From Lentisphaera araneosa HTCC2155 (GTDB lineage Bacteria; Verrucomicrobiota; Lentisphaeria; Lentisphaerales; Lentisphaeraceae), in contig NZ_ABCK01000033.1 in NCBI RefSeq assembly GCF_000170755.1, forward strand, positions 1 to 53,586: a stretch of DNA of 53,586 nucleotides, written 5' to 3'. How positions within the stretch are numbered: the stretch's first letter is position 1; every line of letters begins with the position of its first letter. The translations under genes were made by a program, and so were the position numbers. Of the stretch, positions 1 to 53,586 are shown in pieces. Below the pieces are notes generated by a model. It was not told the DNA's origin, did not search any database, and saw only the letters and a program-made list of their open reading frames with translations.

Positions 1-350
<350 letters not shown>

Positions 351-668
351 TTAAGGAATGAAAAAGACTAACCTCTTTAAGACTTCGGTCTTTATAGAGT
401 GCTTTTTACAAGACTTATTACCCCGTTACTATCGTATAATTCAAATATCAAGCGCTGAGAACAGCACTTCGATATAAGATCTTTGAAAGGAAGAAAACAA
501 TAGAATGAAAGAGTCAAAGTATAATTGAGGTCTTTTAACTTTTATAAGTTAAAGGAACCAACCAAAAAACAATTTATACCAAGATCGCAAACCAAAAGAA
601 TACAAGACAAAGAAAGACTTAGTAGAGATTAGGTGTGTCGCTGAAGATATTATTTTTAATATTTTTGG
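351..668 (+). other. 16S-23S internal transcribed spacer
   Basis: About 318 nt between the 16S end and the 23S start. I see no tRNA gene. Two short hairpins are visible: one with a CTTCGG loop around 378-400, and one around 447-477 (ATATCAAG...CTTCGATAT). The rest is AT-rich processing-stem type sequence. Confidence 0.8.
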
Positions 669-750
669 TGGACAAGCTAGTAAGGGTGTATGATGGATGC
701 CTTGGCACTAACAGGCGATGAAGGACGCGTTAAGCTGCGAAAATCCTCGG
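669..750 (+). rRNA. rrl: 23S rRNA, 5' fragment only
   Basis: The first ~75-80 nt match the 5' end of bacterial 23S rRNA: 'tgatggatgccttggca', 'aggcgatgaaggacg', 'taagctgcgaaaa'. After about 742-750 the rRNA match stops and the sequence becomes a protein-coding frame. No further 23S or 5S sequence follows in the window. The gene is therefore truncated here, either by a real rearrangement or by an assembly join in a repeated rRNA operon. Confidence 0.85.
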
Positions 751-1013
751 TTAATCGCTATTTGGGTGGCGTAAAAGGCGCTAAAGATTTGAGTGTTTAT
801 GCGGTATTTAAAGTTGATGGTAAAACTCAATTAGATACTAAAATTTATGTACAAAACGGGAAAAGACAGAAAGCTTTAGCTACTGGGTTTACTGAGCGAG
901 TATTCGACAGTGAAAACTTAGATTCTGTTGATGGTGTCTTTATGTCTAAGGATGAGAGTCCGTGGGCTGGGACACAGTGGCAGGTATTTCCAAAAATTTC
1001 TAAACAAAAATAG
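742..1013 (+). pseudogene. Headless ORF upstream of pilM, fused to the 23S fragment
   Basis: An open frame of ~90 codons ends at 1013, ten nucleotides before the PilM-like gene. The apparent ATG at 690 lies inside conserved 23S sequence, so it is not the native start; the true 5' part is missing. The remaining protein (from 'KSSVNRYLGGVKGAKDL' to 'FPKISKQK') is soluble and not recognised. In Akkermansia the gene ahead of pilM (Amuc_1102) is pilin-like, so the C-terminal half of a pilin-like or secretion accessory protein is possible, by position only. Confidence 0.5.
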
Positions 1014-1022
1014 GTCTAATTC

Positions 1023-2798
1023 ATGGCTTCAGAATCAGTAGTCACAATTGATGTTGGTGCATCAAGTGTAAAGCTTGGTGAGTTCAAGGTCGATCATAAG
1101 GTTATTACGCTCGAGAGGTTTGGGCATCGTGAATACGATGAAGTCCAAACAGAGAGTAATCGCTCAGCTTTATTAAAATCAACTTTATCCAAAGTGATGC
1201 AAGAGCGTGGGGTTCAAGCAAAGAAGGCTTATATCAGTCTGTCAGCGCAAATGGCATTCACTAAATTTGTAAAGTTACCTCCTGTTGGTGATGATGCTCA
1301 AAAGATCCGTCAAGTGGTTGAGTTTGAAGCTAGGCAGAATGTTCCTTTTGAAATGAATGAAGTCATATGGGATTATCAATTAATTTCATCGCCAGATGCT
1401 GAAGAAGTGGAAGTGATGTTTGTGGCAATCAAAAATGAGATTGTTGAAGAATTAGTCTCGGCAGTTGAAGAGTGCGGCCTAAAAGTAGAAATTGTCGATA
1501 TTGCAACATCAAGTTCTTATAATGCTATCCGCGTCAATCGCATTGGTTTTGATAAGTGTGCGATGGTTCTGAATATTGGGTCCAGAGTGTCTAACTTGAT
1601 TTTTTCTGACGGCACAAGTTTCTTTTCGAGAAACATACCAATTGCGGGGCATGCAGTTACGCAACAAGTGGCAAAAGAATTTGGTATTGGTTTAGAAGAA
1701 GCTGAAGAGTTGAAGAGGCGTCACGGTTTTGTTGCATTGGGTGGGGCTTATGAAGAACCTGAATCTGAAGTGGCTGCTACAATTTCTAAGATTGTAAGAA
1801 ACGTGATGACGCGTTTACATGGTGAGGTCAGTCGTTCTATTAACATATTTAAAAACCAGCAGAAAGGTGCTAAGCCAGAGATTATGCATTTATCTGGAGG
1901 TAGTTCAACTATGTTATTTACAGAGACTTTCTTTCAAGAAAAGATGAAAATTGATGTGAAGTATTTTAACCCCTTTCAAAATGGTGTCACATTAGGCGCT
2001 GACGTCGATAGGCAGGAGTTGGCGGAGCTAGCACATTTATTTAGTGAAGTTATAGGTCTAGTTCTAAGGATTAGTGAATGTCCTGTTGAGATCTCACTGA
2101 CGCCAGAGTCGCTTAAGAAGCAGATTATGAAAAAAGGTAAAATGCCTTATAATTATGCTTCAGCTGCGGTGGCGATTTTAATCCCCTTAATAATTTTAGC
2201 CGGCTCTTTTAGAGAGCGTTTGCATTACCATGGTCAAATTGATGGTAAAGCAGTTAAAATTGATGGTTATAAGAAAATCTTAGATAAAATCACTGCGCAA
2301 ACAAAAAGAAAGACTGCAGTTGAGGCGAAAATTGCTGCATTGGAGCTTTTAAATGAAGAGCGTTATGAATGGGTGAGCTTTCTGAATGATTTAAGGAAGT
2401 ATAAGCCAAAGCCTTTGTGGATTACTTCGATCACTCCGCAGGCAGGTAAAGCCCTTAGTGTTCAGCAGGGGCAGATTAAGCAAGAAACGAAAGAACTTAG
2501 TAAGTTTGCCGCGAAGAAAGCTGAAAGGGATAAAGCCTTGCATAGTCAAACTCAATTAACCGATGTGGGTTCTGTGATTATTGAAGGGTATTATGTTCAG
2601 TATCCAGCATTGGATTTTACAGGTAAAAAACAGAAAGTTTTGTCTAAGATGTTAGAGGATATTGCCATTTCTCCATATGTGTTAGTGGATCCTCCTGGTA
2701 TAACGGGTCCTTTAGAAAAGCGACAAAGTAAAAATAAGGCCTTCGCGTACTTTAAAGCTCAGTTGGGTGTAAAGAATATTGGTAGAGTTGATCAATGA
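1023..2798 (+). CDS. PilM-PilN-like fusion protein, type IV pilus/T2SS inner-membrane platform
   Basis: 591 residues. The first ~350 resemble PilM, an actin/FtsA-fold cytoplasmic ATP-binding protein: N-terminal phosphate-1 motif 'TIDVGASSVKLGEF', a 'LNIGSRVSNLIF' strand and a 'HLSGGSSTMLF' adenosine-type motif. A membrane segment follows at about residues 380-397 ('AAVAILIPLIILAG'), then a periplasmic coiled-coil/PilN-like region. PilM and PilN are usually separate and bind through the PilN N-terminus, so a fusion makes the partnership permanent. The stop overlaps the next start by ATGA, indicating translational coupling. It is expected to link the assembly motor to the secretin alignment complex. 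Confidence 0.8.
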   Translation: MASESVVTIDVGASSVKLGEFKVDHKVITLERFGHREYDEVQTESNRSALLKSTLSKVMQERGVQAKKAYISLSAQMAFTKFVKLPPVGDDAQKIRQVVEFEARQNVPFEMNEVIWDYQLISSPDAEEVEVMFVAIKNEIVEELVSAVEECGLKVEIVDIATSSSYNAIRVNRIGFDKCAMVLNIGSRVSNLIFSDGTSFFSRNIPIAGHAVTQQVAKEFGIGLEEAEELKRRHGFVALGGAYEEPESEVAATISKIVRNVMTRLHGEVSRSINIFKNQQKGAKPEIMHLSGGSSTMLFTETFFQEKMKIDVKYFNPFQNGVTLGADVDRQELAELAHLFSEVIGLVLRISECPVEISLTPESLKKQIMKKGKMPYNYASAAVAILIPLIILAGSFRERLHYHGQIDGKAVKIDGYKKILDKITAQTKRKTAVEAKIAALELLNEERYEWVSFLNDLRKYKPKPLWITSITPQAGKALSVQQGQIKQETKELSKFAAKKAERDKALHSQTQLTDVGSVIIEGYYVQYPALDFTGKKQKVLSKMLEDIAISPYVLVDPPGITGPLEKRQSKNKAFAYFKAQLGVKNIGRVDQ

Positions 2799-3769
2799 AA
2801 GATAAAATTTTAGGAATTATAAAAGATAACAAAGCAAATGTTAGTTTATTGCTTGTGGTTATTGTGGTGAGTGTTGTGTTGTTTAAGTTGTCTTTCGTTT
2901 ATAAGGCAGAAACTAAGAAGCTACAGGAAGATAAAGTTCGCCTGGGTAATGATACTCAGCAAATTAATGCTACACAGTTTCGTTTGGATGGGTCTAATGA
3001 TACATTGGCCAAGAAAAATGATGAGGTTTTGAAAGCGGGTTTCAATGAGTACTATGGTGAGCTAATTGAATCTTTTAATCATGATCAATCAGCAGTTGCG
3101 CAGATGCGCGCAGAAGATGTACAAGATAAGTTTTTGGAGTCTTTGGAGTCTTTGCGCAATATATGTAGTAGCTCAAATGTCGAATTAGCAGAAGAATTTA
3201 AATTTTCTTTTGATGACGAGGTTTCTAGAATCTTTAAAATGGAGCCTAGGGATAAAGTTAAGGTTATGGAGCAGCTGATGGCTGTGGAGAACTTGGTTAA
3301 AATTATTGCCAGTAGTTCTGTAAAATCTATTACGAGTATAGGGCGTCCAAATATTTTAGCAGAGACTGTCGTGAAAGAGAGTTATGCCAAAGTTTACACC
3401 TTTTCATTAGTTTTGCAGATGGAGCCAAATAGTTTTGGGAGCTTATTAAATAAGATTAGTAACGATAAGCAGTTTTATTATCGTGTTAATAGTGTGCGTT
3501 TAGTTACAGATGCTCAGGTAGATAAAGACCTTAACCCGTTGAATCTTTCCAAGAAAGTTGAAGTTGAGGAGGAAGATAAGAAGCCAGTTGCTCAGAGTAT
3601 TGATGATCTATTGACGGGTGTTGATACAGGACTTCCTTTAGAGGAAGAGGTAGAGGTGGAAGAAAAGCCTAAAGAGCGAGTTAATATAAAAGCTTTTGAA
3701 GCACCGCTACAAACTGTTACGATTAGTTTGGATTGGATTCAATTTAAAGAAACTTACCTGGAAAAATAG
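2795..3769 (+). CDS. PilO-like inner-membrane alignment protein
   Basis: 324 residues. One N-terminal membrane segment (about residues 15-34, 'VSLLLVVIVVSVVLFKLSF') is followed by a coiled coil and a periplasmic domain, the PilO/GspM layout. It ends in an acidic stretch (about 258-291, rich in E, D and V) before a final beta-rich tail. Its position directly after the PilM-PilN fusion, with a 4-nt overlap, supports PilO. The Akkermansia pilus-locus protein Amuc_1100 has a comparable position and architecture. The family call rests on topology and context rather than on a diagnostic motif. Confidence 0.65.
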   Translation: MKDKILGIIKDNKANVSLLLVVIVVSVVLFKLSFVYKAETKKLQEDKVRLGNDTQQINATQFRLDGSNDTLAKKNDEVLKAGFNEYYGELIESFNHDQSAVAQMRAEDVQDKFLESLESLRNICSSSNVELAEEFKFSFDDEVSRIFKMEPRDKVKVMEQLMAVENLVKIIASSSVKSITSIGRPNILAETVVKESYAKVYTFSLVLQMEPNSFGSLLNKISNDKQFYYRVNSVRLVTDAQVDKDLNPLNLSKKVEVEEEDKKPVAQSIDDLLTGVDTGLPLEEEVEVEEKPKERVNIKAFEAPLQTVTISLDWIQFKETYLEK

Positions 3770-3770
3770 T

Positions 3771-4787
3771 ATGAAAGATTTTATTAAAGCTAATGTTGAA
3801 AAGGTATTGTTGATCATTGTGATGGCAGCTTTAGTTGTTGTTGCAGTGTTTGTTGTTGCAACTGTTGATGTTAATCCCATTGAATTGATTAAGCTGAGTG
3901 GTAATAAGCCGGTAGTAGTGGCTTCTGGAGATATTGAGAAGCCAAAGCCTGTAAAAGCTACGAGATTGGAGACAGTTTTTGAGAATGGTCAGTATCTCGT
4001 GTGTAGGAATGAAGAGTGTGAAAGAGTTTTTCACGATGATTTTAGGAAATGTCCATGGTGTAAAACTCAAGTAAAAGTCAAGAAAGATGGGGATGTTGCT
4101 GGCGATAGCGATGGTGATGGTATACCAGATACTGTTGAAGCAGAACATAACATGGATCCCAATAATCCAGAGGATGCTTTAGAAGATAGGGATAAGGATG
4201 CTTTTAGTAATTATGATGAGATCATGGTTGGTATCAATGGAGTGCCCACATTAATTGACGATCCATCAAGTTATCCATCTTTACTGAACTACATCCAGGC
4301 AAAGCCAAAGAAAGCTAGGCCCTTGGATTTTATTTACAAATCTGATCAGATCAACGGTGCTGATAAGGGCAGGTGGGAAATTCAGTTTGTAGACAGGCGC
4401 AAGAAAACTAGATGGGTTCGGATCGGCGGGTCTATATTCGATAGTGGCTATAGTTTAGTTGATATTGAAAAAGTAGATGGAAAGGTCGTCCTATCAGTAA
4501 AGAAGGATGAAGGAAATGTATTGTCTGTTAAAAAGGGTAAATACATCTATCCTCCTAATAGTAGTGGCGTCCTGATTTACAATAATCTTGATGGTAAAAC
4601 GTCTTTTGTGGCGGACGATTCAAAGCATGAGCTCATTGGTCTAGATGGAGTTAAGGAGGTTGTAGACTTTAGGGGATGGCGCAGAATTGGCGAAGAAAAG
4701 GTCTTGAAAGCCATTATATTCAGTAGAAAAACAAATGAAGAGTTTGAAATCGATAGTAGGAAATCGATATTAACTCCTGTTAAATAA
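3771..4787 (+). CDS. Inner-membrane protein with zinc ribbon and TSP3-like Ca repeat, pilus operon
   Basis: 338 residues from the ATG at 3771, one nucleotide after the previous stop; an in-frame start further upstream would overlap the PilO-like gene. A membrane segment lies at about 12-32. A zinc ribbon follows with Cys78, Cys83, Cys94 and Cys97 (C-x4-C ... C-x2-C). Next is an Asp-rich calcium-type repeat ('DSDGDGIPDTVEAEH' ... 'DRDKDAFSNYDE', about 112-150) like thrombospondin type-3 repeats, then a ~180-residue C-terminal domain I do not recognise. Context suggests a periplasmic or envelope component of the secretin machine, comparable in position to Amuc_1099. No specific biochemical role can be assigned. 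Confidence 0.6.
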   Translation: MKDFIKANVEKVLLIIVMAALVVVAVFVVATVDVNPIELIKLSGNKPVVVASGDIEKPKPVKATRLETVFENGQYLVCRNEECERVFHDDFRKCPWCKTQVKVKKDGDVAGDSDGDGIPDTVEAEHNMDPNNPEDALEDRDKDAFSNYDEIMVGINGVPTLIDDPSSYPSLLNYIQAKPKKARPLDFIYKSDQINGADKGRWEIQFVDRRKKTRWVRIGGSIFDSGYSLVDIEKVDGKVVLSVKKDEGNVLSVKKGKYIYPPNSSGVLIYNNLDGKTSFVADDSKHELIGLDGVKEVVDFRGWRRIGEEKVLKAIIFSRKTNEEFEIDSRKSILTPVK

Positions 4788-4818
4788 TTTTATCAATAGA
4801 GAACGAGGACTTTTAAAT

Positions 4819-7479
4819 ATGAACAATACGTCATTGTTTACTAAATTGACGGCAGTTGTGGCTATGTCACTGACACTGTCGACGATGTCGCAAGATGAAG
4901 CGTCGAAAGTTTCAGAAGAGATTTTAAGTGAAAATAAAAACGAAGATATAAAAGTAGCACCAGAACGTTCTGCTGTTACAAGAAGTGAAGAGATTCGCCG
5001 TCAACAAAGATTGATTGAGTCTGAGTTGAAATTGAACAAAGCAATGAAAAGTTTTGCTATTGGTGATTATGACAAAGCTATAGATAATTATGATATGGCT
5101 ATAGCAGGATTTATTAGTGTTTCAAAAACTCGTGCAGATGTTCTTGAGAAGGTTGAGTTAGCGAAAAAGAATAAAGCTGAGGCAATGGTTCTCAAAGCAG
5201 GTCAGCTAATGACCAGAGCTCAGCAAGAAGTGGATGCTGATTTATATTCTGAGGCAGTTTCAACTCTTAATGCAGCTAAGGTAGTTGCTCCGCAAAGAGA
5301 AGATGAGATTGATGCGAAGATCAAAGATTATATGGCTATTGAAGAAGAATTGCTTTTTGTACGCAAAGTCGACGAAGAGGGTATTCGTGAAATAAGAGAA
5401 GAGGAAGTCGATAGACCCAATGCTATTAAGTTTGAACAGGCAGAAATTTTATTTGCAAACAGAAGATACATGGATGCAAAAGATGTACTAGAGCAAATTT
5501 TAGTGGCAAACCCCTTTGATTCAGATGCAATGGCCCTATTGCGTCGAGTCAATGTGCGAGTAGAAGAGCTTGGTAGAACTAGAAGAAAAGCCACAAGAGA
5601 AGAGCGCTTGGCTCAAGTCGAGTGGGAATGGAATCAGCCATTAAGACCAAGTACACAGATTGGCACGGCGGTCAATGTTGCTACCGATGGACGTATACGT
5701 AATGACGATGCAAGAGTTAAAGATGTTTTTGATAAGTTGAACGGCATAAAGATCCCAAGTGTTGTTTTTGATAATGACTCATTAGATTCAATTGTTGCCC
5801 GCTTAAAACAGATGTCTAAAGACTATGACCCTGATCCAGTGAAGCGCGGTGTTAATATTATTTTACGTATTAATGAAAAAGCTGAAGCCTCAGCGCCAGC
5901 TGAAGATGCCTTTGGTGAAGAAGATGCTTTTGGTGAAGAAGGTGCTTTTGGTGAAGAAGGTGGCTTTGAAGAAGGTGCAGAAGTAGCTGCAAGTGCACCA
6001 GCACAAAATGGTGTTTCCTTAAGATTAAGTGATGTGCCAATTTTAAAGATAATTGAGCTCATTTGTCTGCAGCAAGATTTAAAATATAAAGTCACTGAGC
6101 ATGCAGTAATTATTGCTGACAAAAGTATTCCTCTCGATACAATGGAAGTGCGTTTCTACGATGTTCCTGCAGGTTTCCTAGATTTGATTGAGCCAAACTT
6201 AGATACTGCAGGTGCAAGCCTTATTGATGACGTTGGTGGAGGTGCAGGTGATGGTACAGCTAAAGATGTTCGTCAATATTTTGATGAATTTGGTGTAAAG
6301 TTTGATGCGGGCTCAGAAATTTCTTTTGTTCAATCTGTAAATCGACTTGTTGTTAAAAATACACCTGCTGAGCATGGTAAGATTGATCGCATTATTAAGG
6401 AATTGGCTCCGGCTGAAAACCAAATAATTATCGAATCAAAGTTTTATGAGATCAACCAAGATGACATTGATGAGCTTGCATTTGAGTGGTCAATAGCCCG
6501 TATTGAAGACGGTTCTGGATTTACAGATCCGAATGCTGGTTACATTGGTAGAGATCCAAGTTATGTCGGTGGTGTGAATGGCGATCCAAATGGTTCACTA
6601 AATGATTTTTTGAGTGATGGTTTTAGCCTTGATAAAAGTGGTGATCTGACAAGTGCAGGTGGCGATGGTTTGGAGTCTGCAGTGAGAAGTCTAGGGTCTG
6701 TACTAGGTGCCCCTGGCCTTAGTCAAGGCACATTTAAATTCGCTTCAATCTTAGGTGATACAACATTTAATACCCTTGTTAGTGCTATCCAACAAAGAAG
6801 TGGTGAAGATGTTCTTAATGCGCCTAAAGTAACAACTCAAAATGGTCATACAGCAAAGATCCGTGTTGTACAAGAGCGTTATTTCCCAGAAGAATGGGAG
6901 GAGCCAGAAGTAGAACAAAACTCACAAGGTGATGGTGGTAGTGCTTCAACTGTGACGCCCTCGAAACCAGTGTTTGGTGAGCCTCGTGATATTGGTGCAG
7001 TATTAACAGTAACTCCACAAATCGATCCCGATCAACGTGTCATTGAATTACAACTCAAGCCAGAAGTTATTGAGTTCGTAGAATATGATAATACATTTAA
7101 TGTGGATATGTTAGTTGGCCAAGAAGTGACTTTCATTCCCATCATTGGCAACCCTTTTACAGTCACAGTGTATACCGCTTTTGAACAGAAGTTTAGTATG
7201 CCAATTTTCGAATCTCGTACAGTGGATACAACAGTGCGTGTATGGGATGGCGAAACACTAGCGCTTGGTGGGATGATTAGTGAAAATAAAACAACTTATG
7301 AAGATAAAATTCCCTACCTAGGTGATATTCCATTCTTAGGAAGATTTTTCACTTCAAATGGTGAGAGATCTGTAAAACAAAACTTAATTATCTTCGTTAC
7401 AGCTAGATTAATTGACCCATCAGGCCTTCCTGTTAGTCCTGGCACCTTAAGTGGTTTGCCTGATTTCAAAAGGCTTTAG
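4819..7479 (+). CDS. Secretin (GspD/PilQ family), paralogue 1 of 3
   Basis: 886 residues; signal peptide at the N-terminus; Shine-Dalgarno GAGGA upstream of ATG 4819. An N-terminal helical half (about 60-250) shows TPR-like repeats ('IGDYDKAIDNYDMAIAG', 'NRRYMDAKDVLEQILVANP'). An acidic linker with repeated 'AFGEE' units follows (about 355-390), then an N-domain. The C-terminal secretin barrel has 'LNAPKVTTQNGHTAKIRV', 'DIGAVLTVTPQID' and 'LALGGMISENKT...DKIPYLGDIPFLGRFF'. It ends with 'GLPDFKRL'. Secretins form outer-membrane rings for pili or type II secretion substrates. It is the longest of the three tandem copies and carries an extra Gly/Asp-rich insertion around residues 570-640. Confidence 0.9.
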   Translation: MNNTSLFTKLTAVVAMSLTLSTMSQDEASKVSEEILSENKNEDIKVAPERSAVTRSEEIRRQQRLIESELKLNKAMKSFAIGDYDKAIDNYDMAIAGFISVSKTRADVLEKVELAKKNKAEAMVLKAGQLMTRAQQEVDADLYSEAVSTLNAAKVVAPQREDEIDAKIKDYMAIEEELLFVRKVDEEGIREIREEEVDRPNAIKFEQAEILFANRRYMDAKDVLEQILVANPFDSDAMALLRRVNVRVEELGRTRRKATREERLAQVEWEWNQPLRPSTQIGTAVNVATDGRIRNDDARVKDVFDKLNGIKIPSVVFDNDSLDSIVARLKQMSKDYDPDPVKRGVNIILRINEKAEASAPAEDAFGEEDAFGEEGAFGEEGGFEEGAEVAASAPAQNGVSLRLSDVPILKIIELICLQQDLKYKVTEHAVIIADKSIPLDTMEVRFYDVPAGFLDLIEPNLDTAGASLIDDVGGGAGDGTAKDVRQYFDEFGVKFDAGSEISFVQSVNRLVVKNTPAEHGKIDRIIKELAPAENQIIIESKFYEINQDDIDELAFEWSIARIEDGSGFTDPNAGYIGRDPSYVGGVNGDPNGSLNDFLSDGFSLDKSGDLTSAGGDGLESAVRSLGSVLGAPGLSQGTFKFASILGDTTFNTLVSAIQQRSGEDVLNAPKVTTQNGHTAKIRVVQERYFPEEWEEPEVEQNSQGDGGSASTVTPSKPVFGEPRDIGAVLTVTPQIDPDQRVIELQLKPEVIEFVEYDNTFNVDMLVGQEVTFIPIIGNPFTVTVYTAFEQKFSMPIFESRTVDTTVRVWDGETLALGGMISENKTTYEDKIPYLGDIPFLGRFFTSNGERSVKQNLIIFVTARLIDPSGLPVSPGTLSGLPDFKRL

Positions 7480-7493
7480 TAGGGGTTACTAAT

Positions 7494-9971
7494 ATGATCA
7501 AGTTTGGGAAAACTTTTATATACCAAATCCTTTGTGTAGCTTCACTGCAAGCCCAAGATGCAGATTCAGTTGCAGATAAGATTTTATCAAATGAAAAGGA
7601 TGATGTCTCTTCTTCAGTTGTCAAAAGTAATGAAGTTGTGCGCAAGCAACAGCTATATTTAGAACTAAAAATTAAGGTATCAAAATTAAGAAAAAGTTTA
7701 AATGCTGGTTTTGTCGATGGTTTAGACACTGGTATTACACAAGCTTTTGCAAGTTTAGCAACTTTAGCTTCGTCATCAGATGCTGTGGTGGCTTTGGAAA
7801 ATGAGCTGAAGAGTATAGAAGTCGATTACTTGGTGTACCAAATAGACGAAATTTTGAATACTGTTGAGAGAGCTAATAGCACCAGACAAATTCAAAAAGC
7901 AAAAGACCTCCTTGATCATGCCATTGAATTAGATCCAGAAAACAAGAAAAAATACTTAGCCTTACAAGAGGATTTAAATAATCGTTTTAAAGAACTTGAG
8001 TACGTTGAATCGGTTAATGCTGATGCAATTAACACTGAGGTCCAAGACGTCAACGATGAAGTTAGAGTCTATTATGAGAAAGCTAAGATACTAAAAAGTA
8101 CTGGCGATTATATCAAGTCATTAGAGGTATTAGATAAAATATTAACTTTAGATCCCTTTAATGTTGATGCGAGTCATTTAAAATTTCAGTTAGCAAAAAT
8201 TGTCAAAGAGAAAGGCGCTGAAAGACAGGATTCATTATCTGAGGAACTTTCTGCTGAAAATTCATGGAAATGGGTGGATCCAATTGTCAAATCGGCAGAT
8301 AAAGCCAACGTGCTCGTAAGTAATGTAGAAAGAGACGACGATAATTTTGGTGAGATTTATAAAAAACTAGAAATTGAAATCCCTGTAGTCAATTATGAAG
8401 GTGAGCCTCTTGCGGAAGTTATTGAACAGCTTATAGAGATTAGTAAGCAGCAAGATATTGAAGGTAAGGGTGTAAATATTGTCTTTTTACGTGAAACCAA
8501 GGCTTCTAGCGCTCCACAAGAAGCGGCGATTGATGACTTAGACGATGGTTTTGATGATGGCGGGTTTGATGATGGCGGTTTTGATGATGCAGGCTTCGAA
8601 GATGAAGCTGTAGTTCAAGATAGTGCCCCTCAAACGGTCAATAACTATCCCGTACGCCTCAATGTAGAAAAAGTTCCCATGGGCAAATTACTTGAACTTA
8701 TAGTTCAATCTCAGGGGCTTAATATGAAGATTGAGGAGCACACTGTTATCATAGCTGAACCTAACGTTAAGCTTGAATTGATGGAGACGAAATTCTTTAA
8801 TGTACCAGCAGGGATGTTAGAGATAATACCGACTTCAGATAGTTTAGATTTAGTTGATTCAGGTCTTGGTGAACGAGGCGGTGATGGAGCAGGTCAAAAT
8901 TGGTCAGATTACTTTAAAAACATGGGTGTTACTTTTCCTGCAGGAGCAAAGTTGTCTTATGTCGCAAGTGTTAATCGTTTAGTCGTAACCAACACAGTTA
9001 ATAATAATCAATTAATTCAAGATATAATTAATAACTTAAATACCGGTGCTGCCCAAGTAAATGTGGAAGCAAAAGTGGTAGATATCACCTGGAATGCGAT
9101 GCAAGAATTGGGCTTCTTATGGCGTTGGACGGGTCCACGTACACCTAATCACACATTAACTGGAGATAGGATTTTTGCACAATCGAATACTCCTGCAAGT
9201 GGTGGTGAAAGATTCGATAACAATATCAGAGGCATTAATGAGGTTGTAACTAGTCAGGAAGGCCCGGTTCAGCTGGCCGCTGACTTAATATTTGGTAACC
9301 AAGAATTACAGATGATGATTCGAGCATTGGATCAATCCGATACCAATGAAATTCTCATGGCCCCAAATGTGCTTACAAAAAGCGGAGAAACTGCGGTGAT
9401 TCGCGTCGTTACCTCACAACAGTTTGTTGAAGAATGGGAAGAAGGTGAATTTAGTAACAGTACTGAAATTGTGCCTAGTACACCTACTTTTGGTGAAGAA
9501 AAAGATATCGGCTTTGTTTTAAGTGTAACTCCTGAAGTTGACCCAAATAACACAGTAATTACCATGGAAGTTAATCCCGAGTTTATCGAGTTTTTAGGCT
9601 ATGATACAGATTTGAATACTTCCACAGAACTTCAGCTTTTTGATATAAATGGATCCCCTTTTACTTATCAAGCTGAATTTATATACTCAATGCCGATTTT
9701 TGAAGTCAGATCGATTGAGACAAGAGTCAAATTATGGGATGGACAAACTTTTACTCTTGGTGGCTTAATTAGAGAGAATGTTTGGACTGTAGATGATTCA
9801 ATTCCCTATATATCAGCCATTCCATTTGTGGGTAGATTATTCCAAAATAAGGGTGAGGCTTCAGAAAAACGCTCTTTACTCATGTTTATAACGGCTCGTT
9901 TGATAACTGAGAGTGGCCTGCCATTAAGAATAAATCAAGTGCCAGGGCTTCCTGACTTCAAGAAAATTTAG
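7494..9971 (+). CDS. Secretin (GspD/PilQ family), paralogue 2 of 3
   Basis: 825 residues; AGGGG precedes ATG 7494, 15 nt after paralogue 1. Same plan as its neighbours: short exported N-terminus, helical TPR-like half, acidic linker made of 'DDGGF' repeats (about 345-375), then N-domain and secretin barrel ('LMAPNVLTKSGETAVIRV', 'DIGFVLSVTPEVD', 'FTLGGLIRENVWTVDDSIPYI'). It ends 'GLPDFKKI'. It shares 'ELGFLWRWTGPRTPNHTLTG' almost word for word with paralogue 3 but not with paralogue 1, so copies 2 and 3 are the younger pair. Confidence 0.9.
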   Translation: MIKFGKTFIYQILCVASLQAQDADSVADKILSNEKDDVSSSVVKSNEVVRKQQLYLELKIKVSKLRKSLNAGFVDGLDTGITQAFASLATLASSSDAVVALENELKSIEVDYLVYQIDEILNTVERANSTRQIQKAKDLLDHAIELDPENKKKYLALQEDLNNRFKELEYVESVNADAINTEVQDVNDEVRVYYEKAKILKSTGDYIKSLEVLDKILTLDPFNVDASHLKFQLAKIVKEKGAERQDSLSEELSAENSWKWVDPIVKSADKANVLVSNVERDDDNFGEIYKKLEIEIPVVNYEGEPLAEVIEQLIEISKQQDIEGKGVNIVFLRETKASSAPQEAAIDDLDDGFDDGGFDDGGFDDAGFEDEAVVQDSAPQTVNNYPVRLNVEKVPMGKLLELIVQSQGLNMKIEEHTVIIAEPNVKLELMETKFFNVPAGMLEIIPTSDSLDLVDSGLGERGGDGAGQNWSDYFKNMGVTFPAGAKLSYVASVNRLVVTNTVNNNQLIQDIINNLNTGAAQVNVEAKVVDITWNAMQELGFLWRWTGPRTPNHTLTGDRIFAQSNTPASGGERFDNNIRGINEVVTSQEGPVQLAADLIFGNQELQMMIRALDQSDTNEILMAPNVLTKSGETAVIRVVTSQQFVEEWEEGEFSNSTEIVPSTPTFGEEKDIGFVLSVTPEVDPNNTVITMEVNPEFIEFLGYDTDLNTSTELQLFDINGSPFTYQAEFIYSMPIFEVRSIETRVKLWDGQTFTLGGLIRENVWTVDDSIPYISAIPFVGRLFQNKGEASEKRSLLMFITARLITESGLPLRINQVPGLPDFKKI

Positions 9972-9980
9972 GTGATAATT

Positions 9981-12422
9981 ATGGATAAAATTAATAACTA
10001 TGCCAAGACTCTATTCTTTCTTACATCTCTATTTTCTACCAGTGTCATTGCACAAGAAAATAGTGAAAAAGAAACTGTTGACACAACAACTCTTGTTAAC
10101 AATGAGCAAATTAGAAAACAGCAATTAGAGCTTGAGGCAGATGGCTTTTACTACAAGGCGATGGCTGCAGTAGAAGATTCATCAAACCATGCCGCATTAA
10201 AGTTTTTGGCGAAAGCAAAAGAAGTGTACAAAAGTGCACAGAGTTCTTCTAACAGATTAATCAATAAATTAGAAAATGTTGAAAAACTAAAAGTTCTAGT
10301 CTATAAAAATTTAGTTTCTGAAAAACTTTCCAATTCAAATAATGCCAAAGAAAATAAGTCATTTGAATTAGCTCAATCATACTTAAAAGAGCTTATTGAA
10401 ATTGATCCTGATAATAAGAAACTCTATCAGGCGAAACTAGCTGAAATTGATGAACTCATCCTTCAAGAAGAGTATAAGCAACTTGTTGGTGAAGAACAAA
10501 TCACTCAAGAGGAGCTTGCTAAAAAAGAATCAATTGATGTTAAAATGCAAAGAGCCCAAATTTATTTTGACCAAGGTGAATACGAAAGATGTAGAGAAGA
10601 GTTAGAAGATTTGTTGATTATTGATAAGTTCAATATCCCTGCGAGTCATCTTATGTTTCGTGCATACGAAGAAATCAAAATCCTAGGTAAGCAAAGAAAT
10701 AGAGTTAGTCAAGCGGATTTGTTAGCTGAAACTTCTTGGAAATGGGAAGATAAAATTCGTGTGAGCGCAGATTTAAATGCGGAGTTATTAAATTCTACAA
10801 GTATTAATGTTGATGCTGAAAATAAAACATCTATTCACGATCGTTTAAGACGAATATATATACCTTCAGTTAGTTATGATGGACAAGGTATAAGTGAAAT
10901 AGTTGAAGATTTAATTCGCAAATCGAAAGAATTTGATCCCGATCCTGAAGGTAAAGGGATCAATATAGTTTACTTCGCCTCAAAAGCTAAGGCCGCCCAA
11001 GCTCCTTCAGTAGACCAAGCGGTCGATGATGGCTTTGATGATGGTGGCTTTGATGATGGTGGCTTTGATGATGGTGGCTTTGATGAACCTGAAGCTATTA
11101 CTTCAACTGATAATCAAAATAAAGAAGCACGTTTATTCCTAAATGTTGAAGATATGCAATTAGGAGAATTAATTAATCAAATTACTGAAATCCTTGGTCT
11201 TAAAGTTAAGATTGACAATCATGCTGTTTACATTGCTGATCCAGACTATCCACTAGAAGAAACAGAGACAGTCTTCTTTGATGTGCCTTTGTCTATGATT
11301 GAAGTGGTTGGAGATGCTGGAGACGGCTTAACCGATGATGGCTTAGTACGTGATTCTGGAGAAACAAATTGGCAAGATTACTTCCAGAAATCAGGTGTTA
11401 CTTTTCCTGCTGGAGCAAAAATCTCTTTTGTGAGTAACGTCAATCGTTTAGTAGTTACAAATACCGCAGCTAACATTCAGTTGATAAAACGTATTATTGA
11501 TGAATTAGGTCGACCAAGTGCCCAAATTTCAGTTGAAACTAAATTCATTGATGTTGATTTTAATACAACTCAAGAATTGGGCTTTATGTGGCGTTGGACA
11601 GGACCAAGAACACCAAATCATACTCTGACAGGTGATAGGATTTTTGCACAATCAAATGATGGTGCGACTGCTGCAGAAAGGTTTGATAACAACATTCGCG
11701 GTATAAATGAAATTGTGACTTCACAAGAAGGCCCCGTTCAGTTAGCAGCTGATTTAGTTTTTGGTAATCAAGAACTGCAAATGATGGTTCGAGCTCTAGA
11801 TCAATCAGATACTTCTGAAGTTCTTAGCTCTCCTAATGCAGTGACCCAAAGTGGTAATACAGTTGTCTTACGTGTTGTTGAGGAGCGTTTCCTCCCAGAA
11901 GAATGGGAAGAGGCTCAATTAGACGCGGATGCAATTATTCCAACGACTCCAACATTTGGTGAAGCTCGTGATATAGGCGTTATCCTTGAAGTAACCCCAG
12001 AAGTATCAGCAGATAACAATACAATTAGTATGGATTTAAATCCCCAGCAAGTTGAGCTTCTTGGTTATGATACTGAGTTGAACTCTGATTTAACTAACTT
12101 TACAGATAGTATTACTTACCCGAACTTTTTTAACTACGCGATGCCAATTGTATCCATACGCCAAGTAGAAACTCGAGCTCAGATTTGGGACGGTGAAACA
12201 CTTTTAATTGGTGGTTTAGTAAAAGAGACAGTATATTCTGTTGACGACTCAATACCTTATGTTTCTGATATACCTTATTTGGGAAGATTCTTCCAAAACA
12301 AAGGTGAAAGATCAGAAAAAACCAATCTTTTGATTTTCGTAACGGGTAGATTGATTAGTCCAGTTGGTACACCTTATAAAAAAATGACAGTCCGAGGTCT
12401 TCCTGACTTCAAGCAACTGTAG
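9981..12422 (+). CDS. Secretin (GspD/PilQ family), paralogue 3 of 3
   Basis: About 813 residues from ATG 9981, which has AGGTG seven bases upstream; a GTG at 9972 is also in frame but directly abuts the previous stop. Signal peptide ('TLFFLTSLFSTSVIA'), TPR-like helical half, linker of four 'DDGGF'-type repeats, N-domain, then a secretin barrel with 'LSSPNAVTQSGNTVVLRV', 'DIGVILEVTPEVS' and 'LLIGGLVKETVYSVDDSIPYV'. It ends 'GLPDFKQL'. Three consecutive secretins in one operon could form mixed or alternative outer-membrane rings; that is an inference. Confidence 0.9.
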   Translation: MDKINNYAKTLFFLTSLFSTSVIAQENSEKETVDTTTLVNNEQIRKQQLELEADGFYYKAMAAVEDSSNHAALKFLAKAKEVYKSAQSSSNRLINKLENVEKLKVLVYKNLVSEKLSNSNNAKENKSFELAQSYLKELIEIDPDNKKLYQAKLAEIDELILQEEYKQLVGEEQITQEELAKKESIDVKMQRAQIYFDQGEYERCREELEDLLIIDKFNIPASHLMFRAYEEIKILGKQRNRVSQADLLAETSWKWEDKIRVSADLNAELLNSTSINVDAENKTSIHDRLRRIYIPSVSYDGQGISEIVEDLIRKSKEFDPDPEGKGINIVYFASKAKAAQAPSVDQAVDDGFDDGGFDDGGFDDGGFDEPEAITSTDNQNKEARLFLNVEDMQLGELINQITEILGLKVKIDNHAVYIADPDYPLEETETVFFDVPLSMIEVVGDAGDGLTDDGLVRDSGETNWQDYFQKSGVTFPAGAKISFVSNVNRLVVTNTAANIQLIKRIIDELGRPSAQISVETKFIDVDFNTTQELGFMWRWTGPRTPNHTLTGDRIFAQSNDGATAAERFDNNIRGINEIVTSQEGPVQLAADLVFGNQELQMMVRALDQSDTSEVLSSPNAVTQSGNTVVLRVVEERFLPEEWEEAQLDADAIIPTTPTFGEARDIGVILEVTPEVSADNNTISMDLNPQQVELLGYDTELNSDLTNFTDSITYPNFFNYAMPIVSIRQVETRAQIWDGETLLIGGLVKETVYSVDDSIPYVSDIPYLGRFFQNKGERSEKTNLLIFVTGRLISPVGTPYKKMTVRGLPDFKQL

Positions 12423-12439
12423 ATTTAGGAGAAATAAAA

Positions 12440-13390
12440 ATGTCTGATAATAAAAGTGATATAGAAAATACAGAGACAGTAAACTTAGGTTCTCAAACTG
12501 GTCAATCTCCACAGATAGAAACGGCTGAAACCGATCCTTTAATGATTCGTGATACAGATACCACTAAATTAAAGCGTGTATCACCAAGTACACAGAATAT
12601 TAATTTAGATGGTGAAAATTATACTGATACAGTTCACCTAAAAGTTATTAAAGAGCGTAAAAAGCAGCTTTCGGGTATTTTGACTGCGAGTCAAACAATT
12701 CGTTTAAGACCCCCTTCAGCTGGTACTAAGAGCCCAGAAGTTCGCAATACTGATTCTACAGTGATGACTCAAGAACTTAAATTACCTCCTCAAAAAGATG
12801 CAGCTTCTACACTTAAAGTTGCTGACCCAGCTTCAACTGATACGGGGACAATTAAAGTTTCAGGACCAGCTTCGGCAGGGACATTACGTGTTAAAGCGCC
12901 TGTTGCCGCAGAACCTTCTTCAGCGGGGACACTTAAGATTCAAGCTCCAGTAACTGAGCAAGCGAATACTGGTGGAACACTTAAAGTTAAATCTCCTGAT
13001 GATGGTGGTGGAACACTTAAGATTAAAACACCTGATGGTGGTGGAACACTTAAGATTAAAGCTTCTGGTCCAACTCAAGGTGCCTCTGGAACACTCAAAA
13101 TTAAAGCGCCTGTTGCAGCAGATGAAACACTCAAAGTAGACCCTAATGCCGGTGGCGGTACCCTTAAGCTTAAAACTGCAGGTACACAAACAGCTACTGC
13201 GCCTCAAGCCAAGACTCAAAAAAGAGCTCAAAGTGCATCAAGTGATGAAGCATTACTTGAAGAAGATACTAAAGGCAAGCCTGGTATTGTGACGATCTTA
13301 GTTGGACTTGCTGCTTCAGGTGTGTTGGGTTTTACAGTATTTAAAAATATTGATCAATACATGGAAATGTTCAAAATAGCTGGTAGTTAA
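12440..13390 (+). CDS. TLKVK-repeat protein with C-terminal membrane anchor
   Basis: 316 residues with GGAG upstream of the ATG, 17 nt after secretin 3. The middle (about 100-270) is a low-complexity tract of degenerate 'GTLKIKAP'/'GGTLKVK' repeats, with alternating basic and Gly/Pro residues. A single hydrophobic segment sits near the C-terminus (about 283-302, 'IVTILVGLAASGVLGFTVF'). No signal peptide, so a cytoplasmic repeat domain with a C-terminal anchor is the likely topology. It is the last gene of the pilus/secretin operon. Not recognised; a scaffold or docking role is possible. Confidence 0.75.
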   Translation: MSDNKSDIENTETVNLGSQTGQSPQIETAETDPLMIRDTDTTKLKRVSPSTQNINLDGENYTDTVHLKVIKERKKQLSGILTASQTIRLRPPSAGTKSPEVRNTDSTVMTQELKLPPQKDAASTLKVADPASTDTGTIKVSGPASAGTLRVKAPVAAEPSSAGTLKIQAPVTEQANTGGTLKVKSPDDGGGTLKIKTPDGGGTLKIKASGPTQGASGTLKIKAPVAADETLKVDPNAGGGTLKLKTAGTQTATAPQAKTQKRAQSASSDEALLEEDTKGKPGIVTILVGLAASGVLGFTVFKNIDQYMEMFKIAGS

Positions 13391-13410
13391 AGCTAACTTA
13401 CAGATCAATA

Positions 13411-13445
13411 AAAAACGCTGAAACTTATGTTTCAGCGTTTTTTTA
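13411..13445. terminator. Rho-independent terminator, usable from both strands
   Basis: Perfect hairpin with arms AAAAACGCTGAAAC and GTTTCAGCGTTTTT around a four-base loop, followed by a T-run. It sits between the end of the secretin operon (plus) and the end of the aldehyde dehydrogenase gene (minus), so it serves both convergent units. Confidence 0.9.
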
Positions 13446-14861
13446 TTTTTTAATGACTAATGATTTAAGCTCAGTCATTTCTTCAATAGCATATTTTAGG
13501 CCCTCTCGACCACAACCACTATTTTTTATCCCCCCATAGGGCATTTTATCTGAGCGCCAGGTTGGGACATGGCCAAATACCACACTCGTACATTCTAATT
13601 CATTCCAGGCTCTCATTGCCAGCTTTATGTTGCTTGAGTATATGCCTACGTGGATACCATATGGAGATTTATTTATTATTTGAAAGAGTTCATCTGAATT
13701 ATTAAACTCTTCGACTATAAATAATGGAGCAAATACCTCTTGAGTAGAAATGGGGTCATTTATATCGAGTTTAGTAAGTATAGTGGGTTCAAAGGAGTTG
13801 TTTCTCCTCTTGCCTCCTGTAATGATTTCGGTTCCAGTCTTAACACTTTGATTAATTAATTTCTGAACGCGTTGAAGGCTATCTTCATTGATTAATGGTC
13901 CCAATTTAGTTTTTTGATCACTAGGGTCCCCTAACACAATGTCTTTGCAGCCGTCGACAAGGAGTTTTATGAGTGATTCTTTAACCTCATTGTGGATATA
14001 AAGTTTTTGAAGACTGATACAGCTTTGGCCTGCTTGTCCAAATGCAGCCGTTAAAATGTTCTTGCTTGCATTTGCTAAGTCAGTATCAGGGTACACGGCA
14101 CAAGACGCTATGCCGCCTAATTCTAGGCATACAGATTTTTTACCGGCCAAACCTTTTAGCATCCATCCAACCTTTTCTGAGCCAGTAAAGCTTAAAAAAC
14201 TAATGCGTTCATCTTTCACGAGTTTTAAAGAATCTTCGTTAGAGCATGGCAATACTGAAAACGCTTCCTTTGGAAGTGAAGTTTGTTTAAGAATTTCTGC
14301 AAATTTTAATGCACAAATTGGCGTTTTATCAGATGGTTTAATAATAAATGGACATCCTGCGGCGATAGCAGGCGCAACTTTATGTGCAATGAGATTGATA
14401 GGAAAATTAAAAGGAGTGATAAAAGTACAGAGACCTTTGGGGAAGCGTTTAATTAAGCATTCGAATTCTTCAGAATTCGCGTGTGTATCCATGGCGAGTA
14501 CTTCGCCATCCATTTTCATGACTTCTATAGATGCATAATCAAAGGTACTGATCACTCGTTGCATTTCCGCACGAGATTCATTGATTGTCTTGCCGCTTTC
14601 TAGAGTGATTGTTTCGGCTAAATCTTCAAAATTCACTTCAAATAGATCTCTACACTCAAGCAAAACTTTCCGCTTTTGATGAGCAGATAAGTTTTTCATA
14701 GAATTTTTAGCTTTATGGCCAATTTCTATCGCCTGCTCTATATGCTCAGGATTTGCTAAGGAAACTTCTGCAAATTTCTTTTGGGAATAGACACAAGTAG
14801 ATTCAGTTACAATATCGCTGGAGTATTCTCTTCCACCAATATATATGGGGTAATGTTTCAT
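13443..14861 (-). CDS. NAD(P)-dependent aldehyde dehydrogenase family protein
   Basis: 472 residues, usual ALDH length. Catalytic residues are in place: Glu247 in 'LELGG', nucleophile Cys281 in 'FGQAGQSCISLQ', Asn152 in 'TPFNFP', and the cofactor-region 'SFTGSEKVGW'. The C-terminal 'MPYGGIKNSGCGREGLKYA' fits the oligomerisation-side motif. It oxidises an aldehyde to an acid, or to an acyl-CoA in some subfamilies; substrate not predictable. It closes onto the shared terminator with the secretin operon and has ~50 nt to the next gene upstream. Confidence 0.9.
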   Translation of the reverse strand: MKHYPIYIGGREYSSDIVTESTCVYSQKKFAEVSLANPEHIEQAIEIGHKAKNSMKNLSAHQKRKVLLECRDLFEVNFEDLAETITLESGKTINESRAEMQRVISTFDYASIEVMKMDGEVLAMDTHANSEEFECLIKRFPKGLCTFITPFNFPINLIAHKVAPAIAAGCPFIIKPSDKTPICALKFAEILKQTSLPKEAFSVLPCSNEDSLKLVKDERISFLSFTGSEKVGWMLKGLAGKKSVCLELGGIASCAVYPDTDLANASKNILTAAFGQAGQSCISLQKLYIHNEVKESLIKLLVDGCKDIVLGDPSDQKTKLGPLINEDSLQRVQKLINQSVKTGTEIITGGKRRNNSFEPTILTKLDINDPISTQEVFAPLFIVEEFNNSDELFQIINKSPYGIHVGIYSSNIKLAMRAWNELECTSVVFGHVPTWRSDKMPYGGIKNSGCGREGLKYAIEEMTELKSLVIKK

Positions 14862-14912
14862 TAACTACATCCTCGAATCTAAATGATGTGATTGTTGTAA
14901 ACGATAATAGAC

Positions 14913-16034
14913 CTAGAATGTAACTTGATTAGAGTAGGGAGTTTTTGCCTCCCCAAATGGAGTGTCTTTCGAATGTTTTTTGGATTTACTCAATGTATGG
15001 AGCTTTGGGTTCGGTATGATGTATGGCAGTGACTGTACTGTTTTATCATAGGGAGATTTAGAGATTTCTCTTAAAATGCCATTTTGAAGAGCGAGCATAG
15101 TGGTGACTTGCATGTCTTGGTCATTTTTAGTTTTTGAAATTTCTAAAGTTTTGAAATAATTATCGATTTCAGGGCTTTGAATTAAATTCTTTAAGCCCAT
15201 GCGGAGGTATTGGCGACCATCATTAAGAATGTATTGACCCTCCCAAAGATTCATGAGTGCGTTTAGACGTTCATTTAAATCTGGCTCACTAAGTTCTTGG
15301 TTTTTGGTTTTAATTTTACCTAAGACATCCTGTTGGTTGATTAAAAAAGATGTGTAGGTCCAGCCAAGGAACTGATCTTGTTTTCGAGTTTTTAAAAGGT
15401 GATGAAAGTTAGCTGCTATGTAGGGAGACCAGTCATCTAATAAAGCTTTGATTTGTACTTCCAGCGCTTTGTCACAGGTTTTTAAATAAGTTTGGAGGCG
15501 TTTATTCTTTTCCAAGAGTAAATCTTGTTGATTTAAAGCATATTCAATTGCAGGCAAACCAAGGTAGATATCATCTGTAGATTCAGCTAAATGTTTCTCA
15601 TAAAGAAGCTCAGCTTTTACTTCTTCTTCACCTTTAATAAAGTTCAGAATAGTTTTGTCGCCGTTAAACTTTGCGCTCTCAGCAAAAATGAGCTCGGCTA
15701 AACTTTTTTCAGTTTCTAAATACGGGTAGTCTAAAGGACCATGAATATTGCGAAAGGGGATGGTTTTGTTATATGTACTCCGTAATGCTTGCAGGCTGTT
15801 CAGAGTTTTATCTATTTGATCCGTGTTTGTCTGTTCCAAGAGTAGTTTTAAGTCGGCAGAGAACGCTTGATGTGAGAAGTAGAGATCTTGGTAGAGATCT
15901 GATGCTGTTGTTAGATAAGATCTACGAAAGGTGTTTTCTTTTTCACCAATATCTTTTTGTGTATAAGGGCCATCGTGATTGGCACAGGAAAAAAGAAAAC
16001 AACAGCTAATGAGGCTTAAAATAATTTTTGACAT
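14913..16034 (-). CDS. Imelysin-like (peptidase M75 family) lipoprotein
   Basis: 373 residues. A lipoprotein signal ends in the lipobox 'LFSC' near residue 17. The all-helical body carries 'YLGLPAIEYALN', very close to the imelysin 'GLPAIEYLL' signature, and a region around 'IPFRNIHGPLDYPYLETEKSL' that fits the first imelysin repeat. Imelysin-family proteins are periplasmic or surface proteins linked to iron uptake. The classical metal motif is not fully clear, so this is a divergent member. Confidence 0.55.
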   Translation of the reverse strand: MSKIILSLISCCFLFSCANHDGPYTQKDIGEKENTFRRSYLTTASDLYQDLYFSHQAFSADLKLLLEQTNTDQIDKTLNSLQALRSTYNKTIPFRNIHGPLDYPYLETEKSLAELIFAESAKFNGDKTILNFIKGEEEVKAELLYEKHLAESTDDIYLGLPAIEYALNQQDLLLEKNKRLQTYLKTCDKALEVQIKALLDDWSPYIAANFHHLLKTRKQDQFLGWTYTSFLINQQDVLGKIKTKNQELSEPDLNERLNALMNLWEGQYILNDGRQYLRMGLKNLIQSPEIDNYFKTLEISKTKNDQDMQVTTMLALQNGILREISKSPYDKTVQSLPYIIPNPKLHTLSKSKKHSKDTPFGEAKTPYSNQVTF

Positions 16035-16097
16035 GGGTTCTCCGAATATTGATTTTTAAAGATAATCTAGCGTGACTAACTTTCCATTTGAGTAGCT

Positions 16098-17135
16098 TTA
16101 ATTCTCTTCTTTTACTGCGAGTTGACCACAGGCACCATCAATATCACGTCCAAGGTTTTTGCGAATGGTTACACTGAGGCCTTTGGATTTTAAATGATTA
16201 CGAAATTGATCGGCTTTTTGTTTTGTGGAGCCTTTGTGTTCACTATCAGTTTCGTTATAGACAATGAGGTTTGTGTGTGTCAATTCTGGGCGTTTGAGTG
16301 ATTTCAGGAACTTACTGAGTTCAACCGCATGACTTAATTCATTATTTTCACCTTCTAAAAGAACATATTCAATAAAAACTTTTCTGTGTGTGCTATCGAT
16401 GTATTCATCGAGACAAGTGCGAATCTTTTCTAAATCAAAAGCCTTGTTAATCGGCATGATAGAAGAGCGTAGCTCATCTTTTGCAGCATGAAGTGAAAGT
16501 GCAAGATTGACCTGCGGGAATTTTTCGGCCATTTCTTTCACGCCCTTTAGTAAACCTGAAGTCGAGACTGAAATATGGCGTGAGCCAATCTTGAAACTAT
16601 CTTCTGCAGTAAGTTCTTCTATGCTACTAAATACCTCTTTGGTATTGTGCAAAGGCTCGCCCATACCCATATAGACAACATTATTAAGTCGATCGGTGTC
16701 GATGTCATTTTTGGCAATAAATTGACGCCAAAAGAGAACTTGGTCTGAGATCTCTTCAGATGTTAAGTTTCGTGTCAATCCCATGGTTCCCGTTGCACAA
16801 AAACTACATTTCATTGCACAGCCAACTTGAGAGCTTATGCAAGCGGTCCATAAACCTGGCTTAGGGCTCATGAGGACAGATTCAATTTTTAATCCATCGT
16901 GAAGTTCTAATAAGGCCTTGTAAGTGACTTGGTCGGATGAGGCAAAAACTTTATTCACGGTTAAGCAAAGAACTTGGTTCTCTTCGGTCAACTTATTTCT
17001 AAGGTCTTTTGGAAAGTTTGTGAGTTGATCAAAAGAACTGTAGTGGTGCTCAAAAAAGGCCTCTTTGAGTTGTTTAGCTCTAAATTTTGGAAGTTTATAT
17101 TCATCAACAATAGTCTGAATTCGTTCGCGATTCAT
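16098..17135 (-). CDS. rlmN: 23S rRNA (adenine2503-C2)/tRNA A37 methyltransferase RlmN
   Basis: 345 residues. Radical-SAM cysteines C106-x3-C110-x2-C113 ('CAMKCSFCATG'), the 'VVYMGMGEPLHN' motif and the C-terminal catalytic Cys336 ('DIDGACGQL') are all present. It installs the 2-methyl group on A2503 of 23S rRNA and on certain tRNAs by a cysteine-relay radical mechanism. Its start overlaps the rnc stop by 4 nt (ATGA), so the two are translationally coupled. Confidence 0.95.
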   Translation of the reverse strand: MNRERIQTIVDEYKLPKFRAKQLKEAFFEHHYSSFDQLTNFPKDLRNKLTEENQVLCLTVNKVFASSDQVTYKALLELHDGLKIESVLMSPKPGLWTACISSQVGCAMKCSFCATGTMGLTRNLTSEEISDQVLFWRQFIAKNDIDTDRLNNVVYMGMGEPLHNTKEVFSSIEELTAEDSFKIGSRHISVSTSGLLKGVKEMAEKFPQVNLALSLHAAKDELRSSIMPINKAFDLEKIRTCLDEYIDSTHRKVFIEYVLLEGENNELSHAVELSKFLKSLKRPELTHTNLIVYNETDSEHKGSTKQKADQFRNHLKSKGLSVTIRKNLGRDIDGACGQLAVKEEN

Positions 17136-17830
17136 GATTTTTCCTCTTTAAGGCAATGAATAGCCTTTCTTGCGGCATTTTCTTGTGCAGCCTTTAATGT
17201 TTTACCTTGGCCCTTAGAGATGAGTTCTTTATTTAAGATACACTCAACCTTGTATAAGGGGTCATGTTCAGGTCCCGTTTTAGAAATGGTGATATACTTA
17301 GGTGGCGAGCCGTGATTTTTTTGAGTGAGTTCTTGGAGAGTCCCTTTTGGGTTTTGCACGAGGAGTAAATCGGCGGGTTCGTCCCATAATTTTTCTAAAA
17401 TGTTAATATGAAAACTTTGCGCAGTTTCATAACCTTGATCTAGATAGATGGCAGCCATGAGAGCTTCGTAAGCATCAGATAAATTAGAAGGACGTTCATT
17501 GCCCTGACTTTTAAGTTCGCTTTTTCCCAAAAGTAAATACTTTCCGAGCTTAATGCTCTTAGCACATTCAAAGAGAGCCGATTCTTTGACTAAGGCCGCT
17601 CGATACTTAGTTAAGTCACCCTCGGGCGCATCTGGATAACGATCAAAAAGATAGCGTGAGACAATCAGTTCAATAACGGCATCTCCGAGGAATTCTAAAC
17701 GTTGATTATCGTTTAATGGCTCTTTGCTCTCAAACTTATAAGAACGGTGAGTCAAGGCTTCTCGCAAAAGTGTAGGTTGATTAAATTTACACTTTAGATT
17801 ATCTTCAAGAACTTTAAAAGAGATGCTCAT
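17132..17830 (-). CDS. rnc: Ribonuclease III
   Basis: 232 residues from 'MSISFKV' at 17830, two nt after the recJ stop; a longer in-frame start would overlap recJ. The RNase III signature 'NQRLEFLGDAVIEL' is at about 46-59, with further acidic metal ligands in 'SDAYEALMAAIYLD'. A C-terminal double-stranded RNA-binding domain contains 'NPKGTLQELTQK' and 'GKTLKAAQENAARKAI'. It cleaves dsRNA in rRNA precursors and other transcripts. It sits between recJ and rlmN in one run. Confidence 0.95.
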   Translation of the reverse strand: MSISFKVLEDNLKCKFNQPTLLREALTHRSYKFESKEPLNDNQRLEFLGDAVIELIVSRYLFDRYPDAPEGDLTKYRAALVKESALFECAKSIKLGKYLLLGKSELKSQGNERPSNLSDAYEALMAAIYLDQGYETAQSFHINILEKLWDEPADLLLVQNPKGTLQELTQKNHGSPPKYITISKTGPEHDPLYKVECILNKELISKGQGKTLKAAQENAARKAIHCLKEEKS

Positions 17831-17832
17831 TT

Positions 17833-19551
17833 TTATTGGCTGACGAAAACTTCGTGAAGTAACAATCGGCAAGTTTTATTTTCAAAGTTTCGGTAGGGAG
17901 TCGCAATGATACTATAGAGCTTACCAGGTTCAAACTCACTATAGTCAAAAGGTGTGTAGTAGGTGAAGGCAATTTTTGTGCCAAATTTATCCATGACAAA
18001 ACCAGAGAGGACTGCGCTTATGGGGTGGTGGGTATCTCGAATCTGTACGTTTTTAAACAAAAAGACAGGGGCGTCATTACCATTACCAAATGGTTCCATG
18101 CGTTCGAGATCACCAATGAATTGCTCGTTTAGATCTTGGAAAGAAAATTCACCATCATAATACTGATGCTTGCGTTTCTTTTCGACTTTATCTAAAACAT
18201 CACTCTCTAAAAGCTCAATGATTTTTTCTCTGAAAGCTTCTAAGTTATTGACTGCTAAGGAAAGTCCTGCGGCCATGGGGTGACCACCAAAATTATTTAG
18301 TAAATCACTGCAGTGCTTAAGCCCTTCGAGTAAATTAATACCATCGCAACTTCTTCCAGAACCAAGAAGTTCATCAGGGTTTTTATCTTTTGATAAAACA
18401 ACTGAAGGTAAACCAAAATGTTTCGTAAGTTTAGTCGAAATTAAGCCAATGACGCCAGGGTGCCAATCAGGGCCAACAACCAAGAGTAGGGGAGGTGAGC
18501 TTTTAGCTTGTTCTTTGGCAATCTGAAGAGCTTCCATGTAAGCGGATTTTTCTGCATTACGTCGAATGCGGTTGAAATTTTTGAGCTGCCCCACGAGTTG
18601 ACGTGATTCATGTATGCTATTAGAGGCTAAAAGCTTAGCGGAAACCATTGGGTCGCCAACGCGGCCCGCAGCATTTATTTTTGGTGAGATTTTTCGACTG
18701 ATGTCAGCTGCCGTGATGTGAGTGTCGAGAGTGGTTGCTTCATAGAGCGCGCGTACACCCGGTCGAGGGTTCACATTGAGGAGTTTGAGACCATTTTTGA
18801 CGAGGGCACGATTTTCGCCAATCAGAGGGCAAGAATCTGCAATTGTTCCCAGAGCAACTAAATCAAGTCCATTACGGAGGTCGATAGTAGCTTTTTTGCC
18901 AATTTTGCTTCCAAATTTTAACAAGGCATGACAAAGTTTGAAGGAGACGCCCACGCCAGCCAAGGAATACAGGTCGATGAGTTCAGTTGTAATTCTTGGG
19001 TTGATTATCGCATATGCTTTTGGTAACTGATCAGCAGGGTTATGATGATCAGTGATGATGAAATCTAATCCGTTTTCATGGGCATAATCAGCAGCTTCAA
19101 AAGAGGTGATGCCACAATCTGTTGAGATGACTAAAGAAGCACCAGCCTCAATTTGATTTTGCATGGTTGTAGGAGTCGGGCCATAACCATCATGTAAGCG
19201 GTTAGAGATAAAAACGCTACTATCAGCCCCGTAGGATTTGATCACCCAGTTGAGCAAAGTGGATGAAGTTACGCCATCGGTATCATAATCACCGTGAACA
19301 ATAATCTTTTCATTTTTTTGAATCGATTCAAAAATTCTTTCAACTGTTTTTTGCATATCAGGAAATCGAAAAGGATCACTCAAACTCGCGAGGGAGGCAT
19401 TAAAGCAATCAGCATTCTTTTTAAGTAAACTGCGATTGGCTAAAACAGTGGCTGCTGGTAGGGAAAGTTGGAATCTCCCTTGGATGTCGCTTAAATCTTC
19501 GTTTTCAACTTCTTTTGGGTACCAATCTTCTAAACAAGTGGATGAAGGCAT
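17833..19551 (-). CDS. recJ: Single-stranded-DNA-specific exonuclease RecJ
   Basis: 572 residues, typical RecJ length. DHH phosphoesterase motifs: 'VHGDYDTDGVTSS' (motif I), 'ISTDCGIT' (II), 'IITDHHNP' (III, the DHH), and the DHHA1 signature 'NNFGGHPMAAGLSL' with a C-terminal OB-type region. It degrades ssDNA 5' to 3' in recombination and mismatch repair. Its ATG overlaps the stop of the upstream membrane-protein gene (TAATG), so the four genes 20240-16098 look like one transcript. Confidence 0.95.
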   Translation of the reverse strand: MPSSTCLEDWYPKEVENEDLSDIQGRFQLSLPAATVLANRSLLKKNADCFNASLASLSDPFRFPDMQKTVERIFESIQKNEKIIVHGDYDTDGVTSSTLLNWVIKSYGADSSVFISNRLHDGYGPTPTTMQNQIEAGASLVISTDCGITSFEAADYAHENGLDFIITDHHNPADQLPKAYAIINPRITTELIDLYSLAGVGVSFKLCHALLKFGSKIGKKATIDLRNGLDLVALGTIADSCPLIGENRALVKNGLKLLNVNPRPGVRALYEATTLDTHITAADISRKISPKINAAGRVGDPMVSAKLLASNSIHESRQLVGQLKNFNRIRRNAEKSAYMEALQIAKEQAKSSPPLLLVVGPDWHPGVIGLISTKLTKHFGLPSVVLSKDKNPDELLGSGRSCDGINLLEGLKHCSDLLNNFGGHPMAAGLSLAVNNLEAFREKIIELLESDVLDKVEKKRKHQYYDGEFSFQDLNEQFIGDLERMEPFGNGNDAPVFLFKNVQIRDTHHPISAVLSGFVMDKFGTKIAFTYYTPFDYSEFEPGKLYSIIATPYRNFENKTCRLLLHEVFVSQ

Positions 19552-20240
19552 TAGTCATCCTCCGGAAATGGTGCGATGGTCAAAACCAATTCGTTCGCTT
19601 CTAAATTGAAGGCTCTTATGAGTTTTAATTCTTTCTGGTAGTCCTCTGCGGCAGGCCAAAAGGTGATGGCATTATGTTCTTTGAGCGACTCAAAAGTATC
19701 GAGCATGATTTTTTTACCGTCGTGCTGGACCTGGTTGATTTCGAGGTAGAAGTGATCTTTTTTTAAGCGACCCGTCAGTAGGACTTGACCATTAAGGTAC
19801 TGGCCTTCCACATCAGTCCACTCGGCAAATCGCAGCTTATTTATAGGGAAACTGATGTCGACAAAGAGGGCTTCCTCAGTGATTTTACTGAGGCGACAAT
19901 ACTGACGAAAATCATCAAAACTCGTGTCGTGGGCCATGAGGCTATTGAGCTCAATGGCATTGAGGCGAAGTTCGCTCTCTTGCCCTTTAGAGGCCATGCT
20001 AATTGACTTAGCAATTTTTTCTAAGGTCGCTTGATACTGCTCTTTACTTTCGGGAAAGGAAAAAGTGAGCGCTTCTGTAGAGCTGTATTTTTTTATATGC
20101 CTAATTCCAGATGCAACAGAAATCCAGCCTAATGCAATGGCTAGCACTAAGAGGACGAATGACGCACTGGCACCGATGATAAAAGAGCGACTAGCCCCTT
20201 TGATCTCCGGTTTCGGCGGAGGGGTAGGTGAATCGGACAT
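19551..20240 (-). CDS. Single-pass membrane protein ahead of recJ
   Basis: 229 residues: Pro-rich cytoplasmic N-terminus ('SPTPPPKPEIKG'), one membrane segment at about 19-43 ('SFIIGASASFVLLVLAIALGWI'), then a ~180-residue extracytoplasmic domain. Not recognised. The start is followed by an overlapping TAATG junction with recJ, so expression is coupled to the recJ-rnc-rlmN run even though no functional link is evident. Confidence 0.75.
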   Translation of the reverse strand: MSDSPTPPPKPEIKGASRSFIIGASASFVLLVLAIALGWISVASGIRHIKKYSSTEALTFSFPESKEQYQATLEKIAKSISMASKGQESELRLNAIELNSLMAHDTSFDDFRQYCRLSKITEEALFVDISFPINKLRFAEWTDVEGQYLNGQVLLTGRLKKDHFYLEINQVQHDGKKIMLDTFESLKEHNAITFWPAAEDYQKELKLIRAFNLEANELVLTIAPFPEDD

Positions 20241-20317
20241 GACGGATACTCATATATATTATGTTAAGCAAACACAAAGACGACGGGGGTCGGCATTTGT
20301 ACTCAAAAGCAAAAAGA

Positions 20318-20527
20318 TTAATTTTCTTTTGTGGCTTCTTCGAGTTGTTGGTTGTGTTGCTTGTTAATATTATTGAGATCAGCCTCAGCTTTCTTCATTT
20401 GTTTCACCTGATTCTTACCCGTGAGTTGGTCTGCAGTTTGGTCGACACCTTCTGCAGCTTCCTTGCAGGAAAGCAGTGTGAGTGCTCCTAGCAGGCAAAA
20501 GCCAAAATACTTTGCTTTTAGTTTCAT
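20318..20527 (-). CDS. Small lipoprotein
   Basis: 69 residues. Signal peptide with lipobox 'LLSC' (Cys21) and a short charged, mostly helical mature part rich in Gln, Asn and Lys ('LNNINKQHNQQLEEATKEN'). It resembles entericidin-like or coiled mini-lipoproteins in size only. Monocistronic, between the recJ operon and the divergent HNH gene. Function unknown. Confidence 0.75.
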   Translation of the reverse strand: MKLKAKYFGFCLLGALTLLSCKEAAEGVDQTADQLTGKNQVKQMKKAEADLNNINKQHNQQLEEATKEN

Positions 20528-20631
20528 CTTATAATTCCTTTTTATTTATAATAAAAAAGCCTCTAAATTTGACTATGCAACCTCTGCAGGGGAGCTAAAT
20601 TTGGGTAATTCGAATTTTACGGAGCAAAAAT

Positions 20632-20949
20632 ATGTTTTCTTTTGATGGCTTTTCATCTGCGGATGATCAACATCGCAAGCGCGAAAAAAATAAAGCGCGC
20701 GAATTGCGGCAGTCGCAATGGTGGAAGAATCAGAAAGGCAAGGGGTTATGTTATTATTGCAAGCAGGAATTTCATCCTTCTGAATTGACCATGGATCACT
20801 TAGTCCCAATTGTGCGCGGTGGCAAGACGACTAAAAATAATTGCGTGCCTTGCTGCCAGGAATGTAATAGTCAGAAAAAATATCACTTGCCAATAGAATG
20901 GCAGGAGTATTTACAAAATTTAAATAAGCCTCAAGACGATAAAAAGTAA
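20632..20949 (+). CDS. HNH endonuclease family protein
   Basis: 105 residues, CGGAG seven bases upstream of the ATG. The HNH core is complete: first Cys pair 'CYYC', His in 'TMDHLVPIVRGG', Asn in 'NNCVPCC', and a final Cys pair 'CCQECN', so a metal-stabilised beta-beta-alpha nuclease fold. A basic N-terminal segment (about 14-30, Lys/Arg-rich) could bind nucleic acid. It is a free-standing short HNH protein, not part of an intron or restriction system that I can see. It is convergent with the CARF-nuclease unit, 7 nt away. Confidence 0.85.
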   Translation: MFSFDGFSSADDQHRKREKNKARELRQSQWWKNQKGKGLCYYCKQEFHPSELTMDHLVPIVRGGKTTKNNCVPCCQECNSQKKYHLPIEWQEYLQNLNKPQDDKK

Positions 20950-20956
20950 GTAAAAT

Positions 20957-21283
20957 TTATTTCTTTGAGTCCTGCTTGTTTTTGTAAATTGAGTAGAGAG
21001 TTGCCGCAGTCCAAAAAGGCATCGCAGATAAGAACGGAAAAGTTTCGATTAAAGCCGCGGGTAAGTACAGAAACTTAAAGCCGAGTAAAAAACTTAGGAT
21101 CGCGACCAAAAGCATATTTGCGGGGATTGCAAACTCAGGTGCAAAAGATAAGACAATACTGAGGATGTCTGCGATGATCGCAATGACGATGGCAAAGATA
21201 ACTTTAGCGGGCTTATTTTGCGCTGCGTCGCTATCTTTTATAACTTGGCCTTGGTGATTAGATATGTTTTTAAATTCGCTCAT
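20957..21283 (-). CDS. Small 3-TM membrane protein paired with the CARF nuclease
   Basis: 108 residues with an N-terminal ~25-residue hydrophilic part and three predicted membrane segments (about 28-47, 53-72, 75-99). The start lies 2 nt after the CARF-nuclease stop, so the two are almost certainly co-translated. No family recognised. The pairing suggests either a membrane partner of the nuclease or a second effector, by context alone. Confidence 0.75.
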   Translation of the reverse strand: MSEFKNISNHQGQVIKDSDAAQNKPAKVIFAIVIAIIADILSIVLSFAPEFAIPANMLLVAILSFLLGFKFLYLPAALIETFPFLSAMPFWTAATLYSIYKNKQDSKK

Positions 21284-21285
21284 GC

Positions 21286-22383
21286 TTATGAAACCTCGAT
21301 TATTTTATTGAGGTGACTCGCGAAGTTTTTGAGGGCAGTGCCCTGAATAATCGTGATACCCAAATCATGTGCTCTGCGAATGTCGAAATCTTCTAAAGGT
21401 CGGTAGGAGGCAAGGATTCCCTTGGTATGTAACCCCGCATAATCGACTAAAGTATCCATCTTGTAGAGTGTTTGAGTGCCTTTGCCTTCACGGGCTAAGT
21501 GAGCCGTTTTACATTCCATAAGGTAGAGTTGGTTTTCGTGGAGAAATGCCGCATCGATTTCATTTTTGATGCCTTGCTCATTGCGGATTTCTACTGATAT
21601 GGCACAATCTTGTACATTGAGTTGTTTCATCGCTAGATAAGCGGCATCTTCAATCCAAAAGCCTCGGCAAAAATCTACAGCTTCTTGGTCGCTAAAAGTG
21701 ACTGAATTTGAATCGTAGTAAGTGAGTAAGTTAGCGGTATAAAGTTTGCCCATGAGCTCGAGTTGCTGTTCGTTAAACTTCCTGCGATGGCGCATGTTTA
21801 AGACGCCATCATCGTCTGCATCGTTCGCTAACTTGTTAAGCAGACCAATCGCTTTTTCAAAATCATCGACTCGCTCAAAAAGTTCATCCATAAGTTCATC
21901 ATGATGGACCGTTTTTGTCCGAACTAAACTTTGAACTTCCCAGCCGTGTAAGGCAAAGTAATCTTCCAGTTTGATTTGGTTATCTAGATCGTAATAGTCA
22001 AAAGCCCCGGGTTCGCTAATCGGAAAAAGATGATCTTTTTCAACGCAAAAGCGAAAGATATCATCATCTAAAAATTCGTAAGCAGCTAAGCACATGAGTT
22101 TACTACCACAGGAAAGATTGAGGGCGCATTCACTTGGCTTGACGTCAAGATGGAGGAATCTTTCCTGTAAGCAGCCGAGTTGGTGTTTTTGTGAGAGAGC
22201 AAGCATTTCGACTTCCAAACCTTTGTTGAGGCAAAAGTCTCTTTGCATGTTAGCATCATCTTCATGGCTTGGTGAATAGCATAAGATAACTTTTTCAGGG
22301 GCAATTTTCGGGTCTAATAAAGGTAGAATATTTTCCATGGCATTTTCATTCACCAGGCAAATATGTATTTTAAATTTTTTCAC
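21286..22383 (-). CDS. Card1-like nuclease: CARF-type sensor fused to PD-(D/E)XK endonuclease (DUF1887-like)
   Basis: 365 residues from GTG 22383 with GGAGG a few bases upstream. The N-terminal Rossmann-like domain (1-~130) has the CARF nucleotide-binding type motif 'LNLSCGSKLMCLAAYE' (89-104). The C-terminal part has a PD-(D/E)XK active site: Glu245 in 'WIEDAAY', Asp277 in 'NEIDAAF', and Glu290-Cys-Lys292 in 'LMECKT'. Card1/Can2 proteins are activated by cyclic oligoadenylates made by type III CRISPR complexes and then nick or degrade nucleic acid. No CRISPR array, cas gene or cyclase is in this window, so the activator would come from elsewhere, or the protein belongs to the stand-alone DUF1887 group. 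Followed immediately by a 3-TM protein gene. Confidence 0.8.
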   Translation of the reverse strand: MKKFKIHICLVNENAMENILPLLDPKIAPEKVILCYSPSHEDDANMQRDFCLNKGLEVEMLALSQKHQLGCLQERFLHLDVKPSECALNLSCGSKLMCLAAYEFLDDDIFRFCVEKDHLFPISEPGAFDYYDLDNQIKLEDYFALHGWEVQSLVRTKTVHHDELMDELFERVDDFEKAIGLLNKLANDADDDGVLNMRHRRKFNEQQLELMGKLYTANLLTYYDSNSVTFSDQEAVDFCRGFWIEDAAYLAMKQLNVQDCAISVEIRNEQGIKNEIDAAFLHENQLYLMECKTAHLAREGKGTQTLYKMDTLVDYAGLHTKGILASYRPLEDFDIRRAHDLGITIIQGTALKNFASHLNKIIEVS

Positions 22384-22463
22384 TCATCCTCCAGTTTTTT
22401 TGAAATTACCAGTGTCTCAGCTTAAGTTCAAGTACTCACTCGGAGGGATCTTGTCAAAGCAAG

Positions 22464-22493
22464 AAAAAAGCCCTCGTTTTAAGAGGGCTTTTT
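22464..22493 (-). terminator. Rho-independent terminator after the oxidoreductase gene
   Basis: Hairpin with arms AAAAAGCCCTC and GAGGGCTTTTT around a short AT loop; read on the minus strand it ends in a T-run, 20-45 nt downstream of the oxidoreductase stop. It also separates that gene from the CARF-nuclease unit. Confidence 0.85.
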
Positions 22494-22510
22494 GAATGAT
22501 GAAGTGCTTT

Positions 22511-23788
22511 TTAAATGACTTTATAACGTCCCGGGGTTGGGATCTTATAGCTGCCGTCAGCATTTGGTACTGTCGGAGGCGTACCTGTCCAAGTATAAGC
22601 ATCAGGTGCGAGAGTTTCTTTGGAGTTGAGGGCTTGCTCCCAAGTGACTGTTTTACCAGAGTAGTTAGCCATGCGCCCCATGATGGCTGTTAAAGTAGCT
22701 TCAGCTCCAGTGATACCTTCGTTGTAAACTTGTCCTTTATCCAGTGCTTCGATAAGGTGATACCATTCTTGCTGGTGGCCACTGACGCGTTTGCCTTTAA
22801 ATTTCCAGTCAGTAGCTCCCGTGATCTGGTGCCTTTTGAATTCGCATGTTCCTTTGTCGCCATACGCGATTTCTTCTACCGCATTGTTACAGCCTTTGAT
22901 GTGGCGGGCCTGGCTAAACATTTGTGTGCCATCTTCATATTGGTATTCCGTACAGAAGTGGTCGTAGATTTCCCCGTGTTCATTCCCTGTACGGACTTGG
23001 CGTCCTCCCATGCCACTGCATGAAACAGGGTGAGTGCCCTTCAGCCAGTTAATGACATCGAGATTGTGGATGTGCTGCTCAACAATGTGATCGCCGCAGA
23101 GCCAGTTGAAGTAATACCAGTTCTTCATTTGGTATTCCATCTCGCTCATGCCTTCTTGGCGTTTACGAGTCCATACACCACCGCTATTCCAGTAAACTTT
23201 GGCATATTGGAAATTGCCGATGTCGCCGTTTTGACAGCGTTGAATTGATTCGCGGTAATCGAACTGGTGGTGGCGTTGTAATCCGCAAGCTAACATCAGA
23301 CCTTTTTCTTTAGCCAGTTTAGAGGATTTAATAACTGAACGAATGCCAGGGCCGTCAACGGCCACGGGTTTCTCCATGAAAATATGCTTATTTTTACCAA
23401 CGGCATACTCTAAATGGATCGGACGAAAGTGAGGAGGGGTTGTTAAGATAACGAGGTCACAATCACTATCAATCGCTTTCTTGTAGGCATCAAAGCCGTG
23501 AAAGACGTTTTCTTTAGTTACTTTTGATTGGGGGTGGCGACTTAAACGCTTAAATACGGCTTCTGCTTTATCTTGGAAAGCATCGGCAACTGCGACAAGT
23601 TGAACGCCTTTACGAACTTTCAAGGCTTGCATTGCCGCACCAGTTCCGCGACCACCGCAACCAATAAGGGCAATTTTTAATGGTTTGTCATTACCGACAT
23701 TTTTGTTGATCTCAAATGCATTGACTGAAGATGCGGCCCCTAAAATAGTGGCACCTTTTACGAAATTTCTGCGGTTTAATGAATCCAT
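22511..23788 (-). CDS. Gfo/Idh/MocA-family oxidoreductase with Tat signal
   Basis: 425 residues. Twin-arginine signal 'NRRNFVKGATILGA' at the N-terminus, then the NAD(P)-binding motif 'ALIGCGGRGTGAAMQAL' and the family motif 'EKPVA'. The C-terminal half is the usual alpha/beta substrate domain. Members oxidise or epimerise sugars and inositols; secreted Tat versions are abundant in planctomycetes and Lentisphaerae, probably in polysaccharide use. Substrate not predictable. It is monocistronic with its own terminator. Confidence 0.9.
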   Translation of the reverse strand: MDSLNRRNFVKGATILGAASSVNAFEINKNVGNDKPLKIALIGCGGRGTGAAMQALKVRKGVQLVAVADAFQDKAEAVFKRLSRHPQSKVTKENVFHGFDAYKKAIDSDCDLVILTTPPHFRPIHLEYAVGKNKHIFMEKPVAVDGPGIRSVIKSSKLAKEKGLMLACGLQRHHQFDYRESIQRCQNGDIGNFQYAKVYWNSGGVWTRKRQEGMSEMEYQMKNWYYFNWLCGDHIVEQHIHNLDVINWLKGTHPVSCSGMGGRQVRTGNEHGEIYDHFCTEYQYEDGTQMFSQARHIKGCNNAVEEIAYGDKGTCEFKRHQITGATDWKFKGKRVSGHQQEWYHLIEALDKGQVYNEGITGAEATLTAIMGRMANYSGKTVTWEQALNSKETLAPDAYTWTGTPPTVPNADGSYKIPTPGRYKVI

Positions 23789-23965
23789 AAGCGTTCCTTT
23801 TGTTTATTAAATTAAAGAGTTCTTATGTATATAATTAGCAAAAACTTACGGATCTTGCGACAAAAATAGAATTTTTTAACTTTATTTTTAACTTTGCTAA
23901 GGAGTGTGTATGTATTTTCCAAAGCAAATTGGAATAATTACGGCTTCATTGGGGGATTTGCGGGT

Positions 23966-24475
23966 CTAATCTTTAAGACAGTCTTTGAGCTGTTCTGCCA
24001 TTTGCCTGGCGTCTTCTTGGTGTAAACCTTTTTCTGTCAGGTCTTCGGAGGCCCCACCAAAAGTTTCTACGAGTAAGCCGCCCCAGATAATACCTTTTGT
24101 ATACCTGACAGATGCGACTCGTGTTACTTGGATTTCTTGATAGTCGGTTCGTAGGCCAAAGAAACTCCACTTTTTCACATTGATGCGTCCATTAGAGATT
24201 TTGATTATGGGTGGGAAGAAAAGTGAAGTAAGACTGCCACCAGTTAAAAAGGCACCCATACGTGTTGCTTGGACCTCTAACTCCAAGGAAATGGCTAATT
24301 GCTCTTTTTGGGACGCAGGCTTGTGTTGACAGTGGGGGCAATGTTCTGCGCTATTTGCATAGGGTTCGATACATTTTTCACAGGTTTGAAAATCTTTTGC
24401 CATTCTTGTGCAAGCAGGGCAGTAATTAAAGCCTTCATTTGTTTGTGAGCCACAATGGGGGCATAGATAGTTCAT
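23966..24475 (-). CDS. Double zinc-ribbon protein with PH-like C-terminal domain
   Basis: 169 residues. Paired zinc-ribbon knuckles occupy the first ~52 residues: 'CPHCG', 'CPAC', 'CEKC', 'CPHC'. The rest (about 70-165) is a beta-rich domain with a hydrophobic stretch ('GGSLTSLFFPPIIKI') and alternating strands, possibly a PH-like fold as in bacterial short PH proteins. No catalytic motif. Function unknown. Confidence 0.7.
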   Translation of the reverse strand: MNYLCPHCGSQTNEGFNYCPACTRMAKDFQTCEKCIEPYANSAEHCPHCQHKPASQKEQLAISLELEVQATRMGAFLTGGSLTSLFFPPIIKISNGRINVKKWSFFGLRTDYQEIQVTRVASVRYTKGIIWGGLLVETFGGASEDLTEKGLHQEDARQMAEQLKDCLKD

Positions 24476-24516
24476 GTTTTATCTCGATTTAAATGTTTTA
24501 TAATTATTCATAAAGA

Positions 24517-24716
24517 GGGGCAACGCCCCTTAGTCGCCTGGTCAAGGATCTTGCCAGAGGTGGATAAAAAGCATTTGCCCATACGGCAGTATCTTGCAGG
24601 TATAGCTCGAGAGGGACAGCTTCCTTCTCGTATGGATCGCATCATGCCTGTGGGTAATCGTGAAATATTTTGTATCCCGAATGAGTGTCTTGATGCTGAC
24701 CTAGAATTTTTTAAAT
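24517..24716 (+). pseudogene. Remnant of a protein-coding gene (C-terminal part)
   Basis: An open plus-strand frame without a usable start runs to TAG at 24714-24716. It reads protein-like ('LPIRQYLAGIAREGQL', 'DRIMPVGNREIFCIPNE') and overlaps the C-terminal end of the minus-strand gene at 24701 by a few bases. It begins near a GC hairpin (AGGGGC/GCCCCT type) at about 24518-24531. The opposite strand is also open but its composition looks less like a protein. Family not recognised. Probably debris at a rearrangement point between backbone and accessory DNA. Confidence 0.35.
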
Positions 24717-25306
24717 AGGCTATAAAAAATAAACACAAAAGCAATAGAAAAAGTGATAAATGTTGTGAAGCCTAATCCTACTGACTGATAAAGTGTAATG
24801 ATAAACTGATAAGTAACTAACTCACCCCCATGACGTTCTAAATCACGGAAGGTCATGTAAAACCACACGCCTAATACAGCAAAAATCACTCCAATAAATA
24901 AAGGGATGTTACCTGTACCAGTATGAAATATAACTGCGGAATTATCTTCTTCTGCCTCGCCCACATTAGTTTCTGTAAACGCAAATTCTTTCTTGTTGTG
25001 ATTCCAATTGCAGCTAGGACAAATAATTTGATTATCAAAAATGCTTTCATCACAATTTGTGCAGTTGATTTTTTTATGTACCTCTAGAAATACCTCGGGA
25101 GTGGTGTTTGATTCTTTTTTGCTGGCATTATCTGAGTCCATATTAGGCGTATTTGTATCAGCAGTGACTAGCTTATCCTTTTTGAAAAAGCTAGGAATTT
25201 TTAAAAAGTTATCACAATTTGTACAATTGATTTTGATGCCTAGTTGATCCTCCTTAACAATGATCTCGTCATGGCAATGTAGACATTTATGGTAATATGA
25301 ATCCAT
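24701..25306 (-). CDS. Zinc-ribbon protein with two membrane segments
   Basis: 201 residues. Two zinc ribbons: 'CLHCHDE' with 'CTNCDN' (about 8-33) and 'CTNCDES' with 'CPSCNW' (about 83-102). Two hydrophobic segments follow (about 133-152 and 168-196). A soluble double-ribbon head on a membrane anchor is the likely arrangement. It may have begun as a cassette gene because it lies just outside the recognisable array, but no attC is seen next to it. Confidence 0.7.
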   Translation of the reverse strand: MDSYYHKCLHCHDEIIVKEDQLGIKINCTNCDNFLKIPSFFKKDKLVTADTNTPNMDSDNASKKESNTTPEVFLEVHKKINCTNCDESIFDNQIICPSCNWNHNKKEFAFTETNVGEAEEDNSAVIFHTGTGNIPLFIGVIFAVLGVWFYMTFRDLERHGGELVTYQFIITLYQSVGLGFTTFITFSIAFVFIFYSLFKKF

Positions 25307-25375
25307 AGAGCTTAATCCTTTATTTACTGAGTTTTAATTCACGTTTAGGTGAGAAGCAATGACTTGATTTATACA

Positions 25376-25624
25376 TCATTTTCCTTCATCCATTTTCAAG
25401 AAATCTGTAAATGATTTATAGAACTTGAAACCAAGCAGTACGGTAGCTCCAAACCCTACCCAAAAACTAAAGTTGAAATAGAGTTTAATTGTATCCCAAT
25501 CTTTATTAAATATTTGTCGTTGATAAGAACGATCAGAATCGTAAAGACTATAGACGCCGGCAACTGTGCCCAAGATTATTCCCATGAACACTATGCTTAG
25601 CCAATAAATAATTTTATCTTTCAA
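25376..25624 (-). CDS. Small 2-TM membrane protein
   Basis: 82 residues. The start is TTG at 25624 with GAGGGG upstream; no ATG fits better. Two hydrophobic segments (about 5-27 and 49-68). The gene begins only ~7 nt from the half attC site at 25631, so it forms the left junction of the integron array. Function unknown. Confidence 0.6.
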   Translation of the reverse strand: MKDKIIYWLSIVFMGIILGTVAGVYSLYDSDRSYQRQIFNKDWDTIKLYFNFSFWVGFGATVLLGFKFYKSFTDFLKMDEGK

Positions 25625-25630
25625 TTTCCC

Positions 25631-25653
25631 CTCACTTCAATCTCTTGGTTATG
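25631..25653 (-). repeat. Half attC site, left end of the integron array
   Basis: 'cacttcaatctcttggtta' matches the right arm of type D attC sites ('cactccgatccttggtta') with a few changes, and its core GTTATGA is the exact complement of the core TCATAAC at the other end of the same cassette (28028-28034). The left arm is missing; a membrane-protein gene starts there instead. This fixes the left edge of the recognisable array. Confidence 0.55.
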
Positions 25654-26240
25654 ATTTTTTCTTTATTAGTTTTATCCCAAATGTATATAGATGATTTTTA
25701 TTTTTATCTTCAACTGTATAAAAAGTTGTTAAACCTTCTATTCTGAATCGAGAATTACTGCCTAAATAACTGTTGGTTCTGTTAACTTTAGGTTTTGTGA
25801 ATTTTTTTAGAATGTAATTTACAGATCTTCCTGAATTGTTAATTAAACAATTAAATGAGTATTCCGTATTACTTTTTTGCATTATAAGAGTAAGTGATTC
25901 GCCTGATTTATTTTTATAGTTTGCTATAATGGGTTTGAAAGACCCGTTCTTTTCAATAACTCCAATTTGAATATCGTACTGAGCTTTGTTATCAAGTTTA
26001 ATACTCCAACTATTTATGTTCATAGTTTTTTGTATTTCTTCAGTAGTAAGACTTCTATTTCTAAAATTTGTGGAAATATCGTCTATGGGGTTTAACTGAT
26101 TATTTAACTTTTTGGTTTGTTCCTTTAAAAGCGTCAATTCATTATTCAATTCTTTTGTTTGAGATTTTAGAGTTTGTAATTCGTTATTGATTTTGTGATT
26201 TTCATTTTCAAAATCTTGTTTACTGACGCAACTACATAAG

Positions 26241-27965
26241 ACCTAAGAAGTACGAATTGTGTATAAAAGCTTCACTGGGTGGGTGAAAAGTGGAGTTTGG
26301 GTTAAATTAGCTTCGACCAAAAAACCTCAACCCAAAAACCACGTACTTACGATGCCCAAGAAAATCAAAAAAACTAGAAAATCCAAGAAAGAATGTCGAA
26401 GAAAAATCAAAAAAATTGGAATCACCACAAACTGCTTAAGTTCTCAAGCAGGATTAGCACCTTTTGTTAATTTCATTAATGGCACAGGTATTTGTGATGA
26501 GCTCGCACAGGTATTTAAAGATCTAAGAAAAAGCAAGAAAGGCATAGAGCTTGAAGAAGCTTTTTTACAGCTTGTACTCTTTTTTGCGGACGGTCGTGAA
26601 AGTAGTTTAAACACCTTTGATACGCTGAAGGAAAACGAAGCTTGGCAAAAACTTTTAGGCTGTGAAGTTGCTCTAGGTACGGCTGCATTAAAAAGAATCC
26701 TTCACAAAGCTTATACAGTAGATGTTGAGATGATTCGTCCTTTAATCCGCAGGGTTTTTCTTAGTGCGCTCAAAGCTAAAAATCCGAATAAAGTCATTCT
26801 CTTTCTAGACTCCAGTGTCTACGATAACGACGGCGCTAAATGCCGCGCGGGAGTAAAATGTACCTACAAGAAAAAAGAAGGCTATCACCCAATCAACCTC
26901 ATATGGGACGGCATGTATATCGATACTTATTTCCAATCGGGTCATTGCTCAACAAATCACGATGGGGTTGCTATTGAGATGTTACAAGAAATCGTACCAA
27001 TGATTCGTGAAAATCTTGGAGAAGACATTCAGGTCATCGTTCGAATGGATGGTGGTTATTACGATCAAAAGATTTTTGCTGCTTGCGACGCGCTTAAAAT
27101 CAACTTTATTTGTGCAGGGAAACGCTATTCAGATCACAAAATTCATGCCAATACAAAACTCGAAAACTTCGATGGCGTCTATCGTAAAAAAGCTTGTACT
27201 TGGCATTACCTTACTTTTCAAGAACGTCGTAAATCTTGGCCCAAAGAGATGGCGTATCGAGCTTTGTTTTTACGGCCTACAGAAGAGAATGGCGAAGCTT
27301 TATTAGGTTTAGAAAGTCGTATTATCCTTACAAATCTTGACGTAAAATCTTGCTCCGATCAAGAAATAATTGATTATGATCATTCCCGCGGAGCTGATGA
27401 ACTCACTCACCGTGCAGCTAAATATTTCGCAAGTGAGAGGATGCCATGTCTCGACTTTCACGCTAACTCCCTTTGGTACTCAATGGGTATTGTATCCTTC
27501 AATCTCTTTCAGATTTTCAAACGCAACATTGCGGGTTTTTCTTGGAACTGCTACCCCACTACGGTACGTCGTAAACTTTTTGATTTAGCAGGAAAAATCA
27601 TTAATAAAGGACGCTCATTGACACTCAAAATTACCCCATGGAAAATGAGGGAGTTGAAATTTGATCAAATATGGGAGAAATCACTTACGCCTTGGGTTCT
27701 TCCTGTTCTTTAGTTGCTGAATATACATTTTAAAAACGGGTGCTTTTCAATAAGCGCCAGGATCCTCACGCCCAAATAATGGATGAAATACACAGAAATC
27801 ACAATCTGAAGATCGAAAAACTCCATAAACTGATCTCTGGAGCAATGGAGTCAAATTGATAAACGAGATGGACTTCAAGGAGAAAAATCATCCCTTTTGT
27901 AATGCCTAAAATAGTCTATACACGCGTATCACGACCTTTGGGAAATAAAATCGTACGATTTAGGT
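26241..27965 (+). mobile_element. IS1380/IS4-type insertion sequence, 1725 bp
   Basis: Imperfect terminal inverted repeats: left 'acctaagaagtacgaatt' and right end, reversed, 'acctaaatcgtacgattt'. Flanks share AAG (26238-26240 and 27966-27968), read as a 3-bp target duplication because its single copy restores the frame of the interrupted lipoprotein gene. It contains one DDE transposase gene and ~250 nt of non-coding right end holding a short open frame without clear meaning. Confidence 0.8.
26352..27713 (+). CDS. DDE transposase, IS1380/IS4-like
   Basis: 453 residues from ATG 26352 ('MPKKIKKTRKSKKE'); an upstream in-frame start at 26259 lies within the IS end and is less likely. The first catalytic Asp is in 'VILFLDSSVYDNDG', the second in 'VIVRMDGGYYDQ', and the final Glu region is 'KYFASERMPCLDFHANS'. 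Strongly basic N-terminus. The overall pattern (FLDSS, then a D-G-Y block, then E with aromatic residues) fits IS1380/IS4 transposases. The frame is intact, so the element may be active. Confidence 0.8.
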   Translation: MPKKIKKTRKSKKECRRKIKKIGITTNCLSSQAGLAPFVNFINGTGICDELAQVFKDLRKSKKGIELEEAFLQLVLFFADGRESSLNTFDTLKENEAWQKLLGCEVALGTAALKRILHKAYTVDVEMIRPLIRRVFLSALKAKNPNKVILFLDSSVYDNDGAKCRAGVKCTYKKKEGYHPINLIWDGMYIDTYFQSGHCSTNHDGVAIEMLQEIVPMIRENLGEDIQVIVRMDGGYYDQKIFAACDALKINFICAGKRYSDHKIHANTKLENFDGVYRKKACTWHYLTFQERRKSWPKEMAYRALFLRPTEENGEALLGLESRIILTNLDVKSCSDQEIIDYDHSRGADELTHRAAKYFASERMPCLDFHANSLWYSMGIVSFNLFQIFKRNIAGFSWNCYPTTVRRKLFDLAGKIINKGRSLTLKITPWKMRELKFDQIWEKSLTPWVLPVL

Positions 27966-28027
27966 AAGAATGTAGTAATAATTAATGCGGATGTTTTTAT
28001 CATTTTTATATCTATTATTTTTTTATT

Positions 28028-28091
28028 TCATAACGTCTGGATTGAGTGATACTCGAGGTACGAGAGTATTCACTCCGATCCTTGGTTAGTC
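28028..28091 (-). repeat. attC-1 (type D)
   Basis: Cores TCATAAC and GTTAGTC. Arms 'gtctggattgag' and 'cactccgatccttg', with an inner 'actcgagg/tacgagagt' hairpin. Type D family, ~64 bp. Confidence 0.9.
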
Positions 28092-28358
28092 CTTTTTCAG
28101 TTCCATTTCTTCTTTTTTAATTTGTTCCATTATTTCTTGTCTTTCTAATTTTTCTTTTTTATGAAATCCAAAACTTAGAAATATGAATGCAATAGAAAAT
28201 ATGATACAAATATAGGTTTCAATAGAAGAGATGAATCCATTGAAATTTATATCATGGTAAATAATTCCTTTTGCTGAACTAATCACCACGATTAATACAA
28301 GAATTATTGCTGATATTAAAAAGAAATAGCCTATATAAAGAGTTGGATTCATTTTCAT
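28086..28358 (-). CDS. Cassette gene: small 2-TM membrane protein
   Basis: 90 residues with two hydrophobic segments (about 6-27 and 46-66) and a highly charged Lys/Glu C-terminal tail ('KKEKLERQEIMEQIKKEEM'). The TAA stop lies in the attC-1 core. The start is 11 nt from attC-2. Not recognised. Confidence 0.65.
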   Translation of the reverse strand: MKMNPTLYIGYFFLISAIILVLIVVISSAKGIIYHDINFNGFISSIETYICIIFSIAFIFLSFGFHKKEKLERQEIMEQIKKEEMELKKD

Positions 28359-28369
28359 TTTTTATTCTG

Positions 28370-28451
28370 GACTAACGTCTAAACTGAGTTCGTACTTTCT
28401 ATTTAATTTGTGATTCACAACGAAAGTATCAACTCCAGTTTCTTGTTCTGC
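28370..28451 (-). repeat. attC-2 (type A)
   Basis: Cores GACTAAC and GTTCTGC. Type A arms 'gtctaaactgag' and 'ctccagtttctt', inner arms 'gtactttc'/'gaaagtat', ~82 bp. Confidence 0.9.
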
Positions 28452-28454
28452 TTT

Positions 28455-28853
28455 TTATTTCAGAAGTTTAAATAGCTCGTGTTTAGATGCTTTTTTATCA
28501 AATGTGATAATGAAACTACATTTGTTATTTTGTGCTGTATGAGCGATCAATAAATCCGATAAATCATAATTATTATTTTTTGAATCAACAACAAATTCTT
28601 GTATTGCAGATAAATGCTCAAAGTTTAAAATGGGCATGAGGATTAGTTGATCTAAAGAGTTTATTATATCTTTTCGTTCTATCTCATATACAGAATCTAG
28701 AACCCACAATAGTTCAATTATAACTAAAATAGGTACATGTATTTCATCATTCTTAGATTCTGTATCTTTAAATATTTTATATACTTGTTCTGATTGCTTT
28801 TGATCATCACCAACTAGAAATCGAACAAGTATGTTTGTATCAACAGCGATCAT
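28455..28853 (-). CDS. vapC: VapC-type PIN-domain toxin
   Basis: 132 residues, standard PIN length. Acidic metal ligands: Asp5 in 'AVDTNILVRF', Glu in 'LVIIELLWVL', Asp in 'YDLSDLLIAH' and Asp in 'FITFDKKA'. VapC toxins are Mg-dependent RNases, usually cutting tRNA or rRNA. It overlaps the antitoxin stop by TAATG, so toxin synthesis depends on antitoxin translation. It is the second gene of a two-gene cassette. Confidence 0.9.
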   Translation of the reverse strand: MIAVDTNILVRFLVGDDQKQSEQVYKIFKDTESKNDEIHVPILVIIELLWVLDSVYEIERKDIINSLDQLILMPILNFEHLSAIQEFVVDSKNNNYDLSDLLIAHTAQNNKCSFIITFDKKASKHELFKLLK

Positions 28854-29098
28854 TAAAACTTGTTTTTAAACCTATTTTTAATTACTTGGTTCATTTCTTC
28901 TACAGATACAGCTTTTTGTTTTGGTCTTTTCAAAATTCCGTATAAGTCATCCACTTTTTTTGAGATAGGTCTAATGATTGCTTCACCTTTATCGTTTGCA
29001 ACAATTTCAATTTTGTCACCTTGATGAAGGTGTAGGTAGTCTCTGATATCTTTCGGGATTGTCACTTGTCCCTTTGTAGTGATTGTAGCTAATGCCAT
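28853..29098 (-). CDS. vapB: VapB/AbrB-type antitoxin
   Basis: 81 residues. The N-terminal swapped-hairpin AbrB DNA-binding domain is clear ('TITTKGQVTIPKDIRDYL', then 'GDKIEIV'), followed by a C-terminal toxin-binding tail rich in Lys. It represses its own promoter and neutralises VapC. Unlike most cassette genes here it has ~67 nt of its own leader before attC-3, enough for a promoter, as expected for an autonomous toxin-antitoxin cassette. Confidence 0.9.
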   Translation of the reverse strand: MALATITTKGQVTIPKDIRDYLHLHQGDKIEIVANDKGEAIIRPISKKVDDLYGILKRPKQKAVSVEEMNQVIKNRFKNKF

Positions 29099-29165
29099 AA
29101 TTCTTACCTTTGTTTGAATTTCTTACTTTAAGGTAATGCATGTTTCGTATTTTAGCAATGTTTTT

Positions 29166-29229
29166 GCAGAACGCCCTAGATCACCTGTGCTCGAGGTACG
29201 AGAGTATCAGGTGGATCTAATGGTTATGC
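29166..29229 (-). repeat. attC-3 (type E)
   Basis: Cores GCAGAAC and GTTATGC. Type E arms 'ctagatcacctg' and 'caggtggatctaatg' around 'ctcgaggtacgagag'. Confidence 0.9.
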
Positions 29230-29239
29230 ATATTGCGTG

Positions 29240-29376
29240 TTATAATTCCCAATAAACTTCCATATCAATTTTTTCTAAATTGTGTAATTCGTCTTTTCCA
29301 CCTAAATATGGTGGAACTTGATATCCAATAATAAATTCATAATCGGGTTCAATCTGTGATTGGTGAATCCAATCTT
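29240..29376 (-). pseudogene. 3' fragment of a cassette gene, DUF1851-like
   Basis: 45 codons read into a TAA at 29240-29242; the 5' part is cut by the IS at 29377. The tail 'VPPYLGGKDELHNLEKID' followed by 'MEVYWEL' resembles the C-terminus of DUF1851/Tdi1-type immunity proteins. It does not continue into the fragment on the other side of the IS: the cassette cores (GTTATGC here, GTTAGGC beyond) do not match, so two different cassettes were joined. Confidence 0.6.
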
Positions 29377-30770
29377 GGTAGTGTCCCAAATTTTCTGTAA
29401 ATTCTGCTATTGCTCTACTTTAAGAGTTATGAATAGCTTCCGAGACTTCGCGAGAATGGGAACTTTCTCGTCGGAGCGAAATTGAGGAAGTTGTTTGTAA
29501 CTCGGGGTAAAGAAGATGCAGAGTGGTGTTGTACCAAAACAACCCACAAGGAATTATTATGCACCACTCTACACAAGAAAACAGTAGCGTCTTATTAGAA
29601 ATGATCCAACAAGTTACAGAAAACGGCGAAAGCGGAATGCTTGAAGCGATGAGAGTTTTATTAAATGAAGCGATGAAAGTGGAGAGAAGTAATTCTCTTG
29701 AAGCTGATCCATATGAACGTAATGAAAGTCGCTTGGGTTATGCTAATGGCTATAAAAATAAAACTGTAAACACTCGACTTGGAGCAATGAAGCTTAATAT
29801 CCCTCAAGTCAGAGGTGAAATTGATTTTTATCCAAGTTCTTTGGAGAAAGGCTTGCGAAGTGAACGAGCTTTAATGACAGCTATGGCAGAGAGTTATATT
29901 CAGGGGACATCGACTAGAAAGGTGACTAAACTTTTAGAGAAAATGTGTGGTCTATCTGTAAGTAAATCACAGGTATCCCGTGTGGTAACTGAGCTAGATG
30001 AGAGTTTAGAAAAGTGGCGCAACCGTCCTTTAGGTAAATATTCTTATCTTTTGGTGGATGCGAGATACGAGAAGGTTAGAGTAGATAAGACTGTTCGAGA
30101 TTGTGCTTTACTTATTGCCTATGGAATAGATGAATCAGGAAAACGTTCAGTCCTCGGAACAAGTGTTTCTTTAAGTGAAGCGGAAGTTCATTGGAGGAAC
30201 TTTTTTCTGTCATTGAATGCTCGAGGACTCCATGGCCTCAAGATGATTACCAGTGATAGTCATTCGGGCCTAAAAGCAGCGTTAAAGACTGTATTTGGTT
30301 CTATCCCATGGCAGAGATGTCAATTTCACTTACAGCAAAATGCTGGTGCTTATGTCCCTAAGAAAGCTATGCGCTCAGAAGTAGCTCAAGATATTAGAGA
30401 TATCTTTAATGCACCTTCAAAGCTTGAGGCTGAAAGGCTTTTAAAGCTTACTTGCTTAAAGTATGAAGAAAAGGCTTCACATTTATCTGAATGGATGGAA
30501 TCTGCACTTCCTGAAGGCTTTTCTGTATTCGATCTCGAGCGTTCTTGTTGGACAAAACTGAGAACGACCAATATGGTTGAAAGACAGAATCGAGAAATTC
30601 TCAGGCGAACTAGAACCGTATCTATATTCCCAAATGAAGCTTCACTTCTTAGATTAGCATCCGCTATTCTTATGGAATTAGATGAAACCTGGATAGCTAC
30701 AAAAAGAGTTTATCTATCTGTTTAACTAAAATTGGTCAACACCAATTTACAGAAACAACGGGACTCTATC
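29377..30770 (+). mobile_element. IS256-family insertion sequence, copy 1 (1394 bp)
   Basis: Terminal inverted repeats: left 'ggtagtgtcccaaat...tctgtaaatt', right end reversed 'gatagagtcccgttg...tctgtaaatt'. It carries one intact transposase gene. The flanking octamers differ (ccaatctt left, tgaattgt right), so there is no target duplication. A second copy at 41190, nearly identical, has a perfect one. This copy is best explained as the product of recombination or deletion between two IS copies. Confidence 0.9.
29559..30725 (+). CDS. IS256-family (MULE-type) transposase, intact
   Basis: 388 residues from ATG 29559, preceded by AAGGAA; an in-frame ATG at 29523 is less well placed. DDE residues: Asp in 'YLLVDARYEKVR', Asp in 'MITSDSHSGLKAAL', Glu in 'NMVERQNREILRRTR'. 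'WQRCQFHLQQN' matches the family C/H block. Full length and without interruption, so it could also mobilise the frameshifted copy in trans. Confidence 0.95.
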   Translation: MHHSTQENSSVLLEMIQQVTENGESGMLEAMRVLLNEAMKVERSNSLEADPYERNESRLGYANGYKNKTVNTRLGAMKLNIPQVRGEIDFYPSSLEKGLRSERALMTAMAESYIQGTSTRKVTKLLEKMCGLSVSKSQVSRVVTELDESLEKWRNRPLGKYSYLLVDARYEKVRVDKTVRDCALLIAYGIDESGKRSVLGTSVSLSEAEVHWRNFFLSLNARGLHGLKMITSDSHSGLKAALKTVFGSIPWQRCQFHLQQNAGAYVPKKAMRSEVAQDIRDIFNAPSKLEAERLLKLTCLKYEEKASHLSEWMESALPEGFSVFDLERSCWTKLRTTNMVERQNREILRRTRTVSIFPNEASLLRLASAILMELDETWIATKRVYLSV

Positions 30771-31207
30771 TGAATTGTTACTCCAAATAGAGTTTTGTTT
30801 TCAAATTTATAATGTACTGAATAATTACCATAAAACACTTTTGCCCATTCAGGAATTTTGCCAAATATAAATTCGGTTCCTGCTTCTCTAAATTTATATT
30901 TCAGAGAATTATTTTTAGCATATTCAATTACTTCGTTTATGGAAGTGAAATTTGAGTTCCTTGGGTCCTCTCCTTCAAAAGGATTATAACCAGAGTGATT
31001 GACAATATTTAGAAATAGAGTTTTTAAATTCTGATTATTATCAAAAATGAATTCTAAACCCATTTCTTCTATTGAACACCTATATTCATCTTCCATATCT
31101 TCATGATTTCTGTCGTACATATAGATGACTTCTACATCGTATGTTTCGAATAAATCGACTAAAAAATCTGATTTAAGATTGGTTCCAATTATATCTGTAT
31201 ATTTCAT
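30771..31207 (-). pseudogene. Cassette gene truncated at its 3' end by IS256 copy 1
   Basis: Starts at ATG 31207 ('MKYTDIIGTNLKSDF'), 10 nt from attC-4, and runs ~145 codons into the IS, which supplies foreign last residues. Acidic, soluble, with 'FNPFEGEDPR'-like Gly/Pro turns ('YNPFEGEDPRNSNFTS'). It looks like the small polymorphic-immunity type proteins common in cassettes, but I cannot name a family. Little of the C-terminus is missing. Confidence 0.55.
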
Positions 31208-31216
31208 TTTATTAAT

Positions 31217-31297
31217 GCCTAACGTCTGAACTGAGTAGTACTTTCTATTTAAAATTTGACCCAAAACGAAAGTATCTACTCCAGTGATTTGTTAGAT
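31217..31297 (-). repeat. attC-4 (type B)
   Basis: Cores GCCTAAC and GTTAGAT. Type B arms 'gtctgaactgagtag' and 'ctactccagtgatt'. Its left core has no matching partner because the neighbouring cassette was cut by IS256 copy 1. Confidence 0.9.
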
Positions 31298-31645
31298 ATT
31301 TTCTTTTTTATTTTGTAATTCAGATCCCCAACCGTCATACTCTAGTCCAAAAATTTTTCCTATGCATGCAACCAATCCTGAAACTGAACATAGTATGTTT
31401 TGATTTATTGGCATTAAGATATGGATATTGACTCGATATTGTTGGTCTACTTCTTGAATAGTGGTTTCACCATATCTGTTATCATAAATGAAGTCTCTCG
31501 CAGTTTCAGCTTTTTGCTTATCATTTGTTACAAGGGTAAAATCAACCATTCTAGGTATGTCAAAGTTGTCACCTTTTTCATCATTACTGATCAATAAGTC
31601 TGTGTCACTTTTTGCGGTGTCTAATAATAATTCTACTATGCTCAT
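31292..31645 (-). CDS. Cassette gene: RraB-like (ribonuclease E inhibitor B family) protein
   Basis: 117 residues. The segment 'VDFTLVTNDKQKAETARDFI' and the C-terminal 'IFGLEYDGWGSEL' match the RraB/DUF695 pattern, which ends in 'YDGWG(T/S)'. RraB in E. coli binds RNase E and modulates mRNA decay; whether this distant member does the same is unknown. The TAA stop lies in the attC-4 core. Confidence 0.6.
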   Translation of the reverse strand: MSIVELLLDTAKSDTDLLISNDEKGDNFDIPRMVDFTLVTNDKQKAETARDFIYDNRYGETTIQEVDQQYRVNIHILMPINQNILCSVSGLVACIGKIFGLEYDGWGSELQNKKENI

Positions 31646-31661
31646 TGTTTTCTATTTATTT

Positions 31662-31742
31662 ATCTAACGTCTAGGATGATTTGTACTTTCTATCTAAATT
31701 GTGACTCACAACGAAAGTATCAGATCGATCCGTTTGTTGAAC
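31662..31742 (-). repeat. attC-5 (type C)
   Basis: Cores ATCTAAC and GTTGAAC. Type C arms 'taggatgatttg' and 'cagatcgatccgttt', inner arms 'tactttct'/'gaaagta'. The right core GTTGAAC does not exactly complement the next left core GTCCAAC at 34141 (6 of 7), unlike almost all other cassettes. Confidence 0.85.
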
Positions 31743-31907
31743 GAAGCCGCCCTGCGGCAGGCTGTGCTTGTGTAAGTCATTTTCTCCTCTTGTCAAAACT
31801 TTCCTCGGTGCCTTTTAATTTGTAGTTTGGTCTTCTTTTACGGTAGTTTTTCTCTGTAGCTTATCAAGGACACAGTTTTGTGTTCTGGCTTAATTAAACG
31901 GAGAAAA

Positions 31908-32795
31908 ATGATGAATGATTCATTCCAAAAATATTATAGAGCGATGCAATTGGAGCTTAAGCTCCAAGCTAAGGCAAAGAGTACAGTGGACAACTACTTG
32001 CGAGCTTTGCGTCGCGTCAATGATTTGATTGCTTCGCCTCTTGATCAACTTAAAGAAGAGGAGCTCAAGCTCTACTTTTCTGAATTGGTGGATACTTATT
32101 CCTGGAGCACGGTGAAGATGGATCGCTGTGCCCTAAGTTTTTTTTATCAATACGTGCTCAAGCGCGAGTGGAAATGGCTCGAAATTGTTCGTATCCCCCG
32201 AGTAAAATCCTTACCCGATATCCTCAGCCAAGATGAAACTTTACTGATTTTGTCTCATTTGGAAAAAGCTCGCTATCGAACTTGTCTCACAGCAATTTAT
32301 TCCATGGGTCTACGCATCAGCGAGGGTGTGAGAATTCAAACAGGCGACATTTGCAAGGATCGCATGCGTTTACATGTGCGCAATTCCAAGGGCTACAAAG
32401 ACCGTCTCGTTCCCTTGCCCCAAGTGACTTACCAGATGCTAAGGGATTACTGGGTGATGCACCGCAATCCGCTACTGCTATTTCCGCGTTATGCCGGGAA
32501 AAGTCGTAGCAATTCCAAAACGACTTTGCACATGGATAAGGGCGGGGTGCAGTCGGCCTTTAAAGCGGCTTTGGCTGATAGTGGCCTCGCCAAACAGGTG
32601 TCGGTGCATTCCCTGCGTCATTCCTATGCAACACATTTGGTGGAAGCGGGAGTGAACTTGCGAGTAATTCAAGAAATCCTCGGTCATAGTTCTCCGGCAA
32701 CCACGGCGATTTACTCTCATTTATCAAAACCCGTGATACAGGACTCCGATGGCATGATCAACAAATTGATGCAGCGCCTAGGAGCTCTGCGATGA
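31908..32795 (+). CDS. Tyrosine recombinase paired with an IS91-type transposase
   Basis: 295 residues from ATG 31908 with GGAG just upstream. N-terminal SAM-like DNA-binding domain (about 1-95). Catalytic set: Arg in 'SMGLRISEG', Lys in 'SKGYKDRLVPL', His-x-x-Arg in 'HSLRHSYATHL', His in 'LGHSSPAT' and the nucleophile Tyr in 'TAIYSHL'. It lacks the extra patch expected in integron integrases and is not the source of the IntI remnant at 53328. Its stop overlaps the transposase start by ATGA, so the two act as a unit. Confidence 0.9.
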   Translation: MMNDSFQKYYRAMQLELKLQAKAKSTVDNYLRALRRVNDLIASPLDQLKEEELKLYFSELVDTYSWSTVKMDRCALSFFYQYVLKREWKWLEIVRIPRVKSLPDILSQDETLLILSHLEKARYRTCLTAIYSMGLRISEGVRIQTGDICKDRMRLHVRNSKGYKDRLVPLPQVTYQMLRDYWVMHRNPLLLFPRYAGKSRSNSKTTLHMDKGGVQSAFKAALADSGLAKQVSVHSLRHSYATHLVEAGVNLRVIQEILGHSSPATTAIYSHLSKPVIQDSDGMINKLMQRLGALR

Positions 32796-33880
32796 TGGAT
32801 TTAGTCGAGCTCAGCGAAAGATATTGGGACGAGCTGAGTTCGACACTTGATCAGGATCAGAGACGCGCTTTTAAGGCTATGATGAATTGCCGTCAGCAGA
32901 GTGCAGGTGGATCTTACTATGCCTGCACGAGTTGTGGACATGTTCATTATCACTGCCGATCTTGCGGAAACCGCTTCTGCAGCCGTTGCCAAAACCATCG
33001 GGCGAGCCAGTGGCTTCATCGACAAAAACAGCGTCTCTTGCCATGTCCTTACTTCATGGTGACCTTTACTCTGTCGAGCTCTTTGCGTGCCATTCCAAGA
33101 TGGCGACGAAAAGAGATGTTTGATGCCTTGTTCATGGCCTCAAGTCAAGCTCTCAAAGAAATGTGTAAAGATCGTCTTGGTGGTGAATGTGGCATGATTG
33201 GCGTTCTGCATACCCATGGGCGAGACTTGTGCTATCATCCTCATATTCACTACATCGTTCCCGGGCTCGTACTCAATAGTCAGGAAAAGCTCTTACGAGT
33301 GATCAAGAAAAATTATCTCGTCAACAATAAAGCTTTAGGCGCATTGTATCGTGGTAAATTTCTCGCAGCCTTAACTGAGCACAAAATTGGCTTCCAATCC
33401 TCGCTTTATGCAAAAAAGTGGAATGTGGATTGCCGAAGTGTAGGCCAAGGGCTTCATGCCCTCGAATACCTTAGTCGCTACCTCATGCGAGGTGTAGTTT
33501 CAGAGCAATCCTTGTCCGAAAAAGAGGATAAAGTTCGACTGCGGTATAAGGATTCGCAGACCAAGCGGATGGACTCCAAAGATTTTGGACCCGTGGAGTT
33601 TTTACAGCGCCTCGCTCAGCACGTCTTGCCAAGGGGCTTCCATCGCGTGCGGGAATACGGTTTTCTCGCTCCTGCAGCCAAGAAAAAACTCTTTCTTATG
33701 CAGAACTTACTGGAAGTCAAAATTCCCAATGATCCTCCGCCAAAATTACCTGCGCTACGCTGCAGTCTTTGTCAGGGCATTATGCTGCCCATTGGCCGAG
33801 TCATTAGTGAAGGACGTCTCAAGCAAGAATCTTTAGTGTCAGTAGGGGCACGCTCGCCGCCTATAGTTTCAATCTCCTAA
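32792..33880 (+). CDS. IS91-type HUH transposase with zinc-binding N-terminus
   Basis: 362 residues. Zinc cluster 'CTSCGHVHYHCRSCGNRFC' then 'CQNHRASQWL' (about 45-75). HUH motif 'CYHPHIHYIVPG' binds the metal, and the catalytic-Tyr helix is 'LEYLSRYLMRG'. IS91 enzymes nick one strand and move by rolling-circle replication without target duplication. A further Cys pair near the C-terminus ('CSLCQG'). The frame is complete. Confidence 0.85.
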   Translation: MMDLVELSERYWDELSSTLDQDQRRAFKAMMNCRQQSAGGSYYACTSCGHVHYHCRSCGNRFCSRCQNHRASQWLHRQKQRLLPCPYFMVTFTLSSSLRAIPRWRRKEMFDALFMASSQALKEMCKDRLGGECGMIGVLHTHGRDLCYHPHIHYIVPGLVLNSQEKLLRVIKKNYLVNNKALGALYRGKFLAALTEHKIGFQSSLYAKKWNVDCRSVGQGLHALEYLSRYLMRGVVSEQSLSEKEDKVRLRYKDSQTKRMDSKDFGPVEFLQRLAQHVLPRGFHRVREYGFLAPAAKKKLFLMQNLLEVKIPNDPPPKLPALRCSLCQGIMLPIGRVISEGRLKQESLVSVGARSPPIVSIS

Positions 33881-34140
33881 GTTTATTCATTAATTTTTTC
33901 AGTACAAAACTTTGGGTCATAGATCCCCTATGCCCAAATTTGAGGAATTTCAGTATAAATGCCCTTCAAAAAATCTTTCGATTGCGATTAATCCTAGGAA
34001 AAGACTCGACCTTCACAAAAGTAGTGAGTCCATCTAGTCAAACAGGCGTATCCATTGCCTTTTTTGGGGCAAAATTGACCCCTTCATCTCCCTCAGGCTA
34101 AAAAGCTAAATACATAGGGGGGGGTCCGAGCATGGGGCTC
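33881..34140. other. Non-coding 3' end of the IS91-type unit
   Basis: 260 nt without a credible gene. It contains 'gggtcatagatcccctatgccc' type short inverted repeats near 33915 and a run of eight G followed by a CGAGC...GCTCG hairpin at the right end, compatible with the origin-side end of an IS91-type element. Confidence 0.45.
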
Positions 34141-34216
34141 GTCCAACCATTGATTAAGATTCCGGCTACTTTGGGTTCCATTTAATATCAGCGAAATCTA
34201 ATCTTATTCGTTAGAT
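34141..34216 (-). repeat. attC-6 (atypical)
   Basis: Cores GTCCAAC and GTTAGAT. Arms 'attaagattccgg' and 'aatcttattc' are complementary, giving a plausible attC fold, but the sequence matches none of the other families. Its right core is an exact complement of the left core of attC-7, supporting the cassette between them. Confidence 0.55.
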
Positions 34217-34789
34217 TTGTTTATATTTCTTGTATCTATAATACTTTGGACTTTTATCTATTCTTATATGTAACCAATCAACTCCTCCTCCTGCAGTACT
34301 TATCCATATGTTTGAAGAGCCTATTGAGTTTAGTACAGTATTACCAACTATTTTAAATAATTCATGAATTTGATTAAGGGGTCCTTTTCTAACAAAGTTT
34401 GCGATATGTGAATGAATATCTTGACTCGAAACTTTGTTAGGTATGATTAGTTGAGAGGTCTTGCTCAAATTTAGGAAAGAAATGACTTTTTCTTTATTCA
34501 TGTTCATATGTTCATGAAATGGTAATTCGTCCTGAGAGTTACTGAGCTCAGGAGAATTGACTAAAACAAATTCAAAAGGCTTATCATTAGATGATGAATT
34601 AACTACTGGTGTTTCAAATCTATATGATCTGAAATTAGATTTTTGTAAGACTTCAATGAAAATAGTTCTGAAATTTATATCTGATTTTAATTTTTGAAAA
34701 AATAGCTTGTAATTAAGTGCTTTTCCAAAATTCATAACTTTATAAATTTCTATTTTTTCATTTTGTTTTTCTTTTACAAATTCAATCAT
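34211..34789 (-). CDS. Cassette gene: DUF6940-like protein
   Basis: 192 residues. The C-terminal block 'WISTAGGGVDWLHIRID' followed by 'KSPKYYRYKKY' matches the conserved 'WLSTAG-G--WLH-RLD--PKYYR' signature of DUF6940. 'FVRKGPLNQIHELFKIVG' fits the preceding helix. Function of the family unknown. Second gene of a two-gene cassette, three nt after its partner; the TAA stop lies in the attC-6 core. Confidence 0.7.
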   Translation of the reverse strand: MIEFVKEKQNEKIEIYKVMNFGKALNYKLFFQKLKSDINFRTIFIEVLQKSNFRSYRFETPVVNSSSNDKPFEFVLVNSPELSNSQDELPFHEHMNMNKEKVISFLNLSKTSQLIIPNKVSSQDIHSHIANFVRKGPLNQIHELFKIVGNTVLNSIGSSNIWISTAGGGVDWLHIRIDKSPKYYRYKKYKQI

Positions 34790-34792
34790 TTG

Positions 34793-35212
34793 TTATTCAA
34801 ATTTTTTAAATTTAACTTTATCTAGTTTCAATAAATTATGAAACTCAGAATATGTTCCTAAACTTTTCCAATATCTGTTAAATACATATTTTTTTACTTC
34901 ATAGTCATCATTAGAACAGTCAACAATTAATGCAGTATCTGCACCATAACCAAACCAACCAATAATGATAGATTCATTAGGGTTGTCTACATTTAAAAAC
35001 AGTTTTACCCAATCTTCATTTTTTATGTTGTCTAGAATTTTTGCTTCCTCTTTCATTGTGACAAATGGAGCTGGATTTAAAATTAAATTTCCGCATTCTT
35101 CGGGGAACATTTTTAAAAGTTTTAGTTTTGTAGTAACTCCTTCTAATGTGAAATCATATCGGGGCCATTTACAGGACTTTAGTAATGATGTTAATTCTGG
35201 TGGATAATTCAT
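34793..35212 (-). CDS. Cassette gene: possible SUKH/SMI1-like protein
   Basis: 139 residues, first gene of a two-gene cassette with the DUF6940-like protein. Acidic, soluble; 'IIIGWFGYGADTALIVDCSNDD' and 'VFNRYWKSLGTYSEFHNLLKL' give the look of a SUKH/SMI1-KNR4 immunity-type protein (GYG-D---L-D pattern, closing helix). A tentative resemblance only. Starts 11 nt from attC-7. Confidence 0.5.
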   Translation of the reverse strand: MNYPPELTSLLKSCKWPRYDFTLEGVTTKLKLLKMFPEECGNLILNPAPFVTMKEEAKILDNIKNEDWVKLFLNVDNPNESIIIGWFGYGADTALIVDCSNDDYEVKKYVFNRYWKSLGTYSEFHNLLKLDKVKFKKFE

Positions 35213-35223
35213 TTCTTATTACA

Positions 35224-35314
35224 ATCTAACGCTGAGGATGAGCTGTGATCTTAGTACGGATCGGAGTGATGAGTTTCGCGTAGCGAAACCATCAGTTCGA
35301 TCCGTTGGTTCTGT
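35224..35314 (-). repeat. attC-7 (type F)
   Basis: Cores ATCTAAC and GTTCTGT. Type F arms 'gctgaggatgagctgt' and 'catcagttcgatccgttg', longer inner stem with 'gtttcgcgtagcgaaac', ~91 bp. Nearly identical to attC-33. Confidence 0.9.
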
Positions 35315-35316
35315 TT

Positions 35317-35709
35317 TTAAATGTTGAGTGAATTTGCTTTGTTTGTATTAGTTTTGTTGATAATTAATTTTCCAGATTCATAAAACAGCATAAATAAAGA
35401 AATAACTGCTATGACTACTGGCCATAAATAAAAAAATAATAAACTAAATGGAAATAGGACCACTATATAAACAATATGATAGACTAGAGTGAAACTCCAT
35501 AAAATTATATTTAGTTTTTGAGACTTATTATTTAGAAAAATGATTAACCATGAAAACCATATTAAATATCCCAATATGGTAAATAAGTTTATTATAATTA
35601 TGGATGGGGGTATTTCTCCTGTAAGAGTTGAATCAATGATTGACAACCTTGATGCCCAATAAGTACCGATTAAAAAAATGATTAATGGAATGTATTTGAT
35701 TGCTTTCAT
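35317..35709 (-). CDS. Cassette gene: 4-TM membrane protein
   Basis: 130 residues, almost entirely hydrophobic with about four membrane segments (near 5-22, 35-60, 66-83, 88-112) and a short Asn/Lys-rich tail. The start is 10 nt from attC-8 with no Shine-Dalgarno. Not recognised. Confidence 0.65.
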   Translation of the reverse strand: MKAIKYIPLIIFLIGTYWASRLSIIDSTLTGEIPPSIIIINLFTILGYLIWFSWLIIFLNNKSQKLNIILWSFTLVYHIVYIVVLFPFSLLFFYLWPVVIAVISLFMLFYESGKLIINKTNTNKANSLNI

Positions 35710-35719
35710 TTATTATTCA

Positions 35720-35783
35720 ACAGAACGTCTGGATTGAGTTGGATTCGAGGAACGAGAATCTCAACTCCGATCCTTGGTTCGAT
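35720..35783 (-). repeat. attC-8 (type D)
   Basis: Cores ACAGAAC and GTTCGAT. Type D with inner 'gattcgagg/aacgagaatc'. Confidence 0.9.
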
Positions 35784-35787
35784 TTTT

Positions 35788-36297
35788 CTATTCAATTATT
35801 ATTATATAGCGTTTACTGGCTTCTTTTAAATCTGTCCCAGGTTCTACTGGTATACCTGCAGGTACTGCCTTCATGTCTTTTTCCATGATAAATACTGGTA
35901 AATCATATTTTTTAATAAGTGTTCCAGTTACTTTTATATCTTCAAAATTTATTTCTCCTTCGATCCAAATAGTTGAAGTAGAATTTGAAATGGCATTTCC
36001 CAACTTCCATCTTTCTATTGTTCCTGAAAAAGAAACTTTTTGATTTAAATACATATCTAGATTTTTCCGGTCTAGTTTTGAAATGTCAGTTGCTTCCTTT
36101 GGTAAAAGTACGTCACTTGTTGTCTGGTCATTAAAATACATTTTCATACTTACGCCAACTTCTTTAAGGTTGTCGACCGCTTCCTTTTGTTTCTCAGGCG
36201 TTTTTACAGTTTGTTGTTCTTTGCAACTACTGAACACTATTGTCATGATAATAAGTGTATGTGTGAATATTGTGAAATATACGTGTTTTGTTTTCAT
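35788..36297 (-). CDS. Cassette gene: lipoprotein with OB-fold-like domain
   Basis: 169 residues. Signal peptide with lipobox 'VFSSC' (Cys25). The mature part has strands around 'LNQKVSFSGTIERWKLG', 'TIWIEGEINFEDIKVTGTLIKKYDLPVFI' compatible with an OB-fold (tRNA_anti-like) domain; this is judged by pattern only. Starts 12 nt from attC-9 behind an A-rich leader without SD. Confidence 0.65.
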   Translation of the reverse strand: MKTKHVYFTIFTHTLIIMTIVFSSCKEQQTVKTPEKQKEAVDNLKEVGVSMKMYFNDQTTSDVLLPKEATDISKLDRKNLDMYLNQKVSFSGTIERWKLGNAISNSTSTIWIEGEINFEDIKVTGTLIKKYDLPVFIMEKDMKAVPAGIPVEPGTDLKEASKRYIIIIE

Positions 36298-36309
36298 TTT
36301 TTATTTCCA

Positions 36310-36373
36310 ATCGAACGTCTGGATTGAGTGATACTCGAGGAACGAGAGTATTCACTCCGATCCTTGGTTAGAT
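36310..36373 (-). repeat. attC-9 (type D)
   Basis: Cores ATCGAAC and GTTAGAT. Type D, inner 'actcgagg/aacgagagt', nearly identical to attC-11. Confidence 0.9.
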
Positions 36374-36374
36374 C

Positions 36375-36662
36375 TTATTCAGTTTCCGTTAAATCCGATA
36401 AGATGTTTATAAACTTTTCTTTATTAAATGACTTATCTTCATCCATATATTTCATGAACGCTTTTTGAAAGATAATAAGATCATTTAATTTCTCTTCTAT
36501 GACTTCTAATTGAGCATCTTGTTTTCTATCATGTTTAACACCTTTACGACTTCTGATGTCTATTTTTTCTAGCTCATAGCTATATGCCATGTTATTTCGA
36601 ATGTGCTCAATATCAATTCTTTGTGAAAACTCATTGTCTAATATGTAATTCCATATACTCAT
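36375..36662 (-). CDS. Cassette gene: small helical protein
   Basis: 95 residues, highly charged and mostly helical; a central coiled-coil-like stretch ('QDAQLEVIEEKLNDLIIFQ'). One of the few cassette genes with a good Shine-Dalgarno (AAGGAGG about 6 nt upstream of the ATG) and a longer leader (26 nt). Not recognised. Confidence 0.6.
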   Translation of the reverse strand: MSIWNYILDNEFSQRIDIEHIRNNMAYSYELEKIDIRSRKGVKHDRKQDAQLEVIEEKLNDLIIFQKAFMKYMDEDKSFNKEKFINILSDLTETE

Positions 36663-36688
36663 ATTTCTTTCCTCCTTATTTTATTTTG

Positions 36689-36754
36689 ATCTAACGCTGA
36701 GGATGAGGGAGATCGAGCCTTAGCGAAGATCTTCCTTCGATCCGTTTGTTATGT
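36689..36754 (-). repeat. attC-10 (type F variant)
   Basis: Cores ATCTAAC and GTTATGT. Outer arms of type F ('gctgaggatgag', 'cttcgatccgttt') but with a shorter inner stem 'gatcgagccttagcgaagatc'. Confidence 0.85.
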
Positions 36755-37238
36755 ATGATTTCTTATAATACTGTTTTTCTATGATTGTATGATCATCTAT
36801 TTTATAAATTAAGATCACATCTTTTTGTAATTTAAAACAAATTAAATTGTCTTTTTCCATTTTATATATGGTATTATTTATTGACATTTGATCCATAATC
36901 TTTTTCAAAGAAATAACTAAAGATTGATTAGAGTTTTTATCGAAATCGAAATATGAAAATTCGGGAATGTTCTCTGTGTATAATGATATGATATTTTGTA
37001 GGTTTATATCTCTTTTTAGTAAGTTCAAAATTTGAACTAAAGATTCTTGTTCTCGACTAGATACTTCATCTGTGTCTTTGGTTAGGTTTTCAAAGCCTTC
37101 AAGGTCAATGCTTTGAACTGTAAAATGAATCTTATTTACTTCATGTTTATATTTTGTGAATTCTTTTTTCTTTGGGTACAAAACTAAAAAATAAGCTGCT
37201 ATTAAGCATATTAATATTGATGGTATTACTAATTTCAT
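36720..37238 (-). CDS. Cassette gene: protein with N-terminal membrane anchor
   Basis: 172 residues. An N-terminal hydrophobic segment (about 2-18) precedes a soluble, Lys/Asp-rich domain. The reading frame runs into attC-10, which encodes the last residues ('NGSKEDLR') and the stop. The start is only 6 nt from attC-11. Not recognised. Confidence 0.65.
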   Translation of the reverse strand: MKLVIPSILICLIAAYFLVLYPKKKEFTKYKHEVNKIHFTVQSIDLEGFENLTKDTDEVSSREQESLVQILNLLKRDINLQNIISLYTENIPEFSYFDFDKNSNQSLVISLKKIMDQMSINNTIYKMEKDNLICFKLQKDVILIYKIDDHTIIEKQYYKKSYITNGSKEDLR

Positions 37239-37244
37239 TTTATT

Positions 37245-37308
37245 ACATAACGTCTGGATTGAGTGATACTCGAGGAACGAGAGTATTCACTCCGATCCTT
37301 GGTTAGAC
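37245..37308 (-). repeat. attC-11 (type D)
   Basis: Cores ACATAAC and GTTAGAC. Type D; supplies the final residues and stop of the preceding cassette gene. Confidence 0.9.
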
Positions 37309-37715
37309 TTTTTCATTTTAGATAGAACAGGAGTAAATAATATTAAAGCAAAAATACAACCAGAACAAATTGATGCCATTTCGTTAATTAAAGTAGATGC
37401 AGCATGTTCAACTGTTGGGCCTAAAATCGGGTATATGCAAAATAAACCTACAGTCGAAATTATATATAAGCGTTTGCTCCATGGTTTAAGTAAATATAGT
37501 CCAATCATACTGATTAAATAAGTAATGATGAATGAAAGACCCCAATAGAGTGAAAATTCATCTTTTGTCGTCATTGGTAATGCGGTTTGCGAGTCTAGCC
37601 AATTCTTAAGTTCTTTTGGTAATGAATTTTCCAAATAGAATCCCACGATTAGACCTAGGATTATAAGAATAAACTCTAAAACAACAAGTGATTTTAAGAT
37701 TTTGGTATGATTCAT
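37287..37715 (-). CDS. Cassette gene: 4-TM membrane protein
   Basis: 142 residues with about four membrane segments (near 9-28, 50-75, 82-98, 108-131). The last residues 'SNQGSE' and the stop are encoded by attC-11. Starts 11 nt from attC-12 without SD. Not recognised. Confidence 0.65.
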   Translation of the reverse strand: MNHTKILKSLVVLEFILIILGLIVGFYLENSLPKELKNWLDSQTALPMTTKDEFSLYWGLSFIITYLISMIGLYLLKPWSKRLYIISTVGLFCIYPILGPTVEHAASTLINEMASICSGCIFALILFTPVLSKMKKSNQGSE

Positions 37716-37726
37716 AATTATATTTT

Positions 37727-37816
37727 GTCTAACGCTGAGGATGAGCTGTGTAATTATGTGGATCGAGATGATGAACTTTGCGTAGCAAAGTCATCAGTTC
37801 GATCCGTTGGTTCTGT
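37727..37816 (-). repeat. attC-12 (type F)
   Basis: Cores GTCTAAC and GTTCTGT. Type F with inner stem 'gatgaactttgcgtagc' pairing to 'gcaaagtcatc'. Confidence 0.9.
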
Positions 37817-38209
37817 CTGTTTCTTTTTTGATTTCATAATGATGAATAAAATTAGATTTATAATTAGAACTGCACTTACTCTTGTTGTTGTAGTCCATGT
37901 TTCATATGTTCTGAAATCAATTTTATCTGGTGGAGGTCGTGACCATATATGAAGTGTTTGTAGATAACCATATAACAAAATAAATATTGAATGAATATGA
38001 ATGAGTAATTCTTTTTTAAGGATGAAATATATAATCCAATTTATGAATGATAATATAATGACTGCTATCCCAACAAATCCTCCTGTTAGCAGGACTTCCA
38101 TAATTAAATTGGAATGATCAAACATTGGTTTTGAAAAACCCTTAATTAAATACGGCACCAAAAAAAGTATTGAGATTAGGTAGATTAATTGAATGAGTTT
38201 TTTATTCAT
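37754..38209 (-). CDS. Cassette gene: 4-TM membrane protein with attC-encoded tail
   Basis: 151 residues; about four membrane segments (near 7-25, 34-60, 70-88, 107-127). After a Lys-rich end ('KSKKKQ') the frame passes through attC-12, which adds a hydrophilic tail of about 18 residues ('TDRTDDFATQSSSSRST') before a stop. The native function is unknown; the tail may be tolerated rather than selected. Confidence 0.6.
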   Translation of the reverse strand: MNKKLIQLIYLISILFLVPYLIKGFSKPMFDHSNLIMEVLLTGGFVGIAVIILSFINWIIYFILKKELLIHIHSIFILLYGYLQTLHIWSRPPPDKIDFRTYETWTTTTRVSAVLIINLILFIIMKSKKKQTEPTDRTDDFATQSSSSRST

Positions 38210-38220
38210 TTTTATATTCG

Positions 38221-38301
38221 ACAGAACGTCCAGGATGATTTGTACTTTCTATCTAAATTGTGACTCACAACGAAAGTATCAGATCGATCCGTTTGTTAGT
38301 A
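38221..38301 (-). repeat. attC-13 (type C)
   Basis: Cores ACAGAAC and GTTAGTA. Type C arms 'ccaggatgatttg' and 'cagatcgatccgttt'. Confidence 0.9.
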
Positions 38302-38456
38302 TTTTTTCTTTTTCTTGTTTTTTATTTAAAAATTCTGATCATTATCAGATCAGCATTTCTGATTCAATTTAGCTCTAAAATTATAGGTTCAGATAATTCT
38401 AAATTCGTGCATCCGCGATTCTGGGATTCTCGTTTCTATCATCTAAATTTATTATA
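38302..38456 (-). ncRNA. ORF-less cassette, family 1 (copy 1a)
   Basis: About 155 nt without a plausible gene between matched GTTAGTA/TACTAAC cores. It shares with four other cassettes the block 'ttcagataattctaaattc' and 'gtgcatccgcgatt'. A hairpin TCTGAT-CATT-ATCAGA sits at 38334-38349. It could be a small RNA or a promoter cassette; type ncRNA is assigned as the best hypothesis, not shown. Confidence 0.4.
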
Positions 38457-38537
38457 TACTAACGTCTAAACTGAGTTGTACTTTCTATCTAAAATTTGAT
38501 TCATAACGAAAGTATCAACTCCAGTTTCTTGTTAGTA
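38457..38537 (-). repeat. attC-14 (type A)
   Basis: Cores TACTAAC and GTTAGTA. Type A. Confidence 0.9.
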
Positions 38538-38692
38538 TTTTGTCTTTTTCTTGTTTTTTATTTAAAAATTCTGATCATTATCAGATCATTATTTCTGATT
38601 CAATTTAGCTTTAAAATTATAGGTTCAGATAATTCTAAATTCGTGCATCCGCGATTCTGGGATTCTCGTTTCTATCATCTAATTTTATTATA
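38538..38692 (-). ncRNA. ORF-less cassette, family 1 (copy 1b)
   Basis: Nearly identical body to 38302-38456, including the TCTGAT...ATCAGA hairpin and the 'gtgcatccgcgattctggg' block, but attached to a type A attC instead of type C. Adjacent to copy 1a. No ORF. Confidence 0.4.
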
Positions 38693-38756
38693 TACTAACG
38701 ACCTAGATCACCTGTACTCGAGGTACGAGAGTATCAGGTGGATCTAATGGTTATAG
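38693..38756 (-). repeat. attC-15 (type E)
   Basis: Cores TACTAAC and GTTATAG. Type E. Confidence 0.9.
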
Positions 38757-38999
38757 TTTAGGGTTTATCTCATTTAGTTTTTGTCCATCAACACTGATAA
38801 CAATTGCTTCTGCTGAGTCTAACCACCCAATATTTCCATCATTATCACAGACACAAATCATTGTGTTTTGACCTTCATCTGTTTCTGGAATTGAATTACC
38901 AAAGAACCAATGAGGTTTTGCTGATTGATAAGAACCAAAACCAGTCCCTAAAAGGATATACGTTTTATCAGTTTGTTTACTTCGTACGATTGTGGCCAT
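38751..38999 (-). CDS. Cassette gene: conserved small soluble protein
   Basis: 82 residues, soluble. 'TYILLGTGFGSYQSAKPHWFFGN', read as a Gly/aromatic-rich strand block, and 'CVCDNDGNIGWLDSAEAIVISVDG' suggest a small beta-barrel-type domain. I have an impression of similar short proteins elsewhere but cannot name a family. The stop is in the attC-15 core. Confidence 0.6.
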   Translation of the reverse strand: MATIVRSKQTDKTYILLGTGFGSYQSAKPHWFFGNSIPETDEGQNTMICVCDNDGNIGWLDSAEAIVISVDGQKLNEINPKL

Positions 39000-39018
39000 T
39001 TTTCATTCCATTTTAATA

Positions 39019-39100
39019 CTATAACGTCTAAACTGAGTTCGTACTTTCTATCTAAAATTTGATTCACAACGAAAGTATCAACTCCAGTTTCTGGTTAGTA
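39019..39100 (-). repeat. attC-16 (type A)
   Basis: Cores CTATAAC and GTTAGTA. Type A with 'ctgg' in place of 'cttg' before the core. Confidence 0.9.
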
Positions 39101-39235
39101 TTTTTTTTCTATTTCTTGTTTTTTATTTAAAACTTCAGATTCAATTTGTTCTAACAAATTCTTGGTTCAGATAATTCTAAATTCATGCATCCGCGATTTA
39201 TTGGATAATCGTTTCTACCATTAAAATTTATTCTA
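39101..39235 (-). ncRNA. ORF-less cassette, family 1 (diverged copy 1c)
   Basis: 135 nt. Keeps 'ggttcagataattctaaatt' and 'catgcatccgcgattt' of family 1 but has lost the TCTGAT/ATCAGA hairpin and differs in the 3' part. No ORF. Confidence 0.35.
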
Positions 39236-39325
39236 TACTAACGCTGAGGATGAGCTGTGTAAGATTGAGGATCGAGATGATGAACTTTGCGTAGCAAAGT
39301 CATCAGTTCGATCCGTTGGTTAGGA
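39236..39325 (-). repeat. attC-17 (type F)
   Basis: Cores TACTAAC and GTTAGGA. Type F, nearly identical to attC-30; encodes 'TNGSN-stop' in one minus-strand frame. Confidence 0.9.
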
Positions 39326-39656
39326 TATTTTCTTTACTCATTATCCGTAATTTATATGTCCCGCCTTTATATGTGAGGGTTAAATTTTTATCATCTCTTT
39401 CTATAATTTCTAATTTATAGATAAAGAATGGAAAAACTGGAAAGTTTGTGTAACAATAATTGTCATCAAAGGCGATATAATCAAAATGCATATTTTGTTC
39501 AATTAGACCAGATTTTTTAATAGTCAGTGATGTTATTTTATACATTTCGTTGAATCTTTTGGCCTGCTTCAGAATGATGAATTTTCTCCCCCATATTACA
39601 TATGCTAGGATACCAAGAGCACCAAATGCTGATTGGAAAATTTGTATAGTTGTCAT
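39303..39656 (-). CDS. Cassette gene: single-pass membrane protein
   Basis: 117 residues with one N-terminal membrane segment (about 9-24) and a beta-rich cytoplasmic part, possibly PH-like. The final 'LTNGSN' and stop come from attC-17. Starts 12 nt from attC-18. Not recognised. Confidence 0.6.
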   Translation of the reverse strand: MTTIQIFQSAFGALGILAYVIWGRKFIILKQAKRFNEMYKITSLTIKKSGLIEQNMHFDYIAFDDNYCYTNFPVFPFFIYKLEIIERDDKNLTLTYKGGTYKLRIMSKENILTNGSN

Positions 39657-39668
39657 TTTTCTTTTATA

Positions 39669-39750
39669 TCCTAACGTCTAAACTGAGTTCGTACTTTCTA
39701 TCTAAATTGTGACTCACAACGAAAGTATCAACTCCAGTTTCTTGTTAGTA
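39669..39750 (-). repeat. attC-18 (type A)
   Basis: Cores TCCTAAC and GTTAGTA. Type A. Confidence 0.9.
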
Positions 39751-39905
39751 TTTTTTCTATTTCTTGTTTTTTATTTCAAAATTCTGATCATTATCAGATC
39801 ATTATTTCTGATTCAATTTAGCTCTAAAATCATAGGTTCAGATAATTCTAAATTCGTGCATCCGCGATTCTGGGATTCTCGTTTCTATCATCTAAATTTA
39901 TTATA
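39751..39905 (-). ncRNA. ORF-less cassette, family 1 (copy 1d)
   Basis: Body nearly identical to copies 1a and 1b: hairpin TCTGAT/ATCAGA, 'ttcagataattctaaattc' and 'gtgcatccgcgattctggg'. Attached to a type A attC. No ORF. Confidence 0.4.
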
Positions 39906-39969
39906 TACTAACGTCTGGATTGAGTTGGATTCGAGGTACGAGAATCTCAACTCCGATCCTTGGTTAGGT
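39906..39969 (-). repeat. attC-19 (type D)
   Basis: Cores TACTAAC and GTTAGGT. Type D with inner 'gattcgagg/tacgagaatc'. Confidence 0.9.
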
Positions 39970-39974
39970 AATTT

Positions 39975-40424
39975 CTATTCAAAAAATTTATATAATCCAT
40001 ATAAACTAAAACCAATAATTAAGAATATTAAAATTCCAGATATGATAAAAAATAATTTATCTTTTAACGATATTGTATAATTCTCTAAATCTACGATTGG
40101 AGCAATTGTCATTATTTTAGAAAGTTGTTCAGTAATTTCGTTATCTACATATAGATCATTACTGTTATAATCATGGACAACGAATACAGACGTTTTTACT
40201 CCCTCATGATAGAATGCATTTTCTAAATGCTGAAAATGCATTTGAATGTTTTTATATGAAATAGTACCATCATAAGACTGTGATTTTTCTTGGTTCTCTA
40301 AGGTTTCTTTAGTAGTTATTGCTGTAACTTTGATTGTTAATCCCAAAGATATGATCTTTTCTTTTAAAACTTCAAAAGGTTCTATTTCAGTTTCAAATTC
40401 TCTAGTGGCTTGAGGTATTGTCAT
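39975..40424 (-). CDS. Cassette gene: tail-anchored protein
   Basis: 149 residues: a soluble domain (about 1-118) and one C-terminal membrane segment (about 123-144, 'LFFIISGILIFLIIGFSLYGL'). The soluble part alternates strands and helices ('PFEVLKEKIISLGLTIKVTAI'). Leader of 11 nt ending in AAAAAATG. Not recognised. Confidence 0.65.
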   Translation of the reverse strand: MTIPQATREFETEIEPFEVLKEKIISLGLTIKVTAITTKETLENQEKSQSYDGTISYKNIQMHFQHLENAFYHEGVKTSVFVVHDYNSNDLYVDNEITEQLSKIMTIAPIVDLENYTISLKDKLFFIISGILIFLIIGFSLYGLYKFFE

Positions 40425-40435
40425 TTTTTATTTTT

Positions 40436-40499
40436 ACCTAACGTCCTAGATCACCTGTGCTCGAGGTACGAGAGTATCAGGTGCATCTAATGGTTCTAC
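40436..40499 (-). repeat. attC-20 (type E)
   Basis: Cores ACCTAAC and GTTCTAC. Type E. Confidence 0.9.
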
Positions 40500-40511
40500 A
40501 CTTTATTTCTG

Positions 40512-41000
40512 TTAAAAATTTTCATTATATTGATATGAATCATCTTTGGTAAATCTTCTCCACAGAAGAGTAAACCAATCTCTTAATCTTCTAGATGATT
40601 TAACACATTCTATATCTATGAATCTATTTTGTTTTGTTGCATTTCTTAATAAGTTGGTTAAAAATATTTTTGTATCTGAATAACCTTCTAGTTCATATGA
40701 ATTATCATCAGAATAATGAGAACTTCCCAAATATATTTTGTCTTTATATTCATCTTCTTCTCCCATAGGTCTTGGAATGCAAGCATGTGCAGTTTTGTCT
40801 TTCGAGTCTGTAATTGAAATACCAACACTTCCTCCATCTTGCCAATATGAAAATTGTATGTCTTTATATGGAGTTTCTAATGAAGATAAACTGGGATGAA
40901 CTTTTTCCATATTCGGTTTAGAATAGGGTCTAAATGTCCATAATGTAATAATCAGAACACTGATTAATATGATCTTATTTCTGTTCAATTTTTTATTCAT
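40512..41000 (-). CDS. Cassette gene: membrane-anchored protein
   Basis: 162 residues from ATG 41000 ('MNKKLNRNKIILISVL'), which follows the attC-21 core directly; a longer in-frame start would lie inside attC-21. One N-terminal membrane segment (about 8-24) then an exported domain with many Ser/Tyr/Asp. Not recognised. Translation must initiate right at the cassette boundary. Confidence 0.6.
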   Translation of the reverse strand: MNKKLNRNKIILISVLIITLWTFRPYSKPNMEKVHPSLSSLETPYKDIQFSYWQDGGSVGISITDSKDKTAHACIPRPMGEEDEYKDKIYLGSSHYSDDNSYELEGYSDTKIFLTNLLRNATKQNRFIDIECVKSSRRLRDWFTLLWRRFTKDDSYQYNENF

Positions 41001-41064
41001 GTAGAACGTCTGGATTGAGTTGGATTCGAGGAACGAGAATCTCAACTCCGATCCTTGGTTAGTG
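41001..41064 (-). repeat. attC-21 (type D)
   Basis: Cores GTAGAAC and GTTAGTG. Type D. Confidence 0.9.
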
Positions 41065-41181
41065 CTTATCTTCTATTCGTTTTTTTATTAGTTCAGATAT
41101 GTTTTCTTTATAAATTTTGGGATCGATACACACTTTGTTTTTCCAAGTATCTTGTTTATGAATTAGAACAATTGATTTATG

Positions 41182-41189
41182 ATTGATAG
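41182..41189. repeat. Target-site duplication, left copy (attgatag)
   Basis: 8-bp direct repeat flanking IS256 copy 2; the right copy is 42583-42590. Eight to nine bases is the IS256-family norm. Confidence 0.9.
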
Positions 41190-42582
41190 GGTAGTGTCCC
41201 AAATTTTCTGTAAATTCTGCTATTGCTCTACTTTAAGAGTTATGAATAGCTTCCGAGACTTCGCGAGAATGGGAACTTTCTCGTCGGAGCGAAATTGAGG
41301 AAGTTGTTTGTAACTCGGGGTAAAGAAGATGCAGAGTGGTGTTGTACCAAAACAACCCACAAGGAATTATTATGCACCACTCTACACAAGAAAACAGTAG
41401 CGTCTTATTAGAAATGATCCAACAAGTTACAGAAAACGGCGAAAGCGGAATGCTTGAAGCGATGAGAGTTTTATTAAATGAAGCGATGAAAGTGGAGAGA
41501 AGTAATTCTCTTGAAGCTGATCCATATGAACGTAATGAAAGTCGCTTGGGTTATGCTAATGGCTATAAAAATAAAACTGTAAACACTCGACTTGGAGCAA
41601 TGAAGCTTAATATCCCTCAAGTCAGAGGTGAAATTGATTTTTATCCAAGTTCTTTGGAGAAAGGCTTGCGAAGTGAACGAGCTTTAATGACAGCTATGGC
41701 AGAGAGTTATATTCAGGGGACATCGACTAGAAAGGTGACTAAACTTTTAGAGAAAATGTGTGGTCTATCTGTAAGTAAATCACAGGTATCCCGTGTGGTA
41801 ACTGAGCTAGATGAGAGTTTAGAAAAGTGGCGCAACCGTCCTTTAGGTAAATATTCTTATCTTTTGGTGGATGCGAGATACGAGAAGGTTAGAGTAGATA
41901 AGACTGTTCGAGATGTGCTTTACTTATTGCCTATGGAATAGATGAATCAGGAAAACGTTCAGTCCTCGGAACAAGTGTTTCTTTAAGTGAAGCGGAAGTT
42001 CATTGGAGGAACTTTTTTCTGTCATTGAATGCTCGAGGACTCCATGGCCTCAAGATGATTACCAGTGATAGTCATTCGGGCCTAAAAGCAGCGTTAAAGA
42101 CTGTATTTGGTTCTATCCCATGGCAGAGATGTCAATTTCACTTACAGCAAAATGCTGGTGCTTATGTCCCTAAGAAAGCTATGCGCTCAGAAGTAGCTCA
42201 AGATATTAGAGATATCTTTAATGCACCTTCAAAGCTTGAGGCTGAAAGGCTTTTAAAGCTTACTTGCTTAAAGTATGAAGAAAAGGCTTCACATTTATCT
42301 GAATGGATGGAATCTGCACTTCCTGAAGGCTTTTCTGTATTCGATCTCGAGCGTTCTTGTTGGACAAAACTGAGAACGACCAATATGGTTGAAAGACAGA
42401 ATCGAGAAATTCTCAGGCGAACTAGAACCGTATCTATATTCCCAAATGAAGCTTCACTTCTTAGATTAGCATCCGCTATTCTTATGGAATTAGATGAAAC
42501 CTGGATAGCTACAAAAAGAGTTTATCTATCTGTTTAACTAAAATTGGTCAACACCAATTTACAGAAACAACGGGACTCTATC
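41190..42582 (+). mobile_element. IS256-family insertion sequence, copy 2 (1393 bp)
   Basis: Same ends as copy 1 and essentially the same sequence, one base shorter. It is flanked by a perfect 8-bp duplication 'attgatag', so it is a simple recent insertion. Same orientation as copy 1; the two bracket ~10.4 kb of array. Confidence 0.95.
41372..42537 (+). pseudogene. IS256-family transposase, frameshifted
   Basis: Identical to the intact copy at 29559 except for loss of one T near 41914 ('cgagatgtg' versus 'cgagattgtg'), just after 'VDKTVRD'. The frame closes at 41941, after the first catalytic Asp; the rest stays open from ~41942 to 42537. A sequencing error in one copy is an alternative. Confidence 0.9.
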
Positions 42583-42896
42583 ATTGATAGTAGAATCAAA
42601 TATGTTGATATCATTAATGTTTATCGTATGAAATTTACCTTTGGAAATAAAATCATCATTAATCAAAACTGTGGGTAAAATAACAGATTTATGTTTTCTG
42701 TTTAAATCTAGTATAAGAAATATTGGTCCCGATAAGATGAAACACATAAATGCTATATCAATATTGTCAATGGATGGGTTATTAACTGTTATGAAATAGA
42801 AATAGAATATATAGCTAAAAGAACCAAAAAGCGCTGACTTTATATTAGCTTTGAGGAAGAGGGTTTTATCTGCTGTGAATTTCATATTTTATTATG

Positions 42897-42992
42897 CACT
42901 AACGTCGAGGATGAGCTGTACCAGATTGGCGTGAAAAATGCTCCGCATTTTGAGTGCCAAGCTTAGGTATCAGTTCGATCCGTTGGTTATAC
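42897..42992 (-). repeat. attC-22 (type F variant, long)
   Basis: Cores CACTAAC and GTTATAC. Outer arms of type F ('gaggatgagctgta', 'cagttcgatccgttg') with a longer inner loop containing 'ggcgtgaaaaatgctccgc'. ~96 bp, the longest attC here. Confidence 0.85.
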
Positions 42993-42998
42993 TTGGTT

Positions 42999-43505
42999 TT
43001 AATTTTTATTAAGCTCAGATTTAACTTCATTGGCATTCAATTCAAAAACAATTTTAAACATATCAAACCTTTCTACTAGATCTAAACCATCTTCTGTAGC
43101 TATTGCACTCATTTTATGAATGTCAGTTCCAGTCTTTTTTAAATTTTTATACTTTAGGTAAGTATGGTGTTTCTTTAGTTTCCATTCGCCATTCATCCAA
43201 CAAATACTGGTAAATGATCCTTTTAAAATTTCTTTTTCTTGTAGCTCTTTCATGAACTCTGCAGGAGAACAAGTTTGCTTATAATCTTCTGAAAAGAAAA
43301 CACCTTTATTATTGAGTTCTAAAACTAGTTCTAGAAGTTCTGTGTTTTGATAATCATGACAATCTAATTCTGAATACTTAATTCCCATACAGTCATCAAA
43401 TATGGATACTATGTTTATTCCATTTCCCTTTAACATCGACAGATCACCTTTTAATCTTATATGATCTGCCATTATGATGGGAATATATGCGGGTAGTTTA
43501 TTCAT
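42999..43505 (-). CDS. Cassette gene: soluble protein of unknown function
   Basis: 168 residues, soluble, mixed alpha/beta, with Cys in 'FDDCMGIKYSELDCHDY' and 'QTCSPAEFM'. 'SICWMNGEWKLKKHHTYLKY' is a basic strand-rich segment. Starts 10 nt from attC-23 with an A-rich leader. Not recognised. Confidence 0.6.
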   Translation of the reverse strand: MNKLPAYIPIIMADHIRLKGDLSMLKGNGINIVSIFDDCMGIKYSELDCHDYQNTELLELVLELNNKGVFFSEDYKQTCSPAEFMKELQEKEILKGSFTSICWMNGEWKLKKHHTYLKYKNLKKTGTDIHKMSAIATEDGLDLVERFDMFKIVFELNANEVKSELNKN

Positions 43506-43515
43506 TTTTTTTATT

Positions 43516-43597
43516 GTATAACGTCTAAACTGAGTTCGTACTTTCTATCTAAATTGTGACTCACAACGAAAGTATCAACTCCAGTTTCTTGTTAGGT
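43516..43597 (-). repeat. attC-23 (type A)
   Basis: Cores GTATAAC and GTTAGGT. Type A. Confidence 0.9.
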
Positions 43598-43605
43598 ATT
43601 GTTAT

Positions 43606-43995
43606 TTATTGCTTTGGAGGAGGAGGAGGTGGTGGAGGTGGTGTTTCTTTGTTTTCTGTATAATACGTGATTCTTGCGATTCCTTTAAGTTCATTCTTAA
43701 TTGTTTCACAGCGTCTAGAAAAATAGTCTTGATTTATAGATTCAAGTTTACCAATATGGAGGTGATTTATTTTTTTATGTTTTTTTATATAAGCTACTAA
43801 TTCATTTATATTTTTTGTTCGATAAATCACTTCGCCAGTACCGTTACCTTTGCGATAAACAATTTCAAAATGATTAAGTTTTAGTGATGCATATGGAATC
43901 ATTAGATTATATTTCAAATTTTGAAAATCTATGAACTCATCATTAGCATGCAATGATGCAGAAATAGTTAAAAGTAGTATTAATATTTTATTCAT
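43606..43995 (-). CDS. Cassette gene: exported protein with poly-proline tail
   Basis: 129 residues. Signal peptide 'MNKILILLLTISASLHA', a small alpha/beta domain, and a C-terminal run of nine prolines ending 'PPPKQ'. The proline tract is encoded by a 'gga/ggt' repeat tract on the plus strand at about 43616-43643, a likely slippage site. Not recognised. Confidence 0.65.
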   Translation of the reverse strand: MNKILILLLTISASLHANDEFIDFQNLKYNLMIPYASLKLNHFEIVYRKGNGTGEVIYRTKNINELVAYIKKHKKINHLHIGKLESINQDYFSRRCETIKNELKGIARITYYTENKETPPPPPPPPPKQ

Positions 43996-44015
43996 ATGAG
44001 TGTTTTATATTGATT

Positions 44016-44097
44016 ACCTAACGTCTAAACTGAGTTCGTACTTTCTATCTAAATTGTGACTCACAACGAAAGTATCAACTCCAGTTTCTTGTTAGAT
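44016..44097 (-). repeat. attC-24 (type A)
   Basis: Cores ACCTAAC and GTTAGAT. Type A. Confidence 0.9.
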
Positions 44098-44309
44098 CTT
44101 TTCTTTTTTACTGTTGATAATAAGACTAATTTTTCTTTTTTATTGCTGATTCCGCATATACTTGGAATCGTATTTGATGCACAATTTGCGTTCACTTTTG
44201 GTGAATTGCTGACTTCGCATTTACTCAGCTTAATTCTGTGATTCCAAGAATAAAGTGAGTTGCTAAGTAGATGACGTAATAAGATAAAATATATTTTAAA
44301 TTTATTCTG
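44098..44309 (-). ncRNA. ORF-less cassette, family 2 (copy 2a)
   Basis: 212 nt with no start-bearing gene of note. Conserved hairpins: GATTCC/GGAATC (44148-44153 with 44164-44169) and GCTGA/TCAGC (44208-44212 with 44225-44229). CTTGGAATC (44161-44169) is also perfectly complementary to GATTCCAAG at 44240-44248, so two mutually exclusive folds are possible. Five more copies occur in the array. Type ncRNA is a hypothesis. Confidence 0.45.
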
Positions 44310-44390
44310 ATCTAACGTCCAGGATGATTTGTACTTTCTATCTAAATTGGGACTCACAACGAAAGTATCAGATCGATCCGTTTGTTAGTT
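44310..44390 (-). repeat. attC-25 (type C)
   Basis: Cores ATCTAAC and GTTAGTT. Type C with one base change in the loop ('gggactcac'). Confidence 0.9.
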
Positions 44391-44557
44391 TTAGTCTTTT
44401 ATTTCTGATTTCTATATTTATAAAATTCTATCATTTGAGATAAATAATTCAGATCTGATTTTGTTCTAAAATTCTCTTAATTCAGATAATTCTAACTTCG
44501 TGCATCTGCGATTTATTTGGACTCTCATTTCTACAATTTGTTTTTAATTTTATTACA
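44391..44557 (-). ncRNA. ORF-less cassette, family 1 (diverged copy 1e)
   Basis: 167 nt. Retains 'attcagataattctaacttc' nearly intact and 'gtgcatctgcgattt'; the 5' half differs from the other copies. No ORF. Confidence 0.35.
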
Positions 44558-44621
44558 AACTAACGTCCTAGATCACCTGTGCTCGAGGTACGAGAGTATC
44601 AGGTGCATCTAATGGTTAGAG
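44558..44621 (-). repeat. attC-26 (type E)
   Basis: Cores AACTAAC and GTTAGAG. Type E. Confidence 0.9.
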
Positions 44622-44844
44622 TTCTTCATTTTATTGTTGATAATAAGACTATTTTTATCTAAAATTTGATTCAATTATTTGCTGATTTCGCATATACTTG
44701 GAATCGTATTTGATGCAAAGTTTGCGTTTACTTCTGCTGCATTGCTGACTTCGCATATACTCAGCTTAATTCTGTGATTCCAAGAATAGAGTGGGGTGCT
44801 TTTTATGATGCGAATTCCCATCAATTCTCTTTTTATTAATTCTA
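44622..44844 (-). ncRNA. ORF-less cassette, family 2 (diverged copy 2b)
   Basis: 223 nt. Same order of elements as copy 2a: 'ttgctgatttcgcatat', CTTGGAATC, 'gctgacttcgcatatactc', GATTCCAAG. The GATTTC change in hairpin 1 still allows a G-U pair. The right third is unrelated to other copies. A minus-strand frame is open through the core, as in the other copies, but has no conserved start. Confidence 0.4.
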
Positions 44845-44910
44845 CTCTAACGACCGAGATTAGGGATTTCGAGCGAAGCGAAGAAATTCCTCTGCAGCTC
44901 ATGGTTATGT
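44845..44910 (-). repeat. attC-27 (type G)
   Basis: Cores CTCTAAC and GTTATGT. Type G arms 'gaccgagattaggg' and 'cctctgcagctcatg' around 'atttcgagcgaagcgaagaaat'. Confidence 0.9.
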
Positions 44911-44922
44911 ATTGTTTTTTAT

Positions 44923-45204
44923 TTATCCGGGGAATCGTTGTAGACTTGTTTTTAATTTTTTGATGCCATTTTCAGTTTTCATGCATTCAAGAGGTGTTTG
45001 CATATCTAAAACAGGAGCTTGACTTTCCATCCATTTTTTATATGAATCTCTGAAATGGTAAGCTATTGGTCTGGCAATATCAATGTTATTATTAACCAGT
45101 TTTAACAGATCTTCTTTATGGTTGTAATTATCCCATTCTTTAGTGAAACATTTTGAATATGCCTCGAATGAACTGTCGCCTAAGTAATGATTATCTAATG
45201 ACAT
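44923..45204 (-). CDS. Cassette gene: ParS/MbcA-type antitoxin toxin-binding domain
   Basis: 93 residues. The C-terminal half 'WMESQAPVLDMQTPLECM' then 'KTENGIKKLKTSLQRFPG' fits the Xre/MbcA/ParS C-terminal domain (DUF2384), whose signature is 'W-x-P-L-G-TPLE-L-T--G---V---L-RI'. No Xre HTH is visible and no RES-type toxin gene is in the same cassette, so it could be an orphan or anti-toxin decoy. Starts 13 nt from attC-28. Confidence 0.5.
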   Translation of the reverse strand: MSLDNHYLGDSSFEAYSKCFTKEWDNYNHKEDLLKLVNNNIDIARPIAYHFRDSYKKWMESQAPVLDMQTPLECMKTENGIKKLKTSLQRFPG

Positions 45205-45217
45205 TTTTTATTTTCCT

Positions 45218-45283
45218 ACATAACGACCGAGATTAGGGATTTCGAGCGAAGCGAAGAAATTCCTCTGCAGCTCATGGTTAGAT
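45218..45283 (-). repeat. attC-28 (type G)
   Basis: Cores ACATAAC and GTTAGAT. Identical in its arms to attC-27. Confidence 0.9.
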
Positions 45284-45790
45284 TTTTTCTATTTCTTTTT
45301 CAACATGCCATAATTCATCTTCAATTATGTGCCATGAGTTTATTGATAGCTCTTTAAGGTTAGATCGGTTTATATCTACCCATACAGGAATTATGAGAAT
45401 ACCTTTTTTATTTTTTCTTTTATATTTAACTGTTAAAATACACGTGTCACCAAATTTATTTTTATATTCTTTTCTTTTGCCTGGAGCAGCTGTAAGTTCA
45501 ATATAAAAGTGATTGCTATCTACGGATTTGTTAATAACAAATCCACTATGTAAAGAGACTTTTGTTAGAGGAGAGTATATAGCCCCATTCTTCTCTTCAA
45601 GATAACAGATTAAATCTAAATCTGTTTCGTGAAATGTTGTATACATTGATTTGAGTTGAGGGTGCTTTTTTGTAAGTTCACTTAAAACATTTGACTTGAG
45701 TATATCGAGTACTTCAACTTTCACATGGGGTTTTTCATTAGCAATTGCTGATGAAAAAACAAAGAATATAAGTATAAAATGTTGTTTCAT
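45278..45790 (-). CDS. Cassette gene: exported protein
   Basis: 170 residues. Signal peptide 'MKQHFILIFFVFSSAIA', then a beta-rich mature domain with basic clusters ('KRKEYKNKFGDTC', 'KYKRKNKKG'). It has a real Shine-Dalgarno (AAAGGAG, 5 nt from ATG), unlike most neighbours. The stop lies in the attC-28 core. Not recognised. Confidence 0.65.
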   Translation of the reverse strand: MKQHFILIFFVFSSAIANEKPHVKVEVLDILKSNVLSELTKKHPQLKSMYTTFHETDLDLICYLEEKNGAIYSPLTKVSLHSGFVINKSVDSNHFYIELTAAPGKRKEYKNKFGDTCILTVKYKRKNKKGILIIPVWVDINRSNLKELSINSWHIIEDELWHVEKEIEKI

Positions 45791-45805
45791 TTTTCTCCTT
45801 TATTA

Positions 45806-45886
45806 ATCTAACGTCCAGGATGATTTGTACTTTCTATCTAAATTGTGACTCACAACGAAAGTATCAGATCGATCCGTTTGTTATAC
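45806..45886 (-). repeat. attC-29 (type C)
   Basis: Cores ATCTAAC and GTTATAC. Type C. Confidence 0.9.
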
Positions 45887-46384
45887 TTGTTTTTTTATCT
45901 CAATATTGGGGTTGATATTGTTTATTTTCTTACATATTTCATAAGCAGGGTTGTCATATTTTTGGGTTATTTCAAACTTTTTATTATCGGTTACTATATA
46001 ATAGAAATTATTATCGTTAATTTGGCCGCCTGTGGGAGGGATGTATATGTCAAGAATATATTTGATGTCCAATAATGGAATTATAAATGACTCTTTAGTA
46101 GATCTAGATGGACTTACACATGATATTTTATCAGGATAAATGGTGAATGAAAACTCTGCATCACCTTTCATCTTAGGGATCACATTTTTATAAATATTAT
46201 AAATAGCAAAAACCATTGATACTAAATTAAATGGGTAGAAAAATCCTGGGTGAGTATTTTTAGTTTCCCAAAATGAGAAATTAAAAAGGCCTAATATGAG
46301 AACCAATATTGTAATAGTTTTCTTTAGATCTTTACGACCAATATCGTAAGTGGATATTTTATGTTGGTATATATGTGAGTTCAT
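45881..46384 (-). CDS. Cassette gene: 2-TM protein with PH-like domain
   Basis: 167 residues from ATG 46384 ('MNSHIYQHKISTYD'); an in-frame upstream start would lie across attC-30 and is rejected. Two membrane segments (about 22-40 and 47-64), then a cytoplasmic domain of strands ending in a helix ('YDNPAYEICKKINNINP'), the PH-like pattern of small bacterial membrane proteins. Stop in the attC-29 core. Confidence 0.6.
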   Translation of the reverse strand: MNSHIYQHKISTYDIGRKDLKKTITILVLILGLFNFSFWETKNTHPGFFYPFNLVSMVFAIYNIYKNVIPKMKGDAEFSFTIYPDKISCVSPSRSTKESFIIPLLDIKYILDIYIPPTGGQINDNNFYYIVTDNKKFEITQKYDNPAYEICKKINNINPNIEIKKQV

Positions 46385-46393
46385 TTTATTAAT

Positions 46394-46483
46394 GTATAAC
46401 GCTGAGGATGAGCTGTGTAAGATTGAGGATCGAGATGATGAACTTTGCGTAGCAAAGTCATCAGTTCGATCCGTTGGTTCTGT
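46394..46483 (-). repeat. attC-30 (type F)
   Basis: Cores GTATAAC and GTTCTGT. Type F; provides the stop and last residues of the next cassette gene. Confidence 0.9.
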
Positions 46484-46847
46484 TTTTTCTTTTGATTCTT
46501 TGTCCAAAAATTATTAGTTCGATACTTCTTGGTATTAAAAAAAGGATAAATAGTATGAACTCATGTGGATTTAAAATGGTGTATAATGGAGTCATACTCC
46601 TTCTTAAACCTTCTACTTTTATTTTTGGCTTGTAGCCAGTTTTAAAGTAGTAATAAATACTTATAGAATTTATTGCTAGAAAGGTTATAAAACTAATTAT
46701 AACCAAATGGTTACCCTGTAATTCAATTTCTATGAATTTAAGAGGAATACTTAAAAAGCCAATTAATAAAGGAATTCCAATTGACTGGCATAGTAAGCTT
46801 AGAGAAGAGAAAAGTATTCCTTTAAAAATGTCTATAATTCGTATCAT
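46461..46847 (-). CDS. Cassette gene: 3-TM membrane protein
   Basis: 128 residues with about three membrane segments (near 8-35, 46-68, 95-114). The end 'NRTNGSN' and stop come from attC-30, the same tail as on the gene at 39303. Starts 6 nt from attC-31. Not recognised. Confidence 0.6.
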   Translation of the reverse strand: MIRIIDIFKGILFSSLSLLCQSIGIPLLIGFLSIPLKFIEIELQGNHLVIISFITFLAINSISIYYYFKTGYKPKIKVEGLRRSMTPLYTILNPHEFILFILFLIPRSIELIIFGQRIKRKNRTNGSN

Positions 46848-46853
46848 ATTTCA

Positions 46854-46934
46854 ACAGAACGTCTGAACTGAGTAGTACTTTCTATTTAAATTTTGACTCC
46901 AAACGAAAGTATCTACTCCAGTGATTTGTTAGTC
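46854..46934 (-). repeat. attC-31 (type B)
   Basis: Cores ACAGAAC and GTTAGTC. Type B. Confidence 0.9.
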
Positions 46935-47288
46935 TTTTATTATTATTGCGGATTTATCAAAGTTTATTATTTCTAATTGCTTTAATAGTGATTTATAATC
47001 TTCGTCTGAAATTTGTTTTATATTGAATTTATGGTTCTCGGTTTTATTTCGTGTTTTTATATGAATTTCATTTCGATTAATACTAATTCTGTCTGCAATA
47101 ACAACAATATCATCTTCATCTTCCCATGAAAGACATATTCCTCTTTCGTGAGGTTCTAATAACGGTTCAAATTTTGGAGTTCTCATCATTATAAACGATG
47201 AAACATCTAAAGGGTTTGTACCTTGTGAACATAGTGAAATAATAATGTCATCACCATTTTCAGTTGTAATAAAATTTATTTCTTTCAT
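46929..47288 (-). CDS. Cassette gene: soluble acidic protein
   Basis: 119 residues, soluble and acidic; 'RGICLSWEDEDDIVVIADRISI' forms a strand-rich core. It has the size and charge of small immunity-type proteins but no recognisable motif. Stop in the attC-31 core. Confidence 0.6.
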   Translation of the reverse strand: MKEINFITTENGDDIIISLCSQGTNPLDVSSFIMMRTPKFEPLLEPHERGICLSWEDEDDIVVIADRISINRNEIHIKTRNKTENHKFNIKQISDEDYKSLLKQLEIINFDKSAIIIKD

Positions 47289-47312
47289 TTGATTTTATCT
47301 CGTTTTATTGAT

Positions 47313-47393
47313 GACTAACGTCTGAACTGAGTAGTACTTTCTATTTAAAATTTGACTCCAAACGAAAGTATCTACTCCAGTGATTTGTTAGAT
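47313..47393 (-). repeat. attC-32 (type B)
   Basis: Cores GACTAAC and GTTAGAT. Type B. Confidence 0.9.
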
Positions 47394-47605
47394 CTTTTCT
47401 CTTTTATTGTTGATAATTAGACTTTTATTTTTTTTCATTTGCTGATTCCGCATATACTTGGAATCGTATTTGATGCACAATTTGCGTTCACTTTTGGTGA
47501 ATTGCTGACTTCGCATTTACTCAGCTTAATTCTGTGATTCCAAGAATAAAGTGAGTCGCTAAGTAGATGACGTAATAAGATAAAATATATTTAAAATTTA
47601 TTCTG
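47394..47605 (-). ncRNA. ORF-less cassette, family 2 (copy 2c)
   Basis: Nearly identical to copy 2a across both hairpins and the CTTGGAATC/GATTCCAAG pair, but linked to a type B attC. The flanking T-rich 5' part differs. No ORF. Confidence 0.45.
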
Positions 47606-47696
47606 ATCTAACGCTGAGGATGAGCTGTGATCTTAGTACGGATCGGAGTGATGAGTTTCGCGTAGCGAAACCATCAGTTCGATCCGTTGGTTATGA
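47606..47696 (-). repeat. attC-33 (type F)
   Basis: Cores ATCTAAC and GTTATGA. Type F, same inner stem as attC-7. Confidence 0.9.
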
Positions 47697-47702
47697 GTTG
47701 AA

Positions 47703-48209
47703 TTATAGTCCTACATATTTTATTGTTTTATTTATATCCATATGCGCTATCAAACTGTGATCTGTAAATAAATCACCTTTTGCTTTGATATAGATATTTA
47801 CTGGTTCTGAAAAGTCATCATCTTCATCATGATCAAAAGCAATATCAAAAATACTTAACCTTTCAATGAATTCACTTTTTGATAAAATAGGTGAGTCTTT
47901 TGTAGTTATTTCTGCATCAAGACTTGTCTGATCACCTGTCCATTCATACTCGGGTATTCCATTAATAAATACATCAACACTTCTCCAATCATCATTATAA
48001 ATATCGAGCATTTCATCAGCGACTTTTGCATAAATGACATCTTTATTTTGAAGAATATAATCAATGATTTCTGTAGATTGTTCAAATGAATATTCTTTAA
48101 TAAATGTCTCAGATACACTTATATCTTCATTTGGTCTTTTGGTTTCAAACCATTTGTAGCTTTTTGAGTACTTAAATGTACCGTGTTTAGTTTCTATCGT
48201 CTGTTTCAT
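47703..48209 (-). CDS. Cassette gene: DUF2262-like protein
   Basis: 168 residues, acidic and soluble. 'ADEMLDIYNDDWRS' and the end 'KGDLFTDHSLIAHMDI' followed by 'NKTIKYVGL' fit the DUF2262 pattern (L-L-NDDW, later 'DGDLFWGHSI'). Function of the family unknown; it is common near toxin/immunity loci. Starts 9 nt from attC-34. Confidence 0.55.
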   Translation of the reverse strand: MKQTIETKHGTFKYSKSYKWFETKRPNEDISVSETFIKEYSFEQSTEIIDYILQNKDVIYAKVADEMLDIYNDDWRSVDVFINGIPEYEWTGDQTSLDAEITTKDSPILSKSEFIERLSIFDIAFDHDEDDDFSEPVNIYIKAKGDLFTDHSLIAHMDINKTIKYVGL

Positions 48210-48218
48210 TTTATTTTC

Positions 48219-48282
48219 TCATAACGTCCTAGATCACCTGTGCTCGAGGTACGAGAGTATCAGGTGGATCTAATGGTTATAC
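48219..48282 (-). repeat. attC-34 (type E)
   Basis: Cores TCATAAC and GTTATAC. Type E. Confidence 0.9.
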
Positions 48283-48289
48283 TTTGTAT

Positions 48290-48652
48290 TTATTTTGATT
48301 CTTGTACATATATTTTATATTTTTTCGAATTATCATCCGTTGCTTCCATATATTTTCTACCTTTAGCAGGCCACTTGAAATATAGGGATTTTATTGCACC
48401 AATATCCACGTTTTGACTTTTAAAATGATCCTTTAGATATGAAGCTCTATATGAAATAGATTCTAATATTCTTTTAGTGACCATTTCTTTGGGAGTGAAC
48501 GATATGTTTATCCAGTCAATTTCTATATCATAACCATTTCTATGTATATTTTCTAAATCATCAATTACATAGTTATTATCTACATAATTCATTAAACTGA
48601 AAAAACTATCACCAAAATTATGGATTGCAGAATGTATGTTTTTGTATTTCAT
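48290..48652 (-). CDS. Cassette gene: soluble protein of unknown function
   Basis: 120 residues, soluble, mixed alpha/beta ('NGYDIEIDWINISFTPKEMV'). Leader of only 6 nt between the attC-35 core and the ATG (CTAAAAAATG type). Not recognised. Confidence 0.55.
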   Translation of the reverse strand: MKYKNIHSAIHNFGDSFFSLMNYVDNNYVIDDLENIHRNGYDIEIDWINISFTPKEMVTKRILESISYRASYLKDHFKSQNVDIGAIKSLYFKWPAKGRKYMEATDDNSKKYKIYVQESK

Positions 48653-48658
48653 TTTTTA

Positions 48659-48722
48659 GTATAACGTCTGGGTTTAGTGATACTCGAGGAACGAGAGTAT
48701 TCACTGCGACCCTTGGTTCTGT
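48659..48722 (-). repeat. attC-35 (type D)
   Basis: Cores GTATAAC and GTTCTGT. Type D with paired changes in the outer arms ('gtctgggtttagtg' with 'cactgcgacccttg' in place of 'gtctggattgagtg' with 'cactccgatccttg'): A-to-G opposite T-to-C keeps pairing. Confidence 0.9.
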
Positions 48723-48724
48723 GT

Positions 48725-49093
48725 TTATTTTATAATTAATTTTCCATGTCCGTTAATGATAGTTTGAATATAAGTTTGGAGTTTTAGATATATCTCATAA
48801 GAAGTGTCAATATAGATTTCAATGATTTCTCCGTCATTCAATTTTATAAGAATACAGTCTCTAGAAATTATTATTTCTGTAATAGAGTTACTTCCGTGAT
48901 GTTCTTTGTCATTTGAGTCATACCATTGAATAGTAGCTGGTGAGTTTGGGAATTCGTAGTTCCTACTAAGGTTTATATATGGATAGTTATACTCAAGATC
49001 ACCTTGTACTTCATATTGTGATGATATGTATAATTGAACGATATCATCGGTGATATCTTCACTGAATGTTATGTCTATTGCTTTGAATTTCAT
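48725..49093 (-). CDS. Cassette gene: possible Imm10-like protein
   Basis: 122 residues, almost all beta-strand with acidic patches. 'ITEIIISRDCILIKLNDGEI' followed by a helix ('EIYLKLQTYIQTI') recalls small immunity proteins such as Imm10. The similarity is weak. Starts 11 nt from attC-36. Confidence 0.45.
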   Translation of the reverse strand: MKFKAIDITFSEDITDDIVQLYISSQYEVQGDLEYNYPYINLSRNYEFPNSPATIQWYDSNDKEHHGSNSITEIIISRDCILIKLNDGEIIEIYIDTSYEIYLKLQTYIQTIINGHGKLIIK

Positions 49094-49104
49094 TTTTTAT
49101 TACC

Positions 49105-49186
49105 ACAGAACGTCTAAACTGAGTTTGTACTTTCTATCTAAATTGTGACTCACAACGAAAGTATCAACTCCAGTTTCTTGTTATAT
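49105..49186 (-). repeat. attC-36 (type A)
   Basis: Cores ACAGAAC and GTTATAT. Type A. Confidence 0.9.
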
Positions 49187-49438
49187 GTCTTTCGATTTCT
49201 TATTTGATTTTGTTACTAAGATTATGAATAAAATGATTAATGCATAGACCGAATTGGATAGGGCTATTTCAAAGATTCCATATGAACTTTTTTTCGCTAT
49301 ACTATGCATTACTTCTAAAGTAGTTGTTTCTGAATGGATATGATCAAACCTTCTAGTTATTGCAATACAAGATAAAAAATTGTACCCAATTATCCAAAGT
49401 GTTCCAAGGAGTGAAATTACTTTTAAATATTTATTCAT
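49181..49438 (-). CDS. Cassette gene: small 2-TM membrane protein
   Basis: 85 residues, two membrane segments (about 5-26 and 59-78) with a short Lys/Ser tail. Stop in the attC-36 core; starts 8 nt from attC-37. Not recognised. Confidence 0.6.
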   Translation of the reverse strand: MNKYLKVISLLGTLWIIGYNFLSCIAITRRFDHIHSETTTLEVMHSIAKKSSYGIFEIALSNSVYALIILFIILVTKSNKKSKDI

Positions 49439-49446
49439 TTGTATCC

Positions 49447-49527
49447 ATATAACGTCTGAACTGAGTAGTACTTTCTATTTGAATTTTGACTCCAAACGAA
49501 AGTATCTACTCCAGTGATTTGTTAGAT
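49447..49527 (-). repeat. attC-37 (type B)
   Basis: Cores ATATAAC and GTTAGAT. Type B, 'tatttgaatttt' loop variant shared only with attC-38. Confidence 0.9.
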
Positions 49528-49784
49528 TTTGTGTTTTTTTTTAATTGCTGATAATTAGATTTATTTTGATTCAAATTCTGATTCGATTAATTGCTGATTC
49601 CGCATTTACTCGGAATCATATTTGATGCACTGTTTGCGTTTATTTCTGGTAAATTGCTGACTTCGCATTTACACAGATTAAGACTGTGTGTTATAGATTG
49701 TGTTTAAAAACATGACTCTGAGCTTAGTGATACTTGCGTTGTAGATGACGTATTTAGACAAAATATATTTTTAATTTTATTACA
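49528..49784 (-). ncRNA. ORF-less cassette, family 2 variant (copy 2d)
   Basis: 257 nt. Hairpin 1 is extended with a compensating pair: TGATTCCG/CGGAATCA in place of TGATTCCG/TGGAATCG. The distal GATTCCAAG element of other copies is absent and replaced by AT-rich sequence with 'cacagattaagactgtg'. No ORF. Confidence 0.4.
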
Positions 49785-49865
49785 ATCTAACGTCTGAACT
49801 GAGTAGTACTTTCTATTTGAATTTTGACTCCAAACGAAAGTATCTACTCCAGTGATTTGTTAGAT
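49785..49865 (-). repeat. attC-38 (type B)
   Basis: Cores ATCTAAC and GTTAGAT. Identical to attC-37 from the inner arms on. Confidence 0.9.
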
Positions 49866-50122
49866 TTTGTGTTTTTTTTTAATTGCTGATAATTAGATTT
49901 ATTTTGATTCAAATTCTGATTCGATTAATTGCTGATTCCGCATTTACTCGGAATCATATTTGATGCACTGTTTGCGTTTATTTCTGGTAAATTGCTGACT
50001 TCGCATTTACACAGATTAAGACTGTGTGTTATAGATTGTGTTTAAAAACATGACTCTGAGCTTAGTGATACTTGCGTTGTAGATGACGTATTTAGACAAA
50101 ATATATTTTTAATTTTATTACA
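49866..50122 (-). ncRNA. ORF-less cassette, family 2 variant (copy 2e)
   Basis: Exact duplicate of copy 2d. Confidence 0.4.
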
Positions 50123-50203
50123 ATCTAACGTCTGAACTGAGTAGTACTTTCTATTTAAATTTTGACTCCAAACGAAAGTATCTACTCCAGTGATTTGTTA
50201 GGT
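50123..50203 (-). repeat. attC-39 (type B)
   Basis: Cores ATCTAAC and GTTAGGT. Type B. Confidence 0.9.
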
Positions 50204-50209
50204 GTGTTT

Positions 50210-50707
50210 CTACCCAATAATTGTTTTTATTATTTTAGTTTTAGAATTAAACCTTTTAGTTATCGATTCCATTGTTTCTTCAAGGTTTAAAAAACTTTCT
50301 TTAGATCCAATTATATATCTCTTATTTTCTGTGTTAGAAATTATTAATGTGGGATAAATATTGATATGGTTTTTACGATAATGATTGAGATTTATGATAT
50401 AAACTAGATTGGGTTTACCAATTAGTTGAGGTTTTATCAAATGATGAAAATATGATTGTTTATAAAGATTATTTTCTTTTTCAATTATCCTGAAAGGTAG
50501 AACTGCATATGATAAGCTAAAATAAGAAATACCTAAGGGAATGAGTGACCATATAAACAAAAAAGTTAACAAACCTAGATGAAACTCTTCAATGTTTTCT
50601 TCAGACAGAATTTTCAAAGGTATGAATAAAAAAAGTAGAGCAATTATAGAAAAAAATAAATATCCTATTCTTAATTTCTTCTTTCTTAATATTTTAATTT
50701 CATTCAT
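50210..50707 (-). CDS. Cassette gene: membrane protein with PH-like C-terminus
   Basis: 165 residues. Two or three membrane segments in the first half (about 14-34, 44-75), then a strand-rich cytoplasmic domain and a final helix. Leader of 12 nt; two ATGs are possible (50707 and 4 nt away out of frame), the first gives the long frame. Not recognised. Confidence 0.6.
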   Translation of the reverse strand: MNEIKILRKKKLRIGYLFFSIIALLFLFIPLKILSEENIEEFHLGLLTFLFIWSLIPLGISYFSLSYAVLPFRIIEKENNLYKQSYFHHLIKPQLIGKPNLVYIINLNHYRKNHINIYPTLIISNTENKRYIIGSKESFLNLEETMESITKRFNSKTKIIKTIIG

Positions 50708-50719
50708 TTATTATTGATC

Positions 50720-50786
50720 ACCTAACGTTCGAGTTGAGCTGTGTTCGAGCCTAAGCGAGAACCTCAGTTCCAACGATTTGTTGTAC
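50720..50786 (-). repeat. attC-40 (unique type)
   Basis: Cores ACCTAAC and GTTGTAC. Arms 'gttcgagttgagctgt' and 'cagttccaacgattt' around 'tcgagcctaagcgaga'. The only site of its type, and the attC of the transposase cassette. Confidence 0.85.
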
Positions 50787-51042
50787 TTTATTTCAATTAT
50801 TGATGATCCCATATTTCCTTTCCCTATGGTGCTAAACTAACTGTTTTTGTTTTGTTGAACAAGTTAATATGGGTGTAGTTGATGCTGTGATCAGGTGCTT
50901 TTTACTGTCTAGGCGGGCTTCGAAACTATGTGGCTCTAAATTTTCATCTATTAGAGGCTTCATTACCTTATAAAGAGCTCTTTTTATCGACTTCGGCATC
51001 AAGTACTTCTTGTCAGGGATTGTTGACTCTCTGATTCGTTTC
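50787..51042 (-). other. Non-coding 3' part of the transposase cassette
   Basis: About 256 nt between the transposase stop and attC-40. A minus-strand frame stays open here down to 50832 but is an overlapping frame of the transposase upstream, with no start of its own. It contains ATGCATAAG near 51045, also present in the direct repeats at the integrase remnant. It may be the terminal part of an IS91-type element. Confidence 0.4.
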
Positions 51043-52212
51043 TTATGCATGTAACCTTCTCCCCTGATAGTGAAAGAGTATTGGAGGAGGTCTCTCATTC
51101 TGGATATCCTGGCCGCGTTTAAAATCACTGTAGCCACAGCAATCACAGACTTTGGGTTGCCAAGCATCTTCTTTGAATCGTTCGCTACCGGTGAATTCTT
51201 TGAGTAGTTCAGCAAAGAGTATCTTACAGTATTCCTTACTTGTGGTTCGTTGAGCTCCTGCAAAAAGGCCATAAAACCTTGATCTTCGAAATCCTTTGGG
51301 TAGTACATGCTGCATAAATCTTCTGATGAATTCCTGAGGTTTCATTCTGATATCTTTATGTCGAGGAATTCCTTTCTCGTCCAAATCTTTATAATCTTTG
51401 ATATCAAAACTTATGAATGAATTTTCAACTGCTGTAATTCTACCATTAGCGATGGCACTTCGATAAACATAACGACTCAAGTATTCGACAACAACTTCAG
51501 CACCTGAAAAGGGTTTTTGAATATTCACGACCCAGGGTTTCTCTTCGATGATTTTATATATTTCAGGGAAGCCTTGCGCATTCACTAACTTCTTATGTTT
51601 GTTGAGATTTTTGAGTTTTCGGAGAAACCTTTTTTTGAATTCTTCTGAGGCTTCAAAAACGTCAAATAAGTAGTCGTTTCTTCCAGCTTTCCATGTCCCA
51701 TCTTTTTTCATTCCCCCACTTGTGACCAGAATATGTACATGAGGGTGGAGACATAAATCTTGACCCCAAGTATGAAGTGTGGCGATAATTGCGGGAGTCG
51801 CATCATGATATTTTTGACTCAGATAAAGCAGTGTGTCTGCGGCAGTTCTGAAGAGTAAGTTATAAATCTCTCTTTGGTTAAATCTTGCTATCGGGTTCAG
51901 ATCATGAGGCAGGGTGAAAATACTATGGAAATAAGATACGGGTAATAATTCATCTAATCGGTCTTTTAACCATCTTCTTCGGCGTATACCCTGACACATT
52001 GGACAGTTGGTGTTTCCGCATGAATTATAGACTGGCCGTTCATTTCCGCATTTACAGCATATTTCCTTATGTCCTCCAAGGTAGGCAGTTCGGCACATAG
52101 CTATATCTTGTAATGTTTTTCGTTGCTCTTTTTGCAATCCGTGTGTGGCTTCGTAAGCTTGACCAAATCGTCGAAAAACCTCTCCTACACTATGCTCTGT
52201 CCTTTGTTTCAT
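51043..52212 (-). CDS. IS91-type HUH transposase carried as an integron cassette
   Basis: 389 residues, full length. N-terminal zinc cluster 'CCKCGNERPVYNSCGNTNC' with 'CPMCQGIRRRRW' (about 52-80); HUH motif 'CLHPHVHILVTSGG'; catalytic-Tyr helix 'VEYLSRYVYRS'; C-terminal Cys pair 'VCDCCGYSD'. Not closely similar to the one at 32792. It is read in the cassette direction and sits between exactly complementary cores (GTTGTAC at attC-40, GTACAAC at attC-41), so the entire 1.5 kb behaves as one intact gene cassette. Leader of 82 nt with an ACCTA/TAGGT hairpin. Confidence 0.9.
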   Translation of the reverse strand: MKQRTEHSVGEVFRRFGQAYEATHGLQKEQRKTLQDIAMCRTAYLGGHKEICCKCGNERPVYNSCGNTNCPMCQGIRRRRWLKDRLDELLPVSYFHSIFTLPHDLNPIARFNQREIYNLLFRTAADTLLYLSQKYHDATPAIIATLHTWGQDLCLHPHVHILVTSGGMKKDGTWKAGRNDYLFDVFEASEEFKKRFLRKLKNLNKHKKLVNAQGFPEIYKIIEEKPWVVNIQKPFSGAEVVVEYLSRYVYRSAIANGRITAVENSFISFDIKDYKDLDEKGIPRHKDIRMKPQEFIRRFMQHVLPKGFRRSRFYGLFAGAQRTTSKEYCKILFAELLKEFTGSERFKEDAWQPKVCDCCGYSDFKRGQDIQNERPPPILFHYQGRRLHA

Positions 52213-52294
52213 ACCTTTTACCTACCTTATTTAGGTAAATAATACATGTGAGCTTAGCTTACAATTCTTAGTATGTTTTTTTAATTGTTTTTTA

Positions 52295-52375
52295 GTACAA
52301 CGTCTAAACTGAGTTGTACTTTCTATTTAAATTGTGACTCATAACGAAAGTATCTACTCCAGTTTCTTGTTAGAT
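52295..52375 (-). repeat. attC-41 (type A)
   Basis: Cores GTACAAC and GTTAGAT. Type A with 'atctactcc' as in type B, an A/B intermediate. Confidence 0.9.
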
Positions 52376-52704
52376 TTTTCGTTTTTAATTTCTGATTTTA
52401 CTCCTCTGTAGAGAAGAATGATTGCAACTAGATAAATAGTTAAATCTATAAAACAGAATGTTGTATAAATACTACTCATTAATAGTTCTGTATATTTTTC
52501 ATTGGAGTCTGTGAAAACTGGTAAAAAATCACATGTTTTTCTGATGATTGATGTTACAATCGATACAATCAGTAAGTTTTTAGCTACGTTTATTTTTGAA
52601 TTATTGAACTTCTGTAAAAGGAGTTTACTGATCAAAAAGAGTAAGATGATTGGTACAATATCTATGTATGCTACTAAGGTAAAAAATTTGATTTGTATGT
52701 CCAT
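52354..52704 (-). CDS. Cassette gene: 3-TM membrane protein
   Basis: 116 residues with about three membrane segments (near 6-28, 42-64, 84-104) and a charged Lys/Glu tail ('KSEIKNEKSNKKLE'). The end and stop overlap attC-41. Starts 11 nt from attC-42. Not recognised. Confidence 0.6.
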   Translation of the reverse strand: MDIQIKFFTLVAYIDIVPIILLFLISKLLLQKFNNSKINVAKNLLIVSIVTSIIRKTCDFLPVFTDSNEKYTELLMSSIYTTFCFIDLTIYLVAIILLYRGVKSEIKNEKSNKKLE

Positions 52705-52715
52705 TTATGTTCCTA

Positions 52716-52796
52716 ATCTAACGTCTGAACTGAGTAGTACTTTCTATTTAAAATTTGACTCCAAACGAAAGTATCTACTCCAGTGATTTGTTAGAT
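52716..52796 (-). repeat. attC-42 (type B)
   Basis: Cores ATCTAAC and GTTAGAT. Type B; last attC before attI. Confidence 0.9.
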
Positions 52797-53008
52797 CTTT
52801 TCTTTTTTACTGTTGATAATTAGATTTTTATTTCTTTTTATTTGCTGATTCCGCATATACTTGGAATCGTATTCGATGCACAGTTTGCGTTTACTTCTGG
52901 TGAATTGCTGAGTTCGCATTTACTCAGCTTAATTTTGTGATTCCAAGAATAAAGTGAGTTGCTAAGTAGATGACGTAATAAGATAAAATATATTTTAAAT
53001 TTATTCTG
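52797..53008 (-). ncRNA. ORF-less cassette, family 2 (copy 2f), first cassette after attI
   Basis: Same as copy 2a with a few changes: both hairpins, plus CTTGGAATC and the distal GATTCCAAG. The loop-side change GCTGAG keeps the GCTGA/TCAGC stem. It is the attI-proximal cassette, hence the most recently inserted by the usual integron rule. No ORF. Confidence 0.45.
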
Positions 53009-53090
53009 ATCTAACATGGTTTTGTGCGTACGATGAGTTTGTCGGGGATGGTTAAGTTTTTCATGGTTTTAAGATAGCAGTGATGTTGTG
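53009..53090 (-). other. attI-side junction of the integron
   Basis: The core ATCTAAC at 53009-53015 complements the right core of attC-42; to its right the sequence stops looking like cassette DNA. The attI site should lie here, reading on the minus strand up to '...CATG|TTAGAT'. I cannot identify integrase-binding sites by eye. A 64-residue minus-strand frame at 53011-53205 overlaps it but has no convincing features. Confidence 0.5.
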
Positions 53091-53095
53091 AGTTT

Positions 53096-53124
53096 TGTAA
53101 TGCATTCACGATGTTTAAAGTCAA
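53096..53124 (-). promoter_or_regulatory. Candidate cassette promoter (Pc)
   Basis: On the minus strand, TTGACT (53124-53119), a 17-bp spacer, and ATTACA (53101-53096), pointing into the array 80 bp before the first cassette. The -35 is good, the -10 poor. Position fits a Pc promoter. Confidence 0.35.
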
Positions 53125-53187
53125 TAAGTGAGTCTTTGCTAAGTAGTAATCTGTGGTAGCCAGTACGCATAACCCGAGAATACGGGA

Positions 53188-53326
53188 GTTATGTGTAGTA
53201 TGCATAAGTCGGGGGTTGTATTATGAAGAGCCAAAAAAGGGCTTAAAAGTAGTTGTATTTTATTGCATTATTGAGTATGAATAAACCGGAAATGCGGGGG
53301 TTATGTGTAGTATGCATAAGTCGGGG
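53188..53326. repeat. Pair of 27-bp direct repeats with internal palindrome
   Basis: Units at 53188-53214 and 53300-53326, both reading 'gttatgtgtagtatgca' then 'taagtcgggg'; each is a partial palindrome (TTATG...CATAA). A further inverted partner 'cgcataacccg' lies at about 53166. They flank a small AGCC/GGCT hairpin and end a few bases before the integrase remnant, so they look like the end of a mobile element that removed the 5' part of intI. Confidence 0.65.
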
Positions 53327-53327
53327 A

Positions 53328-53492
53328 ATGCGGCGGAGGCATAGTTTTGCGACGCATTTGTTGGAGCGTGGGACTGACTTGAGGACGATTCAGGAGTTGT
53401 TGGGGCATGAGGATATAAGTACGACGCAGATTTATACCCATGTGCTGAGTTTGAACCAATCTGGGACGCGCAGCCCTTTAGATGATTTGTAG
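53328..53492 (+). pseudogene. intI: Integron integrase, C-terminal remnant
   Basis: About 51 integrase codons. '[19 protein letters not shown]' holds the catalytic His-x-x-Arg region (now 'RRRHSF'), '[18 protein letters not shown]' holds the His and the nucleophile Tyr, and the ending 'GTRSPLDDL' is typical of IntI C-termini. Everything before that, some 270 residues including the first catalytic Arg, is missing; there is no IntI-like sequence between 53016 and 53327. Orientation is opposite to the cassettes, the classical layout. Confidence 0.8.
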
Positions 53493-53586
53493 TTGAGGAA
53501 TCAGGAATTAAAAATTAAAAGACAGGCAGGCTCCGCATCAAAAGTGGTTAAAGCACTTTTGTGGGAAAGGGGGAAACTGTAATGTG
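53493..53586. other. Sequence after the integrase remnant
   Basis: 94 nt with no gene that I can see. A hairpin AAAAGTG/CACTTTT at about 53539-53561 could be a weak terminator for intI. Confidence 0.3.

What the first reader, a model, noticed from the sequence alone, without database searches (positions are those of the whole stretch)
4819..12422. Three consecutive secretins in one operon
Three full-length secretin genes (886, 825, ~813 residues) follow each other with gaps of 9-15 nt. One secretin per machine is the rule. Copies 2 and 3 share long identical stretches absent from copy 1. Mixed rings, or three machines sharing one inner-membrane platform, are possible.
Basis: partly seen in the sequence, partly recalled or inferred. 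Interest (0 to 1): 0.6.

Follow-up and report, generated by a model that had tools for sequence, protein, structure and literature searches.

The report
Three tandem secretins, one pilus platform
A marine Lentisphaera bacterium carries three old, intact, divergent copies of the outer-membrane gate protein of its pilus machine side by side, apparently serving one inner-membrane platform; side-by-side gate genes have arisen at least five separate times in this bacterial phylum, which breaks the usual pattern of one gate protein per machine.

Summary
Three full-length secretin genes (886, 825 and 813 aa) lie 14 and 9 nt apart at the end of a PilM / Amuc_1100-like / Amuc_1099-like operon, the type IV pilus-like locus of Verrucomicrobiota. 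They are old and intact, not recent or decayed copies: 32-47% identical, same order in three Lentisphaera species, dN/dS 0.025-0.073 where computable. The stretch that is nearly identical in copies 2 and 3 has strongly diverged synonymous sites, so it reflects constraint, not recent gene conversion. A survey puts this in context: of 53 class loci with complete secretins, 25 have one, 25 have two and three (Lentisphaera only) have three. Trees and AU tests indicate at least five independent tandem duplications in the phylum. Platform genes do not multiply with the secretins. One genome with exactly two secretins has a single platform protein, and in Lentisphaera every other platform has its own nearby secretin, leaving one orphan PilC for the triplet. 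Best reading: several specialised, co-expressed secretins serve one pilus machine. Whether they form mixed rings (my slight preference) or alternative uniform rings is undecided; sequence tests for co-variation were negative or marginal. New variant of a known kind.

The parts
749..1016 (+). 3' part of the small secreted-protein gene that precedes pilM in Lentisphaera; its 5' part is missing because the contig is mis-joined to rRNA upstream
   Evidence: 82% identical to the C-terminal part of the 221-aa frame upstream of pilM in L. marina; the same 118 bases recur on contig C35
1023..2798 (+). PilM / Amuc_1101-like actin-fold protein, 591 aa
   Evidence: PF11104 133.8 bits, NF045709 8e-126
2795..3769 (+). 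Amuc_1100-like pilus-associated protein, 324 aa
   Evidence: NF038287 9e-16, below cut-off; position conserved across the class
3768..4787 (+). Amuc_1099-like protein, 339 aa
   Evidence: NF042425 3.4e-4, below cut-off; position conserved across the class
4819..7479 (+). Secretin 1, 886 aa: signal-like N-terminus, helical (TPR) region, N0 fold with acidic G/F-rich loop, small KH-like domain, beta-barrel with long first loop, C-terminal GLPDFKRL
   Evidence: PF00263 117.5 bits; NF042912 394 bits; AlphaFold model mean pLDDT 74
7494..9971 (+). Secretin 2, 825 aa, same architecture, shorter first barrel loop
   Evidence: PF00263 106.8 bits; model mean pLDDT 75; Foldseek best hits are PilQ 6w6m and other secretins
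9981..12422 (+). Secretin 3, 813 aa, closest to secretin 2
   Evidence: PF00263 108.2 bits; groups with secretin 2 at 100% support
9129..9368 (+). Part of secretin 2 (about residues 546-625: end of first barrel strand to third strand) nearly identical in secretin 3
   Evidence: Mostly 77-100% identity per 30-column window across the three species, with one short variable loop; third codon positions only 41-62% identical
12440..13390 (+). 316-aa protein with GTLKIK-type repeats and a C-terminal hydrophobic segment; last gene of the operon
   Evidence: Seven 36-nt repeat copies; in the same place in L. marina and G001, and twice beside the secretin pair of G005
13410..13443 (+). Terminator-like hairpin ending the operon; no comparable one between the secretins
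   Evidence: 15-pair stem followed by a T run

Best explanation
This is the type IV pilus-like locus of Verrucomicrobiota (Amuc_1098-1102 type) in which the single secretin gene has been duplicated in tandem twice: first into a secretin 1 type and a secretin 2/3 type, then 2/3 split again in Lentisphaera. The three proteins are made from one operon and serve one shared inner-membrane platform (the orphan PilC next to PilT on another contig). They have specialised since duplication. My leading guess, about 0.45, is that they co-assemble into mixed outer-membrane rings; next, about 0.35, that they form separate uniform rings used in turn by the same platform. Shown here: three intact genes under purifying selection, one locus, old and repeated duplications, and no multiplication of platform genes. 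Inferred: co-expression, sharing of the platform, and the form of the ring.
For: Operon layout with 9-15 nt gaps, purine-rich sites before each gene and one terminator at the end. Same triplet in three species. Purifying selection on each copy, dN/dS 0.025-0.073 where computable. Single PilM-1100-1099 set per locus. Platform count does not rise with secretin count: by my tally, mean T2SSF hits are 6.0 in 25 two-secretin genomes against 7.1 in 24 one-secretin genomes. G056 has exactly two secretins and one platform protein. In G001 and G002 every other platform lies within about 10 kb of its own secretin, leaving one orphan PilC and the triplet; in G000 the other platform is in a type II secretion cluster with its own GspD. 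At least five independent tandem duplications, most still adjacent.
Against: No expression or protein data. The platform link is by elimination: PilC lies on another contig. G028 and G036, which also have one platform, carry further weak secretin-like genes elsewhere, so secretins without a platform of their own exist. Every copy keeps all domains, so each could form its own ring. Akkermansia-like genomes keep two unlinked secretins of this family, so adjacency is not essential everywhere. No clear co-variation between paralogues.
Confidence: 0.65

Rival explanations
1. Separate uniform rings: each secretin forms its own ring and the one platform docks to whichever ring is present, giving different pili, cargo or surface exposure.
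For: All copies keep the full domain set. The N-terminal helical region that faces the periplasm diverges most between copies, as expected if rings have different partners. Unlinked pairs exist in Akkermansia-like genomes.
Against: Makes no prediction for why tandem adjacency arose and persisted so often; only one PilM-1100-1099 set per locus.
Confidence: 0.35
2. Dosage: the secretin is the most abundant outer-membrane protein in Akkermansia (PMC4960237), and extra copies simply raise its amount.
For: High abundance of the Akkermansia homologue (PMC4960237); tandem duplication is the usual route to more dosage.
Against: Selection for amount alone should keep copies alike. These differ at 53-68% of residues, and copies in the class are old and keep their separate lineages.
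Confidence: 0.1
3. Diversification under attack: copies differ because the surface-exposed parts are phage receptors or antigens.
For: The first barrel loop differs most in length between Sec1 and Sec2/3.
Against: That region is the most alike part of Sec2 and Sec3, the reverse of the expectation; all copies are under strong purifying selection.
Confidence: 0.07
4. Redundant copies kept by chance, on the way to decay.
For: Sec2 and Sec3 evolve somewhat faster than Sec1 (dN 0.18 and 0.14 against 0.11 for G000-G001).
Against: Intact in all three species with dN/dS under 0.08 where computable; two-copy arrays are kept across many families.
Confidence: 0.03

Closest known systems
Amuc_1098-1102 type IV pilus-like locus of Akkermansia muciniphila (secretin Amuc_1098, NF042912)
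   Same: Same gene set (PilM, 1100-, 1099-like, secretin), same secretin architecture with N-terminal TPR region; the Amuc_1098 protein is located in the outer membrane (PMC4960237)
   Different: One secretin at that locus in the Akkermansia-like genome G145, with a second homologue elsewhere; here three in tandem. Scores are 279-394 bits against a cut-off of 750
Two-secretin loci of Victivallales-type Lentisphaeria (e.g. L136, L162)
   Same: Same locus, two tandem secretins after PilM-1100-1099
   Different: A separate duplication (AU p 2e-5); two copies, not three; no GTLKIK repeat gene seen at those loci
Type IVa pilus secretin PilQ (structure 6w6m)
   Same: Best fold match of the secretin 2 model (Foldseek E 3e-21)
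   Different: No TPR region of this kind; normally a single pilQ gene per system (own knowledge)
Type II secretion system GspD in the same genome (C6)
   Same: Secretin barrel
   Different: Single gene in a gsp cluster with its own GspE and GspF
Mixed multimers of filamentous-phage pIV secretins made in the laboratory (own knowledge, not tested here)
   Same: Shows that related secretins can in principle share a ring
   Different: Artificial mixture; here the paralogues are encoded together

Membership tests
Secretin superfamily (PF00263) | C-terminal secretin domain over the curated cut-off | tested here: met
   117.5, 106.8 and 108.2 bits against 27.5
Secretin superfamily (PF00263) | Secretin fold: N-domains followed by a beta-barrel | tested here: met
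   Model of secretin 2 matches PilQ, GspD, InvG and pIV structures with Foldseek E down to 3e-21; secretin 1 model shows the same order of elements
Secretin superfamily (PF00263) | Forms a multimeric ring in the outer membrane | not testable with these tools
   Only monomer prediction available
Amuc_1098 family (NF042912) | Score over the curated cut-off of 750 bits | tested here: not met
   394, 279 and 314 bits; no genome of the class sample reaches it
Amuc_1098-type locus | Secretin follows PilM, Amuc_1100-like and Amuc_1099-like genes | tested here: met
Amuc_1098-type locus | One secretin at the locus | tested here: not met
   Three here; one or two in other genomes of the class
Type II secretion GspD (TIGR02517) | Score over cut-off 351 bits | tested here: not met
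   130-137 bits
Type IV pilus PilQ (TIGR02515) | Score over cut-off 284 bits | tested here: not met
   123-128 bits
Hetero-oligomeric (mixed) secretin ring | Paralogues co-vary or co-purify | tested here: inconclusive
   Sister-pair test on 21 disjoint pairs from 48 two-copy loci: no region significant, whole protein p 0.02; co-purification not testable

The most novel reading that the evidence does not exclude
The three paralogues form an obligate mixed secretin ring, a hetero-oligomeric outer-membrane gate for a type IV pilus-like machine, and such mixed rings evolved at least five times independently in Verrucomicrobiota.
Probability: 0.3. Interest if true: 0.78.

Novelty: new variant of a known kind. 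Interest (0 to 1): 0.52.

Why it matters
Secretins are treated as uniform rings, one gene per machine. A class of bacteria in which two or three divergent secretins repeatedly arose beside one another, with no matching increase in platform genes, would be a natural experiment on whether secretin rings can be mixed, or whether one pilus motor can serve several gates. Reduced genomes with few or no other secretins would make the question testable. I found no report of tandem secretins of this kind in the open literature searched.

Tried and rejected
Recent duplication or gene conversion: rejected for the window, synonymous sites of Sec2 and Sec3 have diverged even in the near-identical stretch, and shared species-specific differences mostly use different codons in the two copies. 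One ancient duplication with losses: AU test rejects all second copies as one clade (p 1e-10) and rejects grouping the window family's second copies with those of Victivallales (p 2e-5); ancient conversion between neighbours could still mimic separate origins. Paralogue co-evolution: a permutation test over 48 two-copy loci showed a small excess of same-genome identity (+1.5%), but it shrank to +0.35% with sister-pair control and no region was significant, so I do not claim it. A fused double secretin in G113, suggested by one search row, was checked and is two genes separated by a TAA stop. Secretin alignment A1 was too diverse for a genome scan, so PilM was used instead. Literature searches for tandem, paralogous or mixed secretins found nothing on point.

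Full report
Observation. The window holds three consecutive full-length secretin genes: Sec1 4819-7479, Sec2 7494-9971, Sec3 9981-12422. Gaps are 14 and 9 nt. All pass the Pfam Secretin cut-off. They close an operon of PilM (1023-2798), an Amuc_1100-like gene (2795-3769) and an Amuc_1099-like gene (3768-4787), followed by a repeat protein (12440-13390) and a terminator-like hairpin (13410-13443). This is the gene set of the type IV pilus-like locus of Akkermansia muciniphila (Amuc_1098-1102), whose secretin is in the outer membrane and is the most abundant protein there (PMC4960237). The window belongs to the genus Lentisphaera: one same-genus genome, G002, is L. marina IMCC11369 (L112). The window genome is probably L. 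araneosa; that is inference.

The copies are old and intact. Identities are 47% (2/3), 35% (1/2) and 32% (1/3). The near-identical stretch of copies 2 and 3 (about Sec2 546-625, from the end of the first long barrel strand to the third strand in the model) has third-position identity of only 41-62%, so it was kept by selection on the protein, not by recent copying. Between Lentisphaera species each copy is intact, with dN/dS between 0.025 and 0.073 where it can be computed; dS is near saturation, so these ratios are rough. Copies 2 and 3 evolve a little faster than copy 1. Predicted structures of Sec2 and Sec1 show the same order of parts: helical TPR region, N0 fold interrupted by a disordered acidic loop, small KH-like domain, barrel. 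Fold search matches PilQ, GspD, InvG and phage pIV.

Survey. I searched 60 genomes of the class and read the locus in nearly all of them. Of loci with complete secretins (740 aa or more), 25 have one, 25 have two in tandem, and three have three; the three are the three Lentisphaera genomes. A few single-copy loci end near a contig edge (for example G053, G041), so singles may be slightly overcounted. Eighty named loci from GTDB genomes, partly the same genomes, give the same picture: one in Oligosphaera and in the Verrucomicrobiia sampled, two in Victivallales-type loci, three in L. marina. Outside the class, G113 (single-contig assembly) and G156 also have tandem pairs, while Akkermansia-like genomes have two unlinked homologues.

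Evolution. Secretin trees place tandem copies in five separate groups: the window family (where the second copy split again in Lentisphaera), G024, the Victivallales-type families, G113 and G156. Within the Victivallales-type group, first copies and second copies form two mirrored trees, so both have been inherited together for a long time. Tests reject one origin for all second copies of the class (p 1e-10), and reject grouping those of the window family with those of Victivallales (p 2e-5). These are quick trees under one model, and old conversion between neighbours could inflate the count.

One platform. Own-genome search finds two platform proteins: GspF in a type II secretion cluster with its own GspD and GspE on C6, and a PilC next to PilT on C16. 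In G001 and G002 the other platforms lie within about 10 kb of their own secretins, and one PilC is left without a secretin nearby. Across relatives, platform hits do not rise with secretin number (my tally: 6.0 on average for two-secretin genomes, 7.1 for one-secretin genomes). G056, 94% complete, has exactly two secretins and one platform protein; G040 appears to be the same, with its platform gene split by a contig break. G028 and G036 also have one platform, but carry extra weak secretin-like genes elsewhere. So two or three secretins per platform is the best reading, though it rests on elimination.

Mode of action. Mixed rings and alternative uniform rings both fit. For mixed rings: tandem adjacency in one operon, repeated origins, one set of alignment proteins. 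Against: every copy is complete, unlinked pairs exist, and a sister-pair test for co-variation drawn from 48 two-copy loci found no significant region. I put mixed rings at about 0.45 within the shared-platform reading, uniform rings at about 0.35. Dosage, diversification under attack and decay explain the data less well.

Novelty. I found no report of tandem or multiple secretins at one pilus locus in the open-access papers searched; a survey of the type IV filament superfamily discusses duplications of ATPases and pilins, and the passages retrieved do not mention tandem secretins (PMC6668835). The proteins are known secretins in a known locus; the arrangement is a new variant.

Noticed in passing
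window 1-750: The contig starts with the end of a 16S rRNA gene, a spacer and the first bases of 23S, then jumps into a protein gene. The rRNA part recurs exactly elsewhere in the genome up to window position 750, and the gene part (743-860) recurs on contig C35, so this is most likely a mis-assembly.
   Followed up: yes
window 31878-53586: A tyrosine integrase (31878-32795) precedes a long run of small, mostly minus-strand ORFs separated by recurring TAACG-type repeats of about 50-130 nt: looks like a chromosomal integron cassette array, with IS91-type transposases at 32792 and 51043.
   Followed up: partly
window 12440-13390: Last operon gene encodes a tail-anchored-looking protein with GTLKIK-type repeats; relatives occur unlinked in other Lentisphaeria, and two copies flank the secretin pair of G005.
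   Followed up: partly
window 5872-6012, 8497-8640 and 11000-11110 approx.: All three secretins carry an acidic, Gly/Phe-rich repeat (such as DDGFDDGGFDDGG) in a disordered loop inside the N0 fold.
   Followed up: no
G042:C1:286197-290356, G009:C49:7464-11618: Many Lentisphaeria have two PilB-like ATPase genes in tandem just before a single PilC, another paralogue pair on one platform.
   Followed up: no
G000 contigs C16, C46 (L107, L108): The window genome has at least three PilT-family ATPases, two of them adjacent on C46.
   Followed up: no
G028:C3:4386-6274, G028:C4:26318-28494, G036:C60:80193-82394: Weak, adjacent pairs of further secretin-like genes in reduced genomes, away from the pilus locus.
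   Followed up: no
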